Shown here: positions 1 through 64,000 of the stretch, piece after piece | How the letters are laid out: each line of letters begins with the position of its first letter | Position numbering within the stretch: position 1 is the first letter of the stretch | NCBI GenBank assembly: GCA_015179125.1 | Contig: WHVA01000213.1 | Span: forward strand, 62,001-126,000 | Reading direction: 5' to 3' | DNA: 64,000 bases | Source: Gautieria morchelliformis | Taxonomy: Eukaryota; Basidiomycota; Agaricomycetes; Gomphales; Gomphaceae | The notes under the pieces: model-generated | Seen by the model: only the letters and a program-made list of their open reading frames with translations | Databases searched by the model: none | Told to the model about the DNA's origin: nothing | Translations under genes and position numbers: made by a program

Positions 1-21
1 GTTGCTTGATGAAATCTATGG

Positions 22-1812
22 TTAGGTGTAATGCATCCGTGGTGCTCCTCCCTGCACGTCCCCCGAAGTTGGTGTCGGGTAGGAGTCGAAGGGATTCGGC
101 ATGATATGAGAGTGTTTCTGCGACGCATCCAGATGGGGCTTCGCTAACGCTTCCATTAGGGTGATCGGTCTGTAGGCTTTGGCGCCTGTGTAGTCCGGCT
201 TCCCTGGTTTCCTTAGCGCCGCGATTGTGGTGGTCCACCACTGCTGGGGGTATATGTTGAGTCGGAATGTCGCCTGGTATATACATCCTAAATGAGGTGT
301 AATCAGGTCTGCGCAGTGCGTTAGGACGGAGTTGGATAGGCCTGAGGGGCCTGCAGCCTTGTAGGGGCTTATTTTCTCAATGACCCGGAGGATCTGACTG
401 TCCGTGATTGGTTCATACTCGAAAACTGGTGCGGGATATTGATCTGGCGCACCGCCCTGTGGACGTGCTCCTTGTGACAGGAAAAACACTTTGAAAAGCA
501 TTTTGCTCTTCTCCTCATTGTCTGTGACCTTTACCTCTCTACCCGTTTCTGTTGCGGCCCTGAGTGGAGGGACTCTTGTGCGACCCCCATCTGTCGATGG
601 GCCTGACACTAATCTACTCGCTGTCCAGATGGTTTTTTCGTCTGCGTTCTCGAGCCATTCTATCCAGAACTCTTGCTTGGTCTCTCATATGAGGTCTGTG
701 TAAGTGTTTCGTAGGCTGCGGTATTCCTGATGGCTCGGGTGCAGAGGGTCGTTGCGGGCTCTGTTCGCGTGCCGCGCTGCTGTCCTCATCCTGGATTGGG
801 CCTGGTCTAACTCCTTCGTCCACCATCGCTTGGAGTACGGCGAAGGCCTGGAGTAGGGTACTAACGCCTCGACTGTTGTGTTGACGGCGGTTGTGAGTTG
901 TGTTAGCCTGTCCCTAAACTCCTCCTCGCTGTCGATTTCCGTGGGAGGGGGGAGCAAGTCCATATGTCCTTGTAGACACTTGCGAAATTCCGGCCAGTCC
1001 ACCTGACGCCAATTTCATCTTGCCGGCTCTACCGCTTTGGGCATTGACACATCTAAGGTGCTTGAGATGGGATAGTGGTCTGTACAAGGGGGTTGCAGGT
1101 CCGGGTATACTGCGCATTGAATGAAAAGATCGTGGAGTGCTGTGGTGCTGAACACGTTGTCGGGTCGAGTGAGATTTTTGGTGTTGGAGGCGCAGAGGGT
1201 GGGGATGTCCTTCGGAAGGGCCATTAGCATGTCATACTGGGCTAGTATTTCTAACAGCGTCTGCACTGCGTCCAGGTTAGCAGCAGTAAACAAGTGTGCA
1301 TTGCATTCTTCATCCCATAGTGGGTGATGTCTGTTGAAGTCTCCCATCCACAGCATGTTTGATACATCTATGGCTTTCGCATTCTGCCCATCGTTATATA
1401 TGGTGTCATGGATCTTCTGTAGAGTGTGAGAATGATTACCATCATTATATATGTTAAATAGTGTGATCGGGCCCATATTAGTTTGTATTATCATAGCTAC
1501 CACGTCCTGTGATACCACATCAACTTGTTGCCATGCATTTGAGCGTATTCTTCTGTTGACAAAGACTGCGGCTCAGGATTTCTTGGGGTCGTCCCGATGT
1601 CCTGTTGGTGTCATAGAGTACCATCAATGGTTGATTCGTGTATTGCCTAGAAAGTCAAAGTACGGTTCTTGTAATATAATGATGTCGTAAACATTGGGGT
1701 CTATAGAATTGATTAGGTCTTGTTGCGCAACACCGGATTTGTTGAGGTTCTGCTGCCATATTCTCAGTGTCGAGATCTGTTCTTCTGTTGTACTACTCAT
1801 GAGACTGGCCAT
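22..1812 (-). pseudogene. LINE ORF2: endonuclease and N-terminal reverse transcriptase
   Basis: Read from 1812 leftward in one frame. The N-terminal endonuclease shows QQNLNKS and LQEPY near the start, then MGDFNRHHPLWD and TDHYPI further on, which are the metal-binding and catalytic blocks of the exonuclease-endonuclease-phosphatase fold. The reverse transcriptase begins near 500 with KAAGPSGL and YRPITL, the early RT blocks; the catalytic YxDD block lies outside the window. The frame is interrupted by TGA at 1624-1626, 1573-1575, 1015-1017 and 685-687, each in a context where arginine (CGA) fits, and is otherwise kept. The final stop at 22-24 is TAA and is probably another lesion. The product would have nicked target DNA and copied the element RNA. 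Confidence 0.85.
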
Positions 1813-2074
1813 TAGGATGTGATGCCCTTTCGTTAGATCTTGTTCTGAATGCTAGGTCGCCGAGTGACAGTTGGCGTGTTCAGGGAGTGCGCCCTCCCCG
1901 ACCCCCTTGGGCAGTTGAGTGGCGCGAGATTGAGCGACCTCGTGCATGGTGGGACGTTGGCTGATGTCTGGGTTGAGTCGAGTTGGGTTGCCTGGGTTGA
2001 TTTGGTTGGGTCGGCCGGTAGAAATCTCCTTCCTGGCGATATGGGTTGGCATTTGTGCCGATGCAGTAGCGGGG

Positions 2075-3734
2075 TCATTGTGTTGGGGCCGGTGGGGGAG
2101 GGGTGGCCTCTTGTGGCGTGTTGACCGTTTCCCAAGTCTGTGGGTCTCTGCTGGAGGGGAAGTAGCACATGCTGGTCTCCGGGTTCCTTTGCTGGACTTT
2201 GCTGCTGCGCTCCTTAAAGGCTGGGCACTCGCGATCCCACGCGGTGTGGCCTGTTCTGTCGCAATTTACACACCTGTATTTGGTGGGGTCAGCTACAACG
2301 CAGGCTGATGTTCTGTGTCCCTCTTCCCCGCATGTGCCGCATGTGTCATTCGGTTGTGGGCACTGCGCAGCCATGTGGGCCGCTCCTAATCTCTGGCATT
2401 TGAGGCAGCGCTTGGCCTCCTGGGTTAGCTTCCTCGCCGTGGTCCTGGTGCCTGCAATTAGGATTCCAAGCCTGATGAGGGTGTTGGCTGCTGTGCGGTT
2501 GTGTAGCTGGATGATGAGGTGCGCCGTGGTCTGTCGGTCTGACCGGCGCTCTATTGGCTTGATCCACCGTGCTGCCAAGATGTCGCCTTTTTCTAATGTG
2601 TTGGAGTTTTCCACGTCGGCCAGATTGCTTTGGGAGCTGGGCTCGAACCTGACCAGGACGAACTCAGCTATAATGGTGTATGAGGTGGGTTTGATCATCG
2701 ATGTCTGGTCAAATAGTGTTAGTAGCCTCTCAGCACGCTGCTGCTCTTGGAAGAGCTCTGCCGCCTCTTCTGTGTTGAATTCCAAAAAGTACCCGCTGCT
2801 GGGGAGCCTCTGTACACCTACCACCCTCGGTCTCTCTTGCTCGTCGCTCCACTCCATTTCGGCTATTGCCTGATTCACTTGTTCAAGTATGTCTGGCTTG
2901 GAAAATCGGTAAGTTTGGTGTTCCCGGGCGTCCGGTGCTTTGTCGATTAGTATTTGCCGAGCCCGAAGGTCGCACTTTGCTAGCATGCTGGACTGGAGAC
3001 TGATTGGCTTGGTGGCGCACACCGCTAACGCTGCCGCGTATGATGGGTATCGTGTAGTGGCTGTGCTGTCTGGAGGCTTTTCGGTGCTGTTGGGTGTCGT
3101 TGTGGCGATTTGCTCGTTCACCGCCTCTATTATTCTTTGTGCTGTACCATCACTTTCCTGCCTGAGTTCCTCCACCGTTCCCGCTAGTCTATTGGTGGAG
3201 TTGTCGAGTTGTCGAGTGCCTGTGCCGCCTTCTCCATCTTCTGAATTGTTGGCGCCAGCATGTCGTTGGTGCCCGATAACCTTTCCCTAATGATGGTCGC
3301 CACTTCCGAGATGGTCGTGCGCTCTGCGAGATCTGCAATTAGTGTCGCGATCGCTCTTATGCCCTCCTCCGTCGCCTGGGGATTGATGACTGGGCTTCTG
3401 CTAGGTGCAGCAATGCCGTGGCAAGGTTGTGGAATGATAACAGCTGCTGTTCTGGGACGAGGCGCTTGGATAACAGATATTGGTGCGCCTCTTCTGGGCT
3501 GAGCGGCGGATCTTTGGGCGGGCCTTCGTTGTCGTTTTTGTTTGCATTTTGTGAGGCAGATCGAAGACTTTGACCATCTGCGCTGGTTGGGGCCGGCCTC
3601 GGTGGTGGGGTCCTTTTGCTGGGGTTGCCTGCCATTGAGCCTGGGTTTTCGCGTGCAGGATGTGGATGGTGATCACTGGGTCCTGAGCGTGGGCCTTCAC
3701 TGCGCTCAGTGAAGGGCTGTTGGAGATTTTTCAT
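2075..3734 (-). pseudogene. LINE ORF1: nucleic-acid-binding protein with three zinc knuckles
   Basis: The C-terminal part (2075-3175) is open and contains three knuckles in a row: C-x2-C-x6-H-x4-C, C-x2-C-x4-H-x4-C and C-x2-C-x4-H-x6-C, followed by a proline-rich tail. This is the usual ORF1 layout for an RNA-binding chaperone protein. The N-terminal part (3357-3734) begins MKNLQQPFTERSE and is Ser/Pro-rich. The two parts are in different frames. One cause is visible near 3200-3215, where an 8-nt tandem duplication (CGACAACT twice) shifts the frame; another shift lies near 3370. I take the start at 3734 because the adjoining sequence upstream is non-coding LINE leader. Confidence 0.75.
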
Positions 3735-3785
3735 GTTGAAGCCTGGGTGGAGCGTGGGAATTTTGCTGGTGGTTGGTGGCTCTGG

Positions 3786-4639
3786 TCAAGAGCGCTTTTA
3801 AGCTCCCCCTTGAGCTTAACCATCCCTCCTTTGGAATCAGCAAATAATCCGAAGTCATCTACGTATACTGATATGACTTCTATTGAGTCCTTATCTTGTC
3901 TGATGTAGACGCATTCATCGGCTGTGCTTTGGTGGAAGCCAAGATCGAGTAGTAATCTGCGTAAGTGTTGGTGCCAAGCTCGCCCCGATTGCTTGAGTCT
4001 GTAGAGAGTTCTGTATATTCTTAGAGCACATCCAGACCCGTCATCAAAGCTGTCGGGCTGACGCATGTAGATCTCTTCATCTATAGTCGAATTGAGATAG
4101 GCGCCTTTGACATCCATCATTTTGATTTCCCAATCGAGTGTGTTTGCGATGGCTAATAGAACACGTAGTGAATCGAACTTGACCACGGGTGAAGTTATTT
4201 CGTAGTAATCCATCCCTGGCCTCTGTGTGAATCCTTGAGCCATGACCCTCGCTTTAGCTTTATCAAATTGTCCATCCGGTTGTGTTTTGACAGTGTATAC
4301 CCATCAGCAACCGATAACTACTCATCCGGGTGGTAGTTCTGTTAATTCCCATGTTCCTAGCGTCTTATGTTGATCCATTTCAATTTCCATCGCTTTCTCC
4401 CAGATCGGCGCATCCTCACGTAATACCGCCGCTCTGTAATTCTCGGGTTCAGTAACGATTTCTCTCATTATGTAAGCCTGCTCGGTGCGTCCTGAATCAT
4501 TCACCTTCCGGTAATCCGGCCTTTGAGTGATGCGCGCACTCCGTCGAATCTGTGGAGCTGGCGCTTGTTCAGGTGGATCAGGAACGGGCGTCGTCTGGGG
4601 TGATGACATCTGCAGGGTAGATGGGATCGGGTCCGGCAC
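3786..4639 (-). pseudogene. Copia pol part 2: reverse transcriptase (truncated)
   Basis: Typical copia RT blocks are clear: TWELTELPPG at the N-terminus, WVYTVKTQPDG, DYYEITSPVVKFDSLR, MDVKGAYLN, LYRLKQSGRAWH and the catalytic YVDD in VISVYVDDFGL. TGA codons at 4322-4324 and 4304-4306 replace residues that are Arg, or Arg/Lys, in relatives. The frame runs out shortly after YVDD at about 3785, where LINE sequence starts, so the RT connection and RNase H are absent. The fragment could not be functional. Confidence 0.9.
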
Positions 4640-6195
4640 ATGCTCACGTGGTGAGTGCTCCCCTCGAGCGGTGCCGTATCAGTGGTGTCGTCATTGTCGT
4701 TATCCGGGATAGGATAGCATTTATTGTCGTTTTCGTCAAATGTAATGTTTCTTGAGATTTGAACATGCTTTGAAGCTTTATTGTAATACTTCCAGGCTTT
4801 TGCATGTTCAGCTACTCCAACAAATATGTGTTCTTCTGTTTTTGGATCAAGTTTAGCTCGGCGTTGATCTGGAACCATGACCCAGCAGTTCGTCCCAAAT
4901 TCCTCTAGACGTGCTATGTTTGGCTTCTTGCTGAATAGTGCCTGGAACGGCGTTGCGTCATCTCCAAGCGCTCACGTGGGTGATCAGTTCTTGATGTAAC
5001 ACGCGTAAGCCACGGCCTCAGGCCAAAGTATTTTTGGCAGGTTCTTGGCGAATATCATCGCATGTGCGTGCTCAAGTAAGGTCTGGTTGAGTCATTCTGC
5101 AATTCCATTCTGGGCTGGGGAGTATGGAGCTGTGGTCTCCATAATAATGCCATGTTTTGCACAAAATTCTTTGAAATTTTTATTGACATATTCCCCACCG
5201 TTGTCTGAGTGAAACCTCTTCAGTTTCTGACCTGTTTGGGTCTTGAGAAATGCTTTGTATGTTTCGAAGTGCCTGAGCACTTCATCTTTGGCGCTCCCAA
5301 AATAAATGACCATGTACCTGGATTTGATGTCCATGAAAGAATGAAAGTACTTTTCATGTGATGGTCCCTCAGTCTGGGCAGGCCCCCATACATCGGATAC
5401 TGTTAGGTCACCAACCTGATCAACAGTGTCTTCGGCTCTTTTGGGGAATGGCTCCACATGCCATTTGCCTTGTATGCAAGCCTTGCACTGACTCAGCTCT
5501 TTTGACTCATCGATTTCAAGTCCAGTAACTAGCTCATTAGATTTCAACATTTTTATAGAGCTTATGTTGACGTGCCCAAGTATCCTGTGCCATTTGTCCC
5601 ATGACCGTCCCTTTGCCGCTGCGGCAAAATCCCGTGCCTCGACTGATCGAGTGACCCATGCCTTCATACAGAACAGCCACCCGCGCTTCTGTCCCTGTGC
5701 AAAAATAACTCCGGACCATGATTTGAATTCGACACCAGTGCCTGTAAATGTGGCCGTGTTGCCCTTATCAGTTAGACGCCCTACACTGATAAGGTTGTTC
5801 GGTGCATCCGGTGCATGCTTGACATCACGTAGCTCGATCATGTTCATCTTAGTGCCAACTTTGAATTCCATGTATATAGTGCCTCGGCCTTGTGTATGTA
5901 GTACTGCTCCAGGTGAAATTCCTTCAATTTCCGACGGCTCCTCAGCATAGCTAGCAAAATCATTTCGGCTTCGAGCTATGTGTGTTGTTGCTGCTGAATC
6001 AGCTAGCCAGTCGGATGCAGATATAGCGCTGTATGCTACCTCCTTAGATACAAACGCGAATTCCTTTTCTTCCGCTTGTTTAACTGTCTCTTTGTTCCCT
6101 GATTTGAACCACTTCGGTGCTTGACCTTCCTTGCCACCACCTTTCGCCCAGCAGTCCTTCACGTAATGACCCTTCTTGCCCCAATTTCAACACTT
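4640..6195 (-). pseudogene. Copia pol part 1: zinc knuckle, protease, integrase
   Basis: The frame opens with a damaged zinc knuckle (tail GKKGHYVKDC; a TGA at 6187-6189 occupies the residue after the first Cys). Next come the aspartic protease site DSAATTHIA, the GAG-pre-integrase HHCC zinc site (RILGHVNISS then CKACIQGK), and the integrase core with Asp in SDVWGP, Asp in FHSDNGGEY and Glu in NGIAE. In-frame TGA codons at 5092-5094, 4984-4986 and 4972-4974 fall at arginines that are near-invariant in copia integrases (the AER, KNR and PTR positions). A frameshift near 4660 leads into the RT frame. The product would have processed Gag-Pol and inserted cDNA. Confidence 0.85.
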
Positions 6196-6240
6196 GCCCT
6201 TCGTTGCTCCTGAGTCATCTTTCCTGGGCCTGTGACCTTG

Positions 6241-6847
6241 TTACGCCTTAAGCGCCATCTGTCGTGCTGATCCGGCTTTCCGTGCTCGGTCCTCATCAAG
6301 GACCCAAGCTATTAATATATCAGCCGTCGTTCCGGCTCCACTGGCGTTTACTGCCGTAATAAACACCGACCAAGACTCTGGTAATGACGTCAGTAACGTG
6401 TTCAAGAACTCGCTCGCTGTCACTGATGTAATGTCCCCACGCATTCAGTTCCTGTTGAATCCTGCGGAGCTTGTGTACATGCTCCTCCATGTTCATGCCA
6501 TCTTCAGCAAGTGTCCGGAAGAAATCTCTTCAGAGATTTACAATTCCCATGGCTCCCTTAGATTCGAATATTGCTTGTAAACTGGCCCATACTGCAAATG
6601 CAGACATTGTCTGATTGATGTAGACTAGTTGTTCATCCGCGCCTCTGAGGCAAATTTCTTTTCTAGCTTTTTTGTCCTTCTTTCTCCATGTTCCGAAAGC
6701 AGTAGTGCAGTTCTGAGGTGGAAGTGCAGGAGTGGAGTGGAGAAGTGAGCCGAATTGGCAGAAGTGTGTTTGGAAGCAGAAGCGGAAATGGCAGCAGAGT
6801 TTGGGGCGGTGTTGGCACTGGAAAAGGGGGCTTTCCCTGACAAGCAC
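6241..6847 (-). pseudogene. Copia gag (UBN2-like)
   Basis: The segment near 6700-6540 reads as a copia gag helical domain (WRKKDKKARKEICL, then FAVWASLQAIFESKG), followed by RTLAEDGMNMEEHVHKLRR. A TGA at 6530-6532 splits the two parts at the Leu-Arg-Arg site typical of the family. A second open segment, 6241-6444, is in another frame and carries FLNTLLTSLPESW, the next gag block. A frameshift near 6440-6480 separates them, and TAA ends the frame at 6241-6243. Gag would form the virus-like particle. Decayed copy; the domain assignment is firm, exact ends are not. Confidence 0.75.
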
Positions 6848-7195
6848 CAGGTGGGATTCAAGCCATCCATGACTAACTAAGCCAACTTTAACATAACCCT
6901 AACCTAGCCAACCACTGAACCTTTTTTGCTACTTGACTTTGATGATGCTGGCACTAGTGTGAACATTCACCACAGTGCTCCCGGGGGCTGCTGTTGACAA
7001 CGCACCTCCGAGCTCCGAGCCAACAAGCGCGGGAGATCCCTATCGGTATCTAGCCGAGTCGTAACAATCGACTGGTCACTGGTCTGAGAGAACCGGAGAG
7101 ATCCGTGCCCCACACCCGTGCCTGAACAAACACGCGCTCGGTGTCAGCCGAGTCTGATCCTGGAGACTGTTTCGCGCAGCTGACTCGATTTTCTG

Positions 7196-8660
7196 TTTTA
7201 CTTGGATTTTATATTTCTATGCCCAGCTATGGCCGATGTCCAGCTCCACCATAGCTTATTGTACGGCAAATGAACTACAGTACGTAGCATGTTCATGATC
7301 ACTACGGGATGCCAGTACGGGTACGGGGCAAATAGATGAAAAAAATCCGTAAGCTCTCCATTTATGCACCCTTCGATCTCAGATTCAGGTCTTTTGACGT
7401 CATTAGGCGCTGCGAAAGAAGATCCGGCTCCTCCTGCAGTGCATAGAGCAGGGACTACTAGCGGCCTCAAATTTCGTAGGAGCCTACTAGACAAGGCTCT
7501 CCGAACGACCCGTATTACGTCCGTAAGATGCGCGCGGTACCGTATGTGCTACACCTGTATGGTTACGGTACAGATCCCTGTCCCCCTCTTACAAACATGA
7601 AGGTATTTACTTGGATGATCAGAGAATACATAAGGATTTATTGCACGCATTGAGCAACGTAGTTGTTCATGTTCAGGGTGAGCTGTCGGAACAAAAGCTT
7701 GTATATGTATTCTATGATCTGATGATTTGGTTAGAAGATCGTTTTCACCCGACAGTCCTGTGGCGCAAACCAATCGTAATATTTGCATGACGCACTCAAA
7801 ACTGAGGTCCTCCCCATTATTGACCCTTCCATTATCCCCCGTCTTGATTTATGTATTTCCGTTGGGGATCGTAGTTGTGTTGCATGTCCCACTTGGGCCA
7901 TGGTAATCAAGAAGGATATGTATCAGGACTAACGGGCAAGGTAATGATATCACTCTGGGCACCTTTGATCACTGCATTCTCATAGTCGGCATCTAGCGCA
8001 CATCTTTGACCAAACAGCACATGGCAGCAATATGGGACATTTCTTCTTTGTTCTGTGCCAAGCCAAAGCACTAATATCCATCTACACTGTCTCCCCCAGA
8101 AATACAGGAACAATCCCCACTTGGAGGCCCTAAGGTCGCATATTCCGAAATGTGGCGAACATTTGCTATACCGCCAGGGCAACCTAGTGGCCATTCTGCC
8201 CCACGATGTGTCAAGCAACGGGCATTTCAGAGCATGCCAGTCCTGAGAATTCTCCACGAGAAACTCTTCAACGAATGCTGGATATTGCCCACCTCTCTTT
8301 CGTGACTATTTCAAAAAAACCACGACGGTGTTGCTTTGTTGGCAGCTTCTGGCTAGAGCTAGCATGACTACCCCTTCATGGCACTCATCCACCCTCGGCA
8401 GGATGCACCGGTGTTCCGTCATTGCTGGGCACCAGCACCCATGAAACCTCGAAGGCTCAACCCTGGACTAATATCCCCACCCAGGCTCGATCACCGAACA
8501 TTTGGCAAGGCTTGCAAAAGTGAAATGGAGTCAGCCTGCCAATTAGGCCTTTCTTGATCTCTGCAGGATTATTTGAGCACCATGCACTGACTATAAAGTG
8601 CATGCAGATCCGACATAGACCCCCCAGCTTTAACCTCAAGCAGCTCTCACTTAACACACA
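7196..8660. other. No recognisable gene
   Basis: Short ORFs occur on both strands (for example 7198-7494 and 7907-8257 on the minus strand), but none shows a domain, a signal peptide or a coherent splice pattern. The stretch may contain decayed sequence between the copia element and the next gene. Confidence 0.5.
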
Positions 8661-9213
8661 ATGCTCGCTCAGCTTTACACCATGGTTTTGGTTGCCCTCA
8701 CGGCGGGTGACACTGTTCTTGCCAGCCCCGTCGCTTCCCAAGCCTTGTCAGCTCGCGTGACCCACAGGGGAACGTAGGTCGCGCCTGCAGCGTACATCAC
8801 CTGTCGACTCACCCTCTCCATATTAGAGCTACATATTTTCTCCAGGAAGGAGCTGCTGGTGCCTGTGGACATGTTCACAGTGATCTGGATCACGTTGTTG
8901 CTCTTCGTACGTCTGCACGTTGGACATCATGGCAATCCTTATATCTAGTTGATCAGAGACGGCCACTTACGCGAATGGGATTCATTGCGGTCGCAGCCTT
9001 ACGATCACGGACACGAAAACCGGTCAGACGGCTACTGGTGTTGTCGCGGACGAGTGCCCCGGTTGCAATGGCCCCTACAGCATTGACCTCTCTCGGGGGT
9101 TGTTCGAAGTGTTCGCCCCCGACGCTGATGGTGTATTCTCTGGTGGGTTACGTCTCATGTGCTCGTCGGCCTTGATTTACCCCCCTTTCATAGCGTCCTG
9201 GCACTTCAATTAA
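8661..9213 (+). CDS. Secreted RlpA/barwin-like double-psi beta-barrel protein
   Basis: A four-exon gene that no single ORF shows. My model is 8661-8773, 8827-8906, 8957-9142 and 9194-9213, with introns of 50-53 nt, giving 132 residues. The N-terminus MLAQLYTMVLVALTAG is a signal peptide. The mature domain carries the family signature GTATYF, GACG, SDLDHVVAL, ANGIHCG, then VVADECPGC, IDLSRGLFEVFAP and a C-terminal ASWHF. Paired cysteines and the DECPGC motif mark the double-psi beta-barrel of expansin-, barwin- and RlpA-like fungal proteins. These are small secreted proteins, often induced during growth on plant material, with roles suggested in loosening or binding cell-wall polysaccharide. 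No carbohydrate-binding second domain is present. Intron phases are mutually consistent, which supports the model. Confidence 0.85.
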
Positions 9214-10283
9214 CAAATGGATCTAATCTGGTCGGGCGTCTGGTAACTCGTTTTGGTTACTTAGAGAATGTTATTTCGGTGGAACATTCATTACCATCGT
9301 ATCAACGCTCTGTTTCTCTTCCTCGTGTCCTGTCAACCTTGTTGAAACCACAGTTCCCAGACCTGTATTTCAACTTGAGAATCTGTACCCATGCATACAA
9401 TGTAAATTGATACTCCAGACGGCCTTGTCGGACTAAGAATTGGAATTCACTGCGGACAACTCATCCCTGCACTTCAGTAGATTTGTAGAGGGAAATCCGA
9501 CATACTTAAGGTAGTGGTTGTGCGGTGATCATCGATCATCAATCGTGGCCTGTGCACGGGCACCTAGCGCCCGTGTAACGATATATAGGCGGTACGGCCT
9601 GCGGAAAGTTCCGATTGAAAGTATTTCACCTCGCAGGTTGATATTTGGGGTCCACACCACGTCCTCTTCAATTGGACATATGGATTGGGTCTTGAGCCTA
9701 TTACTGCAGGGAGAATAATTCTCTCTATTCCATGATCACGCTGACGTTGCTAGCTGCCTACGTGAGGGTGACCCGTATGGGAGAAACATGTAGATAATTT
9801 TCCCAATTATACTGAAGTATGCTTGCCGGTTTACTACTGCAAGTAGGTTCGTACAGTCCATTAATGGTTTAATAGTAATTATAAGTGCAGAGCACCAAGC
9901 CAACAATTCTCTGGTGGAGGCTGGTTGAGGATAGTTGCGGTAGGTAAAAGGTAAACGACCCAGCGTACCGGGTTACCCCGAGGAAATTTACTCACAGATA
10001 AATCTTGTATGTGCCCCATCCAATGACACTACTATCCGAAGAATTGTATATACACCTCACCGTGAATCCGCGAGCTTTAAGCTGTGTTGTATCGCAACCT
10101 CCTCCTTGGTCTTCAAGTATGCGAAACAGGACATGATGTGCTCACTCGCACATGACATTTGATACTTCTTACAATCATCCAACATGCATTCTCCAGATAT
10201 GAATACGAACACGGTTTCACGTCAATAATATACCCAGGATCAAGCCCGAAATCCTTATCCGCAAGCATGGCTCCTACAGCACC
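9214..10283. other. No recognisable gene
   Basis: Only short, unrelated ORFs are seen between the beta-barrel gene and the 3' end of the thiolase gene. The DNA is moderately AT-rich and probably holds the 3' regions of both convergent genes. Confidence 0.5.
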
Positions 10284-12102
10284 TTACTGTTCGCTTACAA
10301 ACACCGCTGCCATTCCCTGTTGCGAAAAGTAATGAGTGAGCTCGGGATGTAAGATAATAGCCTAGGTAAAACTCGCCATTCCACTGCCAATACACATGCT
10401 TGTCACGAACACCTTTCCGCCGGATGCCTTGGCATGTGCTAGAGCAGTCGCTACTTGGCGTGCGCCAGCTATAGACACCACCATTACCGTATGCTTGAGG
10501 AATACCAATGTAACAAGAAACAGAAACGATGCTTACTACAGCCAAGTGGATGCCCGAGGGCGATCGCACCACCGTTTGGGTTCACCTTCTCAAAAGGAAT
10601 GCCCAAGTGTTGGATTGAGAACACAGCCTACAACATGAATGATAAGTATACAAGAACTTGAAATATCTACCGCAAGAACTAGGACCGGCGGAGGAGAAGC
10701 CCAAGGGAGAGAAAGTGGGATGGGGGGAATCACGGACCTGGCTTGCGAAGGCCTCATTGATCTCAAAGAAGTCAATATCAGAGAGTTGTAATCCGGTTTG
10801 CTTGAGGACTCTGGGTATTGCATATGCAGGACCGACACTGCAGACCGGTTATGAGTATTATAGTCGCCTGCAGTGAGATTCAGGGCATAAATAAAACGGC
10901 ACACTTACCCCATGATCCTTGGCGGGACTCCAACTACAGCAGCGGTTACAAACTTGCCGATTATGGGTAATCCCAGCCGTTTCGCTACACCGCGACGGGC
11001 AAGGAGAACGGCAGCAGCACCGTCTGAGACTTGGGATGCATTACCTGGGGTGAAAGGTGAAGTTTAGCAGGAACCATCGGCATTAATCCGAGTCATTGCA
11101 CAAGCTACGCGTCGCGCACACGAGGTTGCGACTCACCAGCATGGGTGCTGCCTGTCTTCGAAAACGCCGGCTTCAGCTTCGCAAGGCTCTCCTTGGTGAC
11201 GCCATCCCTAATCCCATCGTCTGCATCAACAATAATCTCCTTCTCCGCTTCAGTTTGTGGATCAATCCACTTGGCTTTGACGGGAATTATTTCCGATTTG
11301 AAGGCACCCGCTTTCTATTAAAGATACAATCATCCCCTTCATTCATATAGCCGGAGATTATGAAGCGCACCTGAGCTTTGGCGGCCTTCTGGAAGCTCTT
11401 CGCCGCAAAGTCGTCCTGCACATCTCGAGATATTTTGTAATCAGCAGCCACGTTCTCAGAAGTGATGCCCATAGGAATTAGACAGTCCGCCGCTTCTTGG
11501 TTGGAAAGCACTTTCTCTGAAGTGGGTGCAAGTGCTCTCGAACCATACCCAACTGTCATGGACTCAACGCCGGCACCTAGCGCAATCGATATTAGAATAG
11601 CATCGCCCGTACAGGGAAATATAAAGAACATACCGATACCAATGTCGATCTGGCCTGACAAGATCTCCAATGCCACCTGATTGATTGCCGTAAGCCCACT
11701 TGAGCACTGGCGGTTCACAGTATTAACGGCGCTCGAATTGGGTATTCCGGCATGGAGGGATGCCATCCGTGCTGCAGAGGCCCCACCGCCAGGCGGAAGG
11801 ACATTGCCGACCACAACGTCCTCGATTAAAGTTGGGTCGAGGGAAACGGAGGTATAGACGGCTCGCAAGACGGCAGACAGCATCTCTTCAGGATACGTAT
11901 CCTTGAAACCCCCTTTGCGAGCCTACAGTCAAACTGGATGAGCACAGTGATATACTAAAGAGAGCAACATTACTTTTGTGATAGCAGTTCGGAGGGCGGA
12001 GACAATGACCACGTCGTCATCATGCTTGGCGATGACCTTGGCCCTGGCACCGCCAGTGACGGCCGAAGCAAGTTGTGTGAAACGCTGTGCAGTAGAGCTC
12101 AT
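10284..12102 (-). CDS. POT1: 3-ketoacyl-CoA thiolase, peroxisomal type
   Basis: The gene splits acyl-CoA from 3-ketoacyl-CoA in the last step of fatty-acid beta-oxidation. The first exon starts [15 protein letters not shown] and continues [13 protein letters not shown]; the second reads [13 protein letters not shown]. The nucleophilic cysteine lies in VNRQCSSGL, followed by GVESMT and [11 protein letters not shown]-terminal exons give [14 protein letters not shown], the catalytic His in [11 protein letters not shown], and the second active Cys in SMCIGSGM, ending VFVSEQ at the stop (10284-10286). All three thiolase catalytic residues are present. The N-terminus holds RFTQLASAV, at best a weak PTS2 peroxisome signal; there is no C-terminal SKL. 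Several introns of about 50 nt are visible. One of 57 nt (11577-11633) is a multiple of three and has no stop. The symbol follows the yeast orthologue. Confidence 0.9.
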
Positions 12103-12715
12103 ATTTTCTCTCGGAGGGAGGGTGTGTAAGGAGTGAGCTATACTTATAAAGCGTTAGCAAGCGCCCACGGTCGGTCCAATTCATTCCCGGTGTCATGTGA
12201 TTTCTCTGCTGCTTCAGCTGAGACACTGGTAACGGCGTAAATTTTCTGAGGTCAGCAATTAACACCGCGCTTCACTCTAAATTTTGGATGGCCGATATCT
12301 GGGTGTAATTCCAAAAATTATCGGAAAGCAATCCAAATAGTACCCAAATTATTTGACCTTCTGTCCAAATAAAAACGGCATGTAACCCAAATTTCATCCA
12401 AGATTTCAGCTAGATCTCTCCATACAAGAAACTATCACCGGTGCTATTGCCTGGCTAGGCAGCCAGCTGCGGCCTCAATAATTGCAAGAAAAATTAATAG
12501 ACAGAGGCATATAAACAAGAAATAGCCCAGTAATCCTTTCCCTATGATAGCTGAGGCTATACTGGCATCATTACTCGACTTGCGGCCCCTCAAGCGCCAC
12601 CTTTCATGCAGCGATCAAACACCGACTTCTAGAGTTGTCATGTCCAAATTAGTAAGGCGAATACCTGTTCGGTAGCACTCACATTACGCATTGCTTTCAC
12701 CACACCCTCATCTTC
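12103..12715. other. Thiolase promoter side; no gene seen
   Basis: This stretch lies upstream of the minus-strand thiolase start. I see no convincing ORF in it. It should contain the thiolase promoter, but I identified no specific element. Confidence 0.4.
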
Positions 12716-13400
12716 ATGTCGAGCAAGAGTGCCACAAAGAGCACAGACAAGAAGCGGGACCGTGTTGGACAGGCAAGAAGTCGCGTCAGATCAGGATACA
12801 GATGATAGACAAAGGACTCCGACTAAGCTGACTCAGGACATGAGAGCGCTGGAGAATAAAAACGAGTGTATATTAGGAACGCTAGCTGCACAAGATGAGG
12901 ATCTTACCAAGCTCGAGGCGCGATTTTATGCCATTGAAGAGTGACTCTCACACAGGTCAAAAGGGCATCAAGAATCTGACGGAGGTACAATAGTTGAGGA
13001 AGAGGCAGATGATGACGCCAAGGGTCACGATAACCCCAAGCAGCGTAATAACACATTATATGTGAGTGTGATTGTTATATTTCAGAAGGAATTCACTTAC
13101 TATGAGTAATAGAATTTCGTACGCGCGGCTTTCTATGGCCTCATGGGTATTGAGGAGCCCATCGGAAAAGCTTAAGGATCCGATATTGCGTGGCTAATGG
13201 GTGCCAGATACGTCTTCTAAGACCCCAAGCAACGATCAATTGTTTCGACCTAATTTCAATCTCACCTTCGGGAAGCAAAAGAGGTGGCATGAAGACGTTG
13301 CTAAACAAATAAAAGACAAAGGACTGAGGTTTTCTCGTGCTTATCTAAACAATGCTGAGGGTAACGCACTTACCATCGACATGATCATCGACGGTTGGGC
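12716..13400 (+). pseudogene. Degenerate ORF, probably mobile-element or repeat derived
   Basis: A charged N-terminal segment (12729-12944) has a coiled-coil-like stretch, RALENKNECILGTLAAQD. After a gap with stops come a short piece resembling FYGLMGIEEPI and then an open piece (13201-13370) with LFRPNFNLTFGKQKRWHED and AIEG-like residues. The order (coil, a LMGI-type block, then a RPNF..WHED block) resembles hypothetical proteins that recur many times in Agaricomycete genomes, but I cannot name the family. Multiple stops and a loss of coding character after about 13400 suggest a decayed copy. Function unknown. Confidence 0.4.
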
Positions 13401-15414
13401 AGAGCACGGAGTGTGCAGGGAGGTGGTGGAGGAGCAGGGGGAGGAGGAGCGCCATGCACACGGTGTAGGTATGCGTGTGCACCTGTGCGGGGATATGCGT
13501 CAGATATATTAGGGAAAAGCTGGGAAAAGGAAGGGGGGTTAGGGCAGCGCACCCAGCTGCGCAGTCGCTTGTCTTGGAATGGAATCTGGCCGTCGACGGT
13601 CCGCCACACCCCGGTGAAGAACGCGGCGGTGAGGATGATGAGCGTGGGCGTGCGCTGTGCAGGGCGCTGGGTGGGGCGGGAGGCAGCGAGGCGAGGATAA
13701 GGGTGCAGAGGTATTGCAGGACTGTCTGCATGAGCGCAAACACGGTAAAGTTGAAGCTGCACGCACGGCGCACAGTGCGCGACCGGGTAAGGCCCGTACC
13801 TACACGCACACTATTACACAGACAACGATCTCAGATGTGTAGAGTATGCAGGTGAGAGCGACGCACTTGACAGATATGACCTGTGCTTCGAGGCACGCAT
13901 GCATGCCTGTCAAAAATGAGATGTTAAGAGAAAAACAGCGGTACTATAGCTATGGCTGGGTTAGGGTCATCTTGCCTGTCGCCTGGTTCACAAAAAGGGA
14001 ATAGCTGAGCGCATGGTAAAAATGAGTCGAGGTGCTTGGTGAATTAGGGCAAGGGAACAGAGCAGAAAGCGTTCAAAGCCATCAAGTGCGAAGTGACTAA
14101 CAGGTGGGTTTTGGTGGTCCGAGACATGAGTCAGATACCCCAGAGCCACACCAGTCACCTCAATCCTCATCCTGGTCATATGAATAGAGATCATCACCCT
14201 TTATCTCACGTGCTTCCCTCGTGTCAACACCGCCAGCTAAGATGTAGTTGTCCGGAAATGACTAAGACCGAGAATTCTACGATGTCGTGGTGTCAAACGG
14301 AGAGCTATAGTTCAGAGCAGTACTTGGGAGCGATGAGGACGCGACGCGTGCGGCCTCACGTGACTGTGGCAGAACTCCGCTGTGCCTTGTGTCCGCCGCG
14401 ACAAGCCTAACTCAAATCCTGACGCAGGTGCACTATAGAAATATTGCAGTGAGCTTGAGCTCAGCTCGCCACTTTTCGCACGAGATATTTCGAATTTCAT
14501 CCAAGGATAAAACCGGTGACACCCCGATGCGACTTCTGGATGAAAGTTTGATATTATTTGAAATTTGATACAAAAGTGTGCAGGCGATTTTTTGGTCTAA
14601 AACGCGGTGGCAAACTGGCTGTTGCAGTATTGTCCTAAAACTGGAATTTGAGAGGAAATTCTCTTGTAAGAGTTGACAGTCAGGAAAACACATGATAAAT
14701 ATGGCCTAGAAACTAGGAAACCATCAGTTCACCGGTCCACCATGATAGTCTAACGAAATGGATTAGCGCAATTTATAAATATGTAAGTAAGTATGTAATG
14801 TTCAACGTCAACTTTCGATACCCATAGCGAGGCGAGTTTGGTAACATCAGGCTTCCAGTGGCCTCTGCTACTACATGCCCGAATTTCGCACTATCATACA
14901 CCTGTTAACTTCCCTATATAACATCACATACCACCCGACAACTTCAAACTTTATTCAATAGTCCGGCCACTTTGCAAAAAATAACCCCTCAGTGCAGACA
15001 TGTCTGCTCCACAATCGTATATCTCAGCTTGAGGGACATCCTGCCTTTTGGATGCGAACAAAGCGTCTGGAACGCAAAATAAGTATTTCGGGATTATCTC
15101 ATTATTGTAAGCCCACTTGCATCTGACTTCGTGGAACTAAGGAGGACCGAGTTCGAGTTGCTGTGGTTATTCTCATGTATGTGCCAATGAATCAGAACAT
15201 CTCCTTATCACACAGCTCTCGAGAACATTATTCACTGATATATTTATTAATCACTAGAATACCCGATAAAATGAGAACCTCAAAGAATGACACTTTGTGA
15301 ATAGGATAATAGCACATTGATTTTAATCGTTCAGCAATCGTTGACCCCGGGAGGACAATGGCTATAAATTTGTGGATTAATCCCCTGGTAAACAAGAAAA
15401 CTGATGGATGGAAC
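13401..15414. other. No recognisable gene; GC-rich low-complexity at 13400-13850
   Basis: At 13400-13850 several frames on both strands are open at once because the DNA is GC-rich and repetitive (GGAGG- and CGCAC-type runs); none looks like a protein. From 13900 to 15414 there are only short ORFs without recognisable content. Confidence 0.45.
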
Positions 15415-16774
<1,360 letters not shown>

Positions 16775-17939
16775 GCTAATAAGTAGCTGAAGGCCGAGTT
16801 ATGCTAAGTTTGTGAGGTGGAGGACCTCTGTGCTCCACCTCCTTGTATTTATACTTGAACCACCGGCTCCTAAAAGAAATATTCATTGCATCTGGCCTCC
16901 AATGGCATGCGCTGCCGCCATAAAGCCCAATCGCTAAGCATGCATATTCGTTGATATACCAGTGCCAGCGCGTACCTGCAATCCCTATTGACTGTTGCCA
17001 TAAGGTGAACATCTGAAGTTGGTGGTACCTTGGCTTGTGTTTGGGGGCAAACGCTTGCGCCCAACTGCAACGGCTAACGGCTCGACGGCCGTGGATACTG
17101 TATGAACGCCGTCAACCGTTAGAACGTTACCGAGCGCTGGAGCGCATAGACTGTCAAACGCGTCGATGGGACCTTGTCTTACTTAATCAATCATTCGGTG
17201 GGCCCGCTCCCAAAAAATAAAGTTGTAGACTGTCAACCAGTAAGCTTTGAGCTGTTCTAGAGCTAGCGCTATGGACGTGCGAGCGATCGACAAGTTTTGC
17301 ACAGACATAGAAGAGCTTAGAGCCCTGCATCAAGATTACGATGCAGTCAACAACAAAGTGGCAGTGGCTATGAACGAATCGTTGTCAGAGACACTCAGCC
17401 GCAAGGGGGAAAAGTGACATCGTCTACATAAGGTCTATCGGCAACTGTGACTCCAACGTAGCGCGGAGCTGATGCTGTTATACCAACGCATTACATTGCA
17501 CTCCCCCGGACGATCGGTTAACTCAATGGGCAGCAGAATCCGAGCAAGAGCACGCTTGGTGCGTGTCAATCGGTCATCGTTAAAGAAGAGCGCGAGTGAA
17601 AGATGGGCGATGGGCAGTGCCAACTGAGATGAGTCCCCGGTGCCCAAGCGAGTCGACAAAACCCGGATTCTCCTTTCAGTCAGGGCGGGGGAACATTGCG
17701 TCACGACGTATTGGCCGGTACTATATTGCTGATGAGATGAAGGCGTCTCATAGACTGATGATATTCGTTGGGAACACGGGGTATGAAGAGCGCGTCTCCA
17801 ATGGGAGCTACCAGCTGGGTTTAAAATTGTTTGCCCGCCCCACAACCACGTATGTCGCGCCGAACAAACTTGAACGATATCCTAAATGTACTCACTCAAT
17901 ATATCCCCTTTTTAAAGCAGATTAACCATCTGTTTTGCG
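16775..17939. other. MnP upstream region; no firm gene
   Basis: The first few hundred bases are the upstream side of the divergent peroxidase gene. A small ORF at about 17272-17418 on the plus strand (MDVRAIDKFCTDIEELRAL) is helical and charged but has no known relative that I recognise. I see nothing else with coding character. Confidence 0.4.
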
Positions 17940-18320
17940 ATGGCGGATACCAAGCAAGACATGCCCTCTGGTGGCGACCCTGCGTCGTCAACCGCACAGT
18001 CGAGTATTAATCCACCAAAAGCCATCATCAAAAACGTTGATATGGCGGAGGAGATGCAGCAGGAATCGGTTGATATCGCAACTGCTGCCCTGGAAAAGTT
18101 CTCGGTTGAGAAGGATATCGCGGCCAACATCAAGAAAGAGTTTGACAGAAAGTATGGTCCCACGTGGCACGTTGTTGTGGGAAAGAACTTTGGGAGTTAC
18201 GTTACGCATGGTGAGTATCTAAAGATCGGCTCGGTGCTGGTAGCTGATCGTCCACCAGAAACGAAACATTTCATTTACTTTTACGTGGGCCCGCTCGCCA
18301 TCCTTGTCTGGAAATCGTGA
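17940..18320 (+). CDS. Dynein light chain, LC8/DYNLL type
   Basis: Two exons, 17940-18210 and 18259-18320, encode 110 residues. The LC8 core is almost textbook: [66 protein letters not shown] and [10 protein letters not shown]8 is normally about 89 residues; this one has roughly 25 extra residues at the N-terminus ([14 protein letters not shown]..), a feature also seen in some fungal copies. LC8 dimers bind short linear motifs in dynein intermediate chain and many other partners, in the cytoplasm and on microtubules. The 48-nt intron is a multiple of three with no stop, so a naive single-exon reading would insert 16 wrong residues into the core between THE and TKH. Confidence 0.93.
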
Positions 18321-18771
18321 TAGATCGATCTATCAATGTGGCGATCAGAGGACTCCCTTCTGCGGGTTGGGAGGGAAAGGTTGTGTGAGCTGGTGAGAGT
18401 CTCGATATGACTAGAACTAAACATACGACTGTGGATCCAAGGTCTCCATGTTGTTTCTCCAACTGTGTTCGTGCGCCTATCCCAACCATTATCAAGTCTA
18501 CATTTTGCGTGACTGGTCCCATTAGTGAACCGGATTAGCAAACAAACGAGTACTATGCGCCATCGGGTACGATTGGGAAATGATGTTGTGGTATAACAAG
18601 AGTCGCTAAAGCTACAAATCTAGCTTGTCGGAAGATAGAGAAAAGCACAGGTACAAATGAGTGTGGTCGTATAAGGGCGGATGGGGAGCGCAAACGTAAA
18701 CGTAACCATGTGTGATGACGGACCAATGAGTATCCCAATGCCTGAGGAAATGTAGTGATATGTCGACTCCT
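18321..18771. other. Convergent intergenic region
   Basis: Lies between the 3' end of the LC8 gene and the 3' end of the Axl2-like gene. I see no ORF with coding character; presumably it holds the two 3' untranslated regions. Confidence 0.5.
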
Positions 18772-21700
18772 TTACGCTCTCTCTCCAAACACGTCGATGA
18801 TGCACCCACCCACGACCTCATCCTTCTCTCCATCCCAAATCTTCACAACAACGCGAGTTACAAGCAACTCTCCGTTCTCGCCATGTGCCGCGCTAGGCGT
18901 CACCCCCCAAAACTCCTTCCCACCCTTGTCAAACCGCAGCCACTCAGGCAATGGACGTCCGTCCGCTTGTTCTGCCTCCAATGCTGAACCGGCCAACGCT
19001 GACGCATACTTGTGTTCTCGGTCGAGCGGCACCCCAAAGTTGAATGGCTCCTTTACACCGAAAGTAAAACGCGGAAGTGACGATTCGACCAACGAATGCC
19101 TCTCGCGTTCAGCCAGTGACAGAAAACTGTCATGCGTGCTCGCCAGTGACGGTGGAGTATAACGACCCCGGTGAGAAGTAATCAGAAGGGGCGCTAGAAC
19201 GCGGCTCCGGCCTGCTATCGAGTTATTGGATTGATTTGAAACATAACACTCAGCCGACGGCGTCCCCACAGTGTTGGGTGCGAAGGAAACAGTCGCCGAT
19301 GGCATTGTCTTAGTTGCGGGGTGGGAAGTCGCGTAGTTCGAGTCCGGATCGCCTAGCTGTCTCACGTACTCAAACCCCATTCTCATTTCTGCTTCTGGAT
19401 CACTGTCCTCGGTGCCCTGGAGTACCGCCTTCTGACTTATATCGCGCCTCGGGCCTCCACTCGCGGCAGCAGTCCTTTTATGCGTGAACGGCACAAGGCG
19501 TGGCTTTCCTAGCTTGATTGCTCGCTGGGTGGCACCCGTTATTACCGGTGACACAGTGAAGCTATTATTGACTCCGTGCGCGATGACAGCGTTGTTCACG
19601 ACTTCTATATGGCTATCGCTCTCGCTGCCCATGGGGCTAAAAAATCTTGGCGGTAGGACCACGGCACGCCAATACTCCTGTTTGACTTGATGCGGGAAAC
19701 GGTCCTTGTCAGTACGCCTGTTTGGGGAGGTGTGCTTAGCTTGGCCAAGCCATTGGCTTCAGGGCTGAGACTGCTCGTATTGCTGGCATTCTTTGCTCGG
19801 ACAGATCTAGAAGTGATGCTGGACATGGGCGGTGTATTGGATGTAGCCATGGTGGGGGACTTATATGGTATAGAGATGGCCGACTCAGCGGGGGTTGAGT
19901 TGGAGCTAAGGGGTACATTGGACTTTGAAGCTGCCATGCGAGCTGAGGATGGTGGCCATAGATTGCCCGTCCCTTTTACCAGTTCACGTGGTGGAAAAAG
20001 TGATCCTGGCGAGCGGTCTGCTAGGGAGCGGCCAATGCTGCGTTCTGCACCAATGTGGTCAGTGCTTCCCTCCGCAAGCGGACGCCTTGCCTCGCGCTTG
20101 TTCCTTTCCGCAAGTGACTCCCAACGTCCATCGAACCCAGGCCTACGAAATGGCACCTCTCCCGCTGCATTCGTCAGGCGTGTGGATTCGCCTGTCGCAA
20201 ACGTTGACTGCGTGCCCGACAGCGTCCCTGTACACAAATAATTCTGTAGGTGCGATCGTTCAATGCCTGGAGTAAAATACCACGTTACCTGTTCCCAAAC
20301 TCGGCCCACCCTCGCTCCCGCTCCCGCTTTTACCTGGGCTCCCAGTTCCTACGGATCCATGTAAAGAGCGGTCGGTGTTCGAGTGCGAGCCTGGCGATGA
20401 CATAAACATACGACCAATGGCGTGCGAAACATCCCTATGAGCTGGTGCTCCTTTCGGCTTACCATCACTATTACCAGGAGAGATTCTAATAGCACCACCA
20501 GGAGTACCTCCATCATGCTCGTCACTATCTCCAGTCCAAGCATGATTTCCATCTCCAAAAATGGTGAAATTGGTGGTTACCCCACCCTTTCTCTTCCCAT
20601 TGGGATGGCTGCCGCTCTTGTCGAGTCTACGTTCAGCAAACCCATCTCGGACACTCGTGGTGCTGCTGAGCGTGACCACTGGTCTGCTGATCTGGTTCTT
20701 TAGGGGTCGCTTGCTAGATCCAAAGAAGGCGATGCCAGTATGGTCACTCCCTTTAGTGGGCCTGCTTCCGCTCCCACTCGTACTTCTCGCCCGGCTTGGA
20801 TTCCTCCAGCTACCATCGCTCCCAAATCGCGTAAGCATGGCGTCAAAGAATGCCGCTTTGTTCATTGTGTTACCAACTCTGGGGTTCACTGGTGCTAAGG
20901 GTGGTCCCAGATCCTCGGAGGCAATGGCGCTGACTTCCGGACTTGTTAAGTCTTGTTTCTCGAGACTGCTTCTGTACGGGGCGGGAGGCTCGCGCGCAGA
21001 CTGGTCGATAACGTACGCTCCTTCGACGTGTTTTCGAGCCATGAAGCACTGGCGGCACATGACGAGGAAGTATGCAAGCAGAATCTGGCATTTATATCAA
21101 CGACTGTTAGACAAGGCTTAGGAATTCGCTCGGTTACGTACCACGGCAGCAGCAACACCGAACACTACACCAATCGCCAACTTGATTTTCCTCCTCAATG
21201 TGTCTTTTGGCAGTATCCCATCTCCGCCCCCTTGAGCTACATCGATGCGCATCTGTGTGCGACTAACAGTTCCTTTCGTTTCATCCTGGGCCATAAACAT
21301 AACTTCAATTTTTTGAGGCGCGTTCTGGGGGACGGTCCCACTGAGCACGAGTGTAATGTTGTCGAAGGTGAGCCACGTCGCGTTTTGCGGATTCCAAGTT
21401 GCGCTAACATTCACATTTGAGCTCAGATTCTGACTCATCTCGGCTCGTCGATGGTTGCTCGAAGGAAGCGACCCACGGCTCGTTAGGAAAGATGTGAGCG
21501 CAAAAGCAATCTTAGTGCCAGAGGGTGCTGAGAGTACTGGAAGGTTTGACGCTGAAAAAAAAGAGGGAACGATGACAAGGGTGAGATTGGTGGGGGCGCT
21601 GAGAAATTGGCCTGATTGTGTGAGGCCGAGTTTGACAGAAGCTGGTATAATGGGCAATGTCGTGCCTGCCAAGGATTGTGGCGGAGAACCTGAAAGTGTA

Positions 21701-22453
21701 GAAGAACTGACGTCATATTTAAGCCAGGGAAACGATGATACGTCAAGGCTGAGGCTCAGGTTGGCAGAATCGGAGGAAGATATCCCATCGGGGTCAAGTT
21801 CTCCATCTACAGTTGGGATCAAGGTTGACCTATTAGGGGGTGCGCCATCAACCTGAACCCCCGTCCAGTCGTCTAATACAACAGAGAAGCTATTGTTTAC
21901 TGTAATGTTGCGTGCCAGCAAGGGGCCCGTGACAGAAAGGTCGTGTGGAGAGACAATGAGGGTGAAAGAGTCCGAGGTCGTTATATTCGAGCTGCAATTC
22001 ATAAACACCATTTAATATTCCACTACGGAAGGTCATAACTCACTTGGCTGACGCGGTGACTACGATCTTCAGAACCTGGATGCGGTTGTTCTCCTTCGGC
22101 GTAACACCTCCAAATGTGATAGTCTCCCGTGAAAACACAAGCCAGTCTGGTAGTGGGCGCCCGTTATCCAGCCGGGATGAGAAGGACAGCTTCTGTGAGC
22201 TACCGGGGGGTGGGAGAAAGGTACCACCGCTGAAACCGAGCGAGAATGACCATCTGGGAGGGACGCGGAGTGCAGGGAATGGGCTGGAAGCATTGATGAG
22301 AAGTGCCGACGTAGGTGGGACAAGGAATGCAGACGATATGGCTGGATTCGACGGAACGAGCTGGGAGGTGAGGGACGTCGACAGAATAGGTGGGGCTGCA
22401 GCGCGAGAACGATAGAGTGTGGAGAGGGATAACAAGAGTACCAGGAGAGTCAT
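18772..22453 (-). CDS. Axl2-like cadherin-fold single-pass membrane protein
   Basis: A large multi-exon gene. It starts MTLLVLLLSLSTLYRSRAA, a signal peptide. Two dystroglycan/cadherin-type (CADG) modules follow, recognisable by LPDWLVFSRETITFGGVTP, then LSVTGPLLARN and WLKYDVSSSTLSGSPP; a further module reads ATWLTFDNITLVLSGTVP. A membrane helix is split by an intron (LAIGVVFGVAAAVV joined to ILLAYFLVMC), and a long Ser/Pro/Arg-rich cytoplasmic tail follows, ending with a conserved block (LPEWLRFDKGGKEFWGVTP, stop at 18772). This is the architecture of yeast Axl2/Bud10, a polarity landmark at the bud neck; a role in cell polarity or septation is an inference. Near 19680-19720 the reading frame changes; a 38-nt GT..AG intron would explain it, otherwise it is a frameshift. 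Confidence 0.75.
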
Positions 22454-22636
22454 GGATATTATAAATGTTTAGAATATATATGTATACAGATAATACAATG
22501 ACGTCGCCCTCGCAGTCGTCGAGGTCTGCTTGCGTAGAACGTGTGACCACACGTGACACTGTGACCCCTCGCGACAACCAGGCCCGGCATTCGGCATGAT
22601 GAGCGTGACATCTCTCTGGACCCTCGTCACGCTAAC

Positions 22637-23880
22637 ATGCCTCGAGAGAACAGAAAAAGAGGGGAAAGGCACAAATCAGGAAAGACTGAACAGGCAGCGT
22701 ATGAAACTGTCAACGAAAACACATATGGCTATTTCCATGCCGTTCCTCCCGTTCACCCTAAGCCTTCAATTCAGCAACCGAGGCTCCTCCCTTTGGCGCA
22801 CTGGCAGTTGACTAGATATAAAAGCGTACTTCCGGAACGTTAACGATCAGCTTCTAGAATGGCAGGAGGAGCATCCTGATAGTGAAATCGTGGCGAAAAT
22901 GGATCCAAATGAAGGTGTGTTTTCCGCATAGGCAATGTTTGGACCAGGTGCGCCTTCCAGAGTGCCGTACGTTCTTCACAGCAGCTTTATCGGAAATGAA
23001 GGGAAAGGAACGCGAATTAGCATGTGATTCAGATTGCTCTCCTGTTTTGGAAAGGATGCTGTATTCCATGGACGAGTTCGTTCGTCGTGTCTCTATTGAT
23101 AGTTTGCCAGGCTGGTGAGCCGTCAAATAGGCCTAGCTGATACAACCGCTTATCCTATTGTAGCAGGCTGTCGCTAATCACTGACCGCTTTGCATCTCAT
23201 GTCTGTCAAACTCTGCTCACAGTCGCTGCAGACACGGTGGCGCGAGAAGTGTGCAGTGAGTTGACACTGATCATCCTTAAGTCCTACGTTTCGTCTTGTA
23301 GAGTCGTGGCACACCCAAGGTCATCAGACAAGGGTGAATTATTTACCAAGACTGGACTGATGGTAAACGTCTGTGAGGTATAAAAGCCTGACCGACTGAT
23401 GTCTCTCCACTAACTCTCATATCTATATTAGGACATACTATCAGAACTTCCTACCTTGGTTCATGATCCATTCGCTTCTCACGTCCTTCAAGCACTATTA
23501 ATGTTCTTCGCACCTAGGCAACTAGCACGCACCTTCCGCTTCATCTACGAAAAGTGCTTCGTGGAAAGCACGAATCGAACCATGAAAGCTGTCATCCCCA
23601 ACGAATTTGATATTTCGCAATAGCAAAACGCGCCGAACTACCTACACAAGGCGATTTCTCGGAAGTGGCAAGTAGAATTTTAAGTCAGTTCCTGGATGCT
23701 TTAGACGGTAACGAAGCGGGCATTGGCTGTAAATAAAGTTTCTAGTCCAGTGCTCCAGGTAAGCCTAACCTGGCCCGTCATACCATTTATGTAATCTCCA
23801 GCTGTTCGAACAGTATGAGTATTCTGGCCCTAATGCTCGTGCATGGTGCCAAACAAAACACAATGTATTAGACATCCTTC
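22637..23880 (+). pseudogene. NOP9: NOP9-like Pumilio-repeat protein, 5' fragment
   Basis: The start MPRENRKRGERHKSG matches the basic N-terminus of NOP9, a nucleolar Pumilio-type protein needed for 18S rRNA maturation. Successive blocks then read [69 protein letters not shown] and DPFASHVLQALLMFFAP, all Pumilio-repeat pieces in the right order. Lesions are evident: stops and a frame change near 22811-22820, a TAG at about 23621 in the PNEFDISQ block, and a one-base frame change near 23722 before NKVSSPVLQ. Homology ends at about 23850, where a 67-70 bp tandem repeat starts; the C-terminal repeats are missing. NOP9 is normally single-copy and essential, so an intact copy should exist elsewhere. 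Confidence 0.7.
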
Positions 23881-24060
23881 TATTTTAGGTACATGACCTG
23901 TATCCTGGTGTCAGAAACCTGCCAGAAACACAATGTATTACAAATCGTCATATTTTTAGGTATATGACACATCCTGGTGTCAGAAACGCCATAAACACAA
24001 TGTATTGCAAATCCTTATATTTGTGGATGACACATATCCTGGTGTCTAGAACATTCCAGA
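23855..24060 (+). repeat. Short tandem repeat, three units of 67-70 bp
   Basis: The phrase CAATGTATT recurs at 23861, 23931 and 23998, each followed by an AT-rich stretch and then by ATCCTGGTGTC and AGAA. Units differ by a few substitutions and small indels. The array starts where similarity to NOP9 stops. Confidence 0.85.
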
Positions 24061-24210
24061 AAACATAAAGTTTTCCAAAACACTCCTTGAGCTAATAAAA
24101 TACATACACAGAACAAAACATTTTAGATGTGTATGGGCAATTTTGAGAACCATGTGTACTAAATGTAGACAATGTGTTTTCATCACATATTTTGAAATTG
24201 GGAATTTCAA

Positions 24211-24280
24211 CCTTTTCACAGTGCCTTGATTTGCAAAGGAGGCCTGCAGCATGTTTTGCAAATCAAGGCACTGTGAAAGG
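24211..24280. repeat. Long hairpin-forming inverted repeat
   Basis: Arms 24211-24237 and 24254-24280 are complementary over 26 bp with one extra T in the left arm, around a 16-nt loop. It lies between the broken NOP9 copy and the NLR gene. It could be a fold-back element or the remnant of one; no transposase is seen. Confidence 0.8.
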
Positions 24281-24626
24281 CTTCATTATGTGCCACGTTA
24301 CAACTCGGTGACCTTACTTGTGGCCAATAACAGCAGGCACAGGATCTGTGGGTCAATGAGTGTTTGCCCTGGGAAACTCATGTGGCCTCTCTGCATTGCA
24401 TCCACGATGTCCAAAGGTCAAACCGTGGACCCCTTCCCAATGACAGCGGTGTTCGCAGGCCGCCACAAATCTACTTTGGATGAGGGTGGCATCCAGAATA
24501 AAAGTTCTGAGGGCGAGTTTAGTAACCAGCCTTTTTCTAGCCGTGAGTCAATTAGAAACCCAGTCCACTCGGCTGTTCAAATGATATCAGTATTTTCCAC
24601 CATGTTCAGACAAATCAAAGTAACAG

Positions 24627-27600
24627 CTACTGACTATTTTCTTGGCCTGGGAGTGGTCCCAAACCTATGATGGGGGCTTTCGTATCCCACACACGGATTG
24701 TGTTGTCAGTAGACCCGGAGACGATGCGTTTGCCGTCCGGCGAGAACGCCACCGATGTGACACTGTCGGTGTGGCCTTCGAATGGTGCTGAAATGACCTC
24801 CCCGGTGTCTGCATTCCACACACGGATCGTCTTGTCATTAGACCCGGAGACGATGCACTTGCCATCATGCGAAAACGCCACCGACCTGACGAGGCTGGTG
24901 TGGCCTTTGAATGGTGTTGAAATGACCATCCCAGTGTCTGCATTCCACACATGGATCATCTGGTCATCAGACCCGGAGACGATGCGCTTGCCATCCTGCG
25001 AAAACGCCACCGACCTGACGAGGCTGGTGTGGCCTTTGAATGGTGCTAAAATGTGCTCCTCGGTGTCTGCATTCCACACACGGATCGTCTTGTCAGCAGA
25101 CCCGGAGACGATGCGCTTGCCATCCTGCGAAAACGCCACAGACATGACGGGGCCGGTGTGGCCTTTGAATGGTGCTGAAATGACTTCCCCGGTGTCTGCA
25201 TTCCACACACGGATCGTCTTGTCAAAAGACCCGGAGACGATGCGCTTGCCGTCCTGGGAGAACGCCACCGACATGACCCAGTTGGTGTGGCCTCTGAATG
25301 GTGCTGAAATGACCTCCCCGGTGTCTGCATTCCACACACAGACCGTCTTGTCAAAAGACCCGGAGACGATGCGCTTGCCATCCTCCGAGAACGCCACCGA
25401 CATAACGGAGTCGGTGTGGCCTTCGAATGGTGCTGAAATGACCTCCCCGGTGTCTGCATTCCACAGACGGATCGTCTTGTCATCAGAACCGGAGACGATG
25501 CGCTTGCCATCCTGCGAAAACGCCACAGACATGACGGAGTTGGTGTGGCCTTCGAATGATGCTGAAACGACTTCCCCGGTGTCTGCATTCCACACACGGC
25601 TCGTCTTGTCAGCTGACCCGGAGACGATGTGCTTGCCATCCTGCGAAAACGCCACTGACACGACCGAGCTGGTGTGGCCTTTGAATGGTGTTGAAATGAC
25701 CTCCCCCGTGTCTGCATTCCACACACGGATCGTCTTGTCACGAGACCCGGAGACGATGCGCTTGCCGTCCTGCGAGAACGCCACCGACGTGACCCTATCA
25801 GCGTGGCCTTCAAATGGTGCTGAAATGACCTCCCCGGTGTCTGCATTCCACACACGGATCATCTTGTCATCAGACCCGGAGGCGATGTGCTTGCCGTCCT
25901 GCGAGAACGCCACCGACATGACAAAGCCGCTGTGGCCTTCAAATGGTGCTAAAATTACCGCCCCGGTGTCTGTATTCCACACACGGATCGTCTTGTCAGC
26001 AGACCCGGAGACGATGCGCTTGCCATCCTGCGAAAACGCCACCGACATGACGGAGTTGGTGTGGCCTTCGAATGGTGCTGAAATGACCTCCCCGGTGTCT
26101 GCATTCCACACACGGATCATCTTGTCAAAACACCCGGAGACGATGCGCTTGCCGTCATGCGAGAGCGCTACCGACGTGACGGGGCCTGTGTGGCCTGTCA
26201 GAACGGATTGAATTCGTAGCCACGTCGTCGCTTTCCCGGTCTCGGCGTGGAGTAGTCGTAGAAATCGTGAGAGGTAAGCCTCGCATAGTTTCGACGTTTC
26301 AGGTGCAAACGGGAGTGCCGACAAATAGAGATCGGGAGCACTCTGAGAGATTACATTCCCAAGCGCACGTACAAAATTGCTGGTATCCGTTAGGAATGCT
26401 GAAATGTCATTATCCTGAAGTTCATTAGGCTCACGTCGGAGCTCATAAAAACTCGGACACTCACCTGACTCCAGTCCATTATTGATGAGAGCGCTGCTGA
26501 TGCATCGGATACGTTCTTGATCAGATTCAAAACTTCTAGCCAGTAGAGTAGCTTAGTCTGGAGAAACTCCATGACCTTTGCTCCTATATCGGGCGTAAAG
26601 GTGGTGGCGTGAACGTGGTCCGCCCAAAACCGGCAAGAGTAGGAAAGCTGGGAGGATATATACTTATTGGTCCGTGTCGGCAAGTCGACAACGCCGTTGT
26701 TGCGCAGATGTGAAGTTTCAAGCTGATAGATGTTGAAACAAAATTCATCCTTCATCACGCGCAGGGACGAGAACGCAAGGCCGTCATGGTGTAAAGATGT
26801 AGCGACGTAGTATGGTCCACTCCGATCGCGATCTGTCAAGAAGTCACGAAAAGACGTGTGCAGCAGACGAATTGGGTCAGATGTTTTGGTGACATCGCTC
26901 AACAGAGATGCCATTGGACCAACTATCAGATCCACCGCATTTCCCGATCCATCTTCATCGTGCAACTTCTGGAGGGCAGATATGGACAGGGGCTCTTTGG
27001 CTGCCAGTATGCAGCCCATGACCGATCGGAATCGACGCACGATGCTATCATTATTCCCCGGCCCAAATAACTGCGTGAGTATCTTAAGATACAGCCCATC
27101 CAACAGGCTGAGGTGCGTGTTCTGCGATGACAAAAGGATATCAAGTTGCTCGGCAGGATCTAAACCCTTCAAGCCGTCTCCTTTGACAAATAGACAAGCA
27201 GTGGACGCCCATTGAAATAGACCTTCCGATTTCTCGACTAATAATCGACACCAAGCCTTGTTGGGCCACTTCTGCTCGAGGGCCGGAATGTTACCCAGTT
27301 GGGCTTGCACAAAGAGGGAAATGTCCTCCTCGGGGTTGGGGTCAATCTCCTTTATGGTCCTGGAAAGCACGTGCTTCTTCCCAAGGAGAGCGCCTTGGAT
27401 GTCTGTTTCGGCACGGGAAGTGATTAGAACACGGATATTGGACGGCAGTTCTGCAGCTCCGTTGCCAAGGACAGACAAAAGACCATGGCGAGATACCTCA
27501 TCTCCGCTTTCATCTAATGCATCAATGACGATCACCGTCGGTCCAACGGTGGTTAGGCCCTGGGCGGGATCTAGAATGAACCTCTCGAACTGCTCACTGG

Positions 27601-30283
27601 GCACGAATGTGGTCCGAAGTTCTCGATTCTCCCGAATCACGTTCAATAAAGAGGCTTTGCGTTCTGGATCCAGATCAGCTAGACCACAAGCAATTGTGCT
27701 AAAGGCATTGCTGGGGGAGCGTTCTGCCTGACGAGCGCGGTCAAAACAATATGACGATCCAAGACGTCTGAGCTTGTCAAATTGTTTAGCGACCTCGTGA
27801 GCAATTGCAGACTTGCCAGCACCCACAACATCGTTCAAGAAGAATATCTGGGGGGTGTCGTCGCTATCCTCCTGGTTGACCCACTCACATATCTCCGCGA
27901 TAACTTTCTCCCGAGTACCCCGCAGACACCCCCTATTAGGATCGAAACAAGCACCCTGTGCGTGGGGCATGTCATTAAGTGGAGCTTCCTCAGCTAGTTA
28001 CAAGGTGTATTAGCCTAGGGAAAGACCGCAAATAAGAAAACTCGCCGATTTCCTCGACAACATTCAGAACGCGTAGCACAGTGATTTCAGTGTGAATCAC
28101 GCCAAGTCCTTGTAACTCCAACTGGAGTTTGTTGAAAGATTCCAGGTATTGTTTGACCTTGCTGTCGACATCCAACACTAGATGTTTCGCGGTTCTTTTC
28201 CCTGAACAAAGATCATCAGCTATGGCCACGTGACAGTGGGTCCAACATACAGAAATCCTTGTTTTTTGCGTAGGCACGGACAAAGTAGCTGCATTTTAAC
28301 GTCTGCCTCTCCAATGCTAAGATAATTGACTTGTGCGATTCAATTTTCTTCAACGGCTCTGCCAGATGGACGAATGCATAGGTGTCTCCAATAATTCTTG
28401 CCAGGCCATGGATGCTATCGCCTCGGTCCATCTGAGCCATGATCGTCTAAATAGAGTCAACCCCAGATGTCAGCTATATCTATCCGATTGGTGTATGTCA
28501 TAGACGTACCTTGTGTGCAAGAGACAGGATAGACCATGCCATTTTTGCATATGGATGGACCTAGAATAAAACCAACCATGTCCATGAGCTGACCTGGGAG
28601 ACCCCCGGCGTTTGAAGTGATGCCTAAGTCCTCTGCTTGTCGAAGATAGAAATCTCCAAGAGAAGGCTCTAGACGATGATCACAGCGAGGTCAAGTTTGC
28701 ACAAGATGGACGACGTATGATAATTGAACTGGAGAATATACATGCGAATGTAAACTACTTATATCGAATGCTCGCAAGGTATTAGCGAATAGGAAAGAGG
28801 CCGTTGTGAGTCAGGGTCGGATAGGGGTGCGCAGTCATGATACTAAGTAGATGGAATAAACATACAATAGAGTGAGGGAAGAATGCGAACATGAAACAAC
28901 GGAGAATAAAGGTGGCAAAGGCACTTATGGACAAAACCATGTCTTGGGACCCGCATACATGCTACCCTGCACGGCCTCTTCGTTTCCTGGGTTGATCCCA
29001 CATGACCTATGGAAGGGATGTCCTACAAACACACTTTGGCCATACGAACACCCAATGGGGTTGGAGTAAGACGATGATGGGGTTAATGATGAACCATCAT
29101 GCTGGGTGAATGGTATCAATCATATTTGATGGCATGCCTGCTGGCGAAATGTGCGAGGAGCGAATAGCGGTTCGGAGAATGGGGCGAACAGCGGGTAGAG
29201 TGGACGTAGAGGGGGAGTGGTCGGTGGGTGCGGCGAACTCTGGTGAAGATGCTAGGGAATGAGGAGAGGGAACATAGAGACAGTGGGGTAAGAGAAATAG
29301 ACAGGTCATGACAGTATGCAGGGTTATTGAAGTGTCCTGCATTCCTTGACTGTGCCACAAAGGCCGGCGCTGCCTGACTCGATATCTCCACTGCACTCAC
29401 ATCCGCCTCATGTGCCTCACTATACCTCTGAGGCCTTATCCACGATCTCGGTAAACAGCCTGATATTTTTCAGGAGGGGAGCCCAAGTCGCCGATATTGC
29501 CATCAAAGTATCCATGGCGGAAGTGGCGGCATCGGCCCCAGCCCCTGCATCAACGATTAGGGACGGCGCCGGGTTCATATTATCCACCACTTTCGTTCCG
29601 CTGACTGCTTCGCTCAACTCGGCCGCCTGCGACTCGTCGGACGTTGCGAAAGACGAAATGGTGAACTCTAGGACAGTCGGAACCTCATGCATCTTCCCGT
29701 CCTTATCTGATTTTTGCAGTGTGCGAGGAACGGCTGCTGTGTTCGATGATTCGCGTGCATTCGGTCGATGAGCGAAAAGGACTGACCTCCAGTTCCTCCT
29801 TCTGCAAGCAGCAACTCAATCCGTTCCTTCGCACCGCCTATGTAGTCATCGCGTGTAAAGATATGGTGCCCGTAAACTTCGATTCCTAATATGGAAGACC
29901 CATGAAAGTTCCTGCTGGGCATGGATTTAAGTTGCGTGAAGATAATAACATTGAAATTAAACGCACAAATAGAAGGACTCATTCCACGAGGCAGTATTGC
30001 CTCTCGTAGCTACCGCAGTCTTCTTGACATCCTTATCGACAAAGAGTTTTACGTAGTAGTTACCAGCACGTTTGTAGAACAGTCCGACATTGGGAAGGTG
30101 ATCGCATTTCAGGTCTGTTGTGATCGGCAAGAGTCAGTATGCAATAGGCAGCGCAAACGAAAGAGTCTTTCCAGCAACTTTGATTCCTGCAGGAATACTT
30201 CGGGGTGGTGAGTGAACAGTTGGCTCACTAGAGAAGTGATTGTGGACTTACGGTGCTGTCACAGTGCCCTGAACGTTGTTCAT
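24627..30283 (-). CDS. STAND/NLR receptor: C2 domain, NACHT ATPase, WD40 repeats
   Basis: One multi-exon gene of about 1,400 residues. It starts at 30283 (MNNVQGTVTAP). A C2-like domain reads GLFYKRAGNYYVKLF, GNTASWNESF and GIEVYGHHIF; a linker follows with TWAPLLKNIRLFTEIVDKA joined to HPYAKMAWSILSLAHK, a block typical of Agaricomycete NWD proteins. The NACHT domain has Walker A VVGAGKSAIA, Walker B VIVIDALDES and sensor-like ITSRAE. Twelve 43-residue WD40 repeats end the protein. Such proteins act in fungal non-self recognition and programmed cell death; that role is inferred from the family. Oddities: a GC..AG intron at 27994-28045, an 865-nt intron at 28561-29425, and an in-frame TGA at 30134-30136 in the C2 region that I could not resolve with a normal intron and that may inactivate this allele. 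Confidence 0.85.
24670..26210 (-). repeat. Twelve tandem 129-bp WD40-coding repeats
   Basis: Each unit encodes GHT-xx-V-x-SVAFSQDGKRIVSGS-x-DKTIRVWNADTGEVISAPF with very little change outside a few sites. Variable sites are the two residues after GHT, the residue after the following Val, and the residue between GS and DK. Such near-identity at DNA level with selected variable positions is the pattern of repeats that undergo unequal exchange and diversifying selection. Confidence 0.9.
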
Positions 30284-30344
30284 AGTTAGCAGTGTTCAAG
30301 GTGGGTGGTAGATGGAAAAAGACGACGAGAGGCACCGCATCATA

Positions 30345-30720
30345 CTAGACTGGAAGCTTACAGCTCCCAGCGAAAGCGCGCGTCCGAGCGCGTGGCTTCG
30401 TGGGTACCCGGTCGTACAGATGGTCCGCGTCTGAGAGGCAACGCGTCTGCATATCATGTGCCTTGCAGTGAGTGACTCTGTACACTGCCTGCGGAAGTTT
30501 CGTGGATCCGTTGTCGCGCTGCAAGATTTCACCCACGCAGTCTATCCCACCTTTTACATATAAGGTCACACGTGCAGTTCTGTTGACTTGTTTTAACATT
30601 CAGTGCCCAGGTACCATCCCCAAAGCAGTCCGCCACCAGATCTCCAAACGCGACACTCGTCCCTCCGGTTCCTCAAGCTTGCCTAGACCCTCCAATGCCC
30701 CACATCGCGTTTCAGCAGTA
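30345..30720. repeat. Direct repeat A, copy 1
   Basis: About 375 bp matching 33620-34021 in the same orientation. Both contain a CGCGCGTCCGAGC block, a TTTCGTGGATCCGTTGTCGC block and end at the phrase CAGCGGACAACGACTA. Several small indels separate the copies, so they are not very recent. Confidence 0.85.
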
Positions 30721-31571
30721 CTCCCTCAGCGGACAACGACTATAACTCCTCCAAATGCTGTCAAGCCCCGAGAGCGTCCATGGCCATCCACTTCCAAATC
30801 GACCAGTACCAAACCGCCCGCAAATGGCTCACCCTCCGCTCCCCTCCATCCTCTCTATGACACCGCAAGCCTGCTCGCTGTTTTTACAGGTATTCCACCT
30901 GACCCGTCAGCCAAAAGCCAAATCCAACCACTTCCAAGCCCCATACCCAGCACAAGCCCGAAGCCTCCAAAGATTGCGACAACTCCGCCTGGTGCAAGCC
31001 TACTAGTACCACCCCCCTAATGGTAGCTCCAAAAAGCCCTCGCCTAAACATCCGCGACCCAGTCGCATGCCGAAAATCGCGATACGGTTCCAGCGTCCCC
31101 AGTATCGCCCCACGTCCACCACGTTCCTTGATCGTCCAATGGCGCACTGGGACCCCCTCAGTGCAAAGCTTTGCGCCGATTCGTTCCCCACCTTCATGCA
31201 CGCCAACGAGCAGAATGTCGACTACATCCCGCCACCCTCAGACAACCGTCGCGCCACCACATTTGCCATATCCTCCGCGGAGACGCCCTGGGAGGGCAAT
31301 GACGAAATGTATCTCGAGACTCAAACGCCTTGCCACGAATTCGGGTGTATAAAATATGATGTGAAACGAGGATGTTGTGCTCTCTAAACTGCGGAAGGAT
31401 CACATAGATTGGAACGAAGTATGGTGTGACTACATAGTTATGGGCGGGGTTGCAGCTGCATGTCTTGATTATTTCGAGTCGCGTGGGGGAGCCCACACCT
31501 TGAGAACAATGATACAGGAGCGTATGGTGCAAGGAAGCGAAACACATTACCTGCCAAAAGAATATAAAGGA
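30607..31571 (+). pseudogene. Duplicated fragment of proline-rich gene
   Basis: The plus strand is open from about 30472 to 31020 with a Ser/Pro-rich protein (IPKAVRHQISKRDTRPS, then KPRERPWPSTSKSTSTKPP). In another frame it continues with PMAHWDPLSAK and AISSAETPWEGNDEMYLET, then HIDWNEVWCDYIVMGGVAAA up to a stop near 31571. Changes of frame could be introns or decay. The same blocks lie inverted at 34025-34970, where they are fused behind a WW-type exon. I do not recognise a domain. I read this as a partial copy of a larger gene brought here by the inverted duplication. Confidence 0.5.
30745..31530 (+). repeat. Inverted duplication, left arm
   Basis: Matches the reverse complement of 34025-34970. 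The proline-rich coding phrase KPRERPWPSTS and the exon with HIDWNE are found on the plus strand here and on the minus strand in the other arm. The right arm has about 130 bp more, at 34222-34350. Confidence 0.85.
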
Positions 31572-33483
31572 TGACAGAACCGCCAGAAGTAGCGCAAGGA
31601 ACATGCTCGTCGTTACCACTGCAGTCGGCATCCCGAACAAGAATGTGTTCAGATTCGGACCCTGGGGGACGCTACTTGCGGCACTCATCGCAGTCGCGTC
31701 TAACCCTCTCCAGGCAAACGTCACGATACTCGCAGCAAAGGTTATGGTCGACCATATCAGGAGCACCAAGGGTAAGGAGAGAAGGATCGCAAGGAGGTTA
31801 AAATTTTGAACACCTCTCTCCGCCTGCCGGAAGAAGTCCGTCTGCCGAAGTGATGTAGAATCGAGGGGTATATCAGCCAATGAGAACTGATACTAGAGAC
31901 ACGTACAATAATTGTTAATTCGGGTGTGGCCCGCGTTTCGCGCTGGTGCTGCCACACGTTCAGCAGGCCCGTGACGATACTCGCCACAGCGACTAGTACG
32001 GAAATCAAACCCATACATCTCGAGACGCTGTCGATGCCTGGGACTGCCAAAAACGCCACAGCGGCACTGATGAGTACAGTCGCCACAAGGTTCGTGTTAT
32101 TCCAATCCTTGACATTTTCCTGCACAAACCGATGCCACCGCTCGAGGGTAGTGTCCGTGCGCCCAAATCCGGTGATAAATATCTCATCGATGTACCGGAG
32201 GTATGCGTATGGCGCCCCGAAACAAAGGATGCCCATGCAAAAGCGCCAGAAAACCCCGAACGGGCGTTGTTTTGGAGCTCGACGGTGCCATCGCTCGTTG
32301 AGATAGCGGCGCGTGTCTTGGAATCCATAGTGCTGACGGAGGCGTTCCCCCGCTACAATAAGTGTCTCAGTCATGTGCTAATGACTGCCGCCTGTTTTCA
32401 CTCCTTACCTACGTGCTGCCGAGGCGGTAGAGGTTTAGTTGTAATAAGGAGATTTCCACTATCTATATGTATACGCCCACCTCGAGGATGTCACTCACTA
32501 AATATACCTTGACAAATTCGCAGCGCGGCGTGGTGAATGACTCATTGCCCACCATTGATTGTAAGAGGGATAGCAGTTCCTGGCTCGTCTCCTTTGAATA
32601 TGGTACCACACTTTCCTCCGCGTGTAGCAAGCGATCTGCCGTATCTGTGGTTCAGTGATAGATCAATTTGCTGAGTGAAACCCGTACCGACGCAGAACCA
32701 TGTCAAAGCCGAAAGAGCATCTTCTTCTGAATCGTCTGGAAGGCGGACGTGACAGGGATGACCTCGTAGGAAGTCAAAATAGTCTTGTTCGAGACGGAGC
32801 TCTGTGTGTTTTGTGATTATGACAGCCTAGGTCTGATACTTGGTGTGTGAAAACACACTACGTTTCATTCCCTTCTCGCTGTCCTCCGTTAGCGTCGCGC
32901 GCCTTCCAGGGCGGAGCGAATCCCCTCTCTTTGGGGGCGTCACCGTGACCATCCGCTCCTGGTGGTCAACATACAGCCTTTCTGGTTTCTCCAAATTCAA
33001 TCCTTCATTGACCCATAATTCACAGCCAGCAGGAAGCTGGTCACCCTCAAGTACCTCGTACTCTCCCAAAGCCTCCCTAAGTTGGTCCTGCCCCTCACGG
33101 GTCTCGATCTTGTAGTCGGTGACAAGCTTGCGAGACCGATTCGTATAGTAAAGCCAGCCCTTGGGGTGGACATGAGCGACCCAATCGTCAGGGAGTGGGA
33201 CCTGGACGTAATTTTGTCGTATGTAGCATTAATGGGACCCCACTACTTACAAGTAGAGGTGATTTACTTCGCGGCAAGTGAATGTTGGATCAGCGTGGGA
33301 CGCAATGTATCTTCTGTATATACCGACATACTTTAAAGTTGAGCTACTCCCATTAGGTCTATACTGTGTGCCTGCAATTTGACTTGACGAGGGCACAGCA
33401 ACAGCGTATGGGACAGGCAACAGGGGGATTTGGTTAATCCCAAAGGGCTGCGAGACACTAGGTGTACGGGTGTGAGGGTTCAT
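31194..33483 (-). CDS. WW-domain-containing multi-pass membrane protein
   Basis: The start is taken at 33483 (MNPHTRTPSVSQPFG). The second exon has a WW-like module, DDWVAHVHPKGWLYYTNRS, then EALGEYEVLEGDQLPAGCE and LNLEKPERLYVDHQ. Next are ELRLEQDYFDFLRGHPC and FCVGTGFTQQIDLSLNHRYG, and then about five membrane helices between 32300 and 31640 (for example LVATVLISAAVAFLAVPGI and LISVLVAVASIVTGLLNVW). This layout matches a large Agaricomycete family of unknown function. After FIFFWQ (about 31560) a splice donor GTAATG appears and the authentic last exon seems to be replaced by the inverted duplication arm; the remaining open frame to 31194 is probably spurious. A TAG near 32829 interrupts the frame between the WW exon and the next block unless an unusual splice is used. 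The gene may therefore be damaged. Confidence 0.6.
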
Positions 33484-33620
33484 GAGGTAGCTGTGTAGGT
33501 GCAATGACGCTGTGGGGCCCCCATGGCAATTTTTCACTTGGGTGCGACGCCATCCCACTGATGCTCCAAATCGTGGTCATAGATGCTCCGACGCGCCGAG
33601 CGCTTCGGGATCACCTGTTG
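32840..33620. repeat. Direct repeat B, copy 1
   Basis: About 780 bp that is nearly identical to 34968-35745. The central 500 bp (33082-33520) differs at only about one or two positions, so this duplication is recent or has been homogenised. Confidence 0.9.
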
Positions 33621-34021
33621 CGCCACCTTCCCAGCGTAAGCGCGCGTCCGAGCACGTGGCTTCGTGGGTACTCGGTCGTCGTCATAAGTACAGATGGTCC
33701 ATGTCTGAGAGGCAACACGTCTGCACAAGTATCATATTCCTTGCAGTGAGTTACTCGTACACTGTGCAAGTTTCGTGGATCCGTTGTCGCGCTGCAAGAT
33801 TTCACCCACGCAGTCTATCCCACCTTTACATATAAGGTCACACGTGCAGTTCTGACCACTTGTTCTAACATTCAGTGCCCAGGTACCATCCCGAAAGCAG
33901 TCCACTACCAGATTTCCAGACGCGACACTCGTCCCTCTTCCTCCCAACTTTTCAAGCTTGCCTAGACCCTCCAATGCCCCACATCACGTTTCAGCAGTAC
34001 TCCCTCAGCGGACAACGACTA
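33620..34021. repeat. Direct repeat A, copy 2
   Basis: Same sequence as 30345-30720 with substitutions and short indels. It is flanked on the right by the start of the inverted-repeat arm and on the left by direct repeat B copy 1, so duplication units are joined end to end. Confidence 0.85.
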
Positions 34022-34024
34022 TTG

Positions 34025-34970
34025 CACCATACGCTCCTGTATCATTGTTCTCAAGGTGTAGACTCCCCCACGCTACTCGAAATAATCAAGGCATGCAGCT
34101 GCAACCCCGCCCATAACTATGTAGTCGTCCCATGCTTCGTTCCAATCTATGTGATCCTTCCGTAATTTAGAGAGCATAGCCTCGCGGTTTCACATCATAT
34201 TTTATACACCCGAATTCGTGTCAGGTAAGGTGTCGAGTAAGTCGATGGGTCCGCGCGTGAGCTGGTCAAGGGCAGTTTGGTATTGTAAGGAGAAATTTAG
34301 CGCATGACTAAGAGACGAGCGGAGGTAACTCACCTCCTCGTCGACTTTGTCGCCGTCTATGTATGACTTCTGTGAGTCACGAGATACATTTCGTCATTGC
34401 CCTCCCAGGGCGTCTCCGCGGAGGATATGGCAAATGTGGTGGTGCGACGGTTGTCTGGGGGTGGCGGAATGTAGTCGACATTCTAAGCTCGTTGGCGCGC
34501 CAGAAGGTGGAGGACTAACGTGCGAACTTTGCACTGAGGGGTCCCAGTGCGCCATTAAAGGATCAAGGAACATGGTGGACGTGGGGCGATACTGGGGACG
34601 CTGGAGCCGTATCGCGATCTTCGGCATGCGACTGGGCCGCTGATGATTGGGCGAGAGCTTTTTGGAGCTATCATCAGGGGGGTGGCACTAGTACTATGGT
34701 TTGTGAGGCTTGCACCAGGCGGAGTTGTCGCATTCTTCGGAGGCTTGGGGCTTGTGCTGGGTATGGGGCTTGGAAGTGGTGGGATTTGGCTTTTGGCTGA
34801 CGGGTCAGGTGGAACGCCTGTAAAAACAGCGAGCAGGCTTGCGGGGTCATAGAGGGGATGGAGCGGAGCGGAGGGTGAGCCATTTGCGGGCGGATTGGTA
34901 CTCGTCGATTCGGAAGTGGATGGCCATGGACGCTCTCGGGGCTTGACAACATTTGGAGAAGGAGTCTTGG
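34025..34970 (-). repeat. Inverted duplication, right arm
   Basis: Reverse-complement partner of 30745-31530. It joins directly to direct repeat B copy 2, producing the chimeric WW-type reading frame listed below. Confidence 0.85.
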
Positions 34971-35613
34971 TGTGTGAAAACATACTACGTTTCATGGCCT
35001 TCTCGCTGCCCTCCGCTAACAGCGTCTCGCGCCTTCCAGGGCGGCGCGAATCGCCTCTCTTTGGGGGCATCATTGTGACCATCCGCTCCTGGTGGTCAAC
35101 ATACAGCCTTTCTGGTTTCTCCAAATTCAATCCTTCAAAGACCCATAATTCACAGCGAGAGGGAAGCTGGTCAGCCTCAAGTACCTCGTACTCTCCCAAA
35201 GCCTCCCTAAGTTGGTCCTGCCCCTCACGGGTCTCGATCTTGTAGTCGATGACAAGCTTGCGAGACCGATTCGTATAGTAAAGCCAGCCCTTGGGGTGGA
35301 CATGAGCGACCCAATCGTCAGGGAGTGGGACCTGGACGTAATTTTGTCGTATGTAGCATTAATGGGACCCCACTACTTACAAGTAGAGGTGATTTACTTC
35401 GCGGCAAGTGAATGTTGGATCAGCGTGGGACGCAATGTATCTTCTGTATATACCGACATACTTTAAAGTTGAGCTACTCCCATTAGGTCTATACTGTGTG
35501 CCTGCAATTTGACTTGACGAGGGCACAGCAACAGCGTATGGGACAGGCGACAGGGGGATTTGGTTAATCCCAAAGGGCTGCGAGACACTAGGTGTACGGG
35601 TGTGAGGGTTCAT
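34394..35613 (-). pseudogene. Second WW-domain gene copy, chimeric
   Basis: The 5' half (35613 to about 34971) is nearly the same as the WW-domain gene at 33483, including the PKGWLYYTN block and the EYEVLEADQLPS variant. Instead of the membrane part, it runs in frame into the proline-rich block of the inverted duplication (KPRERPWPSTSESTSTNPP), giving an open frame 34555-35199. No membrane helices follow. It is either a chimera created by the rearrangement or the true gene from which the plus-strand fragment was copied; the sequence alone does not decide. No catalytic function is suggested. Confidence 0.5.
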
Positions 35614-35745
35614 AAGGTAGCTGTGTAGGTGCAATGACGCTGTATGGCAATTTTTCACTTAGGTGCGAGGCCATCCCACCGATGCTCGAAATTGTGGTCA
35701 TAGATGATGCTTCGACGCGCCGAGCGTTTCGGGATCGCCTTCCCT
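34968..35745. repeat. Direct repeat B, copy 2
   Basis: Partner of 32840-33620, about 2.13 kb downstream in the same orientation. It lacks a short G/C run near 35643 and has a small duplication (ATGATGCT) near 35705. Confidence 0.9.
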
Positions 35746-36257
35746 GCCATCTGAGGGTGAAATATTGTCACCCGGCCCGGGACTTATTATAATCCCCGAT
35801 CATTTCTCAACCAAAAGTAGCATTAGTATTTCAGGTCGGTGGCGGTGGCGCACTACCGGTAAAATCTCACGTTTTTATACCGTTTTCTCACAGGACGCAA
35901 TCAGGTAAGTTTATCCTCTCTGACCCTGCCACTGTGGTTTGAACGCTCCTGGCCAGCCCCACATAATCGTATGTACCAGGAGTTGGTGGCAGCAAAGGCA
36001 CCTGCGCCTGCACTCTATCTTGTGTACCTTTCCACATTGCAAACTCTTGGAACGATGGAGCCGTGATGCCATCAGTGTGTCATATACCTTGACCAGGTCT
36101 CGTACTAAATGTACGGTAGTGTTTTTCAGGGTCCAGCAGGGTCCTAAATGCCTCATTGCCGAGAATGGCGGTCCAGTGCGGACGTCCTACCAATTGCCAT
36201 AAGACCGTATGTGTCCTGCTTCTGAGCTTCCCACCGTGCCATATTCCTCAACTTGCA
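35746..36257. other. No recognisable gene
   Basis: This stretch lies between the duplication cluster and the MFS gene and has no coding signal that I recognise. It should contain the MFS promoter. Confidence 0.5.
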
Positions 36258-39113
36258 ATGATGATGAGTTCGGCACCTTTCCACCCGATTACCGATGGCT
36301 ATATCCGCGAGTCATATCCCACAGCGCGGAACAACAACATGCGTAGGCTATATATCGGCCGTGATCATGCTACTGTGTGTTTCCACTCTCCTCCGCTCCC
36401 AGTCAAGAGCAAGGTTCTTGCTGGTGGATGTCAGTCCATAGTAATCCAAGGCGTGGCACGAGCCCCAGTTCCTTTAATACCCGTGTCGAAGGCTCAGAGC
36501 GTGAGGCGGAACTGTCAAGAACGCCCACCCACGCACTGCACGAGGAGGAATTAATTGGGGATTCGCTCGATACTAAAACCGATGAGGTACACCAGGAGAA
36601 ACAGCCTTCACATGACCCATATTTGGTAGTCTTTCAGCCTAATGATCCTGAGAGTCCAAAGGTGCGTGGTTATCATAGGGTGCCCCCGGCGAGCTGGCTA
36701 CAGATTTTCAAATCGCAGAATTGGGGAAGGACCAGGAGATGGATGCTGTGGGTATGTTTTGCTACCCCCAGCGATAGTAGCTCTGAACTGTCCTAGGACC
36801 CTGGCATGCAGCATTTTTGTCCTGAATTCGTTCGTTGCATATCTTCTTCGTCGTGGAAGTTCTGCTCTAGATAATCCTTTCGCGCCTGCAGCACATTCGC
36901 AAGCGCCTCACCGTCAGGCATCTTTACAGCTATGATGGAACAATTTCATATTTCTCAAGAAGTCGCCATCCTTACTTTGTCTCTTTTCGTTGCTGGTGTG
37001 CCGTCGTTGCCATGGATATTCCTTCATCGTTGACCAATTCTTCAATAAAGGGTATTGTTGTGGTCCTCTCTTGTGGGGACCACTATCGGAACAGGTATGC
37101 ATTCCTTCGTTACAAGGTTAACGGATTCACATTTGATTGCTTTATAGTATGGTCGAAGGTTCGTAAGGGATATGCGCTGCAGTCGTCCAAGAATAAAATA
37201 AAATATTCCCTCAGACCGATATTCATAATTGCTTTCGTGGGTTATACCGGATTTCAGGTCGGCGATGCATTGGCGCCTAACGCCGCGGCCTTACTCGTGT
37301 TTCGTTTCCTGGGCGGCATGTTTGCCGCGTGGTGAGCAGTAATATTGAATAGGGCCACGCTGGGTCTTATTATTCTTACAGCCCCTTGACAAATTCGGGA
37401 GCACTTATCGCTGATATGTACGTTCAATTGCATTCTACGGATTGGCCCTAAAGTTGATCTCTGTGAACTACCAGATGGGATACTAAAACACGTGGAAAGG
37501 CTCTGGCTTTGGTATATCTCTGCTGTACTGTGAGCTCTCTGATCTTTGACTGACAATTGTTCTAGTACTCTGTCGCCCCCTTTGCCGGGCCCGCGCTGGT
37601 ACGCTTAACCACCTTGTCTCGCTGCTCATTTATCATAGTTCCATTAGGCACCCGCAGTAAGCGGTTACATTGCTGTTAGCGGCGCGTCTTGGCGTTGGCT
37701 TTTTTGGGCCCACACTTGCTTCGTACGCCCCTCCCTTACCATTTTGCCTTTAAACCAAGCTGATGTGCGCAGGCTGGTACCTGCTTGATCACCCTGGTGT
37801 TCTTTATCCCAGAAACGTATGAACCTGTCCTCCTTGCTCGTAAAGCGCAACGCCTGCGCAAGGACACAGGCGATGAGCGTTATTTTGCCACTATCGAAAG
37901 GCGTGACGTACCCTTGGGCAGGAGATTAAAGGATGTTCTAGTCAAGCCATTTGTTGTGCTATCACAAGAACCGATGTTGATGGCAATCACTGTGTATATG
38001 GCGGTATGTTCATGTGCATTATGGCTCTTTAATGGAGTATTTTACCGCCCTTATCAAACCCAGTTTCTCTATGGATGTGTTTATCTGCTTTTTGAAGCAT
38101 ACCCTATCGTATTCCAGGTGGGGCATAATATGAACGCTGGTGCAGCGGGTACGTCGTTTCTTGTCGAGCCACCGTAATTGTTCATTTAATAGTCTCAGGC
38201 CTCATGTTTATCCCCCTCCAGCTTGGGGCTGTTGTTGGGTTGCTCGTGGTAGGTTTTACAATCGGAAATGTTTACACCCGGTTTACCGCATACTCGTAGC
38301 ATCTGGTATTCTTCGAACCCTCGTACGCGCGCCAAGTCGAACGCTTTAACCCGAATCCCGTCCCTCCCGAGGAAAGGCTCAAGATCGCGCAATGGGGTGG
38401 TCCTTTCTATGTGGTGGCTTTTTTCTGGTTTGGGTATGATCTTGTCGCGAATGACTTCTCCGATCCTAAGTTGATATCATGGCGTATAGGTGGACTACCT
38501 TCCCCTCGATCTCATTCTGGGCCCCGGTATGTATAAGGTTTCTTCTTGATGGTCAGGCGCTGAGTTCCGTGACATGCGCAGATGATGTCTGGACTGTTCC
38601 TGGGCGCGGGTTTACTTATGATCTTTGTAAGTATCGGTTGATTCCTTGTAACATAAGCTCTCCAGCTTATCAACTGACCTTCCGTGAAGCTGAGCTTAAT
38701 AAATTACATCATTGGTATGATGCCTTGGATTTTAACCGTATTGGGTGCTAAATTTTTCTACAGACGCATATCTCCCCGTGTCTGCCTCGGCGCTGGCTGT
38801 CGCAACCGTGGTTCGCTCCATTGCTGGAGCCTCATTCCCACTGTTTGCGACTCAGATGTATGACAAATTGAACCCTCGCTGGGCATCGACCTTGTTGGGA
38901 CTTATCGCTATGCTGCTGATGCCAATACCAACAATATTAATGCGGTGTGCAATATTCCTTCACCTTTACCTTGGCAGAACGACTCAAGCCATGATTTACC
39001 AGATATGGTCCATATCTACGACGACGGTCGAAGTACGCCCCTGGCGAATGAACTCATCGATGTACCACTTGCAGCCATCTGCGGCTGCCAGTACCACGTT
39101 CAATAGCTTATGA
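36258..39113 (+). CDS. MFS drug:H+ antiporter (DHA1-type), many small exons
   Basis: A plasma-membrane exporter family with 12 helices. A hydrophilic N-terminus (TPTHALHEEELIGDSLD, then DPYLVVFQPNDPESPK) leads into NWGRTRRW, typical of fungal multidrug MFS proteins. Helix blocks follow as a chain of exons: QEVAILTLSLFVAG, YCCGPLLWGPLSEQ, the YGRR of motif A, PIFIIAFVGYTGFQVG, PLTNSGALIADM, WDTKTRGKALAL, SVAPFAGPAL, SGYIAVSGASWRWLFW, TLVFFIPETYEPVLL, and later YGCVYLLFEAYPIVFQ, FNPNPVPPEERLKIAQW, SGLFLGAGLLMIF, INYIIDAYLPVSASALA and NPRWASTLLGLIAMLL. The tyrosine-glycine-arginine block is encoded by an 11-nt exon. Splice sites keep the frame except at one TAG (38297-38299). Start, the exon near 36800 and C-terminus are uncertain. 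Substrate unknown. Confidence 0.75.
37148..37158 (+). other. 11-nt micro-exon of the MFS gene
   Basis: The 11 bases TATGGTCGAAG are bordered by an acceptor (TTTATAG) and a donor (GTTCGTAAG). Spliced between 37094 and 37215 they restore Glu-Gln-Tyr-Gly-Arg-Arg-Pro-Ile, the conserved loop motif of the transporter, in phase on both sides. Confidence 0.75.
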
Positions 39114-39733
39114 AATCTATAACGCATCACGTTAATTATGACGCAATGCTCGGGAGAGGCGCTCACTGGCAAATTGGCTTGATGAAAAACCTTGCAATCT
39201 CACTAACAATCAACTCTTGCGTAAGTCATTAGACCAATCTCAATCCCTGTAATACTTCCTAATATGTACGTGCGCTCTTGAACCTAAAGATATGCCCTCG
39301 TCATTTCTACGGACGCTTGTTACGCTGCTGGTGGAATATTCAGTGCACCGCACGAAATATCATGATTTTCTTCCGCATTTATGCCATTGAACCATGGTGC
39401 AAGGGTCTGTACTCCTCCACATGTCAGCAATCGTTCAGTGCCTGAAAGATGTCAACCACGACCACCTGACACGTTAAATCTTCATGATCGATTATCGACA
39501 TGTGAATTGTACATCGTGACAGTAAGCGGGGCGACGGTATGTACGTAATTTATGCAGGCAGATTGCCGCGTGAGTCAGTAAAGAAAGTGAAATGACCTGC
39601 ACAGCAGGACTGATAGGTGTCGCTTACTATATGAGTTGTGAGCATGGGCAGTAGAGACACGCAAAATTCATAACTCACGTTTTCCTTCTCCCCTCCCATT
39701 TCCTAGGAAAACCCATCCATCAGCGTCTTCTAG
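39114..39733. other. No recognisable gene
   Basis: No ORF with coding character; convergent 3' flanks of the MFS gene and of the small membrane-protein gene. Confidence 0.5.
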
Positions 39734-40208
39734 TTAAATATGACTCTGTCTACTTACCTTAGCAAAAGTTGGCTCCGGGGCGATGGTAACTTGGGACTGA
39801 TTAAACACGGAGACGGGGGAGGCGCCATGGCCCTGCTCTATATCATGCCCTATATCATATGGTTTGCTGCCATTGGCCTGGGCCTGCTGTAGCTGGAGAT
39901 GCTTTCTCCGTTGGAAAACGATAAGGCACACGACTAAGATAACCAAGATGACTATCGGATGTTTGATTTGTGCGTGACTAGTGAGAAAGAGGGAAAGCAT
40001 GAAGCCATGAGGCGAACGTACCCACTCCGATACCAATACCAACGTGCGCGGCATATCCGAGACCTATCGCAGCGTCACACCTGTGAACAATCAGCCAGAA
40101 GTATGAGAAGCACAGGGTAGTCACTTGCCCAGCATCTAGACAGGCACGGGCAGGGGACACGAGTGAGTTAGCAAGGAGGAACAGCGCAGCTGCTGAAAGG
40201 AGAGACAT
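39734..40208 (-). CDS. Small single-pass membrane protein of unknown function
   Basis: The start at 40208 gives a signal peptide, MSLLSAAALFLLANSL, followed by ARACLDAGQ. A later exon has a strongly hydrophobic helix, VILVILVVCLIVFQRRK, with positive residues just after it, then a polar cytoplasmic tail (QQAQANGSKPYDIGHDIEQ and SQVTIAPEP). A GTACGT..CTAG intron near 39975-40020 can join the two parts; an additional last exon after a GTAAGT at about 39750 is possible. I recognise no family. A type I membrane topology (outside N-terminus, short cytoplasmic tail) is inferred. Confidence 0.45.
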
Positions 40209-43200
40209 GGTGATTAGAGACGGAAACAGGGAAGGTCGATGAAAAATACAAGAAAGCGATGATATAACTCGGTTTATATGATGGCAATATGTCCGGGGGC
40301 GGAATTAGGAGCTTAGGAATGAGCGCGACAGGCTGTCGCGCTGGCTTGTCAGTAGCACGCTCTCGAAGACTAATATCCAGCTTTCCTGGCTCTGAATGAT
40401 GAGTACCGAGTGCATGGGGACGTGTAGGTTCCGAACGAGGTTGGAAATGGGGTTTATTTGATATGCCAAGGCAACGAAGGGGACAGAAATGAGATGAGAA
40501 GCGTAGAGATTCGCTACTTTCGACACCTGATGTCTCTATCGCAGACAGCCCATTCCCATGTCAGAGAGTTCCCAGGTGGTCGAAAATAGTTTGGTGGGGT
40601 TATATATATCATGGATGTGCGCCATGTCAGGCTGTAGTACCGTCGCATCTATCCCATAACCGGCAGTTATGATTGCGCTAACAGTTTACTTCTCTGTGGC
40701 ACATGCTTGGCACGCTCGGTATTCCAAAAAGAGTAGGTGTGGGCGGTTGTGGTATTTTGTTTCGACCCAACGATCTGTTTATCAACTGCAGCTCTAACTT
40801 CTTCCTGTCTTCGTATCGCTCTAAGCTTCCTGTCTTCATCACCGCTCTAAGCTTCCTCTCCCCGTCTCTCCGCAGTATATATATATATACCGCGTTCAAC
40901 ACTACCGCAGACATCCTCGAGACAAGGGTTCTACACGCTGAGTACTGTACTTGAACGGTGTTGTATTAGAACAATGCATGTCGTGTGACTCGTCTCCTCA
41001 GAAGTGGGATCGTTTGTCGAGTCACACTGATTGAGTGCTGACAAGGGAACCACGACTTCCTTCCTCATATAAGCGTGGATTGAACAATCCAACTTTTCGA
41101 GGCAACAAATCAAAGAGATACGAGGCAACACACATGTGAGCTGTTGAGTCACGCATCTCGACTTTAAACATTCCTATCGAGCGGGGATGAAGATCTGGCC
41201 TGCATCAGGTCGTAGAATCGGCTAGCTATAATATAAGTAAGTCGTTTGAATTACCTTCTAGCGGTGGCTACTTATGAAATAGACATGGTCCATCTTCAGA
41301 AGCTCTGATCTCGTTCATCTTGATCGAGCTCTACCTTATCGTACACCTCTCTCCATTCAAATTAGTCGGCAGGGGAGCAGCGCAGTGAATGGTTATTTCT
41401 CGCCTTCGTATTCAAAGCCATCACCCTTTTCCTTTCCAACCTGTATGTCTCTCGTCCACGATGTACCGCTGATGTTCCGCCAGCTGAATTTGAGATGACT
41501 GAGTTGTCCTCTGATACAGGCATCCGCACAACGTCAGAGGCACATTGCGGTCTCCGGGGGGCCCGAGCCGAAATGTATGATTTTTCGTGCCTTTCAGGAG
41601 TCAGCTAGACAAGGCACGGTAGAGTTAGTACGCGTCGGGTCAAATAGGCCTGGCAGACGCGAAAATCAGGTGCATCCACGATCGACAGTGACCCTGCAAT
41701 GGTGATCGATGGTCTCCAGCGGGGCTATTTCGAGTTAGATCGTCGAGGAAAGGCGGCTTGAAATTTGGTTCAGAGGTATTAGCACTGATTCTACTTATAA
41801 GCTTGAGCTAATACCATAAAGTCAGTAAGCTGTGATATATGTTTTTCTTAACGGAAAGGTAAAACCTTACATCGACTGCGCAATTTCGAACTTAATAGAA
41901 TCTTACCATGGACAGTGAGTGACCTTTACTCACCATTAATGTAGGTTGCGCTAACAGTGAACCCATAGGGATAAATGGGGGTATACAGCGCCAGGCATTT
42001 GTGTGGCCGATGTCAAGATCTAGATCGCGGTCTGAAACCAGACTTCGAAGAATTGTCGTCATTCAGATTCGTCTCCGAGTCCCATGATAGCACACAATAG
42101 AGGCGGCAACTCATCCCGCCAGAACGCGTCAAAGAACAATAATTAAGTGAGTGTTTTTGCTGCCAATAGAGAACAACAAACCAAAGGGACCAGCTTAACA
42201 CAATCTCACGAATTACCTATCTCCTAGTCTGTCGGATATTGATGTCAGACATGCTATACTTATATGTATTCGGTATCTGCACACAAATCGCACGACGTTC
42301 TTTCGGACTGGATCCTACTTCCCGCATGCCGGCCGATGCAGTAAGTAACTTGTTTAGTGAGTTTAAGTTAGAAAATTTACAGGCTTTGTGGCACAGGCGA
42401 CCCGCTCCGCGACTGGTAAAAATCGTGGGAAAGCTGCAGGCGGTATCGGCTTGTGCACCAATCTCATGACCAGCGGATCGAAATCAGCGCCGATCACTGG
42501 CGTGTGTGATTGCTTATAAAGGATTGATGCCTGCAGCCACATAACTCCCGGTATGGCCTGTAATGGACTGGATTATGAATCACCAGCAGCCTTGTACTGG
42601 CGGACCCTGACAATGTACGGGGTGGTCGGGGTGGTCGGGGGACCAACGACGTTTCATATATTACACGGTTACACCGCCAATGCCATCGCCAGGAAGCCCG
42701 CGGCAGGTTCCTAAGTATTGACACCAAACGAGAGAGCCGCTCTAGACCACAAATGGCGGATGGAGCCGGACGCCCAATCACATTGAGACATCAAATTGGT
42801 CGGAAGGGGATAAGTGTCAAGTACAGCTGATGCTTCTGTGAATCACCTGAAGGGTCAATTGGCTAGCTGCGCGCTTACTGGAGGCAGCTCTCGCTGGCAA
42901 CATGCAGCGCAACGATATCACTCGGCGCGCGAGTCGCAAATATGCCGCAAAAAACGTTGAGGTGCAGTATGATGTAATCATGTATGGTCCATAATGAAAA
43001 GTTCTTACATTCTCAAGTTGGAGTAACTACGAAGTCACGCTTCCACATGGACCCGTTGAGCACATTTCACGCAGTTGGCTTCAGGCTGCGGTCCTGAGGC
43101 GTCGTGAAGCGAGCCCGCAACTTCGCACGCCAATCAGCGTGGCTGTCAAGCACAGTATTGATTACCATGTATGTCATGCAGGGCTGCGTACCGCGAATGA

Positions 43201-43349
43201 AATCTCCGATAAATACGTACCTGTGTTTGAGATGGGGGTCATACGGGGTCTTACCTTCTATAAAACAGCCCAGTAGAAGGGATACCTTGCTTTCCTCCTT
43301 CTCCCATATTCCCTCTCCCATATTCCTCCTCCAGCTCTAATAACCCATT
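40209..43349. other. About 3.1 kb without a recognisable gene
   Basis: Short ORFs on both strands (for example 40678-40914 and 42239-42469) show no domain or splice coherence. A short (TA)n run sits at about 40875-40889. The right end should contain the cupredoxin promoter; a TATAAA at about 43259 lies some 90 bp before that gene's start. Confidence 0.45.
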
Positions 43350-44179
43350 ATGTTCCAATACCTCGCTGCCGCTCTATCCCTCGCTTCCGCTGCATGTGCC
43401 GCTGTTACCACCGTCACAGTAGGTCAGGGAGGCTTCGTATTCGCGCCCAACACCATCACAGCCGCGGAGGGTGATGTAGTAAACTTCAAATTTACTGGCT
43501 CGTGAGCAGCCATATTCCCCTTGATGTATTTGCGTCGTCCTGACCTCGTTATAGTCCTGGAAACCACACCGTGTCACAATCTACCTTTGCGGACCCTTGT
43601 TCACAGTTGTCCGGCGGTTTCGACTCTGGCTTCGTCCCCGTAGCCTCTGGATTCTCTGGTACCCCCACTGAGTGGAACTTGACAGTGACGAATGCGTCCG
43701 CACGCACGTCCTCCCTCACTTTTGGATTCTTTATTGCTAACACTACTTGACCAGCGATTTGGTTCTACTGCAAACAAACAAGCCCTGCCCCTCACTGCAT
43801 CAGCGGAATGGTCGGGTACGTGTTCTACCCTTCGTACTTACGGTAATCAGCCAACGTCGATTCCTTTGTCAGCGCCATCAATCCCCCAAGCTCAGGCAAC
43901 ACCTTGGCTAACTTCGTCAGCGCCGCCAAGGCTCTGTCGAGTTTCCCCACACAAACCGCTGGTTCTCTCACCGGTGTCGGAGCCTCAGCTAGCGCATCTC
44001 CCGCCGTACCCGGCTCTGCCGCCGCAAGCGGTACCAGCAGCGGCGCCAGTGCCAGTGGCACCGCCCCCAGTTCTACATCCCCCTCCGCCTCTTCTACTCA
44101 ATCCGGCGCGGCGTTCAAGACCTCCACCGGTAGCCTCTGGGCCCTGTTGGCTGGTGTTCTCGGTATCGTCATTGCATGA
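43350..44179 (+). CDS. Secreted cupredoxin-fold protein, probably GPI-anchored
   Basis: The start MFQYLAAALSLASAACA is a signal peptide. The cupredoxin domain begins VTVGQGGFVFAPNTITAAEGDVVNFKF. An intron (43502-43554) joins to PGNHTVSQSTFADPC, GGFDSGFVPVASG and TEWNLTV. Further exons give IWFYCKQTSPAPHCISGMVG. The four usual type 1 copper ligands are present: His in GNHTV, Cys in FYCKQ, His in PHC and Met in SGM. A Ser/Ala/Thr-rich tail and a final hydrophobic stretch (LWALLAGVLGIVIA) fit a GPI anchor signal. Such extracellular serine-rich cupredoxins are common in fungi and are placed in the cell wall, with unknown substrate. The second intron (ending at the CAG before 43757) has no clear donor in the needed phase, so that junction is uncertain. 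Confidence 0.85.
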
Positions 44180-45835
44180 GAATAGAGGCCCTTTTTGGTT
44201 ACAGTCGGGCGTATTCTTTGATTGGTGTCGCGCGAACAGCCAAAAATCTGTTCGCGTGGACACCCGCCTAGTTCATACCCTCAATTTATTATTCGTGTTG
44301 CCTAATCAACGTACCATAGCATTCGCGTGGTCGTCCGATGTCCCCGAACTTCTTTCTCTCTCACGCCGAAGATGTTTAGTAATTTTACGTGACGTTCCGA
44401 ATGAATGAATGCATAGACGCCTTACTTGTTATGTACCCTGCAGTCCAGTCGCCCCACTTCTCCTTAAGGTTTCCAGAATCCGGGTTCGTTTTCCGCAGTA
44501 GAAAAGTGCAATGGGGAAGAAAAGGAATATTGTTTTCCGAGGGACCAAACGTGCTTACAGTAAGGGACCGAGTCGCCCGCGTGTCTCTTCACGCAGCCGC
44601 TAACAGCAGTGCACTTCTCCGTGTTCTCCATGAATGCTCCTTGGTGCCCAGCGGCACGCCGAACGAAGGGACGCGATAGACACTGCCGACCGCAGTGTGC
44701 CATACTCCCTGCTATCAATTGAGCATTGAATATTGGCTCACGTCCGCTCTTCGTCGGCTGCATGCGAAGAAGCTCTCAACCTCAAAATTGGCAGATGCGA
44801 TGCTGCCCTGTTAGGTAACCGAATGGCTGCCCATCGCAAAGACAATTGCTCTATGGGAATCGAAGGGCAACTTCTGGCCTTGTGTCGGTGTTGTGGAATC
44901 CAAAATCTAACGCGACGGTCCAGTACGACTCTGAATCAGGAAATAACGATAGACGACCGTGGAGGTTGACGGCATCAATCCTTGACAAAGTACTGTCCTT
45001 AGCATAAAAATACTTTTTCGGCGCCAAGTTTACAGGCATTCGATTGTGGTAATCAGGAGCAAACAACCAATTGCAGAATTTCTGCGTTTTTCTACGAAAG
45101 AGACCATGGTAATCAGCAATAATGTCACTTAGCTTGGCTTGTTGGTACTGCACTATCGGATAAGCCTCCGGCAGTCAACAAAGCCCGGCCAGGCAGGCAG
45201 TTGGTACTGCCGTCGACTCGTCACCGTTCTTGACAGCCGCAGCTGGCTCGTAGCCGGTGTTTTTTGTTTTTCGTGGGTAGACGCGGGACATAAATAAGCA
45301 CAAATACCACAATAAATTATTAGATTCAGAGGTGACACAACACATTGATTTGAGCACTACAGGAATAATAAACCACCTGGTACTACAGACTGTTGTTCTA
45401 TGACACAATGTACGAAGGGCGGTTATAAAGGACTGTTAAGATATGGACAACGAACAAGGAACGGCAACGACACCCGAAGACAGCATAAAAGAGGGGGCAG
45501 TCCACGTGAAGAAAAATGTGGGGTATAAGAAACCGGGTATGACGGTACGTATGTGGCTAGTTTTGTTTTGAGAAATAATGAAGGAAGGGCTACGGGGGCA
45601 GCGAGTAACAGTGGGAATGGCAAATAAATCAGAACAGAAAAAAATAAAAAAAATAAAGGAAGGAAAAAAGTCCGCGTTGGTAATACTGGGGAGACAAGAG
45701 CTAAGAGGTATGTTTAACAGCAGTGGGTAAGTTTAGGCGAGCGCATCCCGATACTATGAGCACAGCCGAACATCAGTACCAGGCGCGCTGTTGCCAGGAA
45801 CAGTGCCCACCAAAAATAAAACACTTTGACAGTCC
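44180..45835. other. No recognisable gene
   Basis: Only short, unrelated ORFs. A poly-purine, A-rich stretch lies at 45640-45670. The right end is the 3' flank of the GATA-finger gene. Confidence 0.45.
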
Positions 45836-47887
45836 CTATCCCATCTTCGTCGGCACGTCTGTGTCGAACCGCATCACTCCCACACCGAGTGCAGCCGCGT
45901 CATCGGATGGTACACGCACGCGGCCGCGACCGCGCACACTGGATGCTTTCGTGGCATGCTTTCCAGGCCGGACAAATTCGCCACGATCATTCAGGGGGCG
46001 CGATTTTTTGTGCGCTTTCTCGTACAGCCCGCATTTGTTACATACCTTACAATTCACGATGGTTAGACCCACAGGAAAAACGAGAAGTTGAACAGGAATA
46101 AGGGTTGGGATAAATACTCACAATATGGCCGACCTGCATAATGCTTCGACGCCATGCAGACACATCGCGCCAAGTCCTACAATTGAAACACTGTCGTCGC
46201 AGCATACGCGTTGGTTTCGTATCTTGACGACTTGTGAACTCCAGCTAACAGCCAGGAAGGTTATGCCGAACAACGGGACATAGGCAAAAAGGGATCAAAA
46301 TATATAAGCAAGTATCGCCCATATAGAGAAACAAGCTCGTACCGCACGCTCGTCAACATCCTCTAGTCCCATACCCAGCATTTCATCCTCCGCTCCTGAG
46401 CCACTTGGCTTCCTTATTCTATATACCACTCCCGTCCTCACGCCTATTCCGGCGTCCTTGGAGCCCATCGGAACAGCACAATACGGGCTCAGGCCAGTTT
46501 CAAAATCAGAGCGATGTGGCCCTCCCCTGCCCGACCTGCCAGCAGCCTCACCGTAATCACCCGAGGCGGACGACCCCGACATATCGGATAAAGCGGGGGA
46601 ATGGCGAGGCAGAGGGATAACGGCTTCATTATAAGGACTGCCATACGTACGATACTTCTCGCGCTCATGCTTGCCTATAATCCCTCGCGGGTCACATGTC
46701 TCCCCATTCCAGTCCTGCGCTGGGCGTGGAATGGCCTGGGCAGTCTTGTACGAAAACTGGTCGCAGTGCGTGGGTGCAGGATAAGTGTATCCAATGAGAT
46801 TAGCGTCGACTGGCTTCCAAGTACTATCGTTCGGAGGAGAGTTGTTAAAAACGTCTCTCGTGAAGGGTGACGACGACCCCGATGAAGTGGATGCAGTGGA
46901 TGCCGTAGGCGGAGGAGAGAGCCGTACCGGTTTCAAGAAAGTAGAGGTCATCTCGGATCCTGAAAACGTCTGGCCATTCCTATGCGGGAATATACCCGAG
47001 TAAGGCCGCTGCTGGTATAGATACGCGTTTTCCTGGAGAGGAAAGGTGGTGGTAGGGGCAAGAGAGGACGGCATGTTGGTGCTGGCTCCGCCGGTCAACG
47101 GGTAAGGAAGTTGCAGACCGAGCGGCTTGTTACAGCCAAACTCGTCCATAGTCCTCCGCCACGTCCCTTCCTCACGTGCATTTCCGAATGGCCGCAGCAT
47201 GCCATCGGGAGCATCGACGACATGCTCAGGTGCTGTGCGGATGTCTATCCTTGGTCCATGCAAGGCGTTTTGAAAAGACTCCGGAAATGGAGCATGAAGA
47301 GGGTCGGACATTGACGATTGTAAAGTGTCTGGCAAGGGGGATACAGATACTCTCGTGTCCAGAGAAACTGACGTGGAGTTGAACGAGAAGTTTTGAAGGC
47401 CGTGCAGTTGCGCCTGTGAACTTCGAGGTGAAAAGCGGCCCCAGTGCTAGAGAATGATTGATTGAGTAAAGAGTTGCAAAAACAAACCCCGTCACATTAA
47501 TGTATGTCAGTTTAATAACATATTCGAAGGAATGCAAACTCGACGCGAATCTGTACTAAAAGGCGCGACAAGGAAAGTACGAAAAGACTCACTTCGACAT
47601 TGGGCAGCGCGTCTCCATGACCGAAATCACCCAACCTCATCGCAGGGTCGCCTAGCTTCGTACCCATCCCATGCGCCATGTTGAACGACTCGGCACTCTC
47701 GGTTTTATCCGCGGTGGAGTCACGTATCGTCTGTGCGTTGGTCCAACGTGCGTGGTGTTCATGACTCTGAGAAGCAACGTCGGGAAGTCTGGAGGAGGCT
47801 ACGAGCCTTTTCATCCGATCCATGTCAGGACAGAGGAAGAGAAGGTTCATAAATCGGTTGCAATACGTACGTTTCATTCTTGAGCAT
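45836..47887 (-). CDS. GATA-type zinc-finger transcription factor
   Basis: The C-terminal exons encode a zinc finger: CFNCRTW with the following WRRS on one exon, then VCNKCGLYEKAHKKSRP after an intron, that is C-x2-C, a spacer of about 20, and C-x2-C plus the basic tail, the GATA finger pattern. The long middle exon (46295-47335) is Pro/Ser-rich and low in structure (SPPPTASTASTSSGSSSP), as in fungal GATA regulators. N-terminal exons include MGTKLGDPAMRLGDFGHGD. It would act in the nucleus on GATA-containing promoters; targets are unknown. The start is uncertain: MLKNET at 47887 followed by an intron, or a Met at 47877 or 47823, are all possible. The stop is at 45836-45838. Confidence 0.75.
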
Positions 47888-48378
47888 TTTCTCAGAGATA
47901 ATATAACAGACGCCCTTCTGGATGTCTCAGCGTCGTCGCAGGATGCTCAGGGGCACGAAAATAAGAATTAAGACGAGCTGGTTGGGGAGAAAAAGGGGGG
48001 ACTCGAAGGCAGGTCGGTTCGCCCTTTAGAAGTCAGAGCTTTAAACTCCGCGCGCTCGCTCCATTCAGAGCGCGTACGTGTAAGGTCGCCTTGGAGACCA
48101 CATGATACCCAGCGCGGTCGGAGCTCCGCTCGTTGCGTTGGACGTCGAGATGGATGTTGAGAGCGAGGCTAAGTTCATGGTGCTGACAGGGAGTCCGAGA
48201 CCATCAATGCGGCTTCAGATCCGAAAAGACGTCTAAATATCAATATCAGCGGTTGCCCGACGCCTTCCGATGCGGATCATCATTTTTGGGATTGGGATTA
48301 CAGCACAATCATTCACCCTTAATTTCCTCCGCATAATCTTCTCTTTGAAGAGCCTTTGCAAGTCACGCCTGCTTGCTG

Positions 48379-48864
48379 CTACGAATGGGATACTGTAACA
48401 ACATCTAAGGGTGCCAGCGCTTGGCCGTGCTTGCCGAGTAAGCGGACCAAACAGTTTTCTTCTAAATAATACTGTAACCTGAAGGGATGCAAAACCATTC
48501 TTACGACCCGTGAAACCTGTGAGTCATAAGCCACTTCTTTATCGTTCCATTTACGAGTGGATCCATCTCTTGAGACGTATACACATCTTTTTCCTGTAGG
48601 TATTTCGAGGATGCTGCGGACATCCAGTGGAGCAGCGTCCTGAGTGACGTGACAGGACATGACGCCATTGCCGCCGTATGACAGATGTTTGCCTTTATTG
48701 CGGTGTTCGATGGTTTCCAGACTACAGATCACGAGTTCCACGAAGTAGCGTATACTGTCTGACACTGCTTCTAATGACCATCCTACAGTGTACATGGTGC
48801 TGTGCAAGGAAGCCCCTGCATTCATAAGGTACAGGGTTGCTTGGATTAGGGTCTCCAGGACCAA
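48379..48864 (-). CDS. Hypothetical ORF, 161 residues
   Basis: An uninterrupted frame, MVLETLIQATLYLMNAGAS to VTVSHS. The composition is protein-like (mixed hydrophobic and charged residues, no low complexity), but I recognise no domain, signal peptide or neighbour relation. It could be an exon of a larger gene or chance. Confidence 0.3.
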   Translation of the reverse strand: MVLETLIQATLYLMNAGASLHSTMYTVGWSLEAVSDSIRYFVELVICSLETIEHRNKGKHLSYGGNGVMSCHVTQDAAPLDVRSILEIPTGKRCVYVSRDGSTRKWNDKEVAYDSQVSRVVRMVLHPFRLQYYLEENCLVRLLGKHGQALAPLDVVTVSHS

Positions 48865-49774
48865 TAATAGAAATCATTAGGAGGGCGTGGATCCACGGCA
48901 AAGCGAGATGTGATCATAGCTGACATGATGGCCCACCGGCTAGTAGACCTAACTAAAGTGACGTCACGCCTTGTAGAGCCAGGTTTGAAACATCGATTCC
49001 CGTGAGTGAAGTGATACTTATCAACAGCTGGCGGAAAGCATTAGATTTGAGAAAATTAAAAGAGCTTGAGCCACATATCTCGAGGTAATCTGCACCGAGA
49101 ATCATCGAGGCCAACCAGATGACGTCGCGATCGTCAGAACGTAAGAGGGTTCTTCATCCGGTTCCGTGTCATCTCGAGCACAGTAGCATCTTTACGCAGG
49201 GAAACCCCACAATTGGCAAACCAGAAGGTGGTTTTGCGAACGCTAAACACTACGTCCCGACTGCAAAAAGGCTCGAAAAGACAGAGACCTGAGCAACATG
49301 TGGGAGACTGAGAGTGTCAGCTACACCGTGCAACCGAGGCAGCACTGGCAAAATTCCTCCCACCTGGGAATAACTTCTCCACCAGCCCGCTCTCATAAAC
49401 AAGTCTCAAGGAATGAACATGAGCCACTGAAGTCCCGCCACGCCTCCCGTTCAGCGGACACACGGCGCGTTACAGTAACGAGGTGAGCGAGAGCGTTTGG
49501 AGGCCGTCAGGCTGAGGGACACAGCTGTCAACGAAGAGAGGTAGTACTATGAAAGGAGTGTCCTTGAACATTCTCGTGTACTAACCTCTGACGTAACGTC
49601 ATTAGTAGTGACATACTCAGTAACGCTCTCAGGACAGAACCGCGACCACTGGCAGGTTCCTAACCATACATTCCAAGCTCATTTATCCGAGTTAATATTC
49701 TCCACGTCGCATAATAATTTATAAGTCCTGACCTCTAGTTGTTCACAAACATACTCCGAGACGTCGCCCATGTC
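48865..49774. other. No recognisable gene; lipase upstream region
   Basis: No coding signal seen. The right part is the upstream region of the lipase gene; the TATA-like sequence ATAATTTATAAGT at about 49713 lies some 60 bp before the start codon. Confidence 0.45.
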
Positions 49775-51377
49775 ATGACTACCCCTTTCCCCTTCTCGAT
49801 TGCATTGATCCTCATCACATTGGCTGCATTGGCAAGCATTTCCAAAGGACACCAATATATTTCTAAAGGTGTGTGGTACTTAACGTCAACGGAACCGGAT
49901 ATCTTTCCTGATTTTACTGGCCCAGATGTGTATCTAGACCTTGTTTTCTGTAAGCAGCTGGTACACCTAGTCCTCCACAATTATGCACACAGAACAACAC
50001 TACAGACTTTAAATATGCCTCAAGTGCATACGCCCCGATATGTCCCCACCCAAATGGTCAAGTTCTTGTTGAAACAGTCAGTAGACATTTCATTTCGGAG
50101 GATATGGCGCTGAGTATTTACCTGCGTAGTTCAATAGTCTTATAATAGGGGTTGCTTCCTGTCCTCTTCATCTTGAAACTGTAACCAATAATTGCATCGT
50201 GGCAGACGCAAGGTTATATCGCGCGCGATGATTCTCGCAAAGAGATTGTTCTAGCACTCCGGGGAAGGTAAGAGGTCATTTCAACGTGAAGATAAATATT
50301 TACCTGATTCTTTTCAGCATGTCTCCTGTGGATCTTCTCGTTGATGCCTATGTTTTCCTGATTCCGTTCGATTTTCCTGGAGTGGCAGCTCCCCCAGGTA
50401 CAATGGTGCACGCAGGATTTCTTAGCGGGTATGTTACCGGTGCCTTTGGAAGACGCAGGTTATTACAACAAATTCTCCCAGATGGAAGGCGGTTGCACCT
50501 GTGGTCCTGGATTCTGTCGGTGTACAGCTCCAAGAGCATTCTGGTATGTAGTCCTTCAACTCGCGCAGTTTCCTGTTCCACTACATGCATCACATGTTAA
50601 AAACTTTCTTTATATTTAGATTACAACATTGTCACCAGCGGGCACTCGCTCGGCGGGGCCCTTGCGTCGATTGCAGCTATGTCTTTAAGGGCCAAATTTC
50701 CATTCACGAATATCTCCATGTACACATATGGTTCGTGGCGTTTTGCCTGCCGATGGAGGATGTGCTTACCAGATCGTCTTGAACGATTAGGGCAACCACG
50801 GACGGGTAACTCAATATATGCCAACTGGGTGAATAATCAATTCGGCGTAAGAATAATGCACGTATTCATCGTGCGCCATTGGCTGAGGCCGTATCCTCAG
50901 GCGAACGCTTTTCGTGTCGTGCACACATATGATGGCGTTCCCACAGTACGTATACCTAATATCCAATGGAATATCGATACGAACTAACAAGAAACCCATC
51001 GCGTAGATAATTCCTGCTGGAAAAACGTCTCTCCTTCGAAATCAGGTCGTGACCCAAAGCAATTCCCTGCCCCATTATTCCTATCGCCATCACGGGTATG
51101 TCATTGATGAGTTTTTCTCGCAGGTTCTTTTGGCAGTGATGTAACTGGACTATTTCAGCGTAGAATATTGGCAAAATCCTGACCCAGCATCTGAGAACAC
51201 CACAAGACGCTGCTCGGCTGATGGAGAAGATCCCAATTGTTCGTCTGCCATCCGTAAGCTCTATCATATTGTTCATCCTTCCCCTGTTTGTCGACATTGC
51301 AATGGATAGCTTCGACTGGAATTAACATGGCGCATATGAAATATTTCGGAATTTTGGCTACAAGGCCATTTTGTTGA
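49775..51377 (+). CDS. Secreted class 3 lipase (alpha/beta hydrolase)
   Basis: A multi-exon gene. The start MTTPFPFSIALILITLAALA is a signal peptide; a Met 36 bases upstream would bury it. Exons then give FKYASSAYAPICPHPNGQ, QGYIARDDSRKEIVLALRG, SMSPVDLLVDAYVFLIPF, GTMVHAGFLSG, a linker WKAVAPVVLDSVG, and the nucleophile elbow NIVTSGHSLGGALASIAA. The chain continues GQPRTGNSIYANWVN, NAFRVVHTYDGVPT with the catalytic Asp, RHHG with VEYWQNPDP for the catalytic His, and ends CSADGEDPNCSSAI, PSTGINMAHMKYFG and ATRPFC (stop 51375-51377). Ser, Asp and His of the triad are all present. About nine introns, all with GT..AG ends. It would hydrolyse triacylglycerols or related esters outside the cell. 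Confidence 0.9.
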
Positions 51378-52038
51378 AGCGAGTGGGTCATCTTCCTCTG
51401 GCAGTCCGTGACGCTGGTCTGGCAAAGCTGTCTACGTGGGAGGTGTGATGGTTTAACTCGAACATTATTTTGGACATTTTGGTACTCAAAAGTTGTTACA
51501 CTAAGGAGCACAGTTGCCTGGATATCTTGGAGATTTTGGGTATCCGATTCCTTTTGTCGACCGGTCCCCATCCTCGCCACGAACCCCTTTACATCACGCT
51601 CGTTTTTCGCGCACAGTTGCTCGAATTTCCGTCCGTGTTTGATGCTAAATCGACCTGCTGTAGTTTTACTTAGAGCTTATGTGGACACTCGTTTCATTGT
51701 TAAGCGGTTCAACTAGTGCGACTGGATTCTTTGCGTAGGTCCTTAGCTGTGCTGGCTACAGCCAGCATCCTGGTCCATACTGGATGCGAGAGTTCTCGCG
51801 GCTTTGGCAAAGTGCCAAACATGTTGCTTCTGCGGCCGGAAGTACTGAAAGCAAAGCTTCTATGGCGACATGGGGAGGCTCACAAAGACCCGGAGGAACT
51901 ACAGCATCAGTGAGTGAAGGCAAAGTGACTTGCTAGAATAGACACTGTCATGCGAGCCCGTATGACAAACAGGCCAAGGGGAATCACCGCTTTTTGGGAG
52001 TCTGAAAACAAACCCCGACCAGGTTAGGACAGCTGGGC
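51378..52038. other. No recognisable gene
   Basis: A short plus-strand ORF at 51716-51913 has no recognisable content. Nothing else is seen between the lipase gene and the copia fragment. Confidence 0.45.
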
Positions 52039-52266
52039 TTAGAGCAAACCAATCAGTTTTAGCAGTGATCTTAGCCATAGTGCCTCATTGATTCTATAGG
52101 TGCATGACATATATTTGGCTTCAACGCTTGAGGTTGCCACCGTTGGTTGCTTTTTCGAGCTCCATGAGATAGGTCCACCCTGGCGTGCAGTGCATTTAAT
52201 AATTTTAACCTTTCTCACACAAGTTTGATACCTGGTATATGATACCACAAGTAATAAGCCATACAT
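52039..52266 (-). pseudogene. Orphan copia RNase H fragment
   Basis: The frame reads PISWSSKKQPTVATSSVEAKYM and then EALWLRSLLKLIG, the highly conserved end of copia RNase H (the SWSSKKQ..SS.EAEY block). No RT or LTR lies next to it. It cannot be the missing end of the copia element at 3786, which is far away, and probably marks an independent decayed insertion. Confidence 0.8.
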
Positions 52267-52569
52267 CTTACACCTTTTTGAACTTCCAACGACTGTTTGC
52301 CTAGAAAACAGTTGAAGAGTGGTTCCTGCAGCGTCTTAGACAAGATCGCTGTGCTGACGATTGGAAAATCATCAGAAAATGAACATAGTACAACATACTA
52401 GGCGGATGCTCACAACTTTTTATTACCTGTAGCTTCACCCATTTTATTCTCAGATTATAGAAAAGAAGAGGACGAAAGTATATGCCAATCTTATTGTTGG
52501 GCTATAAATAAATTTTCTTTTGTCCCTCCCCGAGCGGCTGCTCCGCTGACGAGAACACCTCTTTTGATT

Positions 52570-52960
52570 TTTACCCCTCTTCTTATTTTTTCTACCCACT
52601 TTTAATATACACTATATCATTATAACTATTCATATATATTACAAATATCTAGACAACTACTATTACTCCATATGGTAGTCTAATACTCTCTCATTATAAC
52701 TAGTCATACTAATACTCCTACTCATATCTATTAGAAGTATCTATCCAACTATCTGTTATTCTATCTTGTAGTCAGATACTCTCTCATATGTATATATATC
52801 TCTGAGATGTTTAAACATATACAGAATATTCTAATAACATCTATTATTCTCCTTATAAATATTACTGTATATTCCTATATGTTGTTATAATACTCTTATA
52901 ATGTATATTATATACTCATATATGCTGTATTACATAACCATTATGATTATCCTCCCTACA
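52570..52960. repeat. AT-rich stretch with diverged tandem repeats
   Basis: About 390 bp of very AT-rich DNA. Imperfect units of roughly 100 bp share ATACTCTCTCAT and the surrounding ACTA/TATC phrases (near 52683 and 52767). It directly precedes the first gypsy gag. I could not show that it is an LTR. Confidence 0.6.
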
Positions 52961-52997
52961 ATCAACTGTGCGCCTGTGATGTACCCTCTCAGTCAAA

Positions 52998-55402
52998 TGA
53001 CACAATCTAGCAGTTCGCGCAACAAAACCCTGGTGCAGCCTAATGACACCACGGCTGACGCTACCTTGGGCTCAGGGCCCAAGGAAATAGAAGACGGTGA
53101 AGTCATAGATCTTGCTACACACATCCTTGCACCAGAGGACGGGGACAAGTCACGCTCCCCATCCCGCTCACGCCCCCCTCATGATAAGGGCAAGGGCCAA
53201 GTCAGATCACCCGTCAGCAATGACGAAGGCTCAGCATCGGACTGGATGTCGCGACAAGTTAAGAGCCACGACGCAGCCCCCCGGTCCAAAGATTGGACAA
53301 CTGTTGCTCCTCCCAAGGAACAACGTCAAAATCGACGAGCACCTGAGGACAATCAGGACTCAGAATACTCCAGCTCAAGTCGAAAGAGCTCAAGGACAAA
53401 CACCACTGATGAAACAACGGTGACTGTGCAGCTGAACAATCAGCTACACGAAGCAACCCAACCCATCGGCCACGCTGATGCGAGGAACGAGCAGATAGGC
53501 CGTGAGCTGGAGAAGGTGGCAGATGGGATTGCTGGCATAGTCACGATGACACACAGACTAGCCAGGTCACTTGCGGGCCTGCAAGCATCACTGGCTGAAT
53601 CCCGCACGGACGTGCGCCAGAGCAACACAGAAATTGCCGGCGCTACAAGCCCTTGAAGACAAGAACAAGCGTCGCCACCACCGAACATCCCATCCGTGCA
53701 GGACATATGGTTCAGGAATGAATCGAGAAACCGCGAGACCAACATGGCCCCAGAGAGGGATGGCAAAACCATCCAACAGGCAGTCTGTGAACAGGTGGCC
53801 TTGGAGGTCGACTCTGAGGACACGGCCACGAGCCTGGAACTCGAAGTCGAGCACTGGCAACGGAAAGAGGCGCAAGCTGCCTGTCGCTATATGCGTGCCC
53901 TGGAGCTGCGCAGGCAGCATGCCAAAGAGGTGGTGACTTGAGCGCAGACCACCCAGCTGCTGAACGAGCAGCAGGAGCGTGTCGTTCAGGAGGCCAGACA
54001 AGCATGTTCTGCTCTCTTGAGCAGACTATGAGTCCAGAATGTGGGATTGACAGGGGACACCTGACATCAATCCCCATGAAGCAGTGAGCAGTTAGAAACT
54101 GCCCCACCACGTGCTGCTGTACAGCCACGCGAAAGGTCTTTTGCCTTGACCTTCAGTCAAGGCATCCTGGACCAAATTGAAGGCCCACAGGAGCCATATG
54201 ACAGCGTCACATGGATGATCCGTGTAGCGCTTGCAGACGCTGCAGACACGGACCCTGAAAAGTCCGTGCTCGCGAAAGCTGGCATAAAGCTGGCACACCC
54301 CGAGCCATACGCCGGAGGTTCGGACCTCGAAGAATTCGAGGGGTTCGTAGCGGGCATCTTGAGGTGGCTCAAGATGAACTGCCTACTAGGGCCAACCACC
54401 ATGCAGATGCAGGTGGATTACCTGGGCACTCACCTAACCGGCAAAGCCCAAGAATGGTTTGTTCAAAACGTTGAGCGTTTCGATCGTCAGGTCCATGAAT
54501 GGACCTTGGAAATGGCTATGCAAGGGCTGCAGAAGAGATTCATGCACACCCTCACATATCACCACGCGTTGAACAAATTTGACACTGTCGTGCAAGGCAC
54601 GAAGACCATTCAGGAAATACTGAATGAGCTCACGAAGTACTTGGCCTGGATGATACAGCCGCCTGATGAATACACACCCCGTAGACGGTTCGTGTCAGCA
54701 TTGTGCGATACATTGCGCAATGAAGTCCTGAAGAAAGGCTACAATGCCAAATTCAGCTTGATCGAGCAGCTCTTTGAAGCTGCCTGAATGATTGAGGAGG
54801 CATCCCGGTACAACCAAGGCATGCGTCGGGCAGAAACCGCAGCCGCAATGGCCATCACGTCACAGCTTGTGACGAGCAAGCTAACTGCACAGTCAGGCTT
54901 TAAAAAGCCCACTGCATTCCAGGCAAACAATGCCTTCTGCCAACCCATGGCAACAAAGCCGCCACAAACAGGTTGTCCGCCTGAGGCGTTGGGAAACTCA
55001 GCAAAGCCGAGATACCCACAAAAGCCATCCGGCCGCCCTCCAGATAGGCCGCAAAATTCCCATAGCAGCGCAAGCTGCTTTGAATGCGGCCAGGCAGGCC
55101 ACATTAAGGCGAATTGCCTGCGCCTGAGGCCAAAAGTGCGGCCAGCGGCTGTACAGCAGGACGACGATGAGGGTCTGGAGGGTCCCATTGATACCTCTCT
55201 TCAAGAGGTCGAAGAGGGGGAGGGTGACCCTCAGGAAACTGCGGATCAAGAAGGAAATGGTGAGCCAGCAGAAGCCTGGGAGCCTGAACCATCCCAATAC
55301 TACGATTGGGATGAAGACATGGCAGACAACCAGACTGCCTACAGATCCAGCGCGATTAGAATCGCGCAGGTAGATGAGACAGCCAAAGTCATGGCTGCTT
55401 GA
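52998..55402 (+). pseudogene. Gypsy copy 1 gag with capsid domain and zinc knuckle
   Basis: The start is taken at MTQSSSSRNKTLVQP. One frame continues through an acidic/Ser-rich N-terminus, a coiled-coil region (LELEVEHWQRKEAQAA), a retrotransposon capsid domain (AHPEPYAGGSDLEEFEGF, LTGKAQEWFVQNVER) and a CCHC knuckle (CFECGQAGHIKANC) near 55077. It is broken by in-frame TGA codons at 53654, 53939, 54029, 54062, 54077, 54785 and 55400, with no TAA or TAG and no frame change over 2.4 kb. The frame continues beyond a further TGA at 55463 into protease. Gag would build the particle and bind RNA. Confidence 0.85.
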
Positions 55403-55944
55403 ACGACGGCCCGAGATAAGGCGGCCAAACCGATGTATCATCATCGGACCAAACACCGCACATGACTGGTAGGGCTGTGCTGCGAAAACTGTACCCTGTC
55501 AGGGTACTGGGAAATTGGTGGCACAAAGGCCCACTGTCTACTAGACAGTGGGAGTGAAGGGGTACTGCTATCCCCCCAATTCAATCGTGCCACTGGCATT
55601 AAGACATTTGCCTTGGAACAGCCAATTGCCCTGCAATTGGTGTGCATCGGTAGTCGATCAATGATCAACTACGGGACAAACACGACCATTAGATTTGGTC
55701 GCGAAACAGTCGAAGAATACTTCAATGTGGTGAATGTCAAGTACTACGACATTATTTGGGGACTCCATGCCTAAGGAAACTAGGGGTGACCCTGGACTTT
55801 GCCAGTCCAGGGACAATCCATGTGGGGAATGAAACCATCCCTACAGGAAAAGTAAGCTTCGACAACGAAAAGTCGTCAAAGAATGGCATGGGCCCAAAGG
55901 TGAGTAGAATCACCTCGGGGCTCATACCCCCCCTGGCCAATTGA
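55403..55944 (+). pseudogene. Gypsy copy 1 aspartic protease region
   Basis: In the gag frame, after TGA at 55463, comes the retropepsin active site in CLLDSGSEGVLLSPQF, followed by INYGTNTTIRFG and EYFNVVNVKYYDII. At about 55757 a one-base shift moves the reading to GTPCLRKLGVTLDFASPG, the normal continuation of gypsy protease toward RT. Shortly after (IPTGKVSF) homology ends. The protease would cleave Gag-Pol; this copy is inactive. Confidence 0.8.
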
Positions 55945-55950
55945 AGCCAG

Positions 55951-56003
55951 GAGGATGAGTCTCGCAACTCATCCTCACCCTCTCCCTACACCCGTAGGGA
56001 GAG
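55951..56003. repeat. Two adjacent perfect 10-bp hairpins at the RT deletion point
   Basis: Hairpin 1 pairs 55951-55960 with 55967-55976 (loop of 6). Hairpin 2 pairs 55980-55989 with 55994-56003 (loop of 4). They sit exactly where the reverse transcriptase should start. Confidence 0.9.
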
Positions 56004-56053
56004 ACGCTGTCATCTCACGATGAAGGCACTAGAAAAAAGGAAAAAGCCGCCGA

Positions 56054-58362
56054 GTGCCGGGGGTCCAAACAGACGAGGTGGACCTCTACTCCATCCGAAT
56101 GGAGTGTCTCGGCCATATGATCGATGGCCGAGGGGTACATGCCGACGAGGACAAGATGCAACGCATCCGGGAGTGGCGCAGGCCACGGACGTTCAACGAC
56201 GTCCAGCGTTTCCTCGGGCTGGTACAGTATCTGGCACACTACATGCCGGATGTTAGCGCATATACCACCCCACTATCGGGCTGTGCGCGTAATAACCGTC
56301 CATTCGAATGGACACCACTACTCGACAAATGCTGGCAAAGCATTAAGGCATTGGCCTGTAAGGCCCCGATCCTGCGTCCAGTAGACGCAAGGTGCCCAGA
56401 GCCGATCTGGGTGATCACCGACGGATCAAAAGCCGGCATCAGTGCGGTCTACGGCCAAGGTCCTGACTGGAAAACTTGTCAACCAGCCGGCTTCTTGTCA
56501 AATAAGTTCAGCGTTGCTCAACAACACTACCGGACTCACGAGCATGAGACGATCGCGGTGCTCGAGGCTCTCATGAAATGGGAGGACAAATTGCTGGGGC
56601 GAAGGTTCACCCTCATCACAGACCACAAAGGGCTCGAGTACTTCAAGACCCAGAAGAGCCTATCTGACCAACAGGTCAGATGGTGGGAGTTTCTATCCCG
56701 GTTCAATTTCAACACCGTTCATGTTGACGGTGTAGAGAACAAGGTAGCGGACTGCCTGTCGCGCTACTACGAGAGCGACACGAGTGATGACAATCACCCG
56801 GACCATGTCTTCGTGAACGTGGATGCGCGTTTGGACCCGGATGGCGAGTTATTGCCCACCGACCGGTATGTCGAGTTGCGAACAGCAGTGACAAGACGCT
56901 CTAAATGCCTCGCTGAGAAGACAGAGGCGAGAGTAACGGAAGCCGCCGCATTAAACGAGGGCTCGCCAGAGCCTGCAAACGTCGCCGCGTCCCGCGATGA
57001 CGATGATGACGTCAGAGCCATCGCCGCAGGAAATGACGGCGCGCCCCTACGCCGGGTCGTTGAGCAAGGCGTAGACCTGTCGAAGGTCCTACGAGACATG
57101 TACCACAGGGACACCATGTTCACAAAGATCATGGTGCACCCGGACGCGCACCCGAGATTCGGGATCCAGGACGGGCTGATCTGGACTAAGAATCAGCTCA
57201 AAAGAGATGTCATTGCCATCCCCTGCTCTGTTCTTCAAGGGGCAAGGAAGCTGATCGAAATTATCATCGATTGGGCACATCAGATAGTTGGCCACTATGG
57301 CGATCTGAAGACTTCGAACTACGTTCGAAGAGCATATTGGTGGCCGGGCATGAGCCCAGACATAGAAGCGTTCTGCACATCGTGCGCAAGGTGTCAGATG
57401 ACGAAAACCGGGCCACAACGGCCCAAAGGCCTACAACACAGCCTACCCATTCCAGATAGGCCATGGCAGTCGATTGGCATCGACTTCATGGGGCCCCTGC
57501 CCAAATCCAACAACTGTGACTACCTGATGGTAGTCATCTACCGACTAACGTCGCTCATACACCTCGTACCAACCACGACGAGCGTGTCAGCCAAGGGAGT
57601 AGCCTGGCTGTTTCTGAAGGAGGTCATTCGACTCCACGGAGTTCCCGACTCCATCGTCTCGGACAGAGACTCGAAGTTCACGTCGATCTTCTGGCGTGAA
57701 CTACAAGGACTCATGGGGACTAAGCTCCTCACGTCAACTGCCTTCCATCCCCAAATGGATGGAGCCACCGAGTGGGCAAACCGCTCGATCGGCCAGATAT
57801 TGCGCGCGGTCGTCAGAGACGATCAGAAGGATTGGGCATTGAAATGCCCAATGGTAGAGGTCACCCTCAACCCCAACGTCAGCGCGACCACAGGGTTCAC
57901 ACCTTTCGAGCTGAACCGCGGCTATATGCCGCGGATAGACCTCCCCATAGCCGTGGACACCCGTTCAAGGGGGTAGCCCGGTTCGCACATCAGGCAAAAT
58001 GGAACCTGATGGCTGCACACGATGCAATCATAGAGCATCGAGTGACGCAAACGTTTCATGCAAACAAGAAACGTAGGGCGAGCGACAGGTACGCGGCCAA
58101 CGACCGCGTCTACCTTTCGACACAACACCTAACTCTCCCGAAAGGAAGAGCCAGAAAGCTAGTCCCGTGGTACATTGGACCGTACCGCGTTGTCGAGGCT
58201 CACAACGACGCCTCGACGGTGACCCTCGATCTTCCCGACGAACTGAAAAGCCGTCGTATTTCACCGGTCTTCCATTCCAGCCTCGTACGGCGATACGAGG
58301 CTAACAACGATGAATTGTTCCCTTGTCGTGAGGCCAAGTCATTTTATGACTTCGGAGCAAAT
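56054..58362 (+). pseudogene. Gypsy copy 1 RNase H and integrase
   Basis: The frame starts in the RT thumb/connection (LYSIRMECLGHMIDGRGVH, FLGLVQYLAHYMPDV). RNase H follows with WVITDGSKAGISAVYG, HETIAVLEALMKWED and LITDHKGLEYF. The integrase has an HHCC zinc site (HQIVGHYGDLKT, CTSCARCQ) and the DDE core: Asp in GIDFMGPLP, Asp in VSDRDSKFTS and Glu in GATEWANRS. A one-base loss near 57962 shifts the frame; the GPY/F-like module YIGPYRVVEAHNDAS and SPVFHSSLVRRY continue in the new frame to the hAT insertion at 58363. The polymerase palm with YxDD is missing altogether. Confidence 0.85.
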
Positions 58363-59125
58363 CAGGGCTGTCCACGAGTCCAGGTTCCTGCAGGTGACTC
58401 GCAGTTCAACCTGCGATTTTAACCTGCAGATCCAACTCCCACAAGTCCAGGTGACCCGGCGCCTAAAAACCTGCCAAGTCCAGGTTTGGCCTTTGGAATT
58501 CCGCAGGTGACTTGCAGACCTGCAAGCCTTAAATGCCAAGAATTCATGTCATTCAACTACTATTACCTCCTTCTGGAGTAGAGAAGTCAGTCATCTCAGG
58601 TATCTGCGAGTATGCCGGTTCCTCCACAATGGATTACAGGGTTGACTTCCTTGACTACTAGACAATTGAATAGAGACCTGAAGCACCGAAAAAAAAACAC
58701 GAACCGGTAGAGAACTTGCAGCTCTCAGGTGATCTGCGAGTATGCCCGTTCCTCCACACTGATGTGGCGGCATTGCTGCCCACTGATTGACCTATGTAGG
58801 GCCATCAGTTGTGCAGACTTGTGAGTCCAAACAGACCATGTGACTCACTGTCTGTTCATATGATCTGCACCTGGCCAGGGACCTGGGCCATGTCTTTCCA
58901 TGGAGGAGGGCCGTCCCCATGGGAGGAGACACATCATGCACTCGCATGGGGTGAGTCAGCTTGGAATAATCCGGCAAGTCACCGCAAGTCACCCGCAGGT
59001 TTAACCTGCGGGTCCAAGTCAACCTGCAGAAAAACTCAGGTCAAGTCCAGGTTCCACTTCTGGAAGCTGGCAAACCTGCGAGTCCAAGTCCAGGTAACCT
59101 GCAGGTTGACTCGTGGACAGCCCTA
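58363..59125. mobile_element. Non-autonomous hAT-like element with 8-bp target duplication
   Basis: 763 bp inserted in the gypsy pol frame. It starts CAGGGCTGTCCACGAGTC and ends with the inverse of TAGGGCTGTCCACGAGTC. It is flanked on both sides by GAGCAAAT (58355-58362 and 59126-59133). An 8-bp duplication and CAGGG-type ends are hallmarks of hAT transposons. Inside are many short direct and inverted copies of AAGTCCAGGT and CCTGCAGGT, as expected of subterminal transposase-binding motifs, plus a 30-bp internal repeat (about 58599 and 58731). There is no transposase ORF. Removing the insert plus one duplication restores the reading frame that gypsy copy 2 has uninterrupted. Confidence 0.9.
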
Positions 59126-59332
59126 GAGCAAATGACGACGAGGAGTGGCTCGTCGACGAGATTATCGCACATTGATGGATAAACTCGACGGACCTGGAGC
59201 TCCAGGTCCGTTGGACCCTAGGCGACGTGACATGGGAACCCATGTCATCCTGCAAGGACCTTGAAGCCCTAGATAGCTCTCTAGAGCTTCAGGGGGTGGG
59301 CAAGCCATGCGTCCTCCCCAGACGCCGCTAGA
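59126..59332 (+). pseudogene. Gypsy copy 1 C-terminal chromodomain
   Basis: After the hAT insertion the pol frame continues DDEEWLVDEIIAH, a TGA at 59173-59175, then WINSTDLELQVRWTLGDVTW and CKDLEALDSS. This has the chromodomain pattern (VDEI..HR..LE..V.W..TWEP) found at the end of integrase in chromoviruses, where it guides integration to modified histones. Copy 2 has CGA at the position of the TGA. Confidence 0.75.
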
Positions 59333-59451
59333 CGCGTCCGTCACGTGCAGACCACATGACGCGCCGGCCACGGCGCGGTTAAATTTTCGCCTCGGATCTT
59401 TCCGAGGGTGCATCGCTTCTTGGAAGCAACCACCATCATCTACCCACGAAG

Positions 59452-60555
59452 ATGATGCCCCCCAAAGATGGGATGGACGTTGATCCGTCAATGTCCACAA
59501 CGCGAACAACGGCCCCGAGGCAGGGGGCCGCAGACATTCTACGTGCTCCAATAGACCAGGAGCACTGGATGATCGTGGGATGGGAGGACGCCCTCGCCAT
59601 CGTCCACCCAGACGATTGCGCAACATGCGCAGACTACGCCGCGCACCTTAGGGCCGCGACCGGCGCCAAAGAAACGCCACAGCTCACGCGTACATGCGAG
59701 ATGATCGGCGTATTTAAACGCATCGAGCGCGAACAATGCACTCGCAATCCCAAAAGGGATTGTCTCCTGATAGCGGGTGGTACCCTGCACGATATCGCGG
59801 CCATCCTAAAGGGTTGAATACACAACCCTGAAGGAATCCCATCAGCCATCCGTGACAATGCGGATGGCACCTTCAACCTAGACGACATGGACGTCTGGAT
59901 GTGGTTGAAGGCCCTTGCGCCCCGGGTCAAAGGGGTTGCATCACCTCTCAGGGCGAGGCTACTCAACCTATTCGGCTCGACAGACCAATGGTCGAGCCTC
60001 GTTGACGCCAGGGAAGTGCTGACGCCTCAGAGCACCACCCTGCGGCTCTCCATCATGGGCCCATTCCCCATGGGGGGCCGAGCCAGCCCCAACATCCCCC
60101 TCGCCGAGATCACGAGATGGTTGGCCCGCTATGTGGGGGTCACTCGTGAGCGAGTGGCATGCATTGAACACTATGTTCAATGCAGCATCACTGGCGCAGC
60201 ATTCAGTGCTGCCACTCGCGAGGGCCAACAAAAGGTCCTCGAGACCAGCCATGTGAGGACTGCAGTGCCATGACCCCTCACTCACGCTCAGCTCGACCAA
60301 GAGCTGGCGCGCTTCTGGCCCCCTCCTCAGACTGAGGACCTGGCCGTTGAGGCCATGCTCCGCGAGGACGCTGGCCTCATCACCCAAGCGGATACCGCCG
60401 CTAGTGGTGAGGCCGACCAGCCTCACCCAATCACCACCGATGACGCGGAGGTGCCCCCAGAGGAGTCACGTGCTCCACCGGCCCCGTACGACAATGACGT
60501 CATCGTATTGGCCACTCTAGAGGGCTCCATTATGGATGACCTCTATGAGTTGTAG
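59452..60555 (+). pseudogene. Extra ORF downstream of gypsy pol, copy 1
   Basis: The start MMPPKDGMDVDPSMS opens one frame of about 367 codons ending MDDLYEL at TAG 60553-60555. It is broken only by two TGA codons, at 59815-59817 and 60271-60273. Near the N-terminus is H-x3-C-x2-C-x5-H (in AIVHPDDCATCADYAAH), kept in copy 2 (AIIHSDKCKCCESYATH). The middle is helical (LDDMDVWMWLKALAPRV; AEITRWLARYVGVTRERVA) and the C-terminus acidic and proline-rich. There is no signal peptide or membrane helix, so it is not an envelope protein. Similar N-terminal starts (KDGMDVDPS and MDGIKEVIDIEPS) show a common origin. I do not recognise the family; it lies where accessory genes occur in some LTR elements. 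Confidence 0.65.
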
Positions 60556-60588
60556 TTAACCCCTATAGTTGTATATAGAGGGGGAGGG

Positions 60589-60790
60589 TGTAAATAACCC
60601 GTGTATCTACATGTACATTAGTTATTACATAATCCCAGTGGGCCCCTTAGGGACCCACTGTATAGTTTATGCGTGGGAACCGGCTAGCGGTCCCCATTGC
60701 ATCTTACCCTTACACTGTCACTATGTAGCATCAGAATACCACACCTTGGTCAAGTTCTGTCGTGCTCTTGTAACTTAAGGCTTAAGATAG
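60589..60790 (+). repeat. Probable 3' LTR of gypsy copy 1
   Basis: Directly after the polypurine tract the sequence begins TGTAAATAACCCG, and a CA end lies at 60789-60790, where gypsy copy 2 sequence begins. It contains a 14-nt palindromic phrase around GTGGGCCCCTTAGGGACCCAC. Without a 5' partner the right border is tentative. Confidence 0.55.
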
Positions 60791-60802
60791 ACATCTTTAC
60801 AA

Positions 60803-62880
60803 AAATGCAACACATCCGTGAGTGGAGGTGGCCTCACACGTTTAACGATGTGCAGAGAGTCCTCGCCCTCGTCCAATACCTGGCACACTACATGCCAGAT
60901 GTCAGCGCATACACCACTCCCTTATCAGGATGTGTGCACAACAACTGTCCATTTGAATGGACGCTGTTGCTGGACAAATGCTTCCACAGCATAAGGGCGC
61001 TGGCCTGCAAGGCCCCGATCCTGCACCCCATTGATGCATGGAACGCGGACCCGATATGGGTCATCACTGACGGTTCAAAGTCTGGTGTCAGTGCCGTCTA
61101 CGGCCAGGGACCAGACTGGAGGACCTGTCGACCAGCTGGCTCCTTGTCAAAGAAGTTCAGTGTTGCACAGCAACACTACAGAACACACAAGCATGAAACC
61201 ATTGCCGTGCTTGAAGCCCTCATGAAATGGGAGGACAAACTCCTAGGGAAAAAGTTCACCCTAGTCACAGACCACAAGAGTCTCGAGTACTTCGAGACCC
61301 AAAAGAACCTGTCTGGTAGACAGGTCCGGTGGTGGGTGTTCCTATCCTGCTTCAATTACAACACCATCCACGTTGATGGCATTGAGAACAAAGTAGTGGA
61401 ATGCTTATCCTGCTACTATGAGAGCGATATGGGTGACGAGAAGCACCTGGATCATGTCTTTGCCAACGCAGATGCACGACTAGACCCGGACGGTGAGCTA
61501 ATGTCCACCGACCGATACATGGAGCTGCGTACAGCAGCTACAAGGCGATCAACTCGCCTCACAGAGAAAACAGAGCTGCGAATATTAGAAGCAGCGGCTA
61601 TGAATGAAGGCTCTGTCAAGGAGCCTTGCCACGACACGTCATTGCCAGACAACGACAACGACAACGACATCCACGTCATTGCCGCAAGCAATGACGGAGC
61701 TTCCCTATGCGTAAGCATAGAAGAAAACTTGGACCTGCCAAAGGTCCTACATGACTCCTGCCATAAGGAGCCCATGTTTGTGAAGATCATGGTGAACACG
61801 GATGCACACCCAAGATTCGGCATCTGGGATGGGCTGATTTGGATGAAGAATCAGCTCAAGAGGGATGTCATAGCCATCCCTTGGAACGTGTTTCAAGGGG
61901 GAAGGAGGCTGATCGAGATCATAATCGATCACACCCACCAGACAATTGGCCACTACGGTCAACTGAAAACTTCGAACTACATTCGAAGAACATACTGGTG
62001 GCCCAGTATGGCCTCGGACATCGAGGCATTCTGCACTTCATGCACAAAGTGTCAGACTACCAAGACAGGCACGCAGCGGCCTGCAGGGCTACTACATAGC
62101 CTGCCCATACCCGATAGACCATGGCAATCTATTGGGATCAACTTCATGGGCCCATTGCCAAAGTCGAATGGCTGTGATTACCTCATGGTAATCATAGATA
62201 GACTCAGGTCTCACGTACACCTTGTCCCGACAACAACGAGTGTGACAGCCAAAGAAATAGCCTGGCTATTCCTGAAGGAGGTCATAAGACTTCATGGAGT
62301 CCCAGACTCCATAGTCTTGGATCGAGACTCGAAGTTCATGTCCATATTATGGAGTGAGCTCTGACGACTCATGGGGACGAAACTCCTCATGTCCACCGCG
62401 CTCCATCCTCAAACGGATGGTGTGGTGGAACGGGAAAACCATTCAATGGGCCAGGTCATTCTATCAGTCGTCAACAACGACCAAAAGGACTGGGCCAACA
62501 AGTGCCCAATGGTCGAAGTTGCATTAAACAGCAATGTCAGCTCGATGACAGGGTTTGCACCCTTCGAGCTGAACCACGGATATATGCCGTGGATTGACCT
62601 ACCAATGGCCACGGACACTCCCTTTAAGGGAGTGATGAAATTCACACATCAGGCTCAATGGAACCTGATGGCAGCACATGATGCCATCATAGAGCACCGC
62701 GTGACACAGACGTTTCACGCTAATAAGAAACATCACGAAGTGGCCATGTATGTGGTGGGAAACCGCGTCTACCTGTCAACACAAAACCTGACCCTGCCAA
62801 AAGGGAGGGCCAGGAAGCTAATACCGCGATATATAGGACCATATCGTGTGAAGGAGGCCCACAATGACACCTCAATGTGA
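60803..62880 (+). pseudogene. Gypsy copy 2 RNase H and integrase
   Basis: The frame reads VLALVQYLAHYMPDVSAY, then RNase H (WVITDGSKSGVSAVYG, LVTDHKSLEYF) and integrase (HQTIGHYGQLKT, CTSCTKCQ, GINFMGPLPK, VLDRDSKFMS, GVVERENHSMG). The first catalytic Asp of the DDE triad is Asn here (GINFMG against GIDFMG in copy 1). In-frame TGA codons at 62362-62364 and 62878-62880 interrupt a frame that otherwise persists to the GPY/F-like module (YIGPYRVKEAHNDTS). Confidence 0.85.
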
Positions 62881-63092
62881 ACCATCACACCGATGTTTCA
62901 TACCAACCTCATATGAATGTATGTGGCGAACAATGAGGATCTATTCCCTCGTCGAGAAGCAAAGTCATTTTATGACTTTGGGGAGAATGAAGAGGAAGAG
63001 TGGCTCGTTGACGAGATCTTATCCCATCGATGGATAAACTCGAAGGACCTAGAGTTCCAAATCAGGTGGATTCTAGGAGCCACGGCGCTATA
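62881..63092 (+). pseudogene. Gypsy copy 2 pol end with shortened chromodomain
   Basis: Continues with PMFHTNLI, then REAKSFYDFGENEEEEWLVD and EILSHRWINSKDLEFQIRW, which is uninterrupted at the site where copy 1 has the hAT insertion. The frame ends at TAA after GATAL; compared with copy 1 about 150 bp are missing between the second half of the chromodomain and the extra ORF. Confidence 0.7.
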
Positions 63093-63157
63093 AATTTTCA
63101 CCTCGGATCTCTCCGAGGGTGCTTCACTTCTTAAGAAGCAACCACCACCATCATCTA

Positions 63158-63910
63158 ATGAAGATGGATGGCATCAAAGAAGTCATAGACATTGAGCCAT
63201 CAACATCCACGCCACGGCCATTGGTCCCAAAGAAGGGGGCCACCACGATATTCTCGAAAAAGCTAGCTCCCGAAAACTGGGAGGTAGTGTCGTGGAATGA
63301 CAGGCTCGCCATTATCCATTCGGATAAGTGCAAATGTTGCGAGTCATACGCAACCCACTTAGCGGAGTCGTCAAACTCCAGTAAGATACAGATCGTAGAT
63401 GAGGACATCGGCTATGCCGTTGAGGACACCTGGCCCTGGATCACCAAAGGGGCCAGGTGGATGGCAGTTGAGGACACTCAAGCAGAGATTGAGCGCCTCA
63501 AGCAGGACCTGATCTCCGAGCGTGAGTGAGTCTCACACCAGGACGACACAATCCACGAGTTGAAACAACAACTCGAAGGAGCCAGGCCGATGTGCCCCAC
63601 CCTGCCGCAGCCAAAGGGTCAGCCTGTGGCCGGTCCATCCTCCCACCCGATGGCTCCATTGCCATCGCGTGAAAAAGGGGCAACACTAGCCCCAGGGGCC
63701 ACACCCCTCTCATCAGGCCCGGCTCTGGCCAACCGCATCACGGAGCCCAGCAAGGCACCCATTGTGGACGCCCGCGTGGCATCCAGGACAGCGACAGTCA
63801 CGACACTGTTGACTGTGATGGTGCCGTTTGAGTTGTATGACGCCAACATCCCGGACAGGTGGCTGTCCGACACGTCAATCTGGGACAATTATGACCCAGA
63901 TCGGCCTTAA
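63158..63910 (+). pseudogene. Extra ORF downstream of gypsy pol, copy 2
   Basis: The start MKMDGIKEVIDIEPSTST opens a frame with a single TGA at 63527-63529, ending DNYDPDRP at 63908-63910. The H-x3-C-x2-C-x5-H motif is at 63311-63352. A coiled-coil stretch (QAEIERLKQDLISERE, then DDTIHELKQQLEGARP) surrounds the TGA. The second half is Pro/Ala-rich and differs from copy 1. Unknown family; no membrane segment. Confidence 0.6.
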
Positions 63911-64000
63911 CATGTTTCCAAATGGAAACACAGAAAATATCTCCCCCCGTCAGTCATGGAAAACGGACTGGCAGATGAACTAGAATGTGTCAAGGACGTG

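What the first reader, a model, noticed from the sequence alone, without database searches (positions are those of the whole stretch)
52998..63910. Gypsy copies are saturated with short perfect hairpins, some with compensatory changes between copies
Seen directly: perfect stems recur every few tens of bases through gag, pol and the extra ORF. Examples (left arm/right arm): 53064-53071/53077-53084; 54142-54150/54156-54164; 54355-54363/54368-54376; 55350-55357/55360-55367; 55530-55540/55542-55552; 55790-55798/55804-55812; 56108-56116/56124-56132; 56662-56669/56674-56681; 57831-57840/57843-57852; 57916-57922/57928-57934; an 18-bp palindrome 59191-59208; 59228-59236/59239-59247; 59845-59852/59861-59868; 59974-59981/59991-59998; 60160-60170/60174-60184. 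An 8-bp stem with a loop up to 10 should arise by chance only about once in 6 kb. Copy 2 keeps several stems while both arms change: the C-G pair 57520/57533 is T-A at 62178/62191; G-C 56717/56728 is A-T at 61366/61377; G-C 56540/56563 is A-T at 61189/61212; C-G 57050/57071 is T-A at 61708/61717. I did not notice such density in the LINE, the copia element or the host genes. Possible causes: selection on RNA structure, or template switching during reverse transcription that turns near-palindromes into perfect ones.
Basis: partly seen in the sequence, partly recalled or inferred. Interest (0 to 1): 0.9.

Follow-up and report, generated by a model that had tools for sequence, protein, structure and literature searches.

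The report
Retrotransposon built of tiny perfect hairpins
A fungal jumping gene carries far more short self-complementary hairpins than chance allows, written mostly into its silent codon choices, so its RNA should fold tightly along its whole length; the likeliest cause is selection for a folded RNA, with some copying errors at hairpins as well.

Summary
All 15 listed stems are perfect. Region 52998-63910 holds 78 perfect inverted repeats (stem >=7, loop <=12) against 7.0 in dinucleotide shuffles; the window before 52000 is at chance. Codon-preserving shuffles give 9.0 against 62. All 60 family loci fetched share it; samples of three other Gypsy families of this genome do not. Folding energy exceeds shuffled controls by 22.6-25.9%, near the highest vertebrate RNA virus value I found in print (23.4%, PMC7642675). 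Stems survive the split of two subfamilies better than a divergence-matched expectation. With CpG masked, five of six A-to-B double changes keep pairing, none of eight in slid controls. Two hairpin loops are inverted in some copies, so template switching happens here, but I saw no arm homogenisation. Best reading: genome-scale ordered RNA structure in a Ty3/Gypsy element, kept by selection. Function is inferred; the selected strand is unsettled.

The parts
52240..56073 (+). B-type 5' part of a Ty3/Gypsy element (5' UTR, gag and following region), hairpin-rich
   Evidence: blastn to the B copy L070: 52240-52400 at 93%, 52956-53684 at 80%, 53674-54627 and 55400-56070 at 88.5-88.7%; capsid match in ORF 54080-54787
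56076..60801 (+). A-type fragment nested in the B element: RNase H, integrase, SH3, extra 3' ORF, A-type LTR-like repeat
   Evidence: 94.5% to A copy L069 over 56076-58362, 93.5% over 59125-59646, 90.6% over 59665-60801; Pfam RT_RNaseH, Integrase_H2C2, rve (below cut-off), SH3_Tf2-1
60589..60801 (+). A-type LTR-like repeat, with a hairpin at 60636-60660 whose B counterpart is in the L070 LTR
   Evidence: 88.9% to the LTR-like repeat behind the 3' LTR of L070; hairpin sequences; the name LTR is inferred
60802..63996 (+). B-type 3' part (copy 2): RNase H, integrase, SH3, extra ORF
   Evidence: 88.4% to L070 over 60802-63079 and 87% over 63078-63996; Pfam
56033..57976 (+). A pol ORF (647 aa): 13 stems >=7 vs 1.5 codon-shuffled
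   Evidence: codon-shuffle total-energy z -6.7 sense, -5.2 antisense
60688..62364 (+). B pol ORF (558 aa): 14 stems >=7 vs 1.5 codon-shuffled
   Evidence: codon-shuffle z -9.8 sense, -7.5 antisense
54080..55402 (+). gag-region ORFs 54080-54787 and 54788-55402, hairpin-rich
   Evidence: 6 and 3 stems >=7 vs 0.6 and 0.9; codon-shuffle z -5.4 and -4.9 sense
59383..60273 (+). extra 3' ORF fragments 59383-59817 and 59818-60273, hairpin-rich
   Evidence: 5 and 3 stems >=7 vs 0.66 and 0.62; listed homologues of the L069 version only in Gautieria
57517..57536 (+). hairpin with the clean A/B compensatory pair 57520/57533 (C-G to T-A)
57468..57485 (+). hairpin with non-CpG compensatory pair 57469/57484 (G-C to A-T)
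57769..57787 (+). hairpin with non-CpG compensatory pair 57772/57784 (G-C to A-T)
57854..57871 (+). hairpin with non-CpG compensatory pair 57859/57866 (G-C to A-T); three other pairs of this stem are broken in B
58166..58189 (+). hairpin with non-CpG compensatory pair 58170/58185 (G-C to A-T)
59188..59211 (+). longest perfect stem: a 24-base palindrome (12 bp, loop 0)
61674..61696 (+). hairpin whose loop core is inverted in 4 B copies
   Evidence: 61684-61686: one orientation in 21 copies, the other in 4, of 30
61159..61177 (+). hairpin whose loop is inverted in 1 B copy
   Evidence: 61167-61169: 17 copies vs 1, of 30

Best explanation
The stretch is a pair of nested Ty3/Gypsy LTR retrotransposons (subfamilies A and B, 74.5% identical in the aligned pol part) of a basidiomycete-like fungal genome. 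The element RNA, coding parts and the one LTR examined alike, is predicted to fold into a dense, irregularly spaced series of short local hairpins. [quoted passage not shown] Shown: the excess, its encoding in synonymous codons, its presence across the fetched family copies, its absence from samples of three other Gypsy families of the same genome, better-than-expected survival of stems across the A/B split, and fewer stems in more diverged A copies. Inferred: the property is kept by selection on the active element's RNA. The likely benefit is a compact, self-paired genomic RNA that packs into particles and resists annealing to antisense RNA (hence RNA interference) or degradation. Template switching at hairpins happens at least occasionally and may help to make new stems.
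For: Density and controls. MFED (350-base windows, sense) 25.9% for A copy L069, 25.3% for B copy L070, 22.6% for the window element, 0.4% for 34 windows of the rest. Codon-preserving shuffles: five of five element ORFs at total-energy z -4.5 to -9.8 sense; a WD40 gene, an NPHP3_N gene and a copia ORF at -0.5 to -1.4 sense. Stem codons are not less conserved as protein. A stems in B: 5 of 18 intact vs 0.5 expected, 13 of 18 with at most one broken pair vs 3.0, 27 broken pairs vs 49.3; B stems in A: 25 broken vs 37.1 (P 0.003). Non-CpG third positions, internal branches, changes per column stem/non-stem: A 0.058/0.143, B 0.165/0.390; terminal branches 0.244/0.285 and 0.485/0.546. Neutral simulation of the stem-picking bias gives all-site internal ratios of 1.12 (lowest of 30: 0.60) for A and 0.82 (lowest 0.51) for B; observed 0.57 and 0.45. 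Five of six A-to-B double changes keep pairing vs 0 of 8 in slid controls. Stem number falls with copy divergence (21 A copies, rho -0.53, p 0.014). Loop-size excess peaks at 3-6 bases. Sense structure exceeds antisense in 3 of 3 element MFED sets.
Against: Strand evidence is weak. Antisense folds nearly as well (MFED 17.3-21.6%), and the sense-antisense z difference is +0.01 (s.e. 0.15) for L070, -0.31 (0.21) for L069 and -0.47 (0.17) for the window. Two control ORFs also reach z about -2.7 on the antisense strand under codon shuffling (NPHP3_N, copia). Near-perfect stems of young A copies carry A.C and A.A mismatches (6-7 each) rather than G.U (0-1 at >=8 pairs, 2-3 at >=7). There is no excess of stable GNRA loops over their reverse complement (7 vs 5 of 88). 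Stems defined in one subfamily show no significant constraint in the other's tree. Third-position A/B divergence in stems relative to non-stems is 0.59-0.83 depending on the stem set, and a neutral two-lineage simulation gave 0.83 (s.d. 0.19), so that measure alone does not decide. Doubles in the B-to-A direction are not in excess (2 vs 1.6). The tree tests and one search use about 2.2 kb of pol, and no DNA of relatives in other species could be reached.
Confidence: 0.58

Rival explanations
1. Template switching: during reverse transcription (or host replication) the nascent strand folds back at imperfect inverted repeats, so arms become perfect and loops sometimes invert. Hairpins pile up by mutation alone, filtered by selection on the proteins.
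For: Loop-core inversion at two B hairpins with 8-bp arms (61167-61169 in 1 copy; 61684-61686 in 4 copies); in 435 B pairs no reverse or complement control had arms >=4 bp. Structure is nearly strand-symmetric. The LTR of L070 also holds hairpins, four of 8-10 bp in 207 bases. The four A mismatches with the same state in both subfamilies all pair codon positions 1 or 2, as a protein filter would leave them. PMC8794818 (passages read) proposes this mechanism for RNA hairpins.
Against: 0 WC-to-WC doubles among 146 in-family stem-pair changes after CpG masking. 0 of 90 clusters of rare changes match a nearby inverted stretch (control also 0, and inversions in place are not seen by it). Samples of three other Gypsy families in the same genome lack the excess, so the effect would have to belong to this element's own enzyme. 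The only A candidate inversion is ambiguous, and the A-B comparison gave no case with arms >=6 bp.
Confidence: 0.22
2. Structure is selected on both strands: local pairing in sense and antisense transcripts (or in single-stranded cDNA) keeps the two strands from annealing and so hides the element from RNA interference.
For: A.C and G.U breaks are about equally frequent (CpG-masked A/B single changes, both directions added, so shared pairs count twice: G.U 14, A.C 10, other 8). Antisense MFED is 17-22%. Perfect Watson-Crick stems serve both strands.
Against: Sense exceeds antisense in 3 of 3 MFED sets and in 4 of 5 ORFs under codon shuffling. No data on antisense transcripts or small RNAs in this host.
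Confidence: 0.13
3. Composition or codon-usage artefact, assembly error or chance.
For: Most 2-kb bins of the region are somewhat G+C-richer than most of the window.
Against: Dinucleotide and codon-preserving shuffles; seen in 60 of 60 family loci fetched, 9-43 stems >=7 per locus of about 3.2-4.2 kb; not in samples of other Gypsy families.
Confidence: 0.01

Closest known systems
[quoted passage not shown]
   Same: Sequence-order-dependent folding energy raised along the whole genome, carried by many consecutive local stem-loops in coding sequence, not tied to gene borders (PMC7642675, abstract and passages)
   Different: Here it is an LTR retrotransposon of a fungus; MFED 22.6-25.9% against 15% for SARS-CoV-2, 7-9% for HCV and 23.4% for the highest vertebrate RNA virus named in that paper (same window size, another shuffling program); many stems are short and perfectly Watson-Crick; 13 of 18 A stems have at most one broken pair in B, whereas that paper reports poor positional conservation between sarbecoviruses
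Yeast Ty3 genomic RNA (SHAPE-MaP)
   Same: Same retrotransposon superfamily; structured regions within pol (PMC11381356, outline, abstract and one section read)
   Different: Described there as mosaic, with structured regions up to 30% of Ty1 and Ty3 RNA; no whole-genome hairpin saturation in the parts I read
Template-switch origin of RNA hairpins (Monttinen and Loytynoja)
   Same: Perfect stems, compensatory pairs and inverted loops (PMC8794818, passages)
   Different: That work concerns RNA genes and DNA replication; here a protein-coding retroelement, with two loop inversions and no arm homogenisation detected
Tf2-1-like / basidiomycete Ty3/Gypsy elements
   Same: Capsid, zinc knuckle, protease, RT, RNase H, integrase and Tf2-1-like SH3 matches; best two relatives 65-66% identical over 98% of the query
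   Different: Extra 3' ORF of unknown function and hairpin saturation; the sampled other Gypsy families here lack the latter

Membership tests
Ty3/Gypsy LTR retrotransposon | RT - RNase H - integrase order with gag capsid and protease | tested here: met
   Pfam matches in window and L069; spread over several broken ORFs
Ty3/Gypsy LTR retrotransposon | LTRs beginning TG and ending CA | tested here: met
   L070 LTRs 207 bp, 94% identical, TG...CA; one element examined
GORS | Folding energy above sequence-order-shuffled controls along the whole genome | tested here: met
   79 of 79 windows of 350 bases in the element stretches have positive sense MFED (lowest 9.1%)
GORS | Structure dispersed through coding sequence, not only in UTRs | tested here: met
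GORS | Paired sites less variable than unpaired sites | tested here: met
   internal-branch and A/B matched tests; but cross-family-defined stems not significant and not decisive
GORS | RNA folds so in cells | not testable with these tools
   needs chemical probing
GORS | Shielding from innate RNA recognition | not testable with these tools
   reported for virus transcripts in PMC3950689 (abstract and outline)
Template-switch hairpins | Inverted loops between equal arms | tested here: met
   2 B hairpins with 8-bp arms, controls with such arms 0 in B; 1 ambiguous case in A; none with arms >=6 bp between A and B
Template-switch hairpins | Parallel changes that make one arm the exact complement of the other | tested here: not met
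   0 of 90 clusters, control also 0; 0 in-family WC-to-WC doubles of 146 pair changes after CpG masking

The most novel reading that the evidence does not exclude
An LTR retrotransposon whose own reverse transcription keeps writing hairpins into it: fold-back template switching makes and flips stems, protein and RNA selection keep the useful ones, and the element ends up with one of the most self-paired coding genomes known, possibly as a shield against RNA interference.
Probability: 0.25. Interest if true: 0.87.

Novelty: new variant of a known kind. Interest (0 to 1): 0.74.

Why it matters
Whole-genome RNA structure has been studied in RNA viruses; I found no report of it in a retrotransposon (searches; open-access papers, listings capped). 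Here the replicating history and the fossil copies lie side by side in one genome, so selection before insertion can be set against neutral decay after it. Hairpin-poor Gypsy families in the same nucleus are natural controls. That makes the open question of what pervasive RNA structure is for (packaging, shielding from RNA silencing, or a by-product of copying) testable in one organism.

Tried and rejected
Within-family 'compensatory' doubles looked strong at first but sit at CpG sites: a CpG in one arm faces a CpG in the other, so independent decay imitates covariation; masked, they vanish. One search used only 13 of 29 A and 17 of 29 B loci (one strand) and was replaced. Tree tests dropped rows with 60% coverage or less: 30 of 30 A and 24 of 30 B rows kept. 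The joint A/B trees were wrongly rooted (A not monophyletic); their branch counts are not used. In one search I first judged there were no loop inversions of note; some searches showed that was wrong. Many reverse-complement matches look like CpG decay (CG to CA or TG) and were filtered by asking for two transversions. Codon-phase test: no clear preference. The extra ORF gave no Pfam match and too poor an alignment for folding, so no structure was predicted. Rfam at E <= 0.5 over 52000-64000: no match. Relatives' DNA: none in two scans of viral contigs; 3 plasmid records, 27-33% identical. A host-gene search named only Piloderma croceum as a species among the 120 proteins listed and did not fix the host.
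Full report
WHAT IS THERE. The region is not two simple tandem copies. Comparison with two 9.8-9.9 kb stretches of the same genome (L069, A-type; L070, B-type) shows B-type sequence from about 52240 to 56073, an A-type fragment 56076-60801 ending in an A-type LTR-like repeat (60589-60801), and B-type sequence again from 60802 to the window end: an A element fragment nested in a B element. L070 has 207-bp LTRs, 94% identical, TG...CA, about 8.2 kb apart. Domains are those of a Tf2-1-like Ty3/Gypsy element, plus an extra 3' ORF without Pfam match whose only listed homologues are three proteins of Gautieria morchelliformis. The genome (122 Mb, 1113 contigs) is therefore probably from that fungus or a relative; this is inference.

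THE HAIRPINS ARE REAL. 15 of 15 listed stems are perfect. Counts against dinucleotide shuffles are 78 vs 7.0 (>=7 bp), 38 vs 1.9 (>=8) and 17 vs 0.5 (>=9); the 13 four-kb bins before 52000 are at chance. Against codon-preserving shuffles of 11 ORFs: 62 vs 9.0, maximum 21 of 200. The excess by loop size peaks at 3-6 bases and fades beyond about 20-30. Spacing is irregular (coefficient of variation 0.8-1.0), and hairpins of >=6 bp cover 25-28% of the element stretches against 5% of window 1-52000. Folding energy against dinucleotide shuffles (350-base windows), sense / antisense: 25.9 / 20.2% (L069, 24 windows), 25.3 / 21.6% (L070, 24), 22.6 / 17.3% (window element, 31), 0.4 / -0.3% (34 windows of the rest). 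Under codon-preserving shuffles five of five element ORFs are structured (sense total-energy z -4.5 to -9.8); three control ORFs are not on the sense strand (-0.5 to -1.4), though two of them reach about -2.7 antisense. In SARS-CoV-2 the same measure is 15%, and 23.4% was the highest vertebrate virus value in that paper (PMC7642675; abstract and passages); shuffling programs differ, so the comparison is approximate.

FAMILY-WIDE AND SPECIFIC. 30 A loci and 30 B loci (each set including the window's own copy) carry 9-43 stems >=7 per locus of about 3.2-4.2 kb. Eight further Gypsy loci turned out to be one family (92-97% identical); with L071 and L072 (1.8 kb each) three other families were sampled. 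Their mean folding z is -0.31 to +0.20 sense. Stem counts >=7 are 0-1 in seven of the eight loci and 5 in L008 (shuffle 2.7), 1 in L071 (1.3) and 4 in L072 (1.5). In 21 well-covered A copies stem number falls with divergence from the other copies (rho -0.53, p 0.014). So the hairpins belong to the active element and decay after insertion. In one search I used the first 16 of 30 rows per family.

SELECTION OR MUTATION. Stem codons are no less conserved as protein than other codons. A stems (18 fully aligned) compared with B: 5 intact vs 0.5 expected, 13 with at most one broken pair vs 3.0, 27 broken pairs vs 49.3, WC-to-WC doubles 6 vs 2.1 (P 0.028). For 13 B stems: 2 intact vs 0.3, 6 vs 2.0, 25 broken vs 37.1 (P 0.003), doubles 2 vs 1.6 (not in excess). 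The expectation comes from non-stem columns matched by codon position, base and CpG state. With CpG masked, A-to-B doubles are 6, 5 of them WC-WC (G-C/A-T swaps in either order), against 0 of 8 in six slid controls; B-to-A 3 with 1 WC-WC, against 0 of 9. Over the aligned 5.3 kb of L069 and L070: 2 of 4 and 4 of 7 doubles are WC-WC, against 1 of 24 and 0 of 38 in slid controls. Non-CpG third positions change less in stems than elsewhere on internal branches (A 5 changes in 86 columns vs 63 in 442; B 17 in 103 vs 164 in 421) but little less on terminal branches (21 vs 126; 50 vs 230). Neutral simulations of the picking bias do not reach the all-site ratios 0.57 (A) and 0.45 (B) in 30 runs each. 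Against this, stems defined in one subfamily show no significant constraint in the other's tree, and plain third-position A/B divergence ratios (0.59-0.83) do not clearly leave a neutral two-lineage simulation (0.83, s.d. 0.19).

THE CpG TRAP. Within-family double changes at first seemed to show covariation. They fall at CpG sites, where both arms are hot spots by geometry. After masking there is none within families, among 146 stem-pair changes.

STRAND. Sense beats antisense in MFED in all three element sets, yet antisense is high too; the z difference is -0.47 (s.e. 0.17) for the window, -0.31 (0.21) for L069 and +0.01 (0.15) for L070. Loops and unpaired bases are A-rich on the sense strand, as they are, less so, in a control element. 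Mismatches in near-perfect stems of four young A copies are A.C and A.A, with G.U at 0-1 (>=8 pairs) or 2-3 (>=7). CpG-masked A/B singles are G.U 14, A.C 10, other 8, both directions added. GNRA loops are not favoured over their reverse complement (7 vs 5 of 88). I therefore leave open whether the sense RNA alone is the target.

TEMPLATE SWITCHING. Two B hairpins with 8-bp arms have inverted loop cores: 61167-61169 in 1 copy (17 copies in the other orientation) and 61684-61686 in 4 copies (21 in the other). In B, reverse and complement controls gave 0 and 1 events, none with arms >=4 bp. In A the one case (ATA/TAT) is both reverse complement and complement, so ambiguous. Across A-B pairs, 12 reverse-complement, 2 reverse and 7 complement matches occur, none with arms >=6 bp. 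So template switching touches these hairpins, as PMC8794818 (passages) would predict. But 0 of 90 clusters of rare changes look copied from a nearby inverted stretch (the control was also 0, so the test has little power). Of 9 mismatches inside near-perfect A stems, 4 have the same commonest state in B, 3 another non-Watson-Crick state, 2 are paired in B; all 4 unchanged ones join codon positions 1 or 2. I read this as occasional template switching under a regime kept by selection; a larger role is not excluded.

LIMITS. The tree-based tests and one search use about 2.2 kb of pol. Function (packing, shielding, stability) is inference. The Ty3 SHAPE paper (PMC11381356; outline, abstract and one section read) describes mosaic, not saturated, structure. 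Statements that this is not in print rest on the searches in an open-access library.

Noticed in passing
56073-56076 and 60801-60802: A-type element fragment nested in a B-type element; in L069 an A element is followed within some 20 bases by B-type sequence, and L070's 3' LTR is followed directly by an A-type LTR-like repeat, so the two subfamilies may often insert next to or into each other (three places seen).
   Followed up: partly
59383-60273; L069 1956-2990 (-): Extra 3' ORF with no Pfam match; the only 3 proteins listed as homologues are from Gautieria morchelliformis; 117 matches scored in the genome (a lower bound), many in open frames of 500-700 codons and up to 929.
   Followed up: partly
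A and B copies, pol region: Strong CpG decay: in A stems terminal-branch changes fall from 0.55 per column to 0.16 when CpG columns are masked, which points to methylation-driven deamination in this fungus.
   Followed up: partly
L070 126-332 and 8346-8552 (reverse-complement coordinates): A 207-bp LTR holding four perfect hairpins of 8-10 bp; one of them has a counterpart in the A LTR-like repeat (60636-60660) with a different inner stem.
   Followed up: partly
24627-27997 (-): NPHP3_N NTPase followed by WD40 repeats: looks like a fungal NLR-like (NWD-type) gene (the NLR label is recalled).
   Followed up: no
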